From: Linnemannia elongata
Taxonomy: Eukaryota; Mortierellomycota; Mortierellomycetes; Mortierellales; Mortierellaceae
Reading direction: 5' to 3'
DNA length: 64,000 nt
NCBI GenBank assembly: GCA_036320915.1
Contig: JAXBDG010000002.1
Span: forward strand, 1,860,001 to 1,924,000
How positions within the stretch are numbered: the stretch's first letter is position 1; every line of letters starts with the position of its first letter. Of the stretch, positions 1 to 64,000 are shown piece by piece. The notes beneath the pieces were generated by a model that had not been told where the DNA came from, searched no databases, and was given only the letters and a program-made list of their open reading frames with translations. Position numbers and translations under genes: made by a program.

Positions 1-3000
1 GTCATTTCAACAGGCTGGCGATTGGACGGAGAGGTTGTGGATGTCGCCCCAGAGACCCTCGTTGCAGGAATGTGGCCTGAGATAGCTGTCGACGCAATCG
101 AAAGTGTTTCCTGGCTCTCCTTCATAATGTCCTGTAGTTCTTCAAATGCCCTAGCGTACGACAGAGGCTCTGCCCTAGCAGTATCCTGCTCCCCACCGAT
201 TTCCCCTACAGAGCCTAAATCCAATCCAGCGTCCCCATCTCCTTCTCGAAGCTGGGCTCGATTCAAGGGAAGGCAGACAACCAGGGGCATCGTGTTGGAG
301 CGAAGGCGGTTGACGTAGAGTACACCACGGTCGACATCCATCGTGAGGGAGACCACTGTCCAGTTCTGCGGCAAGATGTCAACAATGTTCCGCTGGAAAG
401 CCAAAGAATCGTCCGCCGTCCCCGACATCATCTTGGCATCCTGGTCGTACATCCTGTCCAACTCTTCCAGGAATGATCTGTCGTTGCCCAGTGTCGATGA
501 AGGATGCAGCAATAACTTGTGATTTAACTGCGCTTGTTTTCCTAAGCGGGTCTGGTGCCTATCACAACCCATATTTGCATCCTCCCTCACCTCCACGTCG
601 TCATCTTGGGAACCTCCGATATCGCTGTCAGTATCGGGCGCTGGGAACAGCCGCAAGGGACGAGGTTTTTCCAACCCATCAAAGGGGACAATCTTGTGCT
701 TGTGGCGCTGTGACTCTGATCCAAGACGAAACTGCGACTCTCCAGTCTCCTGCGACTGGACGTGCTGTTCATCCCTGCTCGTAATATCCTTTGGCCAGGC
801 CTGATCTTCTTGTGGCAACGTCGGGTGAAGCTTTTGCTTGATCAATCCTTGCATCTCTCTCCGCTGAGTGACAGCCTTCGCCATCTCTAATGAGCAAGCA
901 GCTCGGGCAGCCATTTTCCACACGTCCGACTGCCGATTCGATCGCTCCCCGCTCGGCATGGCTTTCCCTGTAAAATCGCCCTTGAGAATCTCAACGTGGA
1001 GGCAGGATTCCAGTATAGCAAGGTGGGCGAGCCTGGAGCAAATGTCCGCGACGACATGGGTTGGGCAATTGTGGAGGGAGCTTTGAAACGCGCCAATAAG
1101 GTGGGTTCTAGCTTCGACCAGGATGTCCATGTACTGTCGGGTCGAATTCAGCTTCCCTCGCAAGAGCCCTGAGATTCCCAGTCGAGGACTGGGAGCGTTC
1201 TGAACTAAAGGTTGCTGAAATACGAGTTGTGAACGGCGACGGCGCGACATCCTAGTAACCCGCACAGAAGGCGACGACGACGGGTAGACCGGGTGGGAGT
1301 CCAACAGATAAAATGTATTACCCTCGATCGGCTCAACAGCCTGGATCAACGATGTCGATGAAGAAGCCAACCCCTGTGCTTGGTTTATCTGGAAGAGACC
1401 GATGGCCAGAGCCGACTCAGGGATCATGGCATACATCAAGTGCTTGGCCATCGCATCCTCCAACTCCAACATCAACATCTTGGCCATGGTGAGGTGATAC
1501 TCCGCGGACGTAAGCGCCGTGGGATCCTCCTCTCTGGATTTTTCGATCAACTCCCTCGCCTGAGTTCGTTGCCCCAGGCGATTGAAGATGAGACTTGTTC
1601 GGTATCCCATCGTAGCTTTGATCTCACTCAATGAAACACACTCCAGCTTCTCAGTTCCAGGTGATCCGCGAGTAGAATCCATCTCCAGCGACTTCTGCGA
1701 CGGATGGTGACTCGTCCCTTGGCGCTGGTATAGGGTCACCAGTCTCTTTTCCCTGGGCGTTTGAGGTTCTCGTATCACCAGTTGTTCCAGGCCCATGATA
1801 ACTGACTTGTCCATCAAGTACGTCAGAATCTCATCCGTCCGATAGTAAGCGCGCAGCGATCGGTCGAATCTCTCGGTAGCAAAGTATAAATCGCCATGTA
1901 GCAGTTGGACTCGCGCGTCCTGAATCTCCAACGACCCAACAACAGTATCCAAGTCGTCATCGTCCATCACCAGATCATGGAGGATTTGCTGGCTCTCCTC
2001 CCACTCGTGCTTCAATAAACCCACGTGTGCCTGATCCATCATGAACCGACCCAGAGACCTGGGGGCCTTTGACAGCCGAGCAATATGCTGGCCCTCCTTG
2101 ACGAAATATTCCGTTTCCTGTACACTACCCTGGACAAGATACAGCTGTGAGAGTCGGTGATAAACTTCGCTGAGCAAGCGGAAAATAGACCATTGGTTGC
2201 GTTGGGTCGCCAGCAGGTCGATGCCTTGTCGCCGTGGACTACTTCCGGTGGTTGCCTTGGTCATAGGAGTGTCACGATCCGTAGGGTCCTCTCGGATGAG
2301 AAAAGGGTTGTCCATGGGGCGTTGGCAGATCTCGGTCGAATCCTGTTGAGATGCCTCGATGGCGGTGGTAAGCGTCGAAATGATCCTGTTCAGCTGTCGA
2401 AGTGCTTTCATCGCATCAGCAATAGACTCTGGAAGATGTTCCTCGAGGAATAGTAGGCGGGATCGCGCCAAGGATGCTTCTACCACCATCATGGCCCTTA
2501 GTACCTTGATCTCTACAGCTCTTGAGATTGCGTCAAAGCTGGGTACATGAAGCGACGTGGTGGCGGACGTAGAGGTGACCTGATTCATATACTTCTGAGA
2601 GTACTGCTGTGCTTCGTTGTATGCGGCAACACCCTCGGACCTGTGGCCAACGGACGTCAAGTACAGGCTGTGTGCAAGTAGCCAAAGTGGATAGACCTCG
2701 CACAGCATGATGTGGCCGTCCGAGCGCTTTGACATCTCCTCCAGAATAGCCTTGCCATGGTCAAGAGTCATCTTTGCCTTGCCCGAATAACCAAGAGCCA
2801 AGTATGCTTGACCCATCCTCGAATAAATCCGGACCGAGTCTATTGATACGGGAAAGAGCATATTTAGTAAATGCGTTATATAGACATATCATTGTGAAAT
2901 AAGAATTCCTTGAAATGCAGCCCACCTATAGCTTACCAGCGCACGCTTCCTCCGACATTGGCAGAATCCCGTTACACAGGCGTAGCATTAGCCGATAGAC

Positions 3001-6000
3001 CTGCACCTGTAGCACTCGGTAGTCAATCATCCCAAAGCAGTCCGCGAGCATTTGAAGGTGTCCGTAAAGTTGCTCTGGGTCTGGTATCTGTTTCCGAACC
3101 TTCTCGATCCCGCTCTGCCGACCAGTCTTCGCCAACGCATTGGAATTCTCCCAGGAAGCGAAACATTCGACACCAGAGAGAATGACTTCCCATAGTTGAA
3201 GGGCAATCAGGAACGGCTTGGACTTCTGGGGCGACCCACTCTCGTCCCAACTGCGCTCAAGAATGCCCTGCCAAGTGTAGGCCATCGCAAGGTGGTGATT
3301 CCTGACCGGCTCCAAGCACCCGTCGTCTTTGAGATCCAACTCCTTTAGAATCTCAATTGCCTCTTCGACTAATTGAAGGGCTTCACCATGCAAGACTAGA
3401 TCGGCCTGACCTTGATAGAGCGTGGCAAGGCGGACCAAGACTCTCGCACGACGAACCGGATGAGAGAGACGATTACCCCCTGGATAGACCTTGGTGATTA
3501 AGTGCTTCAAAATCTCAATCTGTTCCAGGTTGCGAAGTCGTGTTTGGTTTGCCTTCACTCCCAGGACCGAGAGCAGCCCTACCTCATATTCCTGAACTGC
3601 GCCCGCCAGATATGGCTCCCGTCCGTCCTGCGTCAGCCTCGCCTGGAGCTCAGGTACAGACTTCAAAACAGATACAAAGCAAGGTTGGGTCATCATCAGC
3701 AGAGTCCGGGCGCGACGGTTGAGAAGCTTGGCGGCTGGTAGATGGCAAGTCCTCATGTCTCCCAGCGCAACATGATCGATCTGCTGAAATGCCTCCAGCG
3801 GTAGAATGCACAGGCCTGTGTTGAAGCACTCCAAAGCTTGGTCAACCTGGTGAAGGGATTGAAAGCACACACCCAAGACATCGTATCGGTTGGCCAGTAC
3901 CAGTCTGCCCTCCGCGATTGAGTCTATTTTGGCAGGGGTGTGCATCATTCCATGGGTGAGAGGCGTAGATTCTGCAGGACCCGTGCACTTCAAAAGATCG
4001 TCGCCGACGAAAAGTCGGTAGGAGCGGATGGCCAGTTCCAGAGGTCGGATGGCATCTTTCTGCTGATTTGTTTTGAAAAGGAAGCCGCCGTAGTTGTAGA
4101 GCGCATTCGAGATCCAGGGGAGCGATTCTCGATCGTTCATGCTTTCTGCTGTTCGAAGCGCTGACTCCAGGTATGTCGTCATCGGTTTAGGCAGAGGTTG
4201 TCCGATTGCAGCAGCAGTGTTGAGCAAGTAAAGACGCGAAAGAAATAATATTGCGTCGACACGCGCGCACGACAGTTTTAGCGGGTCTGGGCGGGTCCTC
4301 CGATCTCTCTCGTACCACTCCTATGACGCGTGTAGAGTTTGTGTTACAATGGGGTTGAAGATCATTGACACAAAAGCGGGCTCGTCCATCGCTCTACCGT
4401 GCAGGTTCGAAAATCAGTCGACAAACCTGATAGCAGGAATGGGCTGCATTCCAGAGGACCTCTGTCAGGTCTGACAAAAGCGGAAGAATAGTTTGGATGG
4501 ACCCTAGCAGTTGCAATTGCATGTTTGTCAATCCTGCAGCGACTCTCGTGCCTGATGGTGTGCCATGGGTGCATTTGAGACCGCCGCTCGACTCGACCTT
4601 TTCTTTCCTGTCAAGTGTCCTCGCTCCGATTTTGCGCAAGGTGTCCATGGCTCGAAATATTCTTGCGATGCTTTGTAAAGTAGCTGTCGTCAAAGGCTTT
4701 GTTGGAAAGGCTGAGATAGCGCACTGCAAGGATAACAGGGAAGACCTGGTAACTGACAGTGACTGTTCTAAATCCTTCACTACATGATAGTACACATCAG
4801 GTCGATATGCATGTCAGTGCGAGCATAAAAAGAAAACTGCCTTCACAAGGTGATACCATCACTGAAAACATACCTGGCAAAGTATCATTCTGCCACACAG
4901 GTAAAAAGTTTTGGAACTTTTGAAGTGCCTCGACAGCCTCTTCAAGATGGTTAAAGACCAGATCTACGGACGGCGAGATTGTTGCTTGGGTCGCAATGGA
5001 AGGCGAGGTATGTGAAGAAGCTTTGTCTATCCCAATGGGGGTTGTCAGCTGACACGAGAGGTGTGTCGGTGGTACGGGCGATTTCGACAACGGGAGAGAC
5101 GTGGTGTCGATCATACGGGTGTCCTGGATACCTGGATCAATGCTGCGTACAAAAGCTAAAGTCGCCTCGTCATCCACCTACACAGATGTAGCAAACGACG
5201 TCAGGAAACTGCATGCCATTGGCACATTCTCATCATGATGAGGCGGGCAAATGTTCAATACCTTAGAGGCAAAATGCGCCATATAAGTGTACCAAGATTG
5301 ATAATGACTGCTGGAATAATCGATGGGGGACAGTTCCTGCACGAAGTCAAAGATCTCCTTGTACGCTGTAACGAGAACTATGACGTCTGCTTTAGTTCGT
5401 CCTTCCCTGGTCGACCTTTCATATTCCACTCCGCAACGCATGATCCTGTCCCAAATGCTCCCGTCGTTAATCCCCGAAAAATGCTTAAAGGCGGCGTGGT
5501 ATCTCATCCCCAGCATCCTCAGCAAAAAAGCGCTGCAATGTCCGTCTATATTCAGGAGGGTGATGAATGATGGCTGTTAGTCAATATCGCGAGGGTTGCA
5601 TGTCGCCGACCCAACGTACACCCATATTGCTCAATTGGACTGTACCTCGATTTGGGTTGTTTTCGACTGCCTTTCCTGCGGATATAAACAAGAGCCGGAA
5701 AAGAGCGTCCAGAGACTGTTGTGCCAGCTTTGGCTGAGACTTGGCGATGCAGATACACCAGTTGTAAGGTGAATCCTTCCTGGTGAGCATAGGATAAAGC
5801 AACTACTCATACATTTTAAGTGGTGAGATCGAGTGTGCGGACCATATTATTTCGCATGGCAATTGAAGCAATGGATATCTTTTGTCACTCACATGGACTA
5901 AGGATCCATTCCTAACGTCTGTCCAGCATCGCACGGCATTGTTGTGAAGTGCTTGGACTAGTAAGACAAACGTCTGGGTGGGGCTGATGTTGCCTGAGGG

Positions 6001-7191
6001 CGAGGACGTTGGCGATTGTGTTGAGCGGGAAGCCCCTAGATCGCTCACAACCTTATTGGGGAATGGAAACGAGAACAGATCCTGGTAGGTCCTTTGTAGT
6101 GATTCGGCTGACAACGACGTCGATATTGGGTGTAGTCGAGGCTTGGATGCGGACGGAAGTTGTTGGCTCCTGCTCGCCAAATCCGGCTCATCCCACACAG
6201 CCATGGCTCCTGCGATCAACTGCTCCCGCAGGATTCCCAGCTCCTTTAGTGCCCGCTTTTTCTATCAACAGGCAGTAAAGCAAATAAAATAAGAGTTGAA
6301 TTTATCGTTCAATTACGATCATTTCATACCTAGACTTAACGATACATCCAGGATTGTTACCATGCCAAGGGCTATAATCTTGGTGATTAGGTTGGATCGG
6401 GCCTTTTCGATCTCAAACAGATCGGTCGAGACCCTGTTCTCCAAGACTTCCAATGCCCGCACACTTAAGAAGCTGATGTCGACTAAAATGGCGACGTGCG
6501 AGTAAGTGGGTTGATCAGTGCGATAAACAGTGTCTTGCAAGTCCTCCGAATCTGCCGTGTCAGATGCATTAGTCGGTGGAGCAGGCTGGGTTTTCTTGGA
6601 TGCTCCGCCTTCTCTAGTGTTTGCTCCGCTTGCGGCCATCCCGGCTCCTGCCCCCGACCTTGGTCCTGAGTGCTGTGCTCGTTCTGTAGATGGTCTCAGT
6701 GACGGCGATGCTGCTGCAATATTGTTGGACATAGCGCGAGAAACTCCTGAGAAAGCCTTCTTGGTTGATCCTGCAGCCGATAGACTTTGAATTTCACGTG
6801 CCGGGTTTCTACCAGCATTTACTACAGCTTCTGCTTTACCCGGCGAAGGAGTGATGAGGGCGGGTTGCGAGTCTGGAGGACCTTGCAGTGGGACGATGTC
6901 CGAGGCAGTAGTTGCGTTCAGAAGCTTGGTCCATCGCGTGAGGGTTGACATGCTTTGGTTGACTAATCGCTTGACCTGCTTGACAAAGCCAGGAGCAGTG
7001 GTTGTGGTTGTGGTTGTGGTATTGTGGCCGTTTCGTGGACGCGCAGTGGGGACTGTTGGTTGCATGGAAGACAAGGCTTGTTGTTTAGAGGTGAGGATGT
7101 GGTCGAGGTCAGAGGCGAGTTGACCGTGGTATTGTCGATGGTGTGGCAGCAAGGCGATAAAGACCTCGAGCGGGTCGCTGCTGTCGGCCAT
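1..7191 (-). CDS. ESP1: Separase (Esp1/Cut1 family, peptidase C50), 3' end beyond window
   Basis: Cysteine protease that cleaves the cohesin kleisin at anaphase onset. Eight exons join in phase: 7191-6361, 6261-5893, 5802-5646, 5545-5262, 5177-4874, 4779-4427, 4320-2937 and 2839 to the left edge, giving about 2170 residues so far. The start is the ATG at 7191 (MADSSDPLEV). Most of the protein is helical TPR-like repeat, as in the superhelical N-terminal part of separases. Near the left edge the sequence ILPQNWTVVSLTMD, followed by VLYVNRLRSNTMPLVVCLPL, matches the start of the separase protease region. The catalytic His and Cys lie outside the window, so activity cannot be judged. Residues about 60-210 are Ser/Thr/Pro-rich and disordered. 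The frame is open throughout apart from the introns. Family assignment is strong; individual splice sites are hand-predicted, and the weakest donors are GTAACA at 6360 and GTTTGT at 4426. Confidence 0.88.
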
Positions 7192-7384
7192 TGTCGCAAG
7201 ATAGACGGTACTTGATCGACCCTCCTGTGGATGCCGGGGCGCTTTTGTTGTAGGCGTCGATGTTTGGTTGCTTTTGCAGGTCTGTCAACGGTATAGAAGA
7301 CGGAAGAAGCATTGCGGTGCAAAGTGAAGCAGCTACTGTTAGGAGATACAAAGTGAGCAAAGCCACCGCTATCAATTTTATTTT

Positions 7385-7588
7385 CTAAAGATCAGCATGG
7401 ACGACCTTATCAGCCTCCATCTCAAGCTCGCCTCTAAAGGCGACGATGGTGACAGCAGCCTTGGGGCGATCACCGGAGGCAGTGGGCGTGTTCTCCATTG
7501 CAGTAACAACATCCATGCCCTCCATGACAGTGCCAAAAACAACGTGGCGTCCGTCCAACCACGAGGTCTTAACAGTCGTAATAAAGAA
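7385..7588 (-). pseudogene. Orphan last exon of an ER-type cyclophilin (peptidyl-prolyl isomerase)
   Basis: On the minus strand an open reading frame of 67 residues follows a splice-acceptor-like TATGTAG at 7589-7595. It begins [20 protein letters not shown] and continues [15 protein letters not shown], which is the conserved C-terminal third of cyclophilin B-type PPIases. It ends KVVHADL and a stop, resembling an HDEL-like ER-retention tail. The 291 bp between this exon and the HOM3 stop codon contain no sequence resembling the upstream cyclophilin exons (the active-site Arg region and the GSQ before FFITT are missing). The reading frame is intact, which suggests a recent partial duplication or a rearrangement junction. 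It sits in the separase upstream region, about 190 bp before the separase ATG. It could instead be a real terminal exon fused to something not recognised. Confidence 0.75.
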
Positions 7589-7879
7589 CTACATAGTGTG
7601 AAGGGACGTGGGGTTTGACAATCACAAACACGTCTTTAAGTCAAAGAAAGTGTGACCCTTCAAGGTGGGTAGAAATCGCTAGGCAATAAGATGACGATCC
7701 ATTTAATGACAAAGAAGACGAGAATACCATTTTTAAATCTATGCATTCTGTCTTTGTTTATACGTCCTGATGCGTGGGTTGGTAACGCATAGTGCGACGA
7801 GATTTGTCTTTCATGCCAGTGCCTCCGTATTATTTAAAGGGCTAATGTTCTATCTAGCTTAAGTAGGCGAAAAAGTTTG

Positions 7880-10205
7880 TCAAAGATCGGAGGATGTTTC
7901 AGCCAGCTTGCCAACATTGCTCAAGAGCTCGCCGTGGATGACATTCATCGCTTGGATGGCTTGCCTTTCGAGGATGACGCAAGAGATATTAATCTCTGAG
8001 GCACCCTGCGAAATCATCTCAATGTTGATCCCAGCCTTGGCAAGCGTCGAGAACATACGGCCAGAGATACCGACCATGTTTTTCATCTGCTTGCCAACCA
8101 GGGAGAGAATGGCCATGTCCTTCATGACGTCGACGGTGCCAATCGACCGCAAAGACTCCATGGCCTTCTCCATCTCAGTCTCAATGACATTGGCTCCAAG
8201 GGCCATTGAGATATGGACCTCCGATGTCGAAATCAGATCAACCGCGATCCCATACCGATCCAGAGTGCCGAAGATCTGTGCAAAGAAGCCATGGGAAACG
8301 GACTTGCGGTTGGAGTGGATGTTGAGGACCCACACGTTGTCCTTGATGGTCACAGCGGTGGGATGCCGCCGCGAGAGGTCCAGTTGATAGCCATTTTCAA
8401 GTAACACCTTGGACGATGGTGGGGGTGTATTCCTTCCATTGGGCGTGCACACGCCTGAGGGCTGGTCTGGGAAGATGATGGTACCCGAGCCCTGGGGGTT
8501 CATCACGTTCTTGATGCGGATAGGGATCTGGGCACGGATGACCTGCTCCATGGTAAAAGGATGGATGACCTCTGAGCCGTAATAAGTCAATTCGGAGGCT
8601 TCCTCGGGTGTGATGATGTTGAGTAGCCTTGCATCCTTAACCTTGCGAGGATCTGCGGTGAAGATACCGTCGACCTCCTTCCAAACTTGGAGTTCTTCTG
8701 CGTCCAATCCGACGGCAATCAAGGCGGCGGCCAAATCGGTGTAGCCACGACCGATGCTCGTCAATAAACTGCCGGGCACCGAACCAAAAAAGCCTACGCG
8801 ATGAAGGGAGCAGAACGATTTTAATAAATAAGGTTGTCTTCGGAAATTTCAGGATCGAAAAGTATGATTTGGCCTTGTCGCCCTACGCTTGACCAGATTA
8901 GCGTCGTCCCTATGTCCAGCAATTGGTTCCATTTGGTTTGGTTCTTACACCTTTCGTATCTGCCGTCTTGTTGCCCACGTACCTCCTCCTCCCTTTGTGC
9001 CTTGCACTCGGTTCCGTTTGGTTCCTTCCTTCTATCATGATTGCTCTCTTGTCTCAAGGTGCCCACATTCGTACGCCCAATCTCTCTGACTTTCCTGCAA
9101 TTGATCCCCCGTCAATATTTTGTCTTTTTTTTTCGCTTACCTGTAACAACCGGAACACGGTGACCACACTTGGAGACAGCTGCAGCAAAGGCGCGGGAAA
9201 GGTAGTCGTAAAAGTTTTGGTCGAGACAGTTGACATCAAAGACGGCTTCGATCACATTCTCCAGACTGACAAATTGCGTCTCTACTCCGCGGTCCTCCAG
9301 TAGAGCAGCGACAATTCTACACGACAGTTTTTCGCCTACTGCCATAATGATATCTTTGGATCTTGGCGAAATCTCCTCGATAATCTATTATGGTAAAAAG
9401 GAAAAGAATAAACGCAATCCCAAGATTGGATATGGTAGGCGCGCTTTTCAGTTACTCCATTATTCCACATTGACACATGCCAATACAAATAAAATGCAAA
9501 ACGATTTGGATGTGGATGTATTACCTGAGCAGCCTCCAAGAACGCCCTGAGGCGATCGCAATCTTGGTTGATCTCGTCCTGCACACGCTTCAAAATGTCG
9601 GCGTCTGAAATGTGCTTCTTGCACGCATCAAGGTGGTCCAGGCGGATCTCCTGTACTGTCTCAATAAACTCGATGGATCCAGGGACCAATGCGGAAGCGG
9701 CTGCCTTGAGTAATCTATTAAACAGAAAGAAAAAAGAGATAGGCGTTAACAACACATATTATTTAGCTTCATACAATTGCTAAACGTCATGAGTCATAGC
9801 TCGTGCTGCAGGGCGGAGCGTTGATCTGAATTGAAGGAGGGGAAGGCATGTTACATACCTATTTGTGGTTCCGAGAGATTTGCTCTCGCTGCTTCTTGCT
9901 GAGCAGACTACGACAACACGATTCGTGGGGAGATAAGATCTATAACGAAGCAATATAGAGCTACGAGTTAGCATGCTGTGTGTCATAAGTGGTGCATAAA
10001 CAAACGAGTGCTTCCTGCATGTTGATACTAGGTACAAGAAAAGGCTTTGGCTTTAAAAAGAGAGAACTTACTGGACGATGGTGCCAGTGATGGTCTCGAT
10101 GAACTTTCCGATGCTAGTGCCGCCAAACTTTTGGACAAGCCATGGTTTTTGGGCGCCAAAGTGATCGCCGTTCTGGTATGAGCTTCCGTTTGTCTCGATG
10201 ACCAT
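7880..10205 (-). CDS. HOM3: Aspartate kinase (aspartokinase)
   Basis: Phosphorylates L-aspartate, the first step toward threonine, methionine and homoserine. Five exons in phase: 10205-10072, 9939-9859, 9714-9525, 9384-9141 and 8793-7880, giving 520 residues, close to yeast Hom3 (527). The ATP/aspartate motif KFGGTS is at residues 26-31. Exon 2 gives NRVVVVCSARSSESKSLGTT. The junction of exons 4 and 5 rebuilds the conserved VVTGFFGSVPGSLLTSIGRG, which confirms that splice. The C-terminal 150 or so residues (VTIKDNVWVLNIHSNRKS onward, then LSLVGKQMKNMVGISGRMF) are the paired ACT domains used for threonine feedback inhibition in fungi. Intron 4 (8794-9140, 347 bp) is the longest. A GCN4-type site and a CAA-repeat leader lie upstream and are listed separately. 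Confidence 0.95.
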
Positions 10206-10289
10206 GTGAGGAGGCAATGAACGTCTGAGGGGCGATGCAGTCATTGTTATTATTATTATTGTGGTTGTTGCAGCTATTCAGTTTTTGCT

Positions 10290-10290
<1 letters not shown>

Positions 10291-10355
<65 letters not shown>
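10291..10355 (-). repeat. (CAA)n microsatellite in the probable HOM3 5' leader
   Basis: About 21 uninterrupted TTG units on the plus strand, read as CAA in the HOM3 transcript. The tract ends 86 bp upstream of the HOM3 ATG, so it probably lies in the 5' untranslated region. No transcript data are available here to confirm the transcription start. Confidence 0.85.
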
Positions 10356-10664
10356 CCTGCTGGTGGGTTTTGAATGGAGATCAGCGGGGTTGGTTGGTTG
10401 TTTTGGAGTCGGGAGGGGTGTGGTTTTCGGAGGTGTGTGTGGGTGGATAGACAGGCTTGGACTGAACTGGTATTTTGAGGAGAGAGAGTAGGGAGAGTAA
10501 GTTGGTGAAGGAGGAAAAGGTGAGAAAGAAAAAAAAAGAAAAGAGGGGAAGAGGAGGGAGGGAAAGGGACCAGCCTTTTTATCCCTTTGTCTGTTATCTT
10601 TTTTTGTATCGGAGAAAGGATTAAAAGAAAGAATAGAAAGAAGCGAAAATGATGGTGTCGGTCG

Positions 10665-10671
10665 TGAGTCA
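10665..10671. promoter_or_regulatory. Gcn4/CPC1-type site TGAGTCA
   Basis: A perfect AP-1-like heptamer, TGAGTCA, 460 bp upstream of the HOM3 ATG. In ascomycetes, Gcn4/CpcA bind TGASTCA and induce amino-acid biosynthesis genes, HOM3 among them. A single 7-bp match can occur by chance; the gene context raises its credibility. Confidence 0.5.
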
Positions 10672-11278
10672 ACGGCGGTCTTTGACCTTCAGAGGGCTTA
10701 ATTATCTCTATCTGAACAGAACTTCATTCCATTATCCCATTACTCATCGCATAGCCTGGGCCTCGTTTTCCTTTTCAGTCAGACAAAATACATATACGGT
10801 GACTGCCCCTGGTCCCTAACTGTCAGTCTGTCTGCCCAAGCCTAGGCGGGAAGCTTTTCTACGTACGTATTTTGTGGCCGTGGATGTGGGTGTGGAGGGA
10901 AGGGTATCTACTTCCCCCCCCCCTGGCCTTCTACAATTCCTCTCTTCTGATTGTTGGCTTGAAAGAGAGGGTCCACTCGACATACGCCAAGGTCACTCGC
11001 CACCCCCCCTTTCTGCCCTGCCCTGCCCTGCCCTGCCCTTTCAAAGTGAGGAAGACCAGTCGGCGCCTCTGTAAGGCTGGCTCTCACTTTCTCTTGTTCT
11101 CCCTCTTTTCTATTTCTAATTCTGTCTTTCTTCATTCTTTCTTTCTCATTCATTCCTCATCTGTCCCTTCCTTTCCTTTCCTTTCCTCCCTTTTTCTCAT
11201 TCACCTTCCCTTTAACCAGCAAAACCTTCTTATTTTTTTTTTTTTTTTTTTCCTTCACTCACATATTCTGTTCACGAG

Positions 11279-13576
11279 ATGATGTCCGCAGTCCCCATCA
11301 CCCCTCCAATCCAAGGAGAAACCGAACCCCCGCAGGTTCTTGCTCACAGTCCTACGACTTCCCAACCAGCTTCAGACAAGAACGACCACAATCTCAGTCA
11401 TCACCGCAACCAGGACAAGAGCAAGCATGATACAGAGCATGAAAAAGTCATCATAGAGCCAATTGTAACTTTGACGGCCGAGAATAAGCCCTATGTCTTT
11501 GCAGAGCGGGACTCCGAGAAGGAGGAAAAGGCGGCCACTGTCATCCAGTCTGTGTACCGAGGATACCAGTAAGGGTCTTTGTTTTGTAGTATCGTCATTG
11601 AAGGTGTTGGTGACAGTTGCATAAAAAACAGGTTTTCACTCCACTCATCAATCATTTACCACTCTTCTCTCCTCTCTTTTCACCTTCTCAGAGCGCGACG
11701 AGACCTCTATGGCTCGGCATTGACAGCCTCCCAGGTATGCAAAGATAGAGATAGATGCAGCGAGACTTATTCACTTAGGAACATGCACGAAAATATTGAA
11801 TATTTGTGAAGGTCATTGTGCAGCTATGGATAAAAAAAAAAGGCATGAACTTAAGCGCCATACCTTCAACATCTCCATACTCACCCAACTGTGAAATCTA
11901 TACGTTAATTGTGTAGAAGTGGCGCTATTTGATCGACCACACTCGTATCGAACTCATCCATAAACGCGACGCCATCGATCATCAGGCCCGAGAGGGGTCA
12001 AACCAGGCCTCTGATCCGAATCTGTCTTCGTCCCCGCTATCACCACCATGCACACCAAATGACAGCAGGACACGGTGGGCATGGAGGCGGGCAGAGTTCC
12101 TTGGCTCACGACTCGGCAAGGTAACAGCCACAACTAACACAACAACAGTAGTGGTACTCCACTGGTTTCCACGGTGATAGATATGCATGGACATGGGTAT
12201 AGGCATGAATGGCTGAATATTTTGTCCCTTGCCACCCGCCTTTTTCTCTTCTGTACTCCACTGTCGTCCCCTTCCATTTACTCTCCACAATGAACTCTGT
12301 CCCTGTTCGCAACGCGAACACCAGTTGCACCCCTATGAGCGATACAAATGGACCCTGTTGAACGCAGTAATACCTCGAAGGCCAGCTGATGACTAGGATC
12401 ACAGAAATCACCTCCCACTTTTTCATTGAACATGGGAACTAACAATTTGCTAAAACGACGGTATTATGATACACAATTAGGGAAGCAATGGCGTATCGAC
12501 CGAAGAGGCGCTGGTATTGGTAAGCATGTTTTTTATACCCGGTTTACCCTGGCGCTGGTACCATATAAGGAACGCATGTAGGAGGCTAAAAAGGTGTTAA
12601 CGGGTCTGCGTCATCTTTGTTCCTTGTTTCTTGATCGGTAGCTTACTGAACACTGGCTCGAGATGTCCGACAAGAAACACAGATACGGCTCTAATCTCAA
12701 GGTACGCCAGCCTGCATTTTTTTTTATGCATTCTCTTCCGTCATCCTCACGTTCATAGGCACAAATGTGGGCCGTTGCAAGTACGAATGGAGGTATCAGG
12801 TATTGGGGATAGGAGTGGTCCAAAATAGAATTAAAGCTCACACCACCCGCTCATATTTCGCCATTTATGTCTTTTAGGTCTACCACGAGCACTGGTTGGC
12901 ACAGGATACCTCACAAAACTTTTTCTATTGGTTGGATAAGGGTGATGGCAAGGAGGTCGACATTGAGCAAAAACCTCGGGCGCGACTCGATGAGCAGCGA
13001 GTCCATTACCTTCAGGAGCACGAGCGCGCCCAATACGCTGTCAATGTTGTTGATGGGCTTTTCTATTACAGGCAGTCGGGCCAACTTGTCCACACACTTC
13101 CTACGTCAGTCAAGGCTGATGACGACGTCGATGTCGCGCAAATACTTCCGGATGCCAACGAACATGACGACGAAGCGACAAGGCTGGAGAAGAAGCGGAT
13201 CCGCAACAAGTCCAAGTTCATCTATGTGACAGATCCCCAAGGCGTACTCTATATTGCGCAGAAGGTCAAGGGACAATTCCACCACTCGAGCTTTCTGGGT
13301 GGTGGGACCGTCTGCGCTGCGGGAGGGATTATTGTCAATCGAGGCAAGCTGATCAAGATCAACCCAAAGTCAGGACACTACCGACCGGGGCAGAGGCACT
13401 TTGATCGACTGCTGAGCAGCCTGGAGGTGATGGGGATATCGTTGGAGGGCGTCAAGGTCTCTTCAGGAATCTTGGAGGCTGAAGTTGACGGTGATGGCAA
13501 CAAGTCAGGGCGGCAAGGGTCGAGCGACAGGTTGGTGATGCCTTTAGAGAAAACGGATGTTGCAAAAAAACTCTAA
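11279..13576 (+). CDS. IQM-like calmodulin-binding protein (IQ motif protein)
   Basis: Seven exons in phase: 11279-11568, 11692-11734, 11917-12120, 12481-12519, 12582-12593, 12642-12701 and 12878-13576, giving 448 residues. An IQ motif spans the exon 1/2 junction (AATVIQSVYRGYQARRDLYG), predicting calmodulin binding. The body matches the IQM family best known from plants: DKKHRYGSNL, then FFYWLDKGDGKEVDIEQ, then KGQFHHSSFLGGGTVCAAGG and SGHYRPGQRHFD. The biochemical role of IQM proteins is not settled, so no activity is assigned. Residues up to about 80 and the tail are low-complexity. Exon 5 is only 12 nt (EAKK); it is needed because reading through its donor reaches a stop at 12639-12641. 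The first ATG of an ATG-ATG pair was chosen as start. It diverges from HOM3. Confidence 0.85.
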
Positions 13577-14002
13577 ATAAACATTTTTGTCGTGGACATT
13601 GCTTGTAGAGTGGAGAAGGATCGAGATCAGATAGGGTAACAGGAGTGGGGTGTTCAGTTCAGCGAGCACCGCACATTGGCACTCTGCCACAATGCCTGTG
13701 CAGAACAAGCATTGGAGTGGGAATTCACGATGGTTTGATAAGCAAGCAAAGAATGAGAACAACAACAGCAACAGAAGGGTGCAAGCCCCTGCTTTTCTTT
13801 CCTGCACAAAAAGAAGAGTGACAACAAGAGAGGATCATGTGATGTATCGAGAGCACTACGCTTAGACCGTTTCTTCCTGTACCTTTTTATCTTTTCTAGG
13901 GTCCAGTTTAAACATGACACTCTCATCCCTTTCTTTTTTTCTTTTCATTCCTCTTCCCCTTCACTCCACCTTCTCCACACTTCTTTGATCGCTCACGCAT
14001 CC
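13577..14002. other. Intergenic, IQM 3' flank and PMP3 5' flank
   Basis: The 426 bp between two plus-strand genes. A CT-rich stretch at about 13930-13985 just before the PMP3 ATG looks like a fungal core promoter/leader. No open frame with recognisable content. Confidence 0.5.
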
Positions 14003-15532
14003 ATGGTTCACTTCACCGGCTCAGACATCACCCTCTTTGTCATTGGCTTCTTCTTGCCTCCTCTGGTAAGCCCTCTGTCAAGAACCTGTTGCACACGCAC
14101 GGGTTGTCTAATTGGTGTATGGGTGAAACGTCTTCTAACAATTGTATACCGCACCCTCTCCCCCATCTCTCGCCTCTCTTTTGAATCCACTTGTAAAATG
14201 ACGGGAATGTCACCTTCCTTAGGCTGGTAAGTAGCTTCGATGTCTGCCTTTGAAGGACTCCTCCCATCTCAATGACACTCGTTTACGCATGGAAGAGACA
14301 CGCTATTCTTCACTTTAGCACGCTAAAAACATTCTTGTGGCCGACCACCCTTCGTTTTCCTCAGAGCGCCATAAACCAGCGCAGGATGTAAACGAGGGAT
14401 GAAAAAAAAAAACACTCAGCAAATCACGTAATCTTTGTTCTCATACTTGCGTTTCTTCTTTCTTTCTCTACGCAGTTCTCTTCAAACAAGGATGTGGGTG
14501 TGAATTTTTAATCAGGTAACGAATACTGGCCAGTCTTGTTTTTGTTATTTTATCGCGCCTCGTTTGAATACGTTTCGTGTATGTGTGCGTGGGTGCATGT
14601 GTGTAGACATTTTGCTTTGTTTGTTTGTTTGCTTGTTTGCTTGTTGGTTGCTTTGCATTGCGACTGGAGGAGATGCATGATTTCTTTTCCGTCCCTCACT
14701 CTTTTCCATTCCCCACCTCCTCGATTTTTTTTTTCATGGCAATCTGCGACGAAAACTCTGTGAATGTGTTCACTCGACAGACGCTCCACAAGGGCCTGGG
14801 TCTTTTGTGCAACCAATTGGGAGTTTTTCTTGTTTGTGTTTTGCTGATATACTTTCTTGTTGGATAAGCAGCAAGAAAAAAGGCGAATCTCACACACGCG
14901 GGCGTGTATGGACAAAGAAAACAAACAACGCCGCGCATTTTCTGTCACTCCTCCCATTTGCTGTCTATATTTTGTTTCTGATCGTGCACTTCCAACTAAA
15001 AACTCGCTCTCTCAACTCGTGTGCACAATTCCTTCCGCTTGTTGCGCGCTTACCATACAGTTTGGGTCTGACCCTCCTCGGACATGTCCCCGGCATTGTC
15101 TACGCTTGGTGGATTATCTATACCAACCGCGAGGACCCCAGAACCCGCCGTCGCATCAACCACGGTGGCCAGAACAGTGTCGACCGTCGCTCGTACCTCG
15201 CCGTCGCTCAGCAGGGACATGCTGACTCCCCTCCTTCCTCCGGTGGTGCTATCGTCCATGCTCCCCACAGCCATGACCCCCAAGTCCAGGTCCACAGCGG
15301 CGGCCAGTCACAGACTCACACCACTGTTGATAAGTCTCAGGAGCAACAACATCCTGGTCTACCTCACCAAAATAGTTCCACCCGCACAATTACCACCACC
15401 ACGACCACTCGCACCTCGTCCAACGGCGGTCCTCCCCAGACCATCCAAACCATCATTACTTCCCAGAATGGCGAGGTTATTGACAAGAAAGTTGTTGTAG
15501 TCGACAAGAAGGATACCCCTCCCGCCTACTAA
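14003..15532 (+). CDS. PMP3: PMP3/UPF0057 (SNA-type) plasma-membrane proteolipid with long tail
   Basis: Small two-helix membrane protein of the PMP3/RCI2/SNA family, linked in yeast and plants to membrane potential and salt tolerance or, for SNA members, to endosomal sorting. Exons: 14003-14065, 14223-14226, 14476-14515 and 15061-15532, giving 192 residues. The product reads MVHFTGSDITLFVIGFFLPP, L, then A-V-LFKQGCGCEFLI, then SLGLTLLGHVPGIVYAWWII, matching the family from end to end (helices about 8-25 and 35-56). Ala22 and the first base of Val23 come from a 4-nt exon, GCTG, flanked by CCTTAG and GTAAGT; without it the frame breaks. Residues 60-192 form a hydrophilic His/Gln/Thr-rich tail, which the 50-60-residue members lack. 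Intron 3 (545 bp) is long for this window. Confidence 0.85.
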
Positions 15533-15687
15533 GAAACCATCATGCCAGGCGAATTTTGTTAATACTCGTAGGAGGATATTGATTTAATTTTTGTGAATAA
15601 AGCAGCTTCATGGTTGATATTAAAAGTACAAGATACGGAATGGCAAAAAAGTGAGGGCAACGCCTCTATTTACAAGAATGAGCAGAA

Positions 15688-18456
15688 TTAAGCAGTGGTG
15701 GAAGTAAGCAGGTCATCAGACTTGGCCTCAGCGGCATGGATGGCCTCCTCGACAGGCTTCACAACGAGCTCAGGGTAATGCTGACCTCTCATCTTGACCA
15801 AGATCTCGTAGGCCTTGGGGACCAAGCCATTCTCAAGGTAGGCACTGACCATGCTCTGGTAGGTCGAGGGCTCCTTCACAATCGCCTTGGATTTGGGAGA
15901 GGGGGACGATGGGACGGAACCGTGAGGGTCAAGCATGGCGTCAAAGATGGCCTCGGCGGCCTCGATCTTACCCTCTTGACCGTGACCTTTGATGAGCGTG
16001 TTCTCGATGTAAGCGCTAGAAGACTGGCCGGACTGGAGAAGATCGTCACGGATCTGGACAGCGCGAGAGACCTGGTTGTTTGCAATGAGAGATTCGATCA
16101 GGGACTGGTAGGCGGGACCCTTGGGAGTGATACCGGAGGCGCGCATAGACTGGAAAACTGACTCGGCGGTACTGACGTCACCGTGCTCGACACCATAGGC
16201 GTGAATCAAGGCCCCATAGTGGGCCTCTGAGGCGCGGACAGGTCCACGCTTCAGGGACTGGATTAGGCGGTGGGCCTCGGTCATGTCATATGGCTGGATG
16301 CAGGCAAAGGCTTCGATGAGGAGGGTGTAGGTATGCTCAGTAGGGGTGAGACGACGCTGGAGCATATCCTCGTAATAAGACAAGGCTTGGGCGCGGTCCT
16401 TCTTCTGGCGGACATAGAATTGGATCATGGCGTTATGAGGTCCATGACGGGGCTGGTAATTAGGCGAACGGACCATTTCCTTGAAGAGTGACTTTGCCAT
16501 CTCCTCAGAACCAACACGGGTGCAGGCGCTGATAAGGGTTCCGTAGGTAATGGCGTTGGGGCGAATCTTTTGGTGCATCATGTCCTCGTAGACTTCCAAG
16601 ACGCGTTCGATCTTGCGGCCCTTAGAGAGCTTACCGATGACGACGTTGTAAAAAAAGATGTTGGGCTTAATGCCGTGGCGCTTGACTTCGTCCAGGATCT
16701 TGAGGGCGTCGTGGGCCTCGTCGACGGCACCAGAGGTGGTTGTGGCCAACAAGAGGGTTGCATATCCAGTAGCATCGGGGAACTGGCCTAGTTTGACAAT
16801 GGCATCGTAATTCTGCTTCGCTTGGGTCATGTTGCCAAGGGTGGCGTTGGCGACGAGCATGGCATTATAGATCTCGTACTCTGCCGCACGCTTGTGAACA
16901 GGGTCTGCAATAGCGTCGAGAGACCTGTGAGCAAGGTCAAAGAGCTGCTGATAGTCTGTGGTACGTTCCTTCTCACGCTTGGCGCAGACCTGGATAGTGT
17001 CAGCAATCGCCTGGGCTGTGGGCAACTGGTTCTCAGCGGTCATCTTTTGGATGCCTTCGATCGCCACTGCGGCATATCCAAAGCGGCAGGCCCTGATGAT
17101 GGCCTCAGAAGGGTCGCCGTTGCGAAGCAAAACCTGGGCGTTAGGATTGGATGTTCTGCCTGTTGTTTTGTTGTTGTTGTTGCCATTGCTGTTGGTGCGG
17201 GTGATCGATGAAGGAGTCGATCCGACAGCCGACATTTCCTGCTCCAAATCCGATGGGACTGTTGGCTTATAGCCAGGGTAGATCTCCTGAACAGCAGTGT
17301 CCCAAGCAAGCTGTCCGGTGTAATCGTTCAACTTCATGAAAGAGAGAGAGACACGAGAGCAGGACTCTTGGCTGGGGAAGACATTCATCTCCTTGGCGTC
17401 CAAAAGAATCTCGATCAAGTGCTTGTAGCGAGTGCTGGTGCGGGTAAGGGAGGACTGGAGGGAGAGCAAGGTCTCGACGTCGGCGGGGGAGACCATTGTT
17501 CTGACAGCATCCAAACCCGAGGTCACCTTGAGTTGGCGATATGTGCGAAGAGCTCCATCTGCGAATCCTGAAGAGGCTGACAATCCATGGCTAAATATGT
17601 GACGCAAGCAAGAAAAGGTGTGTTGAAGTTAATGACTATCCGAGTAGATGTGTCCGCTTCCGGGTTGCTCCATTTGTATGCATCGCTTGACATGTCACTC
17701 CACATCTAAGACCAATATATGCGCAGCCTACTCTTACCTGTCGAGCAATTTTGCAAGGGAGAGAGCCTGGGCGAAATCACTGCTGTGGTCGGCAATGTCC
17801 TTGGCGAGAGAGGTGTACGTGTTGATTTGGGCAGCCGATAGCGTCCTGCCCTGGCTGCGATGGCATTCGACAAGCATCGACAGAGCCCGCTCGGCATCCT
17901 TGGGGCTGTTCATATCCAGAAACTGGGCAACAATTTTGGACGAGAGTGCAGAGTCGGCGTAAAAGCCTTCGTGGCGCATCTCTTGGAGGTAAGGGAACAC
18001 GGAGTGGGCATCATGACTGCTGACTGCATCCCAGGCACTCTTGGACAACTCGTTGTATTTGGGGACGCCCGACCGAGTTGCAGAGGCGGTGGTGCTGGTT
18101 GGGTTGGCGTCTTTGAGTTCCTTTCTAAAGTTGAGACTAGCGGTCAAGGGGCTCTGGAATCGCTGGGTAGAGGGGTTGAGGTGATGTCCGAGTTGACCAG
18201 AGGTGAAGGGTGAGGTTGATGGGAATTGGTGTGTGCCTGTGAGGTGGTGGGTGTTGCTGTTGCTGTTATTATCCCAGTTGCCTTGGGAGGACGAGAAGGA
18301 GCGGACGGGGTTTGCCGGGGCGTTGCTTCCTTGAGCGACAGTGCGCTGTGAGATGTTAAGGACGGTGCTCTTTGAGTTTGTGAGAGGCAAGAACTGGCGG
18401 GATACACCCTGGCGGGTGAGGTTACCCAGCATAGTTGTTGCTTTGAGGTTCATCAT
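15688..18456 (-). CDS. Pentatricopeptide repeat (PPR) protein, probably mitochondrial
   Basis: Two exons, 18456-17738 and 17590-15688, join in phase 2 (873 residues). The first 60 or so residues are rich in Arg, Ser, Thr and Asn with almost no acid (MMNLKATTMLGNLTRQGVSR), consistent with a mitochondrial targeting peptide. The second half carries a run of PPR helical hairpins, for example IKPNIFFYNVVIGKLSKG, IRPNAITYGTLISACTRVG and LTPTEHTYTLLIEAF, spaced about 35 residues apart. PPR proteins of this layout bind organellar RNA and act in mitochondrial RNA processing or translation; the specific RNA target cannot be read here. An Asn-rich insert with a Thr-Gly-Arg stretch lies near residue 375. 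The 3' end is convergent with PMP3, with a 155-bp gap. Confidence 0.9.
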
Positions 18457-19901
18457 GTTTTGGATGGGCTCGTTATTTCAACAACGTTGTGAAGTCTAGG
18501 GGTGTGTAGGTGCGGCGAAACCAAAATAGAAGAAAAACGCTGAGAAAAGGAAGAGAGTCGTGGAGACAAGGGAATGATTGAGAGAGAGGAGGGAGAAAAG
18601 AGAGGTATAAAGAAATACAGGACGGATGAAGAGGAGTAGAGAAGAAGAGTAGAGAAGAAGAGTAGAGAAGAAGAGTAGAGAAGAAGAGTGGAGAAACAAG
18701 GAAACGAAAGAAAGGTTCTTTTCTTTTTATGATAATGTCGGAAAAGGAAGGAAGCAGGTCAACTCCTGCATTTTTGTTGGAAAAGAAGCGAATGGAACAA
18801 ACCCTTTGTGCCGGGAGACCCAAATCGTAAACCGAGGGGGGCGGAATGCCGAAATTTCCTCTTTGGGCGACAACGCACAGAGGTGTACTTCCAATGATGA
18901 CAAGCCTGAGACATTACGCTATTCAGACTCCGTCTATCTCATGGTGCCTGGGCTGGATTTAACTGTTCCATTTCACTTAAAGGGCGAGAACAGAACTAGA
19001 TATTACCAAGAAAAGTCCCCTAGAAGAGCTGTATCCGTCTGCGGGCCTCGTTAACACGATCTGGTCTGTACGCGAATGTCGGTGAAAGGGAGAGGATGCC
19101 GATGTCAAAACAACGTGGCCGCAGAAGTGGTGTACGATAATATGTTTAAGAAGTTAAGAAGAATAATCAAAAGTACTGATAGACTATGAGAGCAAGGGAG
19201 AGGGAAATAAAGAAAAAAAGAGGTGAAATCCGAGAGGAGGGTATGTGCTCTGCGCCGCGTTGTTGACTAAATTCTTTTATTTTATTTTTTGCTTGCCATG
19301 TAAATAGGAAGGCGAAGGGGAAAGACAGTCTTTCCTTTCCGTCAATCGAAACGTTTCTTTTTTATTTTTGAATATCGAATGTCGAATGTTTAAAAGTTGC
19401 TCTCTCTTGCTGTAAGTGAGTCGACAGATGGAAGGCGTCGCAACAAAAATGAGGGGGAGTGAAAACAACAAACAAACGTCTCTGGTGGATTCCACTGTGG
19501 GCGCATGGGGTTTTTTTTATTCCTCCTCGGAGAAATAGCCTTTCCCTCCTGGGCTAGGCTGGGTCCATTGGCCTTTCGTCGACCCCTTCCTGTTCTTCTC
19601 TCCTCTGTCGATCGTCTCCTCCATTCGTAGACAAGAATAAAACAGCTCTGTCTTCGCCACGCCACCACGCCACTGCCACCACCACAAATGCTTCACACTC
19701 CATAGCGGTCACCGTGGTTGTTTGCCTCTCTCTCAACCCTTCATAAATTCAAACGTAAACGCTTTGCTTTCCTCTATCTTTTTCTTCCTTCCTTCCTTCG
19801 CTATCTTAACCACCTTCCTCTCTTTTATCATCTTATTACCGAATACCCATAACAAACTCCCTTCTTTTTCGACCTTTTCACTATCTCCTCTCACCTGAAA
19901 G
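18457..19901. other. Divergent intergenic region, PPR to lipase
   Basis: About 1.4 kb with no recognisable gene. It holds a purine-rich block near 18590-18720 that includes a 13-bp minisatellite, and pyrimidine-rich tracts just before the lipase ATG (about 19760-19895), which resemble the leaders of other genes in the window. Confidence 0.6.
18634..18685. repeat. 13-bp tandem repeat, four copies
   Basis: Four identical head-to-tail units of GAGTAGAGAAGAA, followed by a diverged unit. Lies about 180 bp upstream of the PPR start, probably in its promoter or leader. Confidence 0.9.
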
Positions 19902-22672
19902 ATGACGTGGTCCGTTGATTGCTCATCTCTTGAGAACGCTCAGTCAACGGGAGGACGTCCGCATTTTCATATTCCTGAAAAAAACCTCATCCGCGAATGC
20001 CACCTTCGAGAGTTTTGTGGCCCTACTTCGCACCATGCCCATGATGCCAAAAGCACCGTCAGCACTACCACTTCAGGCAGCTCATTCTCTTCAACAAAGG
20101 GTGAAAAATCGCTGAAGGAGCCAATCAGCATCAAACCACTCGACTTTGCAACATACCTGCACAACGGTTTGAAGGAATACATTCAAAACTTACGTTACCC
20201 CTCGACCCTCCCTGGCAAAGGACCCGTCAGCAAGGTCTATGCGCTCGGATTGTTCCCGGCTCTCTTTGGGATTCTTGTCTTTTGTCAATGGGCCATATCG
20301 CTGGTGATACTTTGGAGTTCTTATACAGCAGCGGGCAGGAAAGCCTTCCAGGTCTTTTTGAAGGAGCAAATTCTCCTGTTCGATCCCACAGGTAAGAGTG
20401 ATATATGAGCCACATGTAAGGAAAGGGATAACAAGACAAGGAGGAGGAGAGATGGTAGATGAATGCATGTGCAGATGTGTCCATGAAAGTTTGCCAATAG
20501 GATCAAAATTCTTTCGAGCCCAACATTTTTTTCTTCTTTACCTCCATAACTCAGATGAGGTCGACCCAAACGGAACACGAGAAGCATTGGAGCAACTCTC
20601 AGATCTCAAGCCCAAAGCTAAACCCGTCTTCAACTACTACATCACCCATCTGCTGCTCATCCTTTCAACACTCACATATGAGCGGAACGACAAGCTAGTT
20701 AAACAGGCCGCAGAGATCCTAGAAGACATTGATGACGAGGAGCAGAGACAACAGGCGGCTGACTTGCTTCTGGCCAGCGAGGAAACGATCGACAAAAAGG
20801 CGCAGTTTATGGGTATGCGGTTCGAGGGTGTCAGCGAGCTCAAGTCTTTGGGGGGTCCTTATGCTGGGTTATTCTACAATGAGGAGGCCATTGTCTTGGT
20901 CTTCAAAGGCACCTCTGTCCTTGCATTTAGTAAGCTTATCTTTTTATTTCATGTTGAAATCCATATTCACGATTAACGAATGATCGCACTGACCTTTTGC
21001 TACGAATTTTATTTTCGGTGCAAAGACGAGTACCTGATCGATGGTACCATCCAGCGCGTCGATGCCAAAGAGTACCTCTACGGTGAGGTACACAAAGGAT
21101 TCTACGAGTCGCTTTTCCCCGATCCCTTGCCTCTTGACGAGACCAAACATACCGGGGTGAATAGAGCCAACCCGTTCCAGACAATCATGGAGACCATCTT
21201 TACGACGGCCAAGAAACTAAGAGAGAAACATGGCAAGCCTATCAACCTGTGGATGACAGGACATTCGCTTGGTGAGTAACAAGAAGGGTGTTGTGTTCTC
21301 GTGAGGATCGGTTATTGCCGAATAAAGTCTCATATGAAAAACAACCGACTAACTTGACGACCCCCCCCCCTCCTTCCTTTATGTAATAGGAGGAGCGCTT
21401 GCCGCGTTGACTATGGCCCGTTTACAGCTGCCACTGCGTCCAGAGGACCCGCTCTTTGAAGGATACTCTCCCGACTCGGTCAAGGCCCTTTTGCATGACG
21501 AACATGGTGTCCCAAGAACAGTTTTTCAGGAAATGCTCTCTCGCTTCAACTCAAGTCAATCTGGCGCCTCGTTAGCGCCCATGTCACCCTCGTCGTCGTC
21601 ATCCTCATCGACTATTGGCTCACACCTCAAAGGCCACCTTGGATTCTTGAGTCATTTAGATTTCCATGGTCATCACGACAAGAAGGTCCTAGACGACTTG
21701 GTCAACTTGCGAGATTGCTACAGCTTTGCGAGCCCCAAGCTCGGAGACTCAGCATTTGCAAAAGAGTTTGACCAGCACCACATTCAGTTCATGAAGAGGA
21801 GCTCCCACAAACCCGTTTACTACCGAGTAATTACCGACAAGGATATCATCCCCAAGATGCCTCCAAGCTGCAGTACCGATCCCGATGATCTGAGGAAGCG
21901 CCTTTTCCCATGCGTCAACTGCCCCCAGCCCTCATCATCTCAACCTCATTCTCACCATTCGCCCGTATCATCCTTGTCCTCGAGCAAGAGGCCGTCCTAT
22001 GGAGCCACCGAATCCAGATGCCAAGTCGATGATGAAGAAGCCTCATTTTTGCTCGAGAAACCTATGAACTCGCTCTTGGACTACAGACATGTCGGACAGA
22101 TGATCCGCCTTTTCAACTCGCCCATCCGACCGTTGACCAAGCCATCAGATAGTCAGACAGATCTGTGCGGAGGACTTCAGCGTACAGACCACGAGCTCTC
22201 AGAGTTGCTTCGCAGTATCCAAGAAACCCTTATGGCCCAAAAGGCCGCGGAGGCCAACGACCCGTCATCCTCAGGCGCTCCCAAGGCTAAATCAAGCTGG
22301 TTTGGCCGCAAGAACAAGAAGAGCAAGGAGATTGCCTTCTGTGCACAAGAAGTCGAGAAGGAAATGCTGTTGGCCAAGGCCAAGTACGACCTGGACGAGG
22401 AGAGTCGTTTGCGAATGCCTTGCACCGGCGAGCGGGTTATGTTGACGTTTCCTTTTGTGATTTCTCATTCCCCGGCGACGTATCAACGCAACCTGGTCAG
22501 GGCCCGGTTCTACTTTGAGAGCTTTCCTGGTGTAGAGTTGGAGCAGAAGCTGAGCCTGCTTGGTTGGAAGGGTGTTGGTGTCGGTTCTGGTCCGGCGGAG
22601 AGGGAGAAAGCGAGGATGGGGATGGCTGCAAGGGATTCGGCTATTGTTATTGACATGGCCGTAGTAGTGTAG
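19902..22672 (+). CDS. Class 3 lipase (alpha/beta hydrolase) with N-terminal membrane anchor
   Basis: Four exons, 19902-20391, 20555-20929, 21026-21271 and 21390-22672, all phase 1, giving 797 residues. A transmembrane helix lies at about 115-138 (LGLFPALFGILVFCQWAISL). The nucleophile elbow GHSLG at residues 367-371 is split by the third intron and continues GALAALTMARL, typical of the lipase class 3 fold; Ser369 is the predicted nucleophile. YRVITDKDIIPKMP (Asp near 520) and DYRHVGQMIRLF (His near 604) fit the rest of the triad. Low-complexity inserts (Ser-rich at about 430 and 555) interrupt the fold. It is likely an acylglycerol or phospholipid hydrolase on an internal membrane; the substrate is not readable. 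Convergent with MIC27 (199-bp gap). Confidence 0.88.
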
Positions 22673-22871
22673 CGATAGGAAATGGCCATGCAAAAATATA
22701 TAAAGCTGTGCATAAATAACGTCCAAAGTTTACTAGGCACTTAATGTTCGCAATACGTTTCTGTATTTGAGTGCAATGTGAATGAATTGCTCATGCTGTT
22801 TTTCGAGTGTCCAATACGGTTCTCTACAAAAGCAGGCCCCATTTCCATTAAAAAAAGGAGCTGTTGTTTTT

Positions 22872-24143
22872 TTAAACGCGCTTGAGACTGTCTTCTTCAC
22901 GGATCTTGCGCAGCCTCTTCTCCCTGTCGTTTTCCTCAGCAGTCTTCTCGACCTGGGCCTTCTCTTCTTCGACCTTCTCGACGACAGACTTCTTAATCTC
23001 TGCAACCTTCTCCTTGACATCCTCGACGGTCTCCTTGGCGACCGAGACGGACGCTTCAAACTTTTCCTGGATCTTCTCCTGAAAGTTCGTCTTCTCAAAA
23101 GCCTCCTTGACTTCCTGAGCACTGTGCTGGATCTCCTCGACAGCCTTGTTCAATTTGGACTCTTCGCTGGCAGCAGAGCTGGTGGCACTGTTGATGGTGC
23201 TGGTGGCAGTGTTGGTAAGGTCTCGGATTTGGGTTTGAACGTCCTTGGGGATGTACTTTGAAAAGTCAGAATTATTGGCCTGGGCAATTAGGCGGTTGGA
23301 AGAGGCGGGGAAGAAGTATCCGAAGGCCATAGCGGAGAATGCAACGGGAGTCAAGAAGCGGAGCAAAATGTTGCCTAATAGAGACGATGCAACGTAGGTT
23401 TGATGGTCAGCCTGACAACCATATTTTTATGAAGTTGTAAGAAAATGTATGTGAAGCAAGGGCTTTAGACTTACGGCGGCTGGCAAAGATGGATCCGGCG
23501 AAACCTGCAACAACAACATAGAGAGCAGCGGGCATGACATCCTCCTCCTTGACAAGAACTGACTTGATAGTGCCTACTCTCGCGAATTGAAAGGAATACA
23601 ATCATTAGTAAGCGGTTTTTTCCAGTAATTAGTTATTTCGTCCAGTCAAGTTTCCTGACATGGGATCAGATCGTGTGGATACAATGGGTACCTTCGGCCT
23701 CCTTTTCGAGATCGACAACCTTGTTGGTGACCATCTGGAGGTGGTGCTTCATGCCCAAAATTTGACGATCGGTCTCCTTGCGGGCAACACGAAGGGCTTC
23801 ATCCAAGCGCGTGGGCTCCTCCTTGATCATCATCTCGGGCTCGGGCTCGTCATAGATAGGGAGCTAAAATGGACGTCAACAATGAAATATTCGAATGAGT
23901 ATCGATTCATAGGCACAGACCAAAAATTGTTCAAAGTTTAGATTGGCGATACGTCTATGTCGATCGAGACATACCTTCTGCTTGCGCTCCTTTCCCTCGG
24001 CAAGGGCGACAGCGCCGCTTGTGCTGACCAAAAGACCAAAGCTGGCGCCGATGGTGACCAAAGACTTTGTCTAACGACGGGTGTTGACCAAGTGTGAAGG
24101 TTGATGAATACCTGCCGTTGTTGTCACTTCCTGATACCGGCAT
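22872..24143 (-). CDS. MIC27: MICOS subunit of the MIC26/MIC27 (apolipoprotein O) family
   Basis: Inner-mitochondrial-membrane protein of cristae junctions. Exons: 24143-24138 (tentative), 24070-23975, 23863-23692, 23573-23475 and 23374-22872, giving 291 residues. Exon 3 encodes PIYDEPEPEMMIKEEPTRLD and a coiled segment. Exon 4 gives AALYVVVAGFAGSIFASRR, a first membrane segment. Exon 5 starts NILLRFLTPVAFSAMAFGYF, the second, matching the apolipoprotein O signature. The C-terminal 130 residues are a charged coiled coil rich in Lys, Glu and Val. Exon 2 has no Met and an upstream in-frame stop at its acceptor, so the start must lie in a further exon. The only nearby phase-compatible choice is ATG CCG at 24143-24138 before GTATCA, which would make a 6-nt coding exon. 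Divergent from OMA1. Confidence 0.82.
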
Positions 24144-24933
24144 TTTTACAAAGCAGTCGGTCCATATTTGTGCGCCATTGTTATTCCTGCGGTGTGTACC
24201 AGCTATCCTGTTGTTGCTGTGTATGCCTCTTGCCTCGATCTTGCAGCTGCAAGGTAGATTCAACCATTTCCAGGAACTACGACCAATTCTCCAACTTTCG
24301 TGTTATGTGTGTGTGTGAGAGTACGAGTGCAAGCACCCAAGGTAGGTCATTCCATTCCTGTTGTGAGCTGTTGCCTCCTGTCGGTCCTGTGTGGTGGATC
24401 GGTGCGGGTACCTTCAAGGATTGCGAGACACGGAACATGGTATATGGATGGATGGAAGGAGAGTGGAGAGGTAAGAGTGGAAAATGGCGTGTGTGGGTTT
24501 ACACCACTAAGTGTCGTTTCGGATCCAATCAACGGAATTCAGACGGGAGGGAGCAGGAACAGCAACAGGCCACAGGCACCAGGGCCGTTGGAGTGATGTA
24601 GCTTATGCTCCACTCCATCCTTCGGTCAGGTGGTTATCTTCCTCCTGTATATGTACATTCATATGCTACCCCTCTAAATAACCCTGCTGTTTCTGTTGTA
24701 CTCACCCTTCTTTTTTTCGCCGGCATCTCTTTCTATCTCCTTCTCTCCTTCTCTCACACCCTCCTCTCTCACGCCCACACCTACACCCACTTTTAAACGT
24801 GCGGTACTCGTTTTCTTCACCAAGGGGTCAGATCCATTCTTCTCTCCCTTTCTTTCTTCCTCCATCCCCGTTTGCTCTTGCTAACAAGGAGTTCTTCCGA
24901 GATTCGCGTGGACTGGAGAAAAAAAAAACTAGA
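24144..24933. promoter_or_regulatory. Shared divergent promoter region, MIC27 and OMA1
   Basis: The 790 bp between two divergent nuclear genes for mitochondrial inner-membrane proteins. CT-rich sequence at about 24720-24870 probably belongs to the OMA1 leader. No other gene seen. Confidence 0.5.
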
Positions 24934-26978
24934 ATGCTCTCGACTGCTTTCAGGAACAAGGTCGCCAGATCCTCTTTAGTGCGCCCCCGGCCCTTTAAAA
25001 CCGCCGCTACTTCTCTCTTCGCCCACCCAGCAGAGCCAGTACAACTCGCAGCCTCAGGCTATGGGCGTATCATTGGGCAACAGAGGCAACTGGTGATCAA
25101 CTCTCGCAGGACCTTGAACCGATACCTCGCCTCCAGCTGGTCTGTAGGATCCACCGCCACAACCGGTGGCACCCATCTCACGCCCCTGAGTATACCCAAA
25201 TCAATGTCGTCGGCAGTAACGCCACATTCTAGATGCTTCTCAATTTACGCTGCCTATCCACGAGGAGGAGGACTTGCCCTTCTGGGACGACCACAGCTCC
25301 CCCATCTGCAGCAATACGTCTCCCGGTTTCACACCTCCAGGACGAACCAGGTGCCTCTCCCGATCTTACCGGCGGCCATCTTTACACTCAAGACACCCGT
25401 GACAGCACTAGTCCTGCGGATGATTTCTCGTGTGTCATTGACGCTCTTGCCTCTCTCAGCCAAGCAGTCGCCCAAGGTCATCCTAACTCTCGTCCTGATC
25501 CCTCCCGTCTGCTTTGGACTGGTGATCTTTGCTGGGCTAGAGGCTGCACCCAACACGGGGCGGTGGCGGTTCCTGTTCACGAACGAGGAGGAAGAATTGG
25601 AGATGTTGCAGGACGAGATCCCACAGTTCCTTAGCTCGATTGCGACAATTCAGGACGAGGGCGATCCCAGGGTCCAGTTGGTTAAGCACATTTTACAAAA
25701 CCTACTGAGCTCCTCAATCGAGCAGGATGGATCCACGCTGAGGACGGGCATTGTGGAGAAATTGGAGAAGAGACATGCAGAGGCACAGGAGAGACTGAAG
25801 GTTTTGCAACAACAGCAACAGCAACAGCAACAGGTGGCATTGCCAGGAGATTCCCCGGAATCGACAATAACACCACCAATCACCAACACTATTGTTTCAA
25901 CGCAGTCCCCGTTTATCCCCACCACAGGCACCATTCTCCCTCCAACACCACAAGTATTGCATGCAGAAGAAGAGGATCCAGAACTTAAGGAAATGACCTT
26001 TGACGAGCGACCTTTCCAGATCTTTGTTGCCGAAGACGATGCCATCAACGCATTTTCATTAGGGCCTCCCCGACTGATCTTTATTAACTCTGGACTTATG
26101 GACTGGCTGGAGAATGACGAAGATCTTATTGCGGCCGTTGTGGCACATGAGTTGGCACATGTGATCCAGAGACATACCATGGAGACTCATGGTCGTGAGA
26201 CGGTTATGCTGTTCCTAGCGGGTACGTTTTTTACCATTTGCTGAACCCTCCGACCTTGTGCCGCGTTGTACGACACTGTTGTCTCGTTGACAGAATTGCG
26301 CTAATCATTTATTACTATCTCTTTTATTTTACCCGTTTAGATCTGGTGCGGAGTGCGCTGTGGACTGTGTCGATCCCACTGGGACCATGGTTCAACTCTT
26401 GGGTGGACGAGACGACCAACAACCTTTTGCACTTTACTGCGTCAGGACCTCTTCATCAGACGATTGAGGTTGAGGCCGATACGGTGTCGCTGACACTCAT
26501 GGCCCTGGCGGGATACGATCCCATGCACGCGGTCAGGCTATGGGAGCAATGGGCAGACAAGGATCAGAGGGAGATGGACGAGGAAGATTCCGTAGAGGTG
26601 CACAAATGGACCGACTGGATGTACGACCACCCGCCTTCGGCAGAGCGTGCAAGATACCTCAAGGAAGCTGTGATGCCTGCCAGAGAGATGTGGGAGAAGG
26701 TGCTAAAGCGCAAGAAGGCGCCAATGAGGAGATTCGTATCGCTGGACAATCGGCTCAAGACTCATGTGGATGAGGATGGGGACTTGACGGAAGGAACTGT
26801 GCAGGATGTTATGGAGACCATGGATGAACTGTTGAAGAAGCAGGAGGAGGAGGAGGAGGAGGAGCGGAGACGGAAAGGGTTCAGGGGAACTGTTCGGCGG
26901 TGGGCTAGTTGGCGGCCTTGGGGTCACTCTGAAGTGGACGTGAACGTCGGCCCGAACGAGCCTGCGAAGGCGGCATAA
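24934..26978 (+). CDS. OMA1: OMA1 mitochondrial metalloendopeptidase (M48 family)
   Basis: Stress-activated zinc protease of the mitochondrial inner membrane. Two exons, 24934-26221 and 26341-26978 (phase 1), giving 641 residues, longer than yeast (345) or human (524). The N-terminus (MLSTAFRNKVARSSLVRPRP) is basic and Ser-rich, fitting a transit peptide. A membrane helix lies at about 183-205 (VILTLVLIPPVCFGLVIFAG). The zinc motif HELAH is at 405-409 within AAVVAHELAHVIQRH, and exon 2 supplies the third ligand region IEVEADTVSLTLMALAG. Between helix and protease lies an insert with a run of nine Gln at about 292-300 and a Pro/Thr-rich stretch. The start is the first ATG after the CT-rich leader, although the frame is open 135 bp further up without an ATG. 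Confidence 0.93.
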
Positions 26979-27516
26979 GAATTTTCGTGGCATATTAAAT
27001 TATTTCTCTGCGTTGTTGTTATCAGGAATGCATGGCTTTATGGCATTGGTATGGCGCTCGGTACATTGACTAGACAAGGAAATAACAATGCGAACTCAGG
27101 CCTTGGTGGTGGTGGTGGTGGTGGGGGTGGAATGTGGACAGATAGAGAAATGATCATAGGTTAACTTTTTTCCCCGGTTGCCTTCTTACTTAAACAACCG
27201 TGGCGATCGCAATTTGTCAACACTAGCGGAGGGGATTGACTTCCTTTCATTCTCTTCTTTTTACCCTCCACACCCCTCCTTGTACTGTCAAAGCCGCCTT
27301 ATACTAGTATATAATAACATGTTGTTGGACATTAACAAAATACATAAAAATGGAGGGACTAGGTTTTGTTTGTTTGCCCAAAGAGTGGGGGCCGGAATTG
27401 CGGGCAGTTTTTAATGAAAAGAAAATGAAGGTTGACGACCAGCCTCCATTATGTCAACCGGTTTATGAGTTATGGATATCTTGAAAGTTGAAAAGAAAGA
27501 AAGCAAGAAAGAAAAA
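26979..27516. other. Convergent 3' flanks of OMA1 and nucleoside transporter 1
   Basis: No gene recognised. Holds a (GGT)n tract near 27104-27130 and AT-rich 3' untranslated-like sequence. Confidence 0.5.
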
Positions 27517-29795
27517 TTACAGAACGATTCCAGCAATGCAGGCCGACATGATGGTCGACAATGCACCGGCAAAGATGGCTGAGACAGCAACACGGGCAAT
27601 ATCACCACCGCGGGAGGGGGCCATCTTGCCCAAAAGCGAGATCTGGGAACCCAAGGAGGAAGGGTTAGCAAAGGAGCAGCAGGCAAAGGTGGCCAACATT
27701 TTTCCGCGCTCGGTGCCGGTGGTGAAGAATCCTGCTTTCTGGGACATAGCAAAACCGTAAAACTCGTTGATAATGTACTTGGCACCCATCATCTTGGAGG
27801 CGGCAAAGACATCCTGCGAGGGCATGCCCAAGATCCAGGCAATGGGGTAGAAGCAGTATCCGATGAGGCGCTCGATGGTGATATCAGTGACACCCAGGAA
27901 GACGAAGAGCCAGTTGAGGACATAGTTGGCGCAGGCCAGGAGGGAGATGAAGCCAACCAGGACAGCGGAGATGACAATGCAGAGCTGCATACCAAGGATG
28001 GAGCCGTTGGCGAGGGCGTGGACAAAGGATTCCTCGGCCTCGGGACGCTCAAGAGTGACATTCTTGCCGCGAGTAAGTGGGACCTCCTCCTCAGGGTAGC
28101 GCATCTTGGAGGTGACTATGGCGCAGGGGACCGACATGACACAGCAGGTGATCAAGTGGGTAGGCGAGGCACCGAAGCCAATGAGACCCAAATAGACAGA
28201 TCCCGAGATGGTGGCGAATCCAGAGGCGAGGACCTGGTGAATCTCGGCGTTGGTGGCGTGCTCGAGGTAAGGACCGACCAGCATGGCAGACTCGGACATT
28301 CCAACAAATGGAGCAGCGCAGGCAGCAATGACCTCGACCCCAGAGATTTCGAAAATGTAGACAATGACTCTGCCCATAGTACCAATGGTGGTCTGGATGA
28401 CATTGTAGTAGTAGAGGACCTGAATGACAGCTCCGAAGAAGATGATGGCGGGCAAGACACCGAACAAAAAGGTGCCTCCATAGGCCTTCATCATGTCGTC
28501 TCCGATGATGAACCCGATACCGGCAGAGGAGAAGCCCAAGAAGGAGGCCATGAAACCTCCAATGTAGGAGAAGATGGTGCGACCTAAGTTGGTGCGGATG
28601 ACAAAGAGGCCCAAAATGTACTGGAGACCGATGCCGGTGGCGACCGTAGGCCAGTGGATGGCGCTGCGGTTGCGGGAGGTGGCATAAAGTCCGAGGACAA
28701 AGAGGAGCAATCCGCAGAGGGAGATGACACGCTGGACACGAGTGCCATTGGTATCATCCTCGGGGATGACAGCGGTCAAGATCATGGCGACGGGGAAAAT
28801 GCCGTATCCGATAGTCTGGCGAATGCGGAGGGGGAGCTTGCCAACAGCGCCGGCACCGGCGTTCCAGGTAGCCTTGGCGGGGCGGGCGAAAGTATCCGCG
28901 GGGGAATAGGCCGAGATCAAGTAAAGGGTGGTGAATCCGTAGGCGACGGCCAAGACCGAGATGGGGCCATTCTTGTTCAACACAATCGAGACAACCAAGA
29001 ATGCTATGAGAGCAGGGAGAAGGGAAAGGATGCATGGTCAGGATATGGACATTATACATGCTGGGAAGGGGAGTTCACAGCAACGATTTTTTTTTTTGAT
29101 TTTTTCAAAGCGTGAAACAACCTTAATTCAGCGTAGGTTTTTTGTTTGCTCACTGCACCACCGCACGAACTCGCCGTACACACCACCACGCACAAGGATA
29201 ACAAAACCCTCATCACAACAAGGGTAAACGAACGTCAATGCTGTTATCGCTGTGATGTGTCCAATAATTAAGGATGAACAAGTGCAGCAAACGAAATGCA
29301 AAGACCGACGGAATGAAATGTCATCATCGTCATGCAATGCAACTCTCCTTTCTCCTTTCCTCCTTCACTTCGTCCCTTCAGCGCCTTCTGTCAGTCAATA
29401 GTGCTTGGTTGTTGTTATGGTTGTTGTTGTCTCTCCCCTGTCCCGTCAAGGATCGTATTTCCCACCCGACTTCCGTCGCTTGGAAGTGTGAACGCATATA
29501 TCGCATGAAAAACCTTCCCCTCCTGAAAGAATAAGAACATACCGGTGAAGCAGACCCAGAGGAAGCCATGGACCAACATCTTGAAGAGCTTCTTGCGGAG
29601 TCCAAGCACCTTCTCGTCCTTTGACTCTTCGTGTGCATCATATCCACCATGAGCTGCTGCCTTTTCGTCGACAAACTCCTCATTCGATCCCTTGCGGTGG
29701 AAGAGGGTCTGGTCCTTCTCGTCCTGAGTGGTGTAGGAGGCAATTTGCTCGACGTGAGCGGGGGTATCCTTGAGCTCTGACTGCTCGGATGACAT
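27517..29795 (-). CDS. Concentrative nucleoside transporter (CNT/SLC28 family), copy 1
   Basis: Cation-coupled nucleoside importer of the plasma membrane. Exons 29795-29543 and 29003-27517 (phase 1), giving 579 residues. A hydrophilic N-terminal tail of about 70 residues precedes many membrane helices. Family marks: PFVGMSESAMLVGPYL, ASGFATISGSVYLGLIGFGA and GAKYIINEFYGFAM, which fits the CNT signature (G-x-K-x3-N-E-F). The C-terminus is SACIAGIVL. The single intron is 539 bp. The start ATG at 29795 (MSSEQSELKD) was preferred because upstream in-frame sequence is leader-like. A second CNT lies 23 kb away at 52324-54355. Transported bases cannot be deduced. Confidence 0.93.
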
Positions 29796-30808
29796 GTGTG
29801 TGAAGAAGGGAGTGGGAGTGAAGGGAGAGGGGAAAAGGGTATGGAAGGATTTGAATGTAGAAGTCAAGCCAAAGAGAAAGAAAAACGGCAGAGACTGGTC
29901 GTTTTATACACAATCTGGAAGAATAGCTCTATTCTTTCCTTTTTTCACTGTGACCAAGAGTAAAACGGAGGGAAGAAAAGCTGTCAACAAACGGCCGCTC
30001 AGGGGAAGTAGAGATGTTATTGAATTAAACGTGTACGCACTCAATACACAGAAACCCTATTTCCGCCCTTTTGTAGTGGAAGGGCAACCACGAGGAAAGG
30101 AAGGAAAAGGAAAGAATAACAAAGGGAGCTCTCCTTGGCACAATCATGGCCGTCTGCTCGCAACCACTGCAACAATAACAACCAGACAAGTCCGATCGTC
30201 TCTTTTCTTTGCTGCTTTCTTCAATGAGTCGTTTGTTATTCTATCCGCAAGAATGAGAGAGAAGAAAAGCAATGGCCAGGCTTGCTTGATTGTTTAGCGC
30301 CCTCTGTCTTTCTCTTTAGGCTGGCTATTTGTTTGCTCTCTTTTCTCTCTTGTGTTTGTGTTCTGTGCTCTCTCTCCCACTTACCATTCTCATTCGTATG
30401 CAAGCAGGAGATGGCAAAATTAGCTTCAACTCGCTCTAAAAGGTCATTCATTCGCACGATCGTGCTACCCACCACTTTTATTCTTTTTTGTTAATGTATT
30501 TCAGCCCTTTCCTCTTCAATCGACCACAACCCCTTTGTTTGTACATCGTATGTCGTCCGATTGGTTAATGGGCCAAGGATTGTTAGCCAAAGCCCTTGCG
30601 AGGATAGACCCATAGAGGTGTTTCCCTCAACTTGGTTGGTTGGTCAAGGGAAAAAAAACATTGATCGCAGACACAACAATAAACATAAGAGTATTACTTA
30701 CTTGCTTCTATGCACATAACAGCACTTTTCCTTGTGTCCATGCGGAATAGACCTTCTTCCACGGAGGCAAGGAAGTTGATTGTGTAAACAAACGAGTGTG
30801 CGCGTATT

Positions 30809-30839
<31 letters not shown>

Positions 30840-33800
30840 TGAGAGAAAGAGAAGGAGAACAGAAGCAGAACGGCATCGCCCTCTTTTTACTTTTTTTGCT
30901 TTCCAGTAAGCGTGGAAGATGAACCCACACAGACAACCGTAGACTCCTATTGTCATGTCCCTCTTCAAACGAAAATAATAAAAAATAAAACATTAGAATA
31001 AAGGTCAATGAGTGATCGAAAACGCTGGTTGATGGCACTGATCTCACTGATGGTTCCGATGGCATCGAACGCGGACCTTGTTTGTCTCTCATCAAAGTTT
31101 TGCGCATCCTCGCCTTTTTCTCTTCTTTCATCTTTCTTCATCTCTTACCTTGCAACGGAAGAGTGGCAGTAACACCGTCAATAACAGCAACTTTAACATA
31201 GCCATGAACAAAGTACATTACCTTCGATCGCCTCTCTGTCCTTGTGTATGTGTGTACGTGTATGTGCATATGCATATATATGTGTGTGTCGTGTGTCCAT
31301 CCTCTCCTCCTGTGCCTGCGCCATTGTCCTCCTTTCGTTGTGTTCTTCTGAACCCATCTCCAACTCGTGTGCCTAGATTGCGCATTCCCATTTACCCTTG
31401 GCCTCCTTGCCTGCACCCGAAGGGCTCCAATTATTTTATTTTACTTCAACGGCGAACATCCAACAGAAGCGTGCACGAGAACATAAAGTTTCGAAAACTT
31501 CTTCCTTTCCCTCTTTTTCGAATGTATCTCTTCGGATGTACGCCACGCCTTTAAGAAACTGCCACACGCCACTGTTTCTTCCTCTTCCTCCATCTACTCC
31601 CCGCACTGCGGTCCTTCAACTTCGACAGTGCAGTATAGTACAGTACTATTGCCTTCCAGTGCGTTGACAGCCTGTCTCGTTTCATTACAAAAAAACGCCA
31701 CTTTGTTCTCGCCAAACAATGCATATCCTTAGGCAAAAAAAGAGTTGATAAGCAAAAAGGGCAACACCACCTTGCTTTGTTGTCACTCTTTTTCCCTGGG
31801 GATGTTATCTTTTGTGGAGAGGGATGGACCCAGGAACACAAACACACAGTAACTGACCAACCAACAGCAAAAAAAAAAATAACTCTCCAAATAAAACAAA
31901 CATGCACGACGGCTTACCTGCCTTCAGTTTAGGGGAGGATGGCCATTGGCTCACACACCCATTTGCGTTTGTTGTTTACTCTTTGTCATGTCGACTTTGT
32001 TTCTCGAGTACCTTTTCCTCTCGCTCGCTTTCTGTATGTGAGCATCCCTACTCTACCCACCCACGCCCTAAGCTCTGTCCAATCCCTGACCGCCGTCCCT
32101 TCTCCAGCACCTCCGATGTCAACCCTTTGTGCGACCTCCTCTTCTCATTCATGCATCCTATCTTTCCCGTTAGCCCTCGTCCTTTCCTTCTCTTGAAATG
32201 ACACTCTGTTTCTTCAAACAAGTCTCTACTTCGCATGCTTTCCTACTTGTTCTTTTGGACAGCTTTAGTCTGGGTATTTTACTCTCCATACCCTGTACTG
32301 TACGTTGAAAGAAAATGAGGGTCCAAAACATCTGGTTGAAAACGAAGTTTACCCATAAAAAAACACATCCAAAAGGGTTTGTTCTGTACCTCCTACTTAC
32401 AGTAGACTTTAGTCTAGCAAATAAAATGCAAGGTCTGGGCTTTTGCAGGTTGTTGTGGCTCTCTACTTCCTCCATCCATTTACTGTCGACAACGCACAAT
32501 AGTATTTCAACTCCATCCTCTCTTCCCCGCCTTTCCGGGATTCCCTTTTTCAAACAAAAACACAACACAGGTCCGCTTGAGTTGTTCAAGGTCCGTCCAT
32601 GGAACTTATTTTACAATTTTTCACAGCATTGTTGACGCTTGATAAGAATAAAAAGGGTAACGATGACAGACGAGAGCAGTTAGGAACGAAACGAGGTGGG
32701 CAGCAATCGGAGCAAGACGTCAACAAGAGGGAAAAGGAGAAAAGGGGGTGAGGCAGAGCGTGGAAAAGTAGCCTCTTTTAGGAGAGTCATTTTCACGATC
32801 TCGCTTGCTGCTATCGGCGAGTTAGGAGGGCGATATGAAGTGAATTGTCCTCGTCGCCTGTTTTGTTGTGCACTCATCATTCGCCAATCTTCTCAATCTT
32901 TTTTCATCTCCATATCGTCCTCTCGTAGCTTCTCCTGCAGCGAAAAGAAAAAGGTTCTCAACTAAAAGTAGACCGGAGAAGGGAATGAGAAGATTACAGC
33001 ACATGCAACATGTGTTTGAGAGAAATGAAGGCTCACTCGTTCTCACCCATTCACATCTTACATGCTCTTCGACTACAGAGAGAAAAGAACAAGAGAAGAA
33101 GTGGAAGGGAAAACACACTCCCACGTGCATATCGCTTTACTTTGGTCCATTCGCCTTGCCTTTCTTCACTCGTGAGAAAATAATAAACCGTCTCACATCC
33201 TTTCGACTTGATGGGAGAATGACTTGACAACTGTGAATTATAATTACTCGTTGAGCGTCTTTCAATGCCATTCTTTCTTCTCTTTCCTTCGCCTCTTTAT
33301 TCTCTTTCTCATTTCTTCTGGATAGAAACACTTCACCTAAGCAGCTCATCAACTCTATCTCACCAACCTTCTCACCCCTGCGTATCCTTTGTACCACTAA
33401 TGTTACTTTTTCGCGCAGCTCACCCTATGAGCGACGCGCTGTGTGATGTACATCTCATTTTTGTTTTTTTTTGTTATCTGTATCGGAAGGAACGTCCCAA
33501 CCACAAGGGCGGGTTGTTGTTAGATAAATGGTCTCGTGCTTCGTTTGTCACACTGGGGCTACCTTGACTAGCTTTCGCCCAGTTTCCCCACCTTTTTTCT
33601 ACCCTCGATGCCATATTTGTTTGTCATCGTAAAAAGGAACAGAATTGGGACATAAACAAAGCAGTAGTCCTGGGTAGTTGGAAGGTAGAAGACTGTAGGC
33701 GAGGTGTGATACCCCACATTTTGCTGCATTTGGACAACTGGAGCGAGGGAATCATCCCATGCCCCCTCCACCGTTGTCCGCTTCAGGTACCACTTTACTC

Positions 33801-34285
33801 GTACCGTTAGAATTGGAAGCGAGCTCGAGTATCATACAGCATAGGAGATACCAAAAGACTAGACTTTTCGTTGTGCACTTTATTCGTGGGAAATCACTAC
33901 AATAACAAAGAGGCTCCCCACATTTCATTCCCCGATAAAGCGCAGGAGTGGGTAAGGAGAACATAAAGTAAAACATAAGGGCGGATCACAATCTGGACCG
34001 TACTGAACTTAGAGTGCCTGGTTCTCAATGGGGTCCCGGTCTGGTTCCCCAGACTCAGGAGAGGATCCTGCTGATGGTTTGTTTTCTCTCTCTTCAGCTC
34101 TTCCAACTCCACAATACACCACAGCAATCAAGATCTTGCTTGACCTTTGAGCCTGGACATCCCGCTCTCGTCTTCTTGGCCTTTTCCCCTCCGAAATACA
34201 TGTCAGCAAAATGGCAGAGTAGAAAAAAAAAAAAAAAATGAAGATATCTATCTTGGCGCGTCTTTAATTTAGTTATGTACAGTGC
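29796..34285. other. Gene-poor 4.5-kb stretch between CNT copy 1 and the PH-domain gene
   Basis: No gene could be supported. The region is pyrimidine-rich, with (GA)n at 30813-30839, GT-rich sequence around 31240-31300, a short perfect palindrome at 31635-31649 and an A run near 34224-34240. The left part should contain the CNT promoter and leader. An AATAAA on the minus strand near 33886 may end the PH-gene transcript. A short minus-strand frame at about 34009-34209 ends with an acidic tail (EERENKPSAGSSPESGEP) but has no recognised homology. Confidence 0.5.
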
Positions 34286-37200
34286 TCATGCGCCAGCGGG
34301 TGGAGGGGGAAGAGACACCAGGTTCTGATAGGACCGCATGGATCGTAAGGCAGTGGGCGATCCAGGAACACTTCTGTGAGGCGACCGGGGAGGGATCATG
34401 GGGGGTGCTCCGGCGCCTGGCGTGGCTACAGCCAATGCCAACGGGTTCTTAGCTGCTCCTGTTGAAGGCGACACAGGCAGGATTGACGGGATTGGCGGGA
34501 TGCTGCCGCTGACGGGTGGGGTCAGGGGCAAAGGGACTGGCGGTGTGGCAGGGAAGGAGTACGATCCAGGGACGACCGGTAGGGCCTTCATTGCTGAGGA
34601 TGAGGGTCGAGGAGGTTGAGCGGTCGAGTGCGGGGGCGTCAAGGGCAACGGCATCGACGGAGGAGCCGCCAGGCTGTCCATAGGCAGGGAATCTACAACA
34701 ACTGTGACAGGGGTTTCACCAGTGATAGCGGCAGTGACGACGACGATAGAAGGATCCTGCTGGTGTCCTCGGCGCATGCTCTTCATGTTCCCCGCCCAGT
34801 CTTCGTCATTCTGCAAATCCAAGTCCTCTTCCTCTGTCGTGACCTCGTCTCCATCCTCCATGGTCGACAAGATCGGAGACGTGACCCCATGATGATAATC
34901 CCTCGTCGACACATTCGAGCCCGCACTACCCTTACGACCGCTCAACAGTGGAGGAGGCGGATGATCTCCGACAGCCGCAGTGAACAGCGACAACTTGCGG
35001 AGACCAGGGTAGAGACCCAATGCAGCCGCGTGAAGCGAGGGGGACATGCCTCCACCAGGAGAATGGGTTCCGTCATGATAGAGCCCATTGCTACCACGTC
35101 TCTGCTGTGGATACTGTTGTTGGCGGCTCCTGTAGCCCTCGCCCATGGAGGTGTGGTGGTCTTCTTCCTCGTGGGCTCCAAAGTTCTCGGATGCAGAGGA
35201 GTATAATGAAGCGGAGGAGCAGGTTGAAAGAGGGCGGCCGTTGGAGTCCACCTCCGTTGCATCCTGCGAAGGAGCTGGGAATTGGAAAGAGCTAGCATTG
35301 TGCAGAACGCGCTTTGTGGGTTCCTGTCCGACGACGCTGGGCGATGATGAGGCACGAGGACTGTCGACAACAACAGATGGGATATCCTCGATTACTACAG
35401 CTGGGTGCTGGTATGGTGAGGGCGAAGGAGTCATCGAAGTGTGGACTGCAGAAGTTGTGCTAATAAGCCCCCCGGGCATCTGGAGAACAGAGTCATGGGC
35501 AGGTGAGGTCGAGGGTGTACATCCATCCGCTGGAGTGACGGACGCTAAGGGCGAAGATACTGTCCTAAACACTCTTCCAGGTACCGACGTTGGCGAGGGC
35601 GAAGACGATATCGAGGCACCATCCTGGTTGGGCGACACGGGTGGCGCATCCTGTCCAGTATGCATCGATGTCACAAACGAGCACATCGGTGAGGACCTTG
35701 TCGAAGTCGACGGTGCTGACGATCCTTCCACCGAGGACGTGGGGTTGGTTAACTCGGAAGGCCTACGGAAGACTTCTCGTGAGGGAGTATCTCCTGCAAA
35801 GGTCCTGGTCGCACCTCCTGTCAACAATGGGGAGATATTTTGTCCGCCCTGATCACTGACTCGGATGAGCACTGGCGATGAGGACTGCCTCCTAGCCATG
35901 TAAGCAGGCCGCAATGAAGTTTCTGGGACTCCCGAGGACGAGGAAGGAGTTGGTCTACCGTGCTGGTCGTTTGAGAGCGGACCCGACTTGGGCCCGCTCT
36001 CAGTAGACGACGACGTCACGGCAGCAGCGGCAGAGCTCCGGCGAGGTAACCCGTTTCTCTGCATAGAGTTCGAGTCACCCTTGAACAGGTGGTCGTTTGT
36101 ATGTCGCTTGGGTGGTGGCAAGGATCTCATATGGAAATCGGAACGGTCCTCCTCCATAAACGAAGCGTTCATGGGCGACATAGGGTGCCTTGATCCTGGT
36201 CCTGGCGACGAGGTCATTTGTCGGCGAGACAAAGACGACAACGGTGCTGGAAGGCTGGATGAGGACGGAAGGCCTGATGAGGAAGGGAGGTCTGGAGAGG
36301 AGACACTGGATCCCGCAGAGAGCGAGTTCGACCGGGGGCTTCCGTGGTTGCTCGACTTTGTACCACTTCCTCCTCCTCCTCCTCCTAGCGAAGCATTTGA
36401 AAATTCGGACAAGGGAATGCCCGACAATGCTGCAGGAGGCAGCTGAGATCCGGGGTTTGGGCTGAGGGGCGAGATCCCGGCCGTGAAGCCGGAGATGGGA
36501 CTCCTGTCGGACTCGATCGTCGTGGGTGGATCAAGCGGCGCATAAGCCATCTGTTCCTGAGCACTGATAATCTTCCCGCCATCCTGCTGAGGCGACCCCT
36601 GAGATTCTTGTAGTCCAGATTCGGCTTCGTCTGCTCCGTCCGACAAAGCAGACGACTCGGACACAGTCGCCAAGTGGAGTTGAATTGGCATCGAGTAGTA
36701 TGCCCCGCCGCCCTTGACCATAGAAGTGGGTCGTGCCTTTTGGGCCACCAGTACCTCTGCCTGACGACGTCTCATCTCTTCGGCCTCCATCTCGATCGCC
36801 ATTGCAAGTTCATCTGGTGCAACAATATGCCTCGATACTCCCACTCCCTTGAACAACTCCGACTGCTGCTGCTGTTGCTGTTGGAACTGTTGCTGGTCAA
36901 TGAACTGTTGCTGCTGTTGTGGTGGCTGAGGTTTCCGAGACAGCTGGAGCTTTTGCATGGTCCGGTGATGGTTTGCCACAAAGTAGTTGCCGTCCAGTGC
37001 AGTACCCGACAAAGCAGTCTTTTCGACCGCTCCAAATTCTGATCCCATCTGTTGACCCATCTTACGTGAAAGACTGAACGTCTCCTTATTATTGCCGCTG
37101 GATCTGTGGCTGGACTCCGAAGAAGGTGCACGGGGCGGGGGCGGTGGCAGGGGCTGGGAAGGCGCTGCTGAGAGGGGTGTCTGCGGACGCAATGAGTATC

Positions 37201-40200
37201 CTCCGTTTGAATTTGTGGAGATCTCTGATGGTTGGTTGTAGTCCTGTTGTTGGCCCTGCTGCGAGAAAGACTCTTCCAGAACACCCACGGACGGCGATCG
37301 TCTCCTGGTAGGTGAAGAGGCTAAGCTCCGAAAATGCGACGGTGGTAAAGGAACCGTACTGGGATCGATTCCAAACTCGGCGTCTCGGGGCAGGGAAACC
37401 ATCGATCTGGACGAAAGTCCTCTTCCTGAACCACTGTTGTGGTTTGTCAGTAAGGACCCATCGGCCTTCATCATGATGGGACTCGAGATCTCCGAAATGT
37501 TCCCTTGATTGCCACTCTTGTCTAATGGCGAAGACCAAAGCGATGATTTCCCAGGCTTCTTTTCTTCCTTGGCTACCTCCTTGGCAACCTCCTTGGCTGC
37601 CTCCTTGGCCGCCTTCTTCTCCTCCTTGGCCTTCCTGCTCGCAATCGCACTGGGACTTTCGGGACGGAATTTTTTGTTGTGGAAGGTGCAAGTCTTTGCC
37701 ATCTGTGTGCAACCGCTGTAGTGACAAACCCCTGATCCAAACAGCTTCAGTCCAGAGCTGCCACTACCACTACCACTTCCGCTGTGGTTGGACCCGGCAC
37801 TGCTGCCCTCCTTCTTGTCCTTTTTGTGCTTGCCCACACCCGTGACCAGACCCAGGATCGTGGCACCGGCACTCTTGGGCTTTGAAGGTAGACTAGAATC
37901 GGTTGCTGTTGAGCTGAGGCCATTCTCGGAGTTGAGGTCGTTTATGGTCGATACGTCGCCTGAGGAGGCGATGGTCGAGATTGAGGTCGAGGAGGCAACG
38001 CTCTCGGCGCGCTTTGAAGGAGAGCTGTTTTCAAGGACTCGATAGAATGTCCTGGGAGAGGCTGATCCGGTGTGGCTGTGGGCATGATGGTTGTTGCTGT
38101 TACTACTGTTGAGGAGGGATGGGTGTTGAGACGACAGAGTTGGGGATGCGAAGGGTGATCCAGCGACACTTGTTGATGGAGACCCAGCACCTATGTTTTG
38201 ATTCAAATAGCAGATACAAGGATGATTTAGAACCATGCGGGTTATTACCTCATGACGCAACCGTCCATGCAAGTGAATGCTTCAAGAGCACACTACAGAG
38301 ACCATGCATACAGCCAAGTTAAACTGTACATACCATTTTCAGCGGAAACACCAGAATGGATACTGGACCGGATCGGGTACATGCGTGGGCTGGCCGATCC
38401 CAGATGGAAGTTGTTCCCTGCGCCTGGCGAGGGTCGGGGCTGATGCAGACTCGACCGATTTTGGTAATCAGCCGATTGCATCGAAAACCGGTTCGCTTCC
38501 GAGGTCACAGACGACTGGTCCGTATAAGTCGATCCAGCATACCCCGTACTGCTGGTCGCATAGGAGAGGGCCGTCGGATGGATGGGTTGATAGCCTGCGC
38601 CACCACTCACAGTAGGGTTAACTTGCGAGTGAGCTTGTTGATCACTACGATCATTACCGCCACGGATCGAGTCCATGCTCGACTTGGCAGCCTGGTTCTG
38701 CTGATTCAATGCAAAGATGTATTCGAGGTTTGTGCTGGTATTGGCGCTAGTGTTGGGCATCGATGATGTGGACGACCAGGTGTCGTTGTTGTCCTCATGC
38801 GACTGCGGGAAATTCGGTGGGATGTATGGCAACCTTGGCTGTTCCTTTACAGTTGACGTTATTGTCGAGCCCGACATGCTTTCTGTGGGTGTTCCTGGCT
38901 CCCCTGCGGGAGAAGGATCATCCAGATGGAGTCTATCAAGGACCTTGTCGATAATTGACTGGCCAGGGACCACGCCGCTTTGGTCCATCCTTCGCGAGAG
39001 ACCGCCACTAGCAGCACCACCTGTCTGCTGCAATCCCAATCCTGCGGCAGACGTAGTAGAGGCCTTGGAGGACCATGTGGCAGTAGCATGGTTGATGTGG
39101 AGTTGGAGGGAGTAGAGCCAGTTATGGAGCGACTGAGCAGATTCTGTGAAGAAGACATGGTGTTGGTGTTGATGTGCGATGGGTTCAGGCGAGGAGAGTC
39201 GGAAGGCGAGTTTTGACTTGCGAGAAATCTCTGGGCCAGCTGCGAGGATGGAGTACTCGGAGAGGTGCAGCATTCCCAGGGGCTTTGTGTCGGTCTAGTC
39301 CAAAGCAGCCAATAGGGGTTCCAGGAAGACGAAGAGAACGTGCATTTGAGGAGTTAATTGCTATGTTTTGCTTTGGTCTTTATGGGCACATGAAGACTCC
39401 CGAGCGTACTGTAGTTTCATACAAAATACACCCTTCCGCATGCCCTCCTGGTGCAATAAGCGAGAGGCACGACTGCACCTTGCAACCCTCCTCACTCTTT
39501 TCTTTTTTTGCCCATCATTCCTCGAATAAGTAATGACAAAAAGGACGGTCAAGAGGTCTCCTTGACAGAAAATAGAAGGATGGAGAGCAGAGATAATCCA
39601 AAGGATCCAATTCGTTCGGGGACAAATTATAAAAGCTCAGGCGGGTTGCCAAAACACAGACAAACAGGCTGACACTAAAAACAATAAACGACGCCTTTGT
39701 CTCTCTGTCTTTCTCTCGCTCACTCAACTCGCTCATTATCGGAAGGAAAAGAAAAAGGGGAAGAAAAAAAAGATCACTCGCAAAGAAAAATAATCCGTAC
39801 TGTTAATCCTCGGACGCTGTTGCTGTAGAGAGGCATGCAGTTGCTGTGCGTCCATGTTTCCCAGTGCTTGTCTCTGTATGGATGAACAAATCGACGGTCG
39901 TGCAGAGGCTCACCTCCCACCCCCATCCCCCGTTTCTCCTCCGACATCCAAGTCACCCGTGAGAAAGTACAGCAGACAATAGTAAAACAACTTACATTGG
40001 TCCGATAAAAGAACAGACGGTCCTCACGGAGGACACACCAACGCCGCTTCCAGACTAGCTGTAGTGACGACGATCGCTTGTGGAGCCACTCCTGCATTAT
40101 CACAGTGTCGCCACCTTCATGTGTGTATCCGTGGAGCTGCTGTTGTTGCAACTGCTGCTGAAGGTCGTGGTCGAATGACCTATCCCCGATTTGCTGTTGT

Positions 40201-40959
40201 TGCTGTTGTTGCTGTTGTTGCTGTTGTTGCTGTTGTTGCTGTTGTTGCTGCTGTTGCTGTAGCTGCATCAACTGTTGTTGCTGCTGTTGAAGTTGGAGCA
40301 TGGAGGGGATCGATGAGACAGCCTCTTGGACTGAGGGTAGTTCCCGAGTGCTGTTGCTGCTGTTGATGCTGCTGTTGCTATTATGGCCGATGCTGTGGTT
40401 GTGGCTGTGGTGGTGGTGATGATGATGGGATCCATTGATAAAATGGTCTCCCTTTCCAATACTGCTCTGCTTGTTGTGCTTGTTGCTTTGACTGCTAGTA
40501 CTACTGTTGGTTGGTCCCTGTTGCTGAAGATGACTAGTGTGGTGGTGGCTCTTCAGGAATGACATTGACCGAACATTATTATTGTCACTACCACTGTTAT
40601 TAGAGTTGTTGGTAGAATTGTTGTTGTTGGAGTAGTTTTGGTGGGCGTAGAGGAGACTGGGATCATGATCTGCCGAGGGGTAGTGGTTGTGGCTGTGGTT
40701 GGTAAGATGTCGATTCGAGGAAGACACGGAAGAGGAGGTTGAACCTGACGAGGTTGGAGGGCGGAGGGTATTATTGAGAGAATTATCGTATCTGGAGGAG
40801 GAAGAGGTGGACGTTGTTTTTGTTGTAGCTGTTTTTGTTAATGTTCTTGATGCTGATGACTTGGAGGTAGGAGGCGGGGGTAGTGGTGGGGCAGGAAGGG
40901 GGTCGAGTGGTTGTGAGGATGTCCAGTGGTGGTTGTGTTGGTGACGAGTCGTTGTAGAG

Positions 40960-40997
<38 letters not shown>

Positions 40998-41021
40998 GCC
41001 GGACTGGCTCTGATTTGTCAT
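34286..41021 (-). CDS. Large PH-domain protein with poly-Q/poly-N and disordered regions
   Basis: Exons 41021-39996, 39294-38334 and 38190-34286 join in phase, giving 1963 residues. The N-terminal 300 residues are Asn-, Ser-, His- and Gln-rich, with a long glutamine run at about 250-285. A pleckstrin homology domain covers about 305-412, split by intron 1: MQEWLHKRSSSLQLVWKRRW, then LREDRLFFYRTN, then KPLGMLHLSEYSIL, ending HVFFTESAQSLHNWLYSLQL. The Trp near the end is the PH hallmark. In exon 3 a short Cys/His cluster, VCHYSGCTQMAKTCTFHNKK, precedes a Lys/Glu/Ala tract (EEKKAAKEAAKEVAKEVAKE). The rest is Ser/Pro-rich. PH domains bind phosphoinositides, so a cortical or membrane signalling scaffold is likely; the specific partner is unknown. 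The ATG at 41021 begins MTNQSQSG. Confidence 0.85.
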
Positions 41022-42413
41022 TATGTGTGTAACCAAGGCAGGTTGGACCAAGCGCTGCAGAGGTGTCAGGAATGGGTGAGGAGTAGGCCGTTGATGGTGG
41101 TGGTATGTGAGAGAAGAGAGAGGATTATGAGGGATGATGGATGATGATACTACCAGGGATTGATGAGGAAGGAGTATTTGTTACAGGGATCAAGAGCGGT
41201 TAACTGGTGGAGAAGAAGAGAAAGAGGAAGAAGAGGAAGAAGAGGAAGAGAGGAGAGAAAGAGAGAGGGAGAGAGGGAGAGGGAGAGAGAAAGGGAGAGG
41301 GAGGGAGGGAGAGAGTGAGTGGGAGAGGGAGAGGGAGAGTGAGCGAGAGAGGAGTATCAAAGAAATGACAAAAAAAAAAAAAAAAAGTGGATATGAATAA
41401 CGAATCGGTTTTGATTTGTTGGGATCAGGAATCAAATGGCTTTCTGAATAGGGTTCGATAGAGTCGTCACACTCAGAGATTCATTTGTGATGAAGGTGAT
41501 ATGTGTATGTGTACCACCCTGGTGATACAACTTTACTCCTCTGATCACTAACGGATGATATTTTCTCGTCAATGGATGGTTCTCCAACGGCTCTTCAATG
41601 GCGTCCCCTTTGTCTTTTTTCTATCGCATCGTACACCACTGTAGACTCTCCTCCTCCCTCTCTCCTTCTCTCTCCCTCTCTCTCCCTCTCTCTCTCTTTT
41701 GTTCCTCCCTTTGTCTTTTTCTTGGGTGCTGTGCTCAATTCCAGACTGTATACCATTTCATGTGGTTGAGCCCTTTGGCCATTTTTTTTTCCTTCTCGAC
41801 TCAGACAGAAAACAGCACAAACACCTCGCAGGCAGGTGAGACCATATAACCATTTTTGTCGCTCCTGCTTGGATGATCCCTTCTTTCTATCTCTCTCCAT
41901 TTCAGTCCCTCTACCCTTACTTTTCTACCTCTCTAATCAGACCACTTCCTGCCAGTTCACCGCACAACTAAAAAGCGCACGTTTTGCGATCGTGGATATC
42001 TCACTGCAGCATTGTTGATGTCGTCTGGATAGCAGAGCCGTTATTATTTTTTCTTACCTGCTGAGCGGGTATAATTTTTCCTCATTTGCTCGCCTACAGC
42101 TGACTTGATACAGATCGATTCATACCCAGCAATGGGCCATGAAAATGCACGCCAAACGACAACACAACAACAACAAACAAAAAGGCAGCAGACCCCCCTC
42201 CCCTCTTCTGCACTCATAAACACACTGCAGACGCACCACGCCTTCTCTTGCTCCGTCTCCCTCACGGACTCTCTCTCTGTCTCTCTCCCCTCTCGTTCTT
42301 CTGTCATAAGCTGTTGAACCTTACCTGACTCGACAAACAAAACAACTAATCAGTTCAGCTAAACAAGACAGGCAGGGTAAACAAAGGTACTCTCTCTCTC
42401 TCCACCTTACCTT

Positions 42414-42453
<40 letters not shown>

Positions 42454-43295
42454 CTTACGCCCGATCCTACCCCTGTCACGCTATCCATTCAAATCTCACA
42501 CACATCTCATAAAACAAAAAGCAATTGATCTGGCGAAAAGCAAAGTTGTTACACAGGGCGTACCAGCTCAAACGTCCTCAGACATGACATGACATGCAGC
42601 AACGAGTGCAGTTCTGTAGTATACTGCCTACATGACGGTTCCTGTTATCGACTCGGAAAATAAATAAGCTCTTGTCAACTCTTTTTTTTTTTTTTTTTTT
42701 AATCAAGGGGCCAAACGGAAATCTGAACTATTTCTCAGCGGTTCATCCATCGATTATGGCTCATTTTGCACCCTCTTCTCTCTAAGGCGGAAAAGAAGGG
42801 CAACGATAACAGGCCTTAAAAAAGCACACTAGGGTAGACAAATGAAAAGTACAAATGGCATACCCTATTACTTCTTCTTACGATGATTGATTGGTTCACC
42901 CAAACAGACGGTACAGCATGTCAACGGCAATGGCATCACTCTTGATTCCTTTGTATTTGTTCGGGAAGGACCCTGATTGAAAGATGGTGAAGAGAGGTGA
43001 GACGTTCGATCATGTCTCTTGTTTTGGTCCCTGAGTGTGTAAGCACATAATTACTGAAATACAAAGGTACAAACGAGATGAAGTACAAAGAGTCATATCT
43101 AGAGGGGTAAAGAGAGTAAAGGTACGTTTTTTATTCTAGTTTTGGGCATATTTTTGTAGAGGCAAAGCGGGTGTAAAAGTACAAGTAAAGAGGTAAGCAA
43201 TGTAGAAGGAAAAGGCGAGAAATGTACAAGAAATAAATGAACGAGAAACCGACAACAGTGGTGAGAAAGAAAAATAAAGGTACGCGTCAGATTAA
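41022..43295. other. Intergenic, PH-gene upstream region and AMT 3' flank
   Basis: About 2.3 kb without a recognisable gene. A purine (GA-rich) block covers 41209-41350 close to the PH-gene start. An A17 run is at 41370-41386, a CT-rich block at 41640-41700, a perfect (CT)n at 42417-42451 and a T19 run at 42682-42700. Confidence 0.6.
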
Positions 43296-45168
43296 TTAAC
43301 GTCCTTCACTACCGCTATCGCTCTCGGTGTCATCTTCGGCGTACTCGTTCTTATCATGACGAGAGGGCACACGAGAGAGCCGGTTGTTCTGGCGGTTGGC
43401 AGGACCCTCAGTCATCTGGGGTAGCCGTCTTGGATGGTCCTCGTCCTCGTCTGATCGGGGCACATGCAGATCCAAGTTCAACGTCGTCGTCGATCCTCCA
43501 GCTCGGATTATATCAGCATTACCGCCCTTTCCCAACGTACTCGCTCCGCTGCTCGCAGGTGTCCCTGCTCCTCCGTTGATAGCAAGCTGATTAGCAACCA
43601 GGAGATTGTTCAGCCTCAGGGTACTGTTGTTCTCGTTGGCGCCTTTGCTGTTCATGGATCCGAGGCCAGACTCCTCGTCGAGGTTGCGCATCATCAGGGG
43701 CATAAATCCATAGGCGGTCTCACCCATCTGGGCCATATCTGTCCCGAGCTCCTCCTCATCATCCTTGAGACGCAGACGCAAGCCAGGAATTTTGTCCATG
43801 ACGACTAGGATGCCGTAGGTAACGACAAAAGACCAGGCGGTGACGGATCCGATGGCGGCCAGCTGAACAAGGACCTGGCGGTAGTTTCCGTCGAGCCATC
43901 CTCCCAGGGGGACATCTGTCGCTCCAGCGGGATAAGAGAGGCCGATGATAGATTGCTGAGCAAAAATTCCTGTCAAGATCAATCCACTAATATTCAGGCA
44001 TAAATAACCAAATGAGAAGGAAGGGTTGTTAGTCGTCAAGGAAAAAAAGGAACAGGGGCGGGGACGTGGAGAACTATAAATAACAAGAAAAAAAGGGGGG
44101 GAGGGGGGCAGCGGTGGCACTTGTGTCGATAGTCAAATTGCTGTATCGTTGCACCATTTCTGGAGAGAAGACTTACATCAAGCCACCGACATAATGGACG
44201 GCAAAGACATCGAGGGCATCATCGAAATGGTACTTGGACTTCCAGCTAACGCAGAGGTTGCAGACTCCAGCACCGACAAGACCAAAGACAAGCGAGCTCG
44301 AGCTCGACACAAATCCAGATCCAGGCGTAATCGTAGCCAGACCAGCAACAGCACCTGTGCAAAATCCAATCAGAGTCAGTTTCTTGTTGTGGCGGTAGTC
44401 CAACATGACCCAGACGAGACCTCCAACACAGGCTGAGAGGTGAGAGTTGATGATTGTCTGAATTCCACGCGCATTGGCAGCGAGTGCAGAGCCCCCGTTG
44501 AATCCGAACCATCCAAACCAAAGGAGGGCAGTTCCGATAAAGACAAACGCGACGTTGTGGGGGACGGTTGAAGGGTGGTTGTAGTCCTTGCGCTTGCCCA
44601 AGACCATTGCATAAGCCACGGCAGCAGATCCAGAACTGATGTGGACAGGAGTACCACCGGCATAGTCCATGACACCCATAACAGTCAACCACCCATTGGG
44701 GCCCCAGACCCAGTAGGTGATGACATCATAGACAAGGGTACTCCAGACAAACAAAAACAGGATACTGGGCATGATCCGCATGCGCTCGGCGGTGGCGCCA
44801 TAGGCAAGGGCGGGAGTAATGGCGGCAAACATGAGCTGGAACAGGAAGAAGGCGCTCATCGGGACATTGGGAGCACTGGGGTGAGGCTCCCAGCTGATAC
44901 CACGGCCGACGAAATGATCCAGGTTTCCGATGAAGGGACCTCCGGTGGTGGAGAAGGTAAGGGAGAAGCCCCAAAAGTACCATTGGATGGAGACGAGGGC
45001 GACGGCGAGGACAGAGAGCATCATGAGCGAGAGCGAGTGCTTCATGCGGGCCATGCCGGCGTAGAAGAGGCCTAGGCCGGGGCACATCAGGAAGACGAGG
45101 GCTGTTGAGGTGAGCACCCAGGCAATGTCGCCAGGCTTGTAGTCTGTATGCGATGTAACGGGGTCCAT
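43296..45168 (-). CDS. Ammonium transporter (Amt/MEP/Rh family)
   Basis: Plasma-membrane ammonium channel/transporter. Exons 45168-44177 and 43986-43296 (phase 2), giving 560 residues. The pore residues are present: DYAGGTPVHISSG (Asp168 and twin His176), FFLFQLMFAAITPALAYG with AERM, WFGWFGFNGGSALAAN, and DVFAVHYVGGL (second His325). The last is rejoined by splicing to IGLILTGIFAQQ, which confirms the junction. About eleven membrane helices precede a hydrophilic tail of about 150 residues, rich in Asn, Ser, Asp and Arg and ending SDSGSEGR, where regulation usually acts. Upstream GATA elements are consistent with nitrogen control. Confidence 0.95.
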
Positions 45169-45218
45169 TGTTATGTGCTGTTGTGAAGGAGATATGCGAA
45201 GACGCGGGTGGGCGAGAC

Positions 45219-45841
45219 AGATAAGGTGGTGTGTGCCTCGATCTGGTTCAGGTTCTAGTTGTAGGTGATGATCAAAGACTGATCAGAAGATCGGCCCTTT
45301 GCTTAGGGAAAAAAGGGCTGTGGGTTGGTATTCTGTGGCAGATTGGTGGCGGTATGTGTGTATGTCTGTGTGTCTGTGCAGGGTATTACTACCACTCGTT
45401 GTGGATGAGCAAAAACAAAGGGTGACGATGATGTTGTGCAAGGATGGTGTGGAGAGCAACAGGAAGAGAGCAGAAAGAGGGAAGAGTGAAGAATAAAAGA
45501 TAACGTCCAGGTCAAAGCAGAACAAAAAAAAAGGTGTACAAAAAGGTGGTGTTTAGTCTGTTGACAACGTGAAAAGATACGTTTGCTAGTGAGGAGACGA
45601 GGTGAAGTGGATGAAAAGAATGAGGAGAATAAGAGAAGAAAAAGTGGAAACACAAGGAAAGATAACAGGGCTTTTTATATCGTCCAAACATGCCATCGGG
45701 CATCCAAGGAAAGAAAAAGGATCAGGATTATGATTAGACAGGGAGTAGGATAAGACTGGCTTGGATTGGATACAGTCGGCACAAACAAAGGGAGAAAAGG
45801 GACAGGGAGGGAAATAAAAGGGTGACGGATTCAATGATAAG
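45219..45841. promoter_or_regulatory. Cluster of GATA motifs upstream of the ammonium transporter
   Basis: Motifs on the plus strand: GATAAG at 45220, GATAAC at 45499, GATAAC at 45661, GATAAG at 45749 and GATAAG at 45836. Four of the five fit HGATAR, the site of AreA/NIT2-type nitrogen regulators. The count is only modestly above chance for about 620 bp, so the function is inferred from the target gene. Confidence 0.35.
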
Positions 45842-47720
45842 GTAGGAAATCATCTTTGGTTTGCATATGATAGCCAAAACGTCAACAAGCTGCAGCCATT
45901 GTTATTCACTATACATTACAAGGACGATGTGATATGGTCCTGGCAGCAGAGCTACTCCTACACTTTAAAAAAGTTCAATTACTGATTAAAAGGGACCAAG
46001 GATATGTGAGGTGTTGTTGACAGACCCCGCTCAGATGCACTCTCATCCTCTTTTCTTCTCTTCTTCTGTTCTCTCCTTCTTTTCTATGCACTGCACCGAA
46101 AAAGGATTTAACACATCTTTCGTACTGATCTTTGGTGACGAAAATGAGCTTCAAGGGGCATTTCAAGACACAGCTTCTTCCAAGTATCAATCTCCATTGT
46201 CAGCCAGTTGCTTGTCCAACTACACAAAAAATACCCATTAGAGACAAAGCAAGGAACGTGAGGTGTAGGGAAGTGTCAGGAAGGATTTTGAACGGTTGAC
46301 AAGTACTTCAACCTGTTCTGTTTCTCCGTTTGCATCCTCTTTCACATTCGTACCTCTTTTTTTTTTTTTTTTTTTTTTGGCCTTCCATTTCCATCCCTTC
46401 TTCTTACCCTTATCGTTATTCGCTCCTCGAGGTTTATATTCTGATTCTGAAGCGTTGGTGAATCGACATGGAGAGGGTCCGTCAGTCTGATTGTGAGGGT
46501 GTGTGCATGGATGTCTGCGGATCTGGAAAATACACTTCATTTCATCAAACAGGGTCTCGTCAACGATAGGTGCTCAACAATGAAAGAGAGTCTATCTCTT
46601 CGCCTGTCCACGGACGGAGCGACGGAGTGACAGAAGGGCTGAGAATGTCATTGCTTACGATAAAGAGCCACTTTAAGATTTGGCACATGGTGGTGGTGAT
46701 GTGTGTGTGTGTGTGTTAGTAAAGGGACCACTAGAAAACGAGAGAGGGGACAGAGAAGGTAACCTTACTTCCACATGCTAATCGCTCCGGAGGATTTTGT
46801 TCATACAAAAAACAAGGGAACGCAAACACCTTTTTACAACAACAACACACGCGATCAATTCCGAGGTTCTAGATGCAATACACCCTCCTTTTCGGACGCC
46901 TCCCTCCAAACTTCCTTTTTTTTTTTTTTTCGTTCAATTACTTCCAATCTTTTACTTTTATTGTTCGCCAAGCAGCTTCTTCGATGGAAGATGAAGAACG
47001 ATGATTGAGAACAACACTTCTGTGGAAGGAGGGTGAAGATAGACAGCTGTCTGAATGCCCATAAAGAAGCGGAAGTGTGGACTATCGCATCTCATCTGTA
47101 GAAACAAGAGTCTCTAAACGTGTGTTTAAGCAGGCTGACGCTGATGATGGTGATGGATGCATTTGCATTCTCCTTGGTATAGTGGAAAGCACATCCTAGT
47201 GCCCATTGGCCGCTCTTGGATCAATTGTGTCCGAAGAATTATTCCAACCCTCAGAAAGAAAAAAAGCAAGATCGGCCGGACAATAGGGGTTTGTTGTACC
47301 CCAGTTTTTGCCAAAAGAAGGATTTTTTTTGTAGGGGAGGAGAAGGCGACTGAGTCCGACGATTCACGCGGATAGGATGACAGTCACTTGTATGACTATG
47401 AGTTTTGATAGATAAGTATCTCCCTCTGTCTCCTGCAAACACATGAATCTTGCCAGACGGATCCCGAACACCTCCCTTGCCTTCCTTGCCCTCTCTCTTT
47501 GTGTGTCCAGTACAAACAACATGTACCACCGTCGCTACCGACTAATGGATACATCAATAAAATATGTCCCTGGTCATCATCTCATCTGGCGCCATGCCTT
47601 TTCCATCCTTCCTCCCTTCCTTCACTCTCACTACTGAGTGTCTAAAAAGATGTGTAAGAGGGTATCCACTCATTATATCATGGATGAACACTGTGCAGTC
47701 AGGTTCCGAAATGTGTGGGT
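45842..47720. other. Intergenic, no gene recognised
   Basis: 1.9 kb. Contains a T22 run at 46357-46378, short GT runs near 46700-46716 and a tRNA-like A-box/B-box sequence at about 47167-47240. Open frames are short and of low complexity. Confidence 0.5.
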
Positions 47721-48487
47721 CTAAGAATTAGGGGACCAAAACTTCTTTGGGACACCATTCTTCAGCTGCCACTTGTGGCGATTTTGCTTACATGAATGGG
47801 TGCGTTGTCCTTCATGAGAAGAGGATTCTTTACTTGAGCCACGAACTACCTCAGCTCATTCTCATAGACGGTGTCGACAAAACCTTTTTCTTTGTTGTTG
47901 TTCCCATCGAGAATAGCTCCCCATACCTTGAACCTTGATCGGCCGCTCCGGATAAGTGGACTTATAATCTTGAGCAGATATATCCCATCCTTAGTGCGCC
48001 AGAGAAGCACCCTCCTAAAATTCTTGCTTATCTCAAAGCAACATTCGTCAGTCTAAATGATCCTTTGCCAGTCAACCCACTTCCAAGTTTGTTTGTCTAG
48101 GGCAAAGGCTAATCGAGCGGCCACATGCCTTGGCTGCAGACGAGGTTTCTTGACGGCAACCCGACAAAACATTCCCTTCTTGTGGAGAATCTTGCTTATA
48201 ATGCATTTGGAGACCGGCTTGGACGAGATCTTGGTTATTTCCTGAAGGGTTTCGCGATCATTGTCTTGCACCCTGTTGGGAAGGTGCTCGACATCCTGCT
48301 CCCCAAGGATAGGTGGTCTTCCAGTTGGTCTTTTGGGAACAATAGTGCCGTCTCACTCCCAATTTCTAGTGACATTTAGGACCGTAGTTTGTGTACATCG
48401 AACGCCTTCAATGCGGGAGGCGGTTGCATCGGCTCGATAGGCCACAATGATGCGGCCTTTAAGCTCCATAGAAAGGTACTTAAACAT
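47721..48487 (-). pseudogene. Decayed Tc1/mariner transposase
   Basis: Reading the minus strand from an ATG at 48487, one frame shows MELKGRIIVAYRADATASRI (N-terminal helix-turn-helix), then RPTGRPPIL (the GRPP hinge), RLQPRHVAARLAFALDKQ, a TDEC with the first catalytic Asp, FKVWGAILDG, and LMKDNAPIH with the second Asp. In-frame stops fall at 48353, 48053, 47846 and 47762, and a frameshift precedes the last recognisable piece (KKFWSPNS). The C-terminal third with the last acidic residue is missing. Terminal inverted repeats were not convincingly found. Clearly inactive. Confidence 0.85.
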
Positions 48488-48801
48488 GGTGTAATTGTGG
48501 TGATGGTCGAGTGCAATGGTGGTGGAATGGAAGTATTGGTTTCGTTTCGTTTTATCGGAGAGCTCGGAGGACATAATGGTGCTGGAATTTTCGTTCTTTG
48601 CATTGGCTGCATGATCCTATTCCAATTCTTAGTCCCATACAATATGGTAGCGGGCAATAGGATCGTAAAATAACCTATCCACTGTACCCAACAATCAACA
48701 TCATATCATATCTCATCATACGATCGAACAATACCAACAAGTCTCCATGTTAGTTTTTACTAAAGGAAAAGTGTGAAGGCGTTGAACAAAGGAAAAGTGA
48801 G

Positions 48802-51179
48802 CTAGAGCCGGTTGTAGTCATTGTCGTGTGAAGCATGAACACCATGGGGTTGCAATTCATACGGCCGTTGGTTCCCATGCTTACTATTATACCTTCCTCC
48901 CCCTCCATGTCCGCCATGTCCAAGGTAGTCATCGCTAACTCCGCTACCCTTCAACGGCCTGTCACCTTCAACAACACCATCCTTCCTCCGGTTACTCCAA
49001 AACTTCAACAGCGACCCGATTCCAAACACACCGACCACCAACACTACCACCCACGCATAATACAGATACCACACAACCTCCTTTCCAGTTGGCCAAAGTC
49101 CGTACAACTTCATCCCCAAATACACTTGCACGAGACCCGTGATTAGGATAGCGTATCCCCAACAGCGATGGACCCACGTCGGGATCCGGACAATCGCTGC
49201 TTGGCGAGTTCGTGCAGGGTCATATTTTGTGAAAATAAAGACTCCAACGATCACCTGAAGGACTAAGGCGCTGACAAGAACAAACCCGACGATTGCGTGG
49301 GTAGAATAGACAATGGGGGCGTCATTGTTGAGGGAAGATGACTTGGCGAGCGCGGCAAGGATACAGCCAAAGGCTGCGAGGACGGTGAGGAATCCTGTGA
49401 CTTGAAGGGGTCGGTGCCATTTGAAGACATGTTGAAGGTGGAGGAAGAACCGGACCAGCGAAGCTCCCAAGGGGAAAATGATCAGGAACGCCAGAGTCAT
49501 CATCACCGCTTCAAGGGAGGAGGTTTTGTACCCGTTCGGAGGATTCGGAGGATGAAGATTGCCAGTTGCAAGGATGGTAATGACATAGAAAGAAGAAGGC
49601 GATAGAGAAAGAGAGAGAAAGGATATGGGAAAACGTTTGATTTAGTGTTCTATTACCCTCATCTCAGACTGGATAGGATACGCAATCCAAAGGCAACAAA
49701 AGGGTCGTTTGTCCCCTCGGTGAATAGTACGCAGACATCATATTTTGAACAATGCATATTAAAACCAACAAACGCAAAAGGCAAGCATACCATGGACTTT
49801 GATGAGGGTATCAATCTGCTCCTGTGTCCTCAAAAGCTCCTCAATGCTTGGTGACGTATTCCCTCCGCCACCTGTCTCCGTCCCCGTCCCAGGAGTATGT
49901 GTCGCACCAGGAACGGTACCCGTCTTTGTCGCCGTTCCATTTCCTGCGCTGGTCCCCTCCTTCTGGGCAATCTTCAAGGACCCAAATCCTGTAAATGTGT
50001 GCTCCTGAATACTTGCCTTCTGTGGATCTCCTCCTGCGCCCGCAACGACGGGCCTGAGTCCCACAGCATAGATGATGTTAACTGATGCTGCAGTTGGGGC
50101 GATGGGGGATGTGGCGAGGTTGAGGGGTCGAGAGAAGGTGCAAGTGAACCGCTTTGGGGTGGTGGTGGTGATGAATCCGGATTTTGGGGTTTGGATCTTG
50201 AAGGCGGGTGGGGTCGCCGGGGCCGAAGGGGGTCCGTTCATGGTTGCTGATCTCTGTGAGACGATTGCTCCTGTTCCCGCTGCGTTTGCTGGCCAACAAA
50301 TCTAGTTGTTAGGATAGGCAAAATAAAATGATTCAGCGTGTGTCTAGGTTTCTCTCTCACTTCATGTCGCTCACGTTGCCCTTGACTTTATCACTCAAAG
50401 AAGATACAAAACTGCAGTAGTTGAAACGATAGAAAAAGACTTACGGCGAGATCGTTGCCAGCCATGCCACCGGCCTGTCCACCAATGCCCATACCAACCC
50501 AGCCAATAGAATCAATTTGGGCAGAGAGTGAGAACTCGATGGTGGTGCTCTCCTTTGAGAACACCGTTGCAGTGATGCAGAGTTGTGGCGAGCATAGTTG
50601 TTGGGCTTGGACCGTTGAATGTGCTGCTAGAGCTATGTATTGATGTTTGTAGGTAGTTGTGTCGTGGATGGAAAGGAGAGATGGACAACTTAGTACGACG
50701 ACGTTTAAGTGGATTTAGAAGTTAATTAAATTGGTATGAAAGGAAAAGGGGCAAAGTTCCATCTTGTTTTTGTTTGTTACAGTTAAAAAAAAAGGTGTAG
50801 TCTGTGAGGAAGAGGACGAAGGGAAGAAGGGTGTGTACCCTGACCAGAACATATAACCTTGCAAAATAGAGGAGGCAATCGAGAACCAGCGTACAACAGC
50901 AAACAATAAAACCCAAACGGGAATAAGCAATCACCAATTTTTCGGGCTTTGTGTGCCAATACTCAAAAGCCAGCTTGCATTTCCCCCTCCCCCTTCTTAG
51001 CTCACTCTGACCGTTTTTCACTGTTTGTTTGTTGTTCAAACTGGTCAGTCTAGAAAGTACAAAAATCCGTCATGAATAAAAGGGGAGGGGGAGGAGGGGG
51101 AGGAGAGAGGACACATACCTAAAAGGGCCGAAAAGCCGAAGGTGGCCTTGAGCCTCGCAGTGCGAGCAGAAATATACAT
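48802..51179 (-). CDS. Secreted DOMON-cytochrome b561 membrane protein
   Basis: Exons 51179-51119, 50632-50445, 50301-49791 and 49508-48802 join in phase (488 residues). The first 32 or so residues (MYISARTARLKATFGFSALL, then ALAAHSTVQA) form a signal peptide. A DOMON/CDH-type haem-binding domain follows: TIEFSLSAQIDSIGWVGMGI with its Met ligand candidate, ICWPANAAGTGAIVSQR and FTCTFSRPLN. After a Gly/Thr linker, a cytochrome b561 core of five to six helices carries four His ligand candidates: KVHG, KWHRPLQVTGF, STHAIVGFV and WVHRCWGYAIL. Such proteins move electrons across the plasma membrane, and fungal members may serve iron reduction or extracellular redox enzymes. The tail is Gly/His-rich. 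Confidence 0.9.
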
Positions 51180-52323
51180 TGGGAGTGTGCTGTTGGGTGT
51201 GTGCTTGCTTGATATGTGAATTTGTCAATTATCGCTGGCAAGATGTAAAACGTAACAAGGACGGTTATAGCGTGGTTGGTCCGAGAGGGGGGGTGAAGCT
51301 AGCAAGTAGAACCTCGGAAAAGAGTCGGAGCTTTGTAGCTGCTTTTGAATCAAAGAAGTGGATGGAGGACAGGTGGACTTTTGGAGAGTTGAGAGGAGTG
51401 AGGGGAGAAGACGTTGAATAACAAAGAAGAGAAGAGATGAAGAATTGATGTGGGAAGACGGAGATGAAGGAGAACAAAAGAGAAAGCGGAGGTGAAGGTG
51501 AGAATAAGACAAAAAAAGAGTCGACACTGACGGAGGATGACAGGAACAAGCAAGGCGTCCAAAAGCTGTGAGAAAATTTGTCCTTGGAAAAACGTCTAGG
51601 CCGCAGAGGCACAAAAGCCCATCCTGGTCAGCCCCCCAACCCTTTTGAATGGAAACCCTCGTTCATCCCTCTGCGCAATCCCTTAGACGCCCTCACGGAT
51701 GTGTTCGCACAATTGGCCTATTCACTGCCTCATTATTATTTCATCACTCCCGTATAGTTTTTCCTGCTCGAAAAACGGAGTCGATCGAGGCACAATTAAA
51801 AGGAAGGGATTGGCGAAAGAGGGGAGGAGATGAGAAGAATTTATCCTTGAAGAATAAAAGTCAGGGGCACCATCAACACCACACAAAAAGATAGTAATGC
51901 CCTCAACTAGCGGCAAGTTCTTGAAGCAAAAGAGTATGTGCCTGTGACCTTGCCCGTTTCTCCTTGCTTTTCCTCCCCCTTGATAATAATAGCTGATGTG
52001 TGTTTCATGTCGCACGAGCCAAAAAGTCAAATTGCGCTTCTCATCACAGTAGTTCAATTCAATAAAGGTGGTTTATTACTGGGGGACCCCCAAATTAATG
52101 CCTTCATCCTGTCGTCCATGCCATGTACTACTACTAGCACATACATTCGTCTATGAGCGACCCCCAAGATCTATCCACCAAACTATTACTAGACGTTGGT
52201 ATACTGTTTAGTTTTTATTAATGCGATAGGAGGAAGTAAAATGGTGGGAATATGTAGAGAAGCGCATGTGTATATGTAGAGTAGATTACATAAAAAAGCA
52301 AGGGTTCTTTTGCTTACAGCCTT
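51180..52323. other. Intergenic, DOMON-b561 upstream region and CNT copy 2 3' flank
   Basis: 1.1 kb with no gene recognised. Purine-rich sequence at about 51420-51530 probably represents the CT-rich leader of the minus-strand gene. Confidence 0.5.
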
Positions 52324-54355
52324 TTACGACACAATACCAGCAATGCAGGCAGAGATCAAGGTAGAAACTGATCCGCACAAGCAGGCTGACAAGGAAAGAC
52401 GAGCAATGGCATCAGCACGATCGGGAGCCAAAGTCAAAAACAACGAGATCTGGGTACCGATGGAGCCAATGTTAGCAAAGGAAGCCATGGCATAGGTGGT
52501 CAAGAGGGCTGTACGGGGCTGGAGATGAGCAACCTTGCCGGTGAACATGGCGAAAGCAGCAAACTCGTTGAGGATGAACTTAATGCCCATGGCCTCGGCA
52601 GCGTCGGTCAAGTCGACAGTGGGGATACCGATCAACCAGGCCAAGGGGTACAGGATCCAGGATGCAATCTTCTCGATCGAGATCTCAACACCGTAGAAAT
52701 GAAAGATCCAGCCCAAGAAACCGTTGGCGAGGCCGAGGAGGGAGATGACAGCCAATAAGACAGCAATGATGACAATGCAGAGCTTGATACCAAAAATGGC
52801 TCCGTTGGAGATGGCATGGATGGCGTTCGACTCGCGGTCCTTGTAGGCCGGGGCGACAGCGGTTCCCTTGGTCAGGGGGACCTCCTCCTCGGGGAAGCGG
52901 ATCTTGGAGATGACGATGGCACAGGGGACTGACATCATGCAGCATGTCAAGAGGGCGGTGGCATCGGCGTTGAAGGTCAAGAGACCCAAGAAGACGGATC
53001 CAGAAATGGTGGCGAAACCAGAGGTCAAGACTTGATGTAACTCGGCCTCGGTCATCTCAGAGACAAAGGGACCGACCAACATCGAGGCCTCGGACATTCC
53101 GACGAAGGGAGCAGCGCAGGCGGCAACGCACTCGACACCGGAGATGTCGATGATGTGGATGACGGCCTTGGCCATGCCGGCGACGACGGACTGGACAATG
53201 TTGTAGTAGTAGAGGCACTGGATGACGGCGGCGAAGAGGATGATGGCGGGGAGGACGGAGATGGCAAAGGAGCCGGCAAAGGCGATGGTCTCACCCTTAA
53301 AGGTGGTGGAGTTGGGGCCAAAGATGAACTCGCGACCCTGGGAGGCGTAGCCGAGGAAGGACTCTGCCTGCTGGGCGATGAACTGGAAGACTTCGTAGCC
53401 GACTGACCAGCGGATGATCAAGAGTCCAAGGATGTACTGCATGAAGATGCCAGTCCAGACGATCTTCCACGAGATGGCCGAGCGTTTCTAATGGTTGTAT
53501 GTACGGAGGGAGGAGACATGGGTGAGTCTTGTGCTATGCTGTACGACCCATCCTCTTCCGTTTGTCTACCCCTGAAAACTTTTCTTCTTCTACTTTGACT
53601 TCAAATTGTTCTCCCCTCTTCTTCTCATTCGTCATCGGGCTGTTTCTCTTTTGACCCCTTCAGCTTCTTCACCCCCTGGAAAAGTAACGAGGACATTTCC
53701 CTTTTCGGACCGGGGAATTAAAAACAACGAAAACAAAACAAAACAAAACAAAAACAAAACAAACAAAAACAAAACACAATTAATAAGTCAAGGAGGAATT
53801 CGTTTGTGTTACCTTGGAGCAGGCAACGGTAATACCCAAAAGAACAACAAGACCCAAGCATGAGATAAGACGCTGGGCACGGGTACCGTGAGTGTCATCG
53901 GCTCTCAAGGCTGCAGTCAAGATCAAAGCCAGGGGAGGGATACCATATCCAATAATCTTGACAACCAAAGGGGGCAGCATCTCAATAACATGGGCACCAC
54001 CGTTCCAGACAGCAGAAATAGGGCCCGAAACAGATCCAACGGGGAGGTGCTGGAGAAGCAACCACCAAACAACAGCGGCGTACAAAAGAGAGAGAACAAG
54101 GAGGTTGCCCTCCTTGTGGAGGATGGCGGCGGGGATGAAAAGGCCGGTGATGATGAGGAAGGTGAGGATGTGGTTGATGAGTGATCTGTGGGTGTTGTAG
54201 AAGGGGAATCGACCGGTGTACTCTTCCTCCTCGAGCTCCTCTTCGTGGTGCTCATCGTGGATGTCGAGCTCCTCATGGTCAAGGTGGTCGTCGTAATGAT
54301 GATGGCCCTTGTCGTCATTCATCTGAATGGTCGTCTGTTTCTCTGAAATAGACAT
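52324..54355 (-). CDS. Concentrative nucleoside transporter (CNT/SLC28 family), copy 2
   Basis: Exons 54355-53813 and 53487-52324 (phase 0), giving 568 residues. The N-terminal 50 residues are His/Asp/Glu-rich (DIHDEHHEEELEEEEYTGRF). The transporter core matches copy 1 closely: PFVGMSEASMLVGPFV, TSGFATISGSVFLGLLTF, the CNT signature GIKFILNEFAAFAM and the ending SACIAGIVS. The intron (53488-53812) falls just before RSAISW, a site where copy 1 has none, and copy 1's own intron is absent here, so the duplication is not recent. That intron holds an AAAAC-type repeat at about 53727-53777. Substrate range is unknown. Confidence 0.93.
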
Positions 54356-55243
54356 CTTTGTTGTTGTGTTATTATGAGGCGGAGAGGAGGAGGTCGTTAT
54401 TATGGTGAAATAGTGTGTGGGGAAGGAGGGAAGGAAAGAAGAAAGGAGGGATGTGCGGATGAGAAGGAGGATGAGAGAGAGAGGATGGAATTGGTCGATA
54501 AAGTGTGGGGAGGGGAATGCGGACAATGGACAAACAACAAAAGAAAGAGAAAAAAAAGAGAAGAGCAGTCGATATATATTTGTTTTGTTTGGATCTACCC
54601 TTGGTGATTGAACCCAGGAGATGTTCATCCCCGCAAATCCTCCTCACTCCCTCTCTCTCTCTTGCTCTTCCCTCCGTCAGCAAGAAAAGGTACATCCAGG
54701 GGTGAACATCCGCTAGTCTCTTACTCTTCCTCTTACTCAATAGTAATAAAAATACATGGCAATGAATCGCCGTTCTGTTCTTCTTGACTTTTACATCAAG
54801 ATGACTACTGAGCTCTCATATAATAAGTATGATCCCTTCATTCTCCATGTCGGCCAATCAGATGACGCGTTGATTCAACTCCAGCCCTGAACTCCCCGGT
54901 CCCTCAAAGCCAATTGTTGTCTGGGCTCCCCCTTTTTTTCTGTTGTTTGGCTGTCTGGCTATCTGGTTGTCTGTCTGCCTCTCAAAATATCCACTGCCAC
55001 TTCACCAATTGGCAAGGTCTCTGCTTTGTTCAAGTGGTGTACTTTTTGACCCTGTGGTAACTGGTGACTAGCGCCCATTCAGTCGTAATTCTCCAACCTG
55101 GAGACCTGTTGAAACTGCTCCTCACATGAAAATTTTTTATTCTTTCCCAGCAGCAGCATTAGACTTTCTTGCAGATGCCTATCTTTATTCGATCAAAGCT
55201 TGCAAAACGGGGTGAGCATGTCGCAGTTGCAAATTGTGCTACT

Positions 55244-55367
55244 TACAGTACTGTATTCTCTTTCTGTCGTTCGCTACAGCAACGTCAGCAACAGCGGCAA
55301 CAATGCCTACACCAAAAGACACCCCCGCTTCGGGGTGAAGGACCATTTTAGGACACCATGTACTGTA
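55244..55367. mobile_element. Candidate mariner-type MITE
   Basis: About 124 bp bounded by TA on both sides. The left end starts CAGTACTG and the right end, reversed, starts CAGTACATG, an inverted match of 6-7 bp. Inside lies a hairpin, CACCCC-cgcttc-GGGGTG, at 55320-55337. Size, TA target and CAGT termini fit non-autonomous Tc1/mariner elements, but the repeats are short and no second copy was identified. Confidence 0.35.
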
Positions 55368-56599
55368 CTGCCTAAATGAAATCAATCCTTGCCTTTCAGC
55401 CTCTTTTCTTATGTTTGATCCACAGTCATTTTCGATGCCCGCTTCCATTCATTTTTTATTCATTGCACCAAAGGTTAAGTAAGGATGGGGACGCTAAAAG
55501 AGGTCGATGAGACAAGCTGTTCTGGTCCTTAGTACCACTGCTACCGTACGCCACGTTTGGATCGAATGTTTCTTTTTAGTCTCTTCTTTAGTTACAGCTC
55601 TGTGTCGGTTATTACTAACCCAACCAACCCCTCACTACAGAAAAACCGGAGTGGCAACTAAGCTTTTTTTCGTGGTTCAAACGGATTCACTAGAAGAACA
55701 TAGGGTGAGAGTGAGAGAGTGAGCGGATGAGCGAGGATGGGTGGTGGTACCAATGGTAGGCAGAGACAAGCACACGCCATTTTGGGCAATATCCCACAAC
55801 TCCTGTCCTGTGGTGCCACACAAAGCCAAAAAGAAACAAGATCGGCAATCCCTCGTTTACAACCTACCCACCTCATTTTTTTTATTTATTTTTTTGGGCT
55901 GTTCCCGCAAGGAATGAGCGAGGTGAGCTGGATCCATCTCCCTATCTTCTTCTTCTTGCTGTAGCTTCTGTTGTTGTTGCTATTGCGGTTAGATGAGGAT
56001 GGTTCTTTTTTGATGTTCGGCGTCGGTGTGTCTAGGTCTCATAAGGAGGAGAGATACAACGATCGGCCCTTGTTGCAGTATCTAGCTGGACAGACAGGAA
56101 ATCGTCATTGTTGTTTTCCTTTACCCGTGTGTACTGTCCACGGATTGCTTTTGTGTGTAACAGCCCCAAACATAAACAAAACAAAGCAAACACTAAACAA
56201 GGAGCAACGGCAACCCTCGATTACCTATCGGAAAGAAATGAAAAGTGGAGCCATCGAAAGAGATGGAGACAAGAGGGTTGCGTTGGGGTCTTGTGCTTTG
56301 GTTTGTCATCTTGCTCACCCATGATTGTCGTGCGGTATCCTCTTTCTCTCTCCTTTCTTCTCCCCTCCTTTCTCTTCTTCTCTCCTTCTCTCCAAACAAA
56401 CAAACAGATCACACCAACGGACACATATCTTTCCTTCTCTCCTGTTTGTTCTGTTGTTCACCGTTCTCAACATTACTCCTCTCTAAATTTAAATGGAGTT
56501 TTTTCCTTATCGGAGATACAATATCGCACATTGGGTACACAACCGGACATAAGCGGCTACTTTCCCAGGGTGGGGAACACCAACCGCAGACGACAAACG

Positions 56600-56647
<48 letters not shown>

Positions 56648-56661
56648 AACAAACAAACAAA
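56600..56661. repeat. (ACAG)n / (ACAA)n compound microsatellite
   Basis: About ten ACAG units pass directly into about five ACAA units. Confidence 0.9.
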
Positions 56662-57490
56662 GCCAAGAAGCCAGTTAAATGCATCGATATTTGAAAAGAG
56701 AGGGTGAGGAGTGGTGGATGAGAGCACCACTCCTGAAAAATGCGGAGAAGTGGGTCCTTGCTTCGCTTTTTTTTTTTTTTTTTTTTTTTTTTTTCCTGTA
56801 CCTGTTCGTTGACCCAACGAATACAATTGGATCTTTCTGTCTATCGCTAACTCTCGTACAGCAAGGTACGGAATAACATTCTGGACGACAAAAAAAAAAA
56901 AAAAAAATACATCGAAGGAGTTGAAAGATTGAATCCCCTCTCCTTCGTTACTGTCGGCCGTTTTGTATGCGGCCTGGTCTCGTGTCTCTCTTCCTCTTGT
57001 GCTGTAGACTACCATTCCCTATTATTCCTTCCGCTCGTTCTTTGTCTTCTCTTCTTTCCCCTCATTTGCAACAACGACAGAGAGAATTATGTTCTCCGCT
57101 TTCACCTTGCTCGCTGTGGCAGGACATGTAATGACGAAACGGATATAGGCTGGCTACCCCACTTGTCGTGGTTTGCCTTTTTTGTGTCAATGTTCTATCT
57201 TATCTCTCCATTGTTACGCTCGGAGAAATTACTGAACAGCTCCACGGAGCACAACAAAGTCAAGGAAGATGCGACAATGAGATAGGACGAAGAATAGTGG
57301 AGAAATGTGGAGAAGTAAGAGATGAAGGAAGGCTAGATCGTTACCAAAGAGTAGTACCATTTTTTATTCGTATCACTCGTGTTTTGTTCATTCATGTACA
57401 TTGTTCGTAGATAGGAAGGAAAAGTAGGAAAAATAAATAATAAACGCCATAACTGCGACTTGTCAGCTATAGCTCTCCTTTGTGTATAAC

Positions 57491-60400
57491 TCAAAGGACA
57501 CGCTCGCGGGTAGGGATAGTATACGTACGGTTGCCCATCAGGAACCGGTCCAGTTTGGGCAAGTAAACCAACTGGTGCTCAACTAGGAACTGAAGCGCTA
57601 CCAATCGTTCGATCCCTTCGATTTGGCAAGATCCAGACGCGTATGAGGCCCCTCCACCCATGCTCGACGAGGTCTTCGCCGGGGATGTGAAGGTGAGCGG
57701 TGGCGGAGGCGGAAGTAGCGGTTTGTTCCACCCTGATGCCATCCCTGCTCCTACTCCTGCCGCTGGCGATGGTGCTACGTTGACAGCTGGCTCAGACGAG
57801 ACTGTTTGAATGCCTTGGCTTGTCCATGCATCTGAAGACAACGGAGCACCTTGACCAGGAGGCAAGCCGAGGACAGAAGAGGGCGAAGGAGACGGAGAGG
57901 GCTCACCAACGCCACCATCACCAGCCGAGCCTAAACTGGATAACACTGTTCCTGATGGCCTAACTTCCACCAAGTGCGATCCAAGCCTGGTAGCGGCAGG
58001 GGCAGTAGCCTTGTCACCAGCAGCAGCAAACGAACTAGACCCATTGGAAACAATGTCTACCGCTGCTGTAACTCCTATGGGAGGAGGAGGCGAGGGCGAG
58101 ACGGTGGTGGGTCTGGATGAACCACCCTCTCCGCTCCCGCTACTATTCGTTTCCTGAGGGGGTGACGATGACGCAGTATTGGACCGAGATCCCTTGAACA
58201 GACTCCTCACAAACATCTGCATCACCTCCTCTTCCTCCGGATCTAGGCCAGAGTTACCCGTCAACTCTTCGATCTCCAGCCAGAGAACCGTTATCTCTGA
58301 CCCGCATGCCCATCGAGGGACAGACCCGATCAGTTGTTGGAGAGGAAGCGGGATCTTGGACTCAAAGACTTGAAGGTTGGGGCAGGCCTCGAGGATCCGG
58401 AAACTGCTTGCCTGGAGATGGAGCATAGTGTGCTGACGCTGGACTTGTTGGAGGTGATGCTGCGTCTGCAGAGTTTGGTAAAGGAGCGATGGCGATTGGG
58501 CAGATGGTGAGCTCGGCAAGTCTCCTCCATGTCCTCCATGTCCTCCTCCTGGGTAAGCATATTGCTGCTGCTGCTGTTGCATGGCTGACGACTCTGATCC
58601 AAAAGTAACAAAAGTCGAATTGTACTGGTGGCCTAATTGCCCATAAAGCTGTTGTTGTTGATGTGGACTCTGTTGGTCATAAATGTCCTGCGTTGAGTAG
58701 AATGCATGATGTTGTGGCTGACGTGGCAAGACAGGGCTGACATTCGGATTCTGGATGGAAGGGTAATGCGACATATCCTGGCTGTCATCTAGAACCTGGA
58801 ACGAGACAAGGTGCGGATGGTGGTACTCTAACAGTGTATCCAGAAGCTGTGGGCACTTAGCAACGACCCGACTGTGGACCACAAACTGTTTGAGACGAGG
58901 GATCACCTGCAGTAGCAGAGCCAGCCGGTCCTGGACTCGGCCAGGACTAGAAAGCTGCTGCTGCTTCTGCTTCAAAGGGTAGATATAACTCTGGCTCGGG
59001 GATGGACTTGGACTAATCGAGGAAGAGGACAATGAGTTATTCTGCAGCCGCAGTTGCTCACGGGACAGATCTTCGACCAGGAGGGGCTCGTTCAACACCA
59101 ACCGAGTCAACAGTGGACAATGGTTCTTGAGCATCATGGCCAGTTCCGAGATCATGACCGACTGTCGCGAAGGTGAGCTCGGTAGCCCTGCTTCTAGACT
59201 CAGACTCGCCGTCGCGTCCAGACTATCGTCACCGCTGTCCGTGTAGAAACTGCTGCTTCCAAATTCGCCCTGACTCTGATCGCTACTCCTCCGACTGTGA
59301 GCCTGACTGTAGGCCGATCCATGAAAGAGCGCATCGCCCGGGATAGAGGGTGGTCCAATCGTGGCCGCGGGGGTCTTGTACCGCATCTCTTCAAGAGCTA
59401 GCGTCTCGAGGTTTGGAAACAGGGCAAGGAGTTCGGGAACAATGGCTGTTCCTCGAAATGTCAACGATCGTACTGTCAGGAACTGGTCCTGTGGTCCTGC
59501 AGGCGCTGTCGAGGTGCCTTGGCTGCGACGGAAAAGTCCCTCCCTGCGGATGCAATTGCTACAGAGAGTGGCGGCTGAGGGTGAGTTGCTTTGCTCATAA
59601 TCAACATCCATATTGTCACTGTCATCGTTCTGGGAGGAGTGCCACGAGTAAGGTGTTTCTGTATACGGACTAGCGCGGAAATGTTCTCCTTGTAACGATG
59701 GATACTGGGACGGACGATGTTGGCAGGATGCATGCTGCTTTTGTTGTCGATGATGATAAAGGCCATAGGGATGAGGAAAAGTCCTACAGGTGCATGACGG
59801 GACAGAGGCGACGTCGAGATCGAGGACCTGCACTGCCGGCAGGAGGCGCATCATCTCCACAAACTCATTCATCAGGAACTCGTATCGCAATAACGTCAAA
59901 TGGGTCAACTGGTTCGGCTGCAGTGCGTGCGTCTTAATCCCCTGCAGGAACGAGCTTCGGATTGTCTTGTCTGAGGCCCCAAGTCCACCTTGCTGTTGCT
60001 GTCCTGGGTGCTGCTGTGAGTAGTGTTGACCTGGGTACATATCCACTGACTGGCGCATTTGTTGGTTCATCTCATACTGCTGGTGCTGCTGGTGGAGGTG
60101 CTCGTGGAGCTGTTCGTGATAGCTCTGCTGGTGCTGCTGTTGCTGTTCGTTCTGTTGTTGCTGTTGTTGATGGTAACCATGGTGATACTGTGACTGTGAC
60201 TGGGGTTGATAATCCTGGTGATGATGGTGCTGCATCCCAGGACTTGATACCGGCTCCTGTATTCCTGCCACTGAAGAAGAATACCCCATTCCACCACAAG
60301 GAGTAGCACCCATCCCAATCCCACTCTCAGTCCCCGCCGGTCTCCTTTGGTATTCCACACCATACTGAGCCCCGCCACTGCCTTGAACCCCTACACCCGA

Positions 60401-61333
60401 TGGTGCCTGGCCACTGTTGTTATGGTTGTTGATGACGAGGTGACTGTTGACGCTGGTTGTCCTTTTCCGTCCAATTCCTCCCCTCTCCTTTTCTTTCTTT
60501 CTCCTCCTCCTTCCTTCTCTTCCACCTCCTCCACCACTGCTGCCAACAGCTTTTGTCGCCTCTGTTAATTTTCCTCCTCCGCCACCTGCTATTTCTCCGC
60601 CGCTATAAAGACCACTTATCCCTTTTCCTGTTGCCTTCCGACCACCACCACTGGGATCTTCTGTAGCGCTCCCCCCTTCTCCACCTCCTGCTGCCAGACT
60701 AATACCATGCCCACTTACAATACCTTCACGATGCTGGGTACTTCCGTTACCACCTCCTGCTCCTGCTCCAGCCTTTTCCTGTTTATGGTGATGGTTGGAG
60801 TGGTGACGGGAGTGGCGAGTCGAATGCTGCAAAGAAGAGGAGGGAGGCTGTGACAGAGGGGCGAGCGTTGCAGGTGGTCCACGCTTCCAGTCCCGGTCCT
60901 TCTTGTGTCGCCTCGAGTTCTTCTTGCCACTGTAGCTGTTGTCGTGGTTGTTGTTGTTGTGGTTGCTGTGAGTCGAAGACGTTGATGTGGGCTGATTGAT
61001 GGCTGCTGTTGCCGCACCACCATCATGAGGGCCAATTCCAGTCCCAGTCCCAGTCCCAGCAGAACCAACCATAGGAAGACCAAACGAGGACGAAGAAGGG
61101 GTTCGAGCGTTGAGATCGAGACGATCTATGCGCTTCTTGAGGTTTCTTAGGACGAGACTCTCAGGCGACGCAGGGACAGATGGGCGAGGATGAGGGAGAG
61201 AGGGAGCAGAGACGGCGGCAACGCCTTCTGCGGCCGCAGATGGTCCTATTGAGCTGAAAGGCATTCGGATGAATTGCCTTGAAGAAGCAGCAGAAGAAGA
61301 ACGAGTAGTTGGGCTCGGGACTGGCTGCATCAT
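57491..61333 (-). CDS. Large leucine-rich-repeat-like protein, intronless
   Basis: A single open frame of 1280 residues from ATG 61333 (MMQPVPSPTT) to the stop at 57491. The first 480 residues are Ser/Gly/His/Gln-rich and disordered. After that come spaced leucine-rich segments resembling F-box/LRR proteins: LTHLTLLRYEFLMNEFVEMM, VQVLDLDVASV, FPNLETLALEEM, HCPLLTRLVLNEPLL, IPRLKQFVVHSRVV and CPNLQVFESKIPLP. Low-complexity inserts interrupt them. No F-box is visible. A C-terminal block (LVALQFLVEHQLVYLPKLDR) is conserved-looking. A role as a substrate-recognition or scaffold protein is possible but not shown. A splice-acceptor-like CATAG 10 bp before the ATG suggests a 5' UTR intron. Confidence 0.8.
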   Translation of the reverse strand: MMQPVPSPTTRSSSAASSRQFIRMPFSSIGPSAAAEGVAAVSAPSLPHPRPSVPASPESLVLRNLKKRIDRLDLNARTPSSSSFGLPMVGSAGTGTGTGIGPHDGGAATAAINQPTSTSSTHSNHNNNNHDNSYSGKKNSRRHKKDRDWKRGPPATLAPLSQPPSSSLQHSTRHSRHHSNHHHKQEKAGAGAGGGNGSTQHREGIVSGHGISLAAGGGEGGSATEDPSGGGRKATGKGISGLYSGGEIAGGGGGKLTEATKAVGSSGGGGGREGRRRRKKEKERGGIGRKRTTSVNSHLVINNHNNSGQAPSGVGVQGSGGAQYGVEYQRRPAGTESGIGMGATPCGGMGYSSSVAGIQEPVSSPGMQHHHHQDYQPQSQSQYHHGYHQQQQQQNEQQQQHQQSYHEQLHEHLHQQHQQYEMNQQMRQSVDMYPGQHYSQQHPGQQQQGGLGASDKTIRSSFLQGIKTHALQPNQLTHLTLLRYEFLMNEFVEMMRLLPAVQVLDLDVASVPSCTCRTFPHPYGLYHHRQQKQHASCQHRPSQYPSLQGEHFRASPYTETPYSWHSSQNDDSDNMDVDYEQSNSPSAATLCSNCIRREGLFRRSQGTSTAPAGPQDQFLTVRSLTFRGTAIVPELLALFPNLETLALEEMRYKTPAATIGPPSIPGDALFHGSAYSQAHSRRSSDQSQGEFGSSSFYTDSGDDSLDATASLSLEAGLPSSPSRQSVMISELAMMLKNHCPLLTRLVLNEPLLVEDLSREQLRLQNNSLSSSSISPSPSPSQSYIYPLKQKQQQLSSPGRVQDRLALLLQVIPRLKQFVVHSRVVAKCPQLLDTLLEYHHPHLVSFQVLDDSQDMSHYPSIQNPNVSPVLPRQPQHHAFYSTQDIYDQQSPHQQQQLYGQLGHQYNSTFVTFGSESSAMQQQQQQYAYPGGGHGGHGGDLPSSPSAQSPSLLYQTLQTQHHLQQVQRQHTMLHLQASSFRILEACPNLQVFESKIPLPLQQLIGSVPRWACGSEITVLWLEIEELTGNSGLDPEEEEVMQMFVRSLFKGSRSNTASSSPPQETNSSGSGEGGSSRPTTVSPSPPPPIGVTAAVDIVSNGSSSFAAAGDKATAPAATRLGSHLVEVRPSGTVLSSLGSAGDGGVGEPSPSPSPSSVLGLPPGQGAPLSSDAWTSQGIQTVSSEPAVNVAPSPAAGVGAGMASGWNKPLLPPPPPLTFTSPAKTSSSMGGGASYASGSCQIEGIERLVALQFLVEHQLVYLPKLDRFLMGNRTYTIPTRERVL

Positions 61334-63538
61334 CCTGTCTCCTATGGTTGTGTTGGGTGCGTGCGGTGCAGGCTGAGGTCACAATTTAATATGGGTTGCG
61401 TTGCTGTACTGTCGTTGTTGTTGTTGTTTGATCGGCTGGTTCAATCGTAAAACTGTTGCTACTGTCTTAGTGTTGAGGTTTCTAGGTGTGTTGGAGAGTG
61501 CTGGTGCCTATTGTTCCGGTGGTGTCGTAAGTAGTGGGGCATGGTCAGCATATGTGAACACATGAGGGACACGATTTGCTGAAGGACCGACGGCTGTTCG
61601 TAGGACTCTCTCTCTGTCTCTCTCTCTCTCTCACACACACATACACACACACCCTTGGTACTCGCACTCGAATTCGCACTCGTATTCGCACTTGAACTCG
61701 CAGTCGCAGTCGCACCAACACTCACTCAAGCACACACATATAATCGGATCTCATTTTCGCGCTAGGTCTCTATCATCACATACAACTAATCTAACCGATA
61801 TCTCTTTTCTTTCTCGCACGCCCACACAGAATGGCGCGTAAGAGAAGAGAGAAAGAGCGGGAAGACAGGAAGGGTAAGTCTCGGAAGGTTGATGTAATCT
61901 TCCTTCTGAACTTTTTGAATGACCCAAAACAGAGGATGGAGATAGGTCGAGGAAAAAAAGGTGGTAACCATGCAAGACAAAAGAGAAAGAGAAGAACGTA
62001 GAGAGACATCGTCAACGGCCTGTTGTTTTGCGATTCAGCGGGAGGGTTCCCAGTAGAACCAGAGCGCAGAAAAAGGCCAAGAAAAGGTCTGAAGGGAGAG
62101 GAAGGAAGGCGAGTGTGTGTAAGGATGACAACATGATACTTACCGGTTGCTAGCGTCCCTGGTTTTCTATCCCTTTTTCTGCTGTGTCGGTTTCGGTTGC
62201 TCGGTTGGTCTGTGGTTTGCACCCCGGGTCGTACAGCGTTTTTATTAAGAAGAGGAAGCGATTAGGATGGAGTTGATTTGAACAACCAAGAAAGTGAGAG
62301 TGAGGAGAGAGGGAGAGTGAGAAAAGGAGTGATTCGATTTGGTGTGAAAAATGACAATGTTGCCGTTGAATTGAAAGATACCCAGGTCGAGTGGCAATAA
62401 AGACGACGGTATTGACAATTATGCGAAGAACCGAGATAACGAAACAGTAGTTAGTGCGGTATGATGGATATAGTAGGATATGAAAGTTGTTTTATGAAGA
62501 AGGAAGGAAAGAAGAAGAGGAGTAAGGCATCAAGAAGGAGACGGCATTAAAAAAAACGAGAAAGAAGAACCAGGACAGGACAGGTCTGGGGAGAAAGCGG
62601 TCGGGGGGAGCGGAAAAAGTTGTCAGAATGGGAGAGAGAGCCACAGAGGAAGAAAGAGGGGGAAGAGAAAGGGAGGGACGGAGGGACAAAGGGAACATCT
62701 GTATTGAAGAAGAGAGTGAAAAATAAACATGGTCTCGTCATTGACCCAATCATAGCAATCCATTTGGGGAAGCAATACAACTTTGTCGTCACTCCGTCTC
62801 TTCTGTTGTCCCTCCTCCCTTGTTCAACCCAGACAGCAAACTCGTTTTTACTTTGTAGCCTCTTGTCTCTTGGGCGGGATTATCCATGGACGGATCAATT
62901 GCTTTCTATGAGAGAGGGGAGGAATGATGATGGTCAGTGGTTTGGAAGGGAGAAAACGAAACAGTTGAAAGAAAGAGGAACGGAAACAGAAAAGAGAGGT
63001 GTAGAAGGAAGGGCCACACCTTTTTTTTCATTATCATAATCTCTCACCATCGAAGGGAAAGAGAAAAAAGTTCAGTGGACACGTCCTCCTTTGTTCCCAG
63101 CTTGCCTCTTCTTCGCTTGCTCTATCTCCCTTCTTCTGACAAGTGACAACACAAAAAAAAACAACCGCAAAAACAAACAGACACAGGAAACCCGTCATCA
63201 CCCACGTACAGTAAACAACCCTCCTTAGTCTTTGTTGTCATCCGGTTGCTTAGACGTGTACATCATACACGTACACAAAAACAACAACAGCATATCAGAG
63301 CGACTCCGTGAGTTCTGCTGCCAACTCATTTTTTTTTCTTCCTTTTTGTTCATGCACGCACTGGGTCGTATCATACCATGGAAGGTTGAGGAACAAAACG
63401 GCCAAGAAAAACTTTGGAAGTCCCTTGAGCGATAGTGCGATATTACCCTCTTTCCTCCTTCTCTGTCTCTCTTTGCCCCTTCTTGTCCAACAGTCCAAGT
63501 CAATGGTATTCAATAGACTCCTTCAGTTTTGCAGATCA

Positions 63539-63585
<47 letters not shown>

Positions 63586-64000
63586 GCTGGCACGGGCAAA
63601 TAAAGCTGTCTGCATAGGGTAGAGCATGAAAAGCAAAGGGAGTTAACATCGAGGGAGAAAGACTGAGCGTCAGTATTTAAAAAGACCTGGGAACTTGAAA
63701 TAATCCATCTTCCTTTATCCTTCACTCTTCCTCTCAACAACCTTCATCTCTACATCCTTACTCCATCCCATTATCCAACGATAGGATGGAAGCCACCGAT
63801 CTGAATTATAATATCAAATTTCGTGCACTGGGCGCCATCTTCCCCCTGTCTTCATTAAAAGGCCACCTTTAAACAAAACTATGAACTGTTTGTTCTCTTC
63901 AGCACTCTGTAATTTGTTACTCTTTGCCAAACAGCCATTCATTCGTCAAGCCTGAAAAAATGAACGGGAAAACCAGCTTTTCATTCCCCCCCTGCTCCTT
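61334..64000. other. Right-edge intergenic region
   Basis: 2.7 kb with no recognisable gene. Starts with the LRR gene's upstream sequence (CT/GT-rich near 61610-61655, purine-rich blocks at 62280-62700). A 44-T tract lies at 63541-63584. At 63786 an ATG after a CT-rich leader opens only a 27-codon frame. Confidence 0.5.
63541..63584. repeat. Poly(T) tract of 44
   Basis: Uninterrupted T44. It could be an A-tail of something retroposed on the minus strand, but no recognisable source sequence adjoins it and no target duplication was seen. Confidence 0.85.

Follow-up and report, generated by a model that had tools for sequence, protein, structure and literature searches.

In plants and filamentous fungi, several exons have been described that measure only a few nucleotides. 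The Fusarium gene CYP621A contains an exon of a single nucleotide that is backed by RNA reads (PMC12940212). Exons of 4 and 5 nt have been published for rice, and the plant genes APC11 and VPS55 carry conserved 1-nt microexons that are missing from annotations (PMC8831610). For the single-nucleotide exon of Arabidopsis APC11, intron definition with a stepwise removal of the neighboring introns has been proposed (PMC4674806), and in Trichoderma virens a microexon serves as a condition-dependent switch of the transcription factor Xlr2 (PMC11121469).

Here we describe the sequence GCTG (positions 14223..14226, forward strand) in a gene of Linnemannia elongata. It lies in a stretch of 64,000 nt (contig JAXBDG010000002.1, positions 1,860,001 to 1,924,000), which we call the window. 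Sequence comparison gives us high confidence that GCTG is a genuine and probably constitutive four-nucleotide coding exon of a PMP3 proteolipid gene. It adds to the ultra-small exons already known from plants and Fusarium. A preliminary description of the locus had placed four nucleotides near the lower limit for splicing; four is not the lower limit, however, as published cases include exons of a single nucleotide (PMC4674806; PMC12940212; PMC8831610).

Each of the described systems shares some features with GCTG and differs in others. The CYP621A exon is likewise fungal, lies in a conserved motif, was inferred from out-of-phase flanking exons and is found across species, but it comprises 1 nt, is supported by RNA and belongs to a P450 gene of Fusarium (PMC12940212). 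The rice 4-nt microexon has the exact size of GCTG and yields a truncated protein when left unannotated, whereas its support, like that of the other plant microexons, comes from RNA-seq and RT-PCR (PMC8831610). The APC11 exon is also too small for exon definition, although it is a 1-nt exon of a plant and was tested in protoplasts (PMC4674806). Xlr2 provides a microexon of a filamentous fungus whose annotation once lacked part of the protein; it is a condition-dependent switch of a transcription factor (PMC11121469), while GCTG is probably constitutive. In the literature searched, to which most subscription journals did not belong, no published microexon in PMP3 or in Mortierellaceae was found. 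The significance of the locus lies in a conserved 4-nt exon in two old paralogs of an early-diverging fungal lineage; with its two natural copies and its numerous sequenced relatives, the gene family is convenient for studying how a fungal spliceosome handles tiny exons.

Gene structure and the Pmp3 product

The gene occupies positions 14003-15532 of the forward strand and comprises four coding exons. Exon 1 (14003..14065) extends from the ATG to the residues LPPL, where it ends in phase 0, and is followed by intron 1 (14066..14222; 157 nt, GTAAGC...CCTTAG). The microexon holds an Ala codon and the first base of a Val codon between strong splice sites (CCTTAG/GCTG/GTAAGT). Intron 2 (14227..14475; 249 nt, GTAAGT...ACGCAG) leads to exon 3 (14476..14515), which starts in phase 1 at ACGCAG/TTCTC, encodes the rest of the Val, LFKQGCGCEFLI and the start of a Ser, and ends in phase 2. 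After intron 3 (14516..15060; 545 nt, GTAACG...ATACAG), exon 4 (15061..15532, stop included) encodes the second half of the Pmp3 domain and a hydrophilic tail; it has a match within the same genome. All three introns are of the GT-AG type, and the joined exons form an open frame of 192 amino acids whose stop codon ends at 15532. Within the genome (51.1 Mb, 32 contigs), the 18-mer TTCCTTAGGCTGGTAAGT has a single occurrence. The phase of exon 1, the coordinates of GCTG, its strong flanking sites and the lengths of the first two introns thus agree exactly with the preliminary description.

The PMP3-family identity and the Mortierellaceae lineage proposed earlier are likewise borne out. The product containing GCTG fills 49 of 49 positions of the Pfam Pmp3 model (PF01679) with 67.6 bits, the curated cut-off being 22.9, and this full-length match places it in the Pmp3 / RCI2 proteolipid family. 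Members of this family have two membrane segments, reside in the plasma membrane and contribute to membrane potential or to salt tolerance. A protein search retrieved 19 related proteins at E <= 0.001; at the same threshold, no solved structure related by sequence was found.

GCTG would supply the Ala codon and the first Val base of the motif LPPL-AV, which we place where the first membrane segment ends. Skipping it leads to a stop after 32 amino acids, and this short form gave no match in the Pfam search at E <= 0.001. The earlier claim that GCTG restores the conserved product therefore holds, and this gene can yield a complete Pmp3 protein only when GCTG is included, as the skipped form falls out of frame and soon meets a stop. 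By analogy with APC11 (PMC4674806), intron definition probably takes out the two flanking introns in turn, a 4-nt exon being too short for the bridging that exon definition requires; after the first of them is gone, the splice site left over would lie within a longer exon.

Alternative splicings and chance matches

In order to compare GCTG with other ways of splicing the gene, we enumerated GT-AG splicings of the region from about 14030 to 14500 that contain at most one middle exon. Exon 4 and the donor of exon 3 were held constant, GT donors could lie at 14030 or later, and the limits were a minimum of 40 nt for introns and a maximum of 150 nt for middle exons. The HMM used for scoring was derived from four sequences outside the microexon-bearing genes of this study, namely the database proteins P0049, P0050 and P0051 (the latter two from Ascomycota) and the paralog L002 on contig C1. 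The GCTG product ranked first among 131 distinct full-length GT-AG products with 76.9 bits, 9.5 bits ahead of the runner-up at 67.4 (median 60.9). The rejected candidates, with another middle exon, a single intron or a shifted GT donor, all had lower domain scores. With the sites of exons 1 and 3 fixed, only three middle exons of up to 30 nt keep the frame (4, 7 and 25 nt), and GCTG alone among them has consensus sites on both sides. It therefore shows the features expected of a coding microexon: it is very short, has a canonical splice site at either end, lies between introns of 157 and 249 nt, and is needed for the reading frame and the conserved product.

The chance of such a match was estimated from 5000 dinucleotide shuffles and from 308 tiles of 410 nt covering both strands of the window. 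A bare AG-N4-GT pattern is common (46% of shuffles, 193/308 tiles). Its stricter form YAG-N4-GTRAG occurs in 0.54% of shuffles and 8/308 tiles, and a four-base exon encoding Ala-Val with any AG and GT in 0.82% and 7/308, respectively; both properties together were found in 0/5000 shuffles and 0/308 tiles. The exact sequence YAGGCTGGTAAGT has five places in the 51.1-Mb genome when both strands and the GCTG site itself are counted, as compared to two for a reversed-pattern control, which corresponds to an expectation of about 2e-5 per 410 nt. The other exact sites lie at C5:126311, C6:931257, C7:310102 and C30:1382562.

RNA structure that brings the splice sites together was considered as an aid to the exon and rejected: shuffled sequences fold as well as 14003-14515 does (energy z -0.01), and the region shows no special structure.

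Paralogs and the age of the exon

A search of the genome with PF01679 returned eight matches at E <= 10, three of them over the cut-off. A further gene of the window gene's type (L006, contig C4:1078694-1081771) contains the same four bases at C4:1079817-1079820, between the same two introns, which here measure 173 and 110 nt; its counterpart of intron 3 has 240 nt, and the boundaries of exon 3 match at L006:1238-1277. The successive junctions are CTC/GTAACG, TATCAG/GCTG/GTAACA and ACATAG/TTGGT, and the protein across them reads MVNFSGADIFLFIIAFFLPPL-AV-GLKQGCGADFLIS... While the exon match in this C4 paralog falls below the Pfam cut-off when taken alone (21.9 bits), the spliced product covers 49/49 positions with 73.2 bits.

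Across the first 207 coding bases, identity between the two genes amounts to 70% overall and to 51% at third positions. In their intron-exon-intron regions the longest common word, AGGCTGGTAA, is situated at the microexon. A blind blastn comparison of the intron regions gives the shared 10-base word an E value of only 0.17, and the word carries weight only in that its location and its letters had been foreseen. The pattern YAGGCTGGTAA is found 34 times in the genome (both strands, both genes included; reversed control 45), which means an expectation of about 1e-4 for the 287 nt of the paralog. Conservation of the exon is thus seen directly in paralog DNA, and in other species as traces in proteins. 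Since the GCTG exon is shared by the window gene and an old paralog, the comparison makes it very likely that the microexon predates the duplication behind the two PMP3 genes, and very probable that GCTG is a real, conserved coding microexon.

Skipping in the C4 paralog also produces an early stop, after LPPLLV and 23 amino acids in total. These stops in both genes (32 amino acids in the window gene) would suit a regulatory use, in which GCTG is included only sometimes and skipping switches off Pmp3 via nonsense-mediated decay; for condition-dependent microexons, Trichoderma Xlr2 offers a precedent (PMC11121469). We nevertheless regard such a use as improbable, as the near-consensus sites of the window gene favor constitutive inclusion and many exons with a length not divisible by three would likewise bring about a stop when skipped. 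Similarly, we can only speculate, with little confidence, that the exon, having arisen before the PMP3 duplication in Mortierellaceae, has been kept in both copies as a frame-setting switch. Were this the case, a membrane protein related to stress could be tuned throughout the family by how efficiently its transcripts are spliced.

Two further PMP3 genes in the genome are of a MALTC-DIFKFIF type and are found on C1 (L002) and C31 (L003/L007). L002 carries the whole ILPPLGVMLEKGCG stretch in one exon, with no intron at the place of the microexon, and in L003 an intron appears by eye to follow LLE instead. The other PF01679 matches, on C9, C30 and C28, are weak and below the cut-off.

Traces of the exon in relatives' protein models

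Three protein searches returned 51 distinct proteins, of which 48 (P0001-P0048) were taken as the lineage and P0049-P0051 were left out. Forty-four of these come from genera that NCBI places in Mortierellaceae, the other four being P0002, P0003, P0020 and P0039. Exon 1 is present in 28/48 and absent from 20/48 proteins. The continuation LPPLAV is read by five of the 28, namely P0012 and P0026 (Gamsiella), P0019 (L. elongata), P0030 (Podila verticillata) and P0032 (Lobosporangium), and these could stem from genes that lost the introns. The remaining 23/28, as judged from the proteins, break at the exon 1 junction, in line with the earlier expectation that gene predictors would miss the exon. 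The microexon offers one cause for this recurring error at one and the same junction, and many database entries for Mortierellaceae PMP3 proteins probably need correction.

The absence of exon 1 from the 20 proteins, together with several others that lack exon 3, might be taken as a sign of a decaying pseudogene in which GCTG is a chance match. We consider this reading scarcely credible, given an intact coding sequence of 192 amino acids with its 19 relatives, the zero counts in shuffles and tiles, and the same exon in the C4 paralog.

The broken models fail in several ways. Some run into intron 1 (P0007, P0008, P0011, P0020), others jump to a later AG inside exon 3 (P0013, P0022) or pass over exon 3 altogether (P0031, P0037, P0042). 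P0022 (F5H01DRAFT_349433, Linnemannia elongata) is very probably the public model of the C4 gene itself; it joins LPPL to QGCG, with the five residues AVGLK absent. P0001, from L. elongata AG-77, uses a chance exon in intron 2 and reads LPPL-HAKN... This model bears on the case that the preliminary description had named as contrary evidence, a different exon between 14066 and 14475 giving a conserved product. At the level of sequence, its product is not conserved, because exon 3 is lost and only Pmp3 positions 29-49 are matched (23.5 bits).

Even wrong models appear to betray the microexon in other species, where codons are back-inferred from proteins; in DNA it was seen in the two L. elongata genes. 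P0009 (LPPL-AGK) and P0015 (LPPL-AGM) fit GCN GGN AAR and GCN GGN ATG, i.e., GCNG running into a GTAAR or GTATG donor, and P0014 (LPPL-AGT) would be GCNG read through a GT donor, a less clear fit than the former two. P0006 (FFLQ-AV-LFKQGCG), P0016 (RHQQ-AV-LFKQGCG) and P0028 (WYISQ-AV-GLKQGCG) fit CAG/GCNG spliced properly to exon 3. Altogether, AV stands directly before exon 3 residues in 9/48 proteins: the five with LPPLAV, these three and P0018 (MAV-ALKKGCG). A scan of viral contigs gave nothing on the microexon in relatives' DNA, and the scan of genome contigs yielded three Halomonas loci, a bacterial relative of the query without bearing on the exon.

Four public models of the paralog clade (P0027, P0029, P0033, P0034) read LPPL-VI in place of LPPL-AV. 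This is what a donor shift would give with a GTAAGT donor, and it raises the question of whether the window gene could do without a microexon: an exon 1 donor located 4 nt further (GTAA/GC) would create a GC-AG intron and the product LPPL-VI-LFKQGCG, which keeps frame and length and matches 49/49 Pfam positions with 60.8 bits. This score is, however, 6.8 bits below that of the microexon product (67.6), and the shifted site would be GCCCTC, far from GCAAGT, the usual GC donor. In the C4 paralog, CG follows GTAA, which makes the shift impossible where the microexon is present, and P0020 (LPPL-VNP) fits GTN AAY, likewise with neither GT nor GC at the place of the shifted donor. We therefore judge a shifted donor very unlikely and retain GCTG as the exon that joins LPPL to exon 3.

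Apart from the splicing of the gene, the hydrophilic tail of the window protein closes with a PPxY motif (PPAY, 15518-15529). Such motifs bind WW domains, for example that of the Rsp5 ubiquitin ligase, and the tail may thus recruit an Rsp5-like ligase. A C-terminal PPAY, PPVY, PPSY or PPPY is present in 15/18 of P0001-P0018, the exceptions being P0010, P0017 and P0018.
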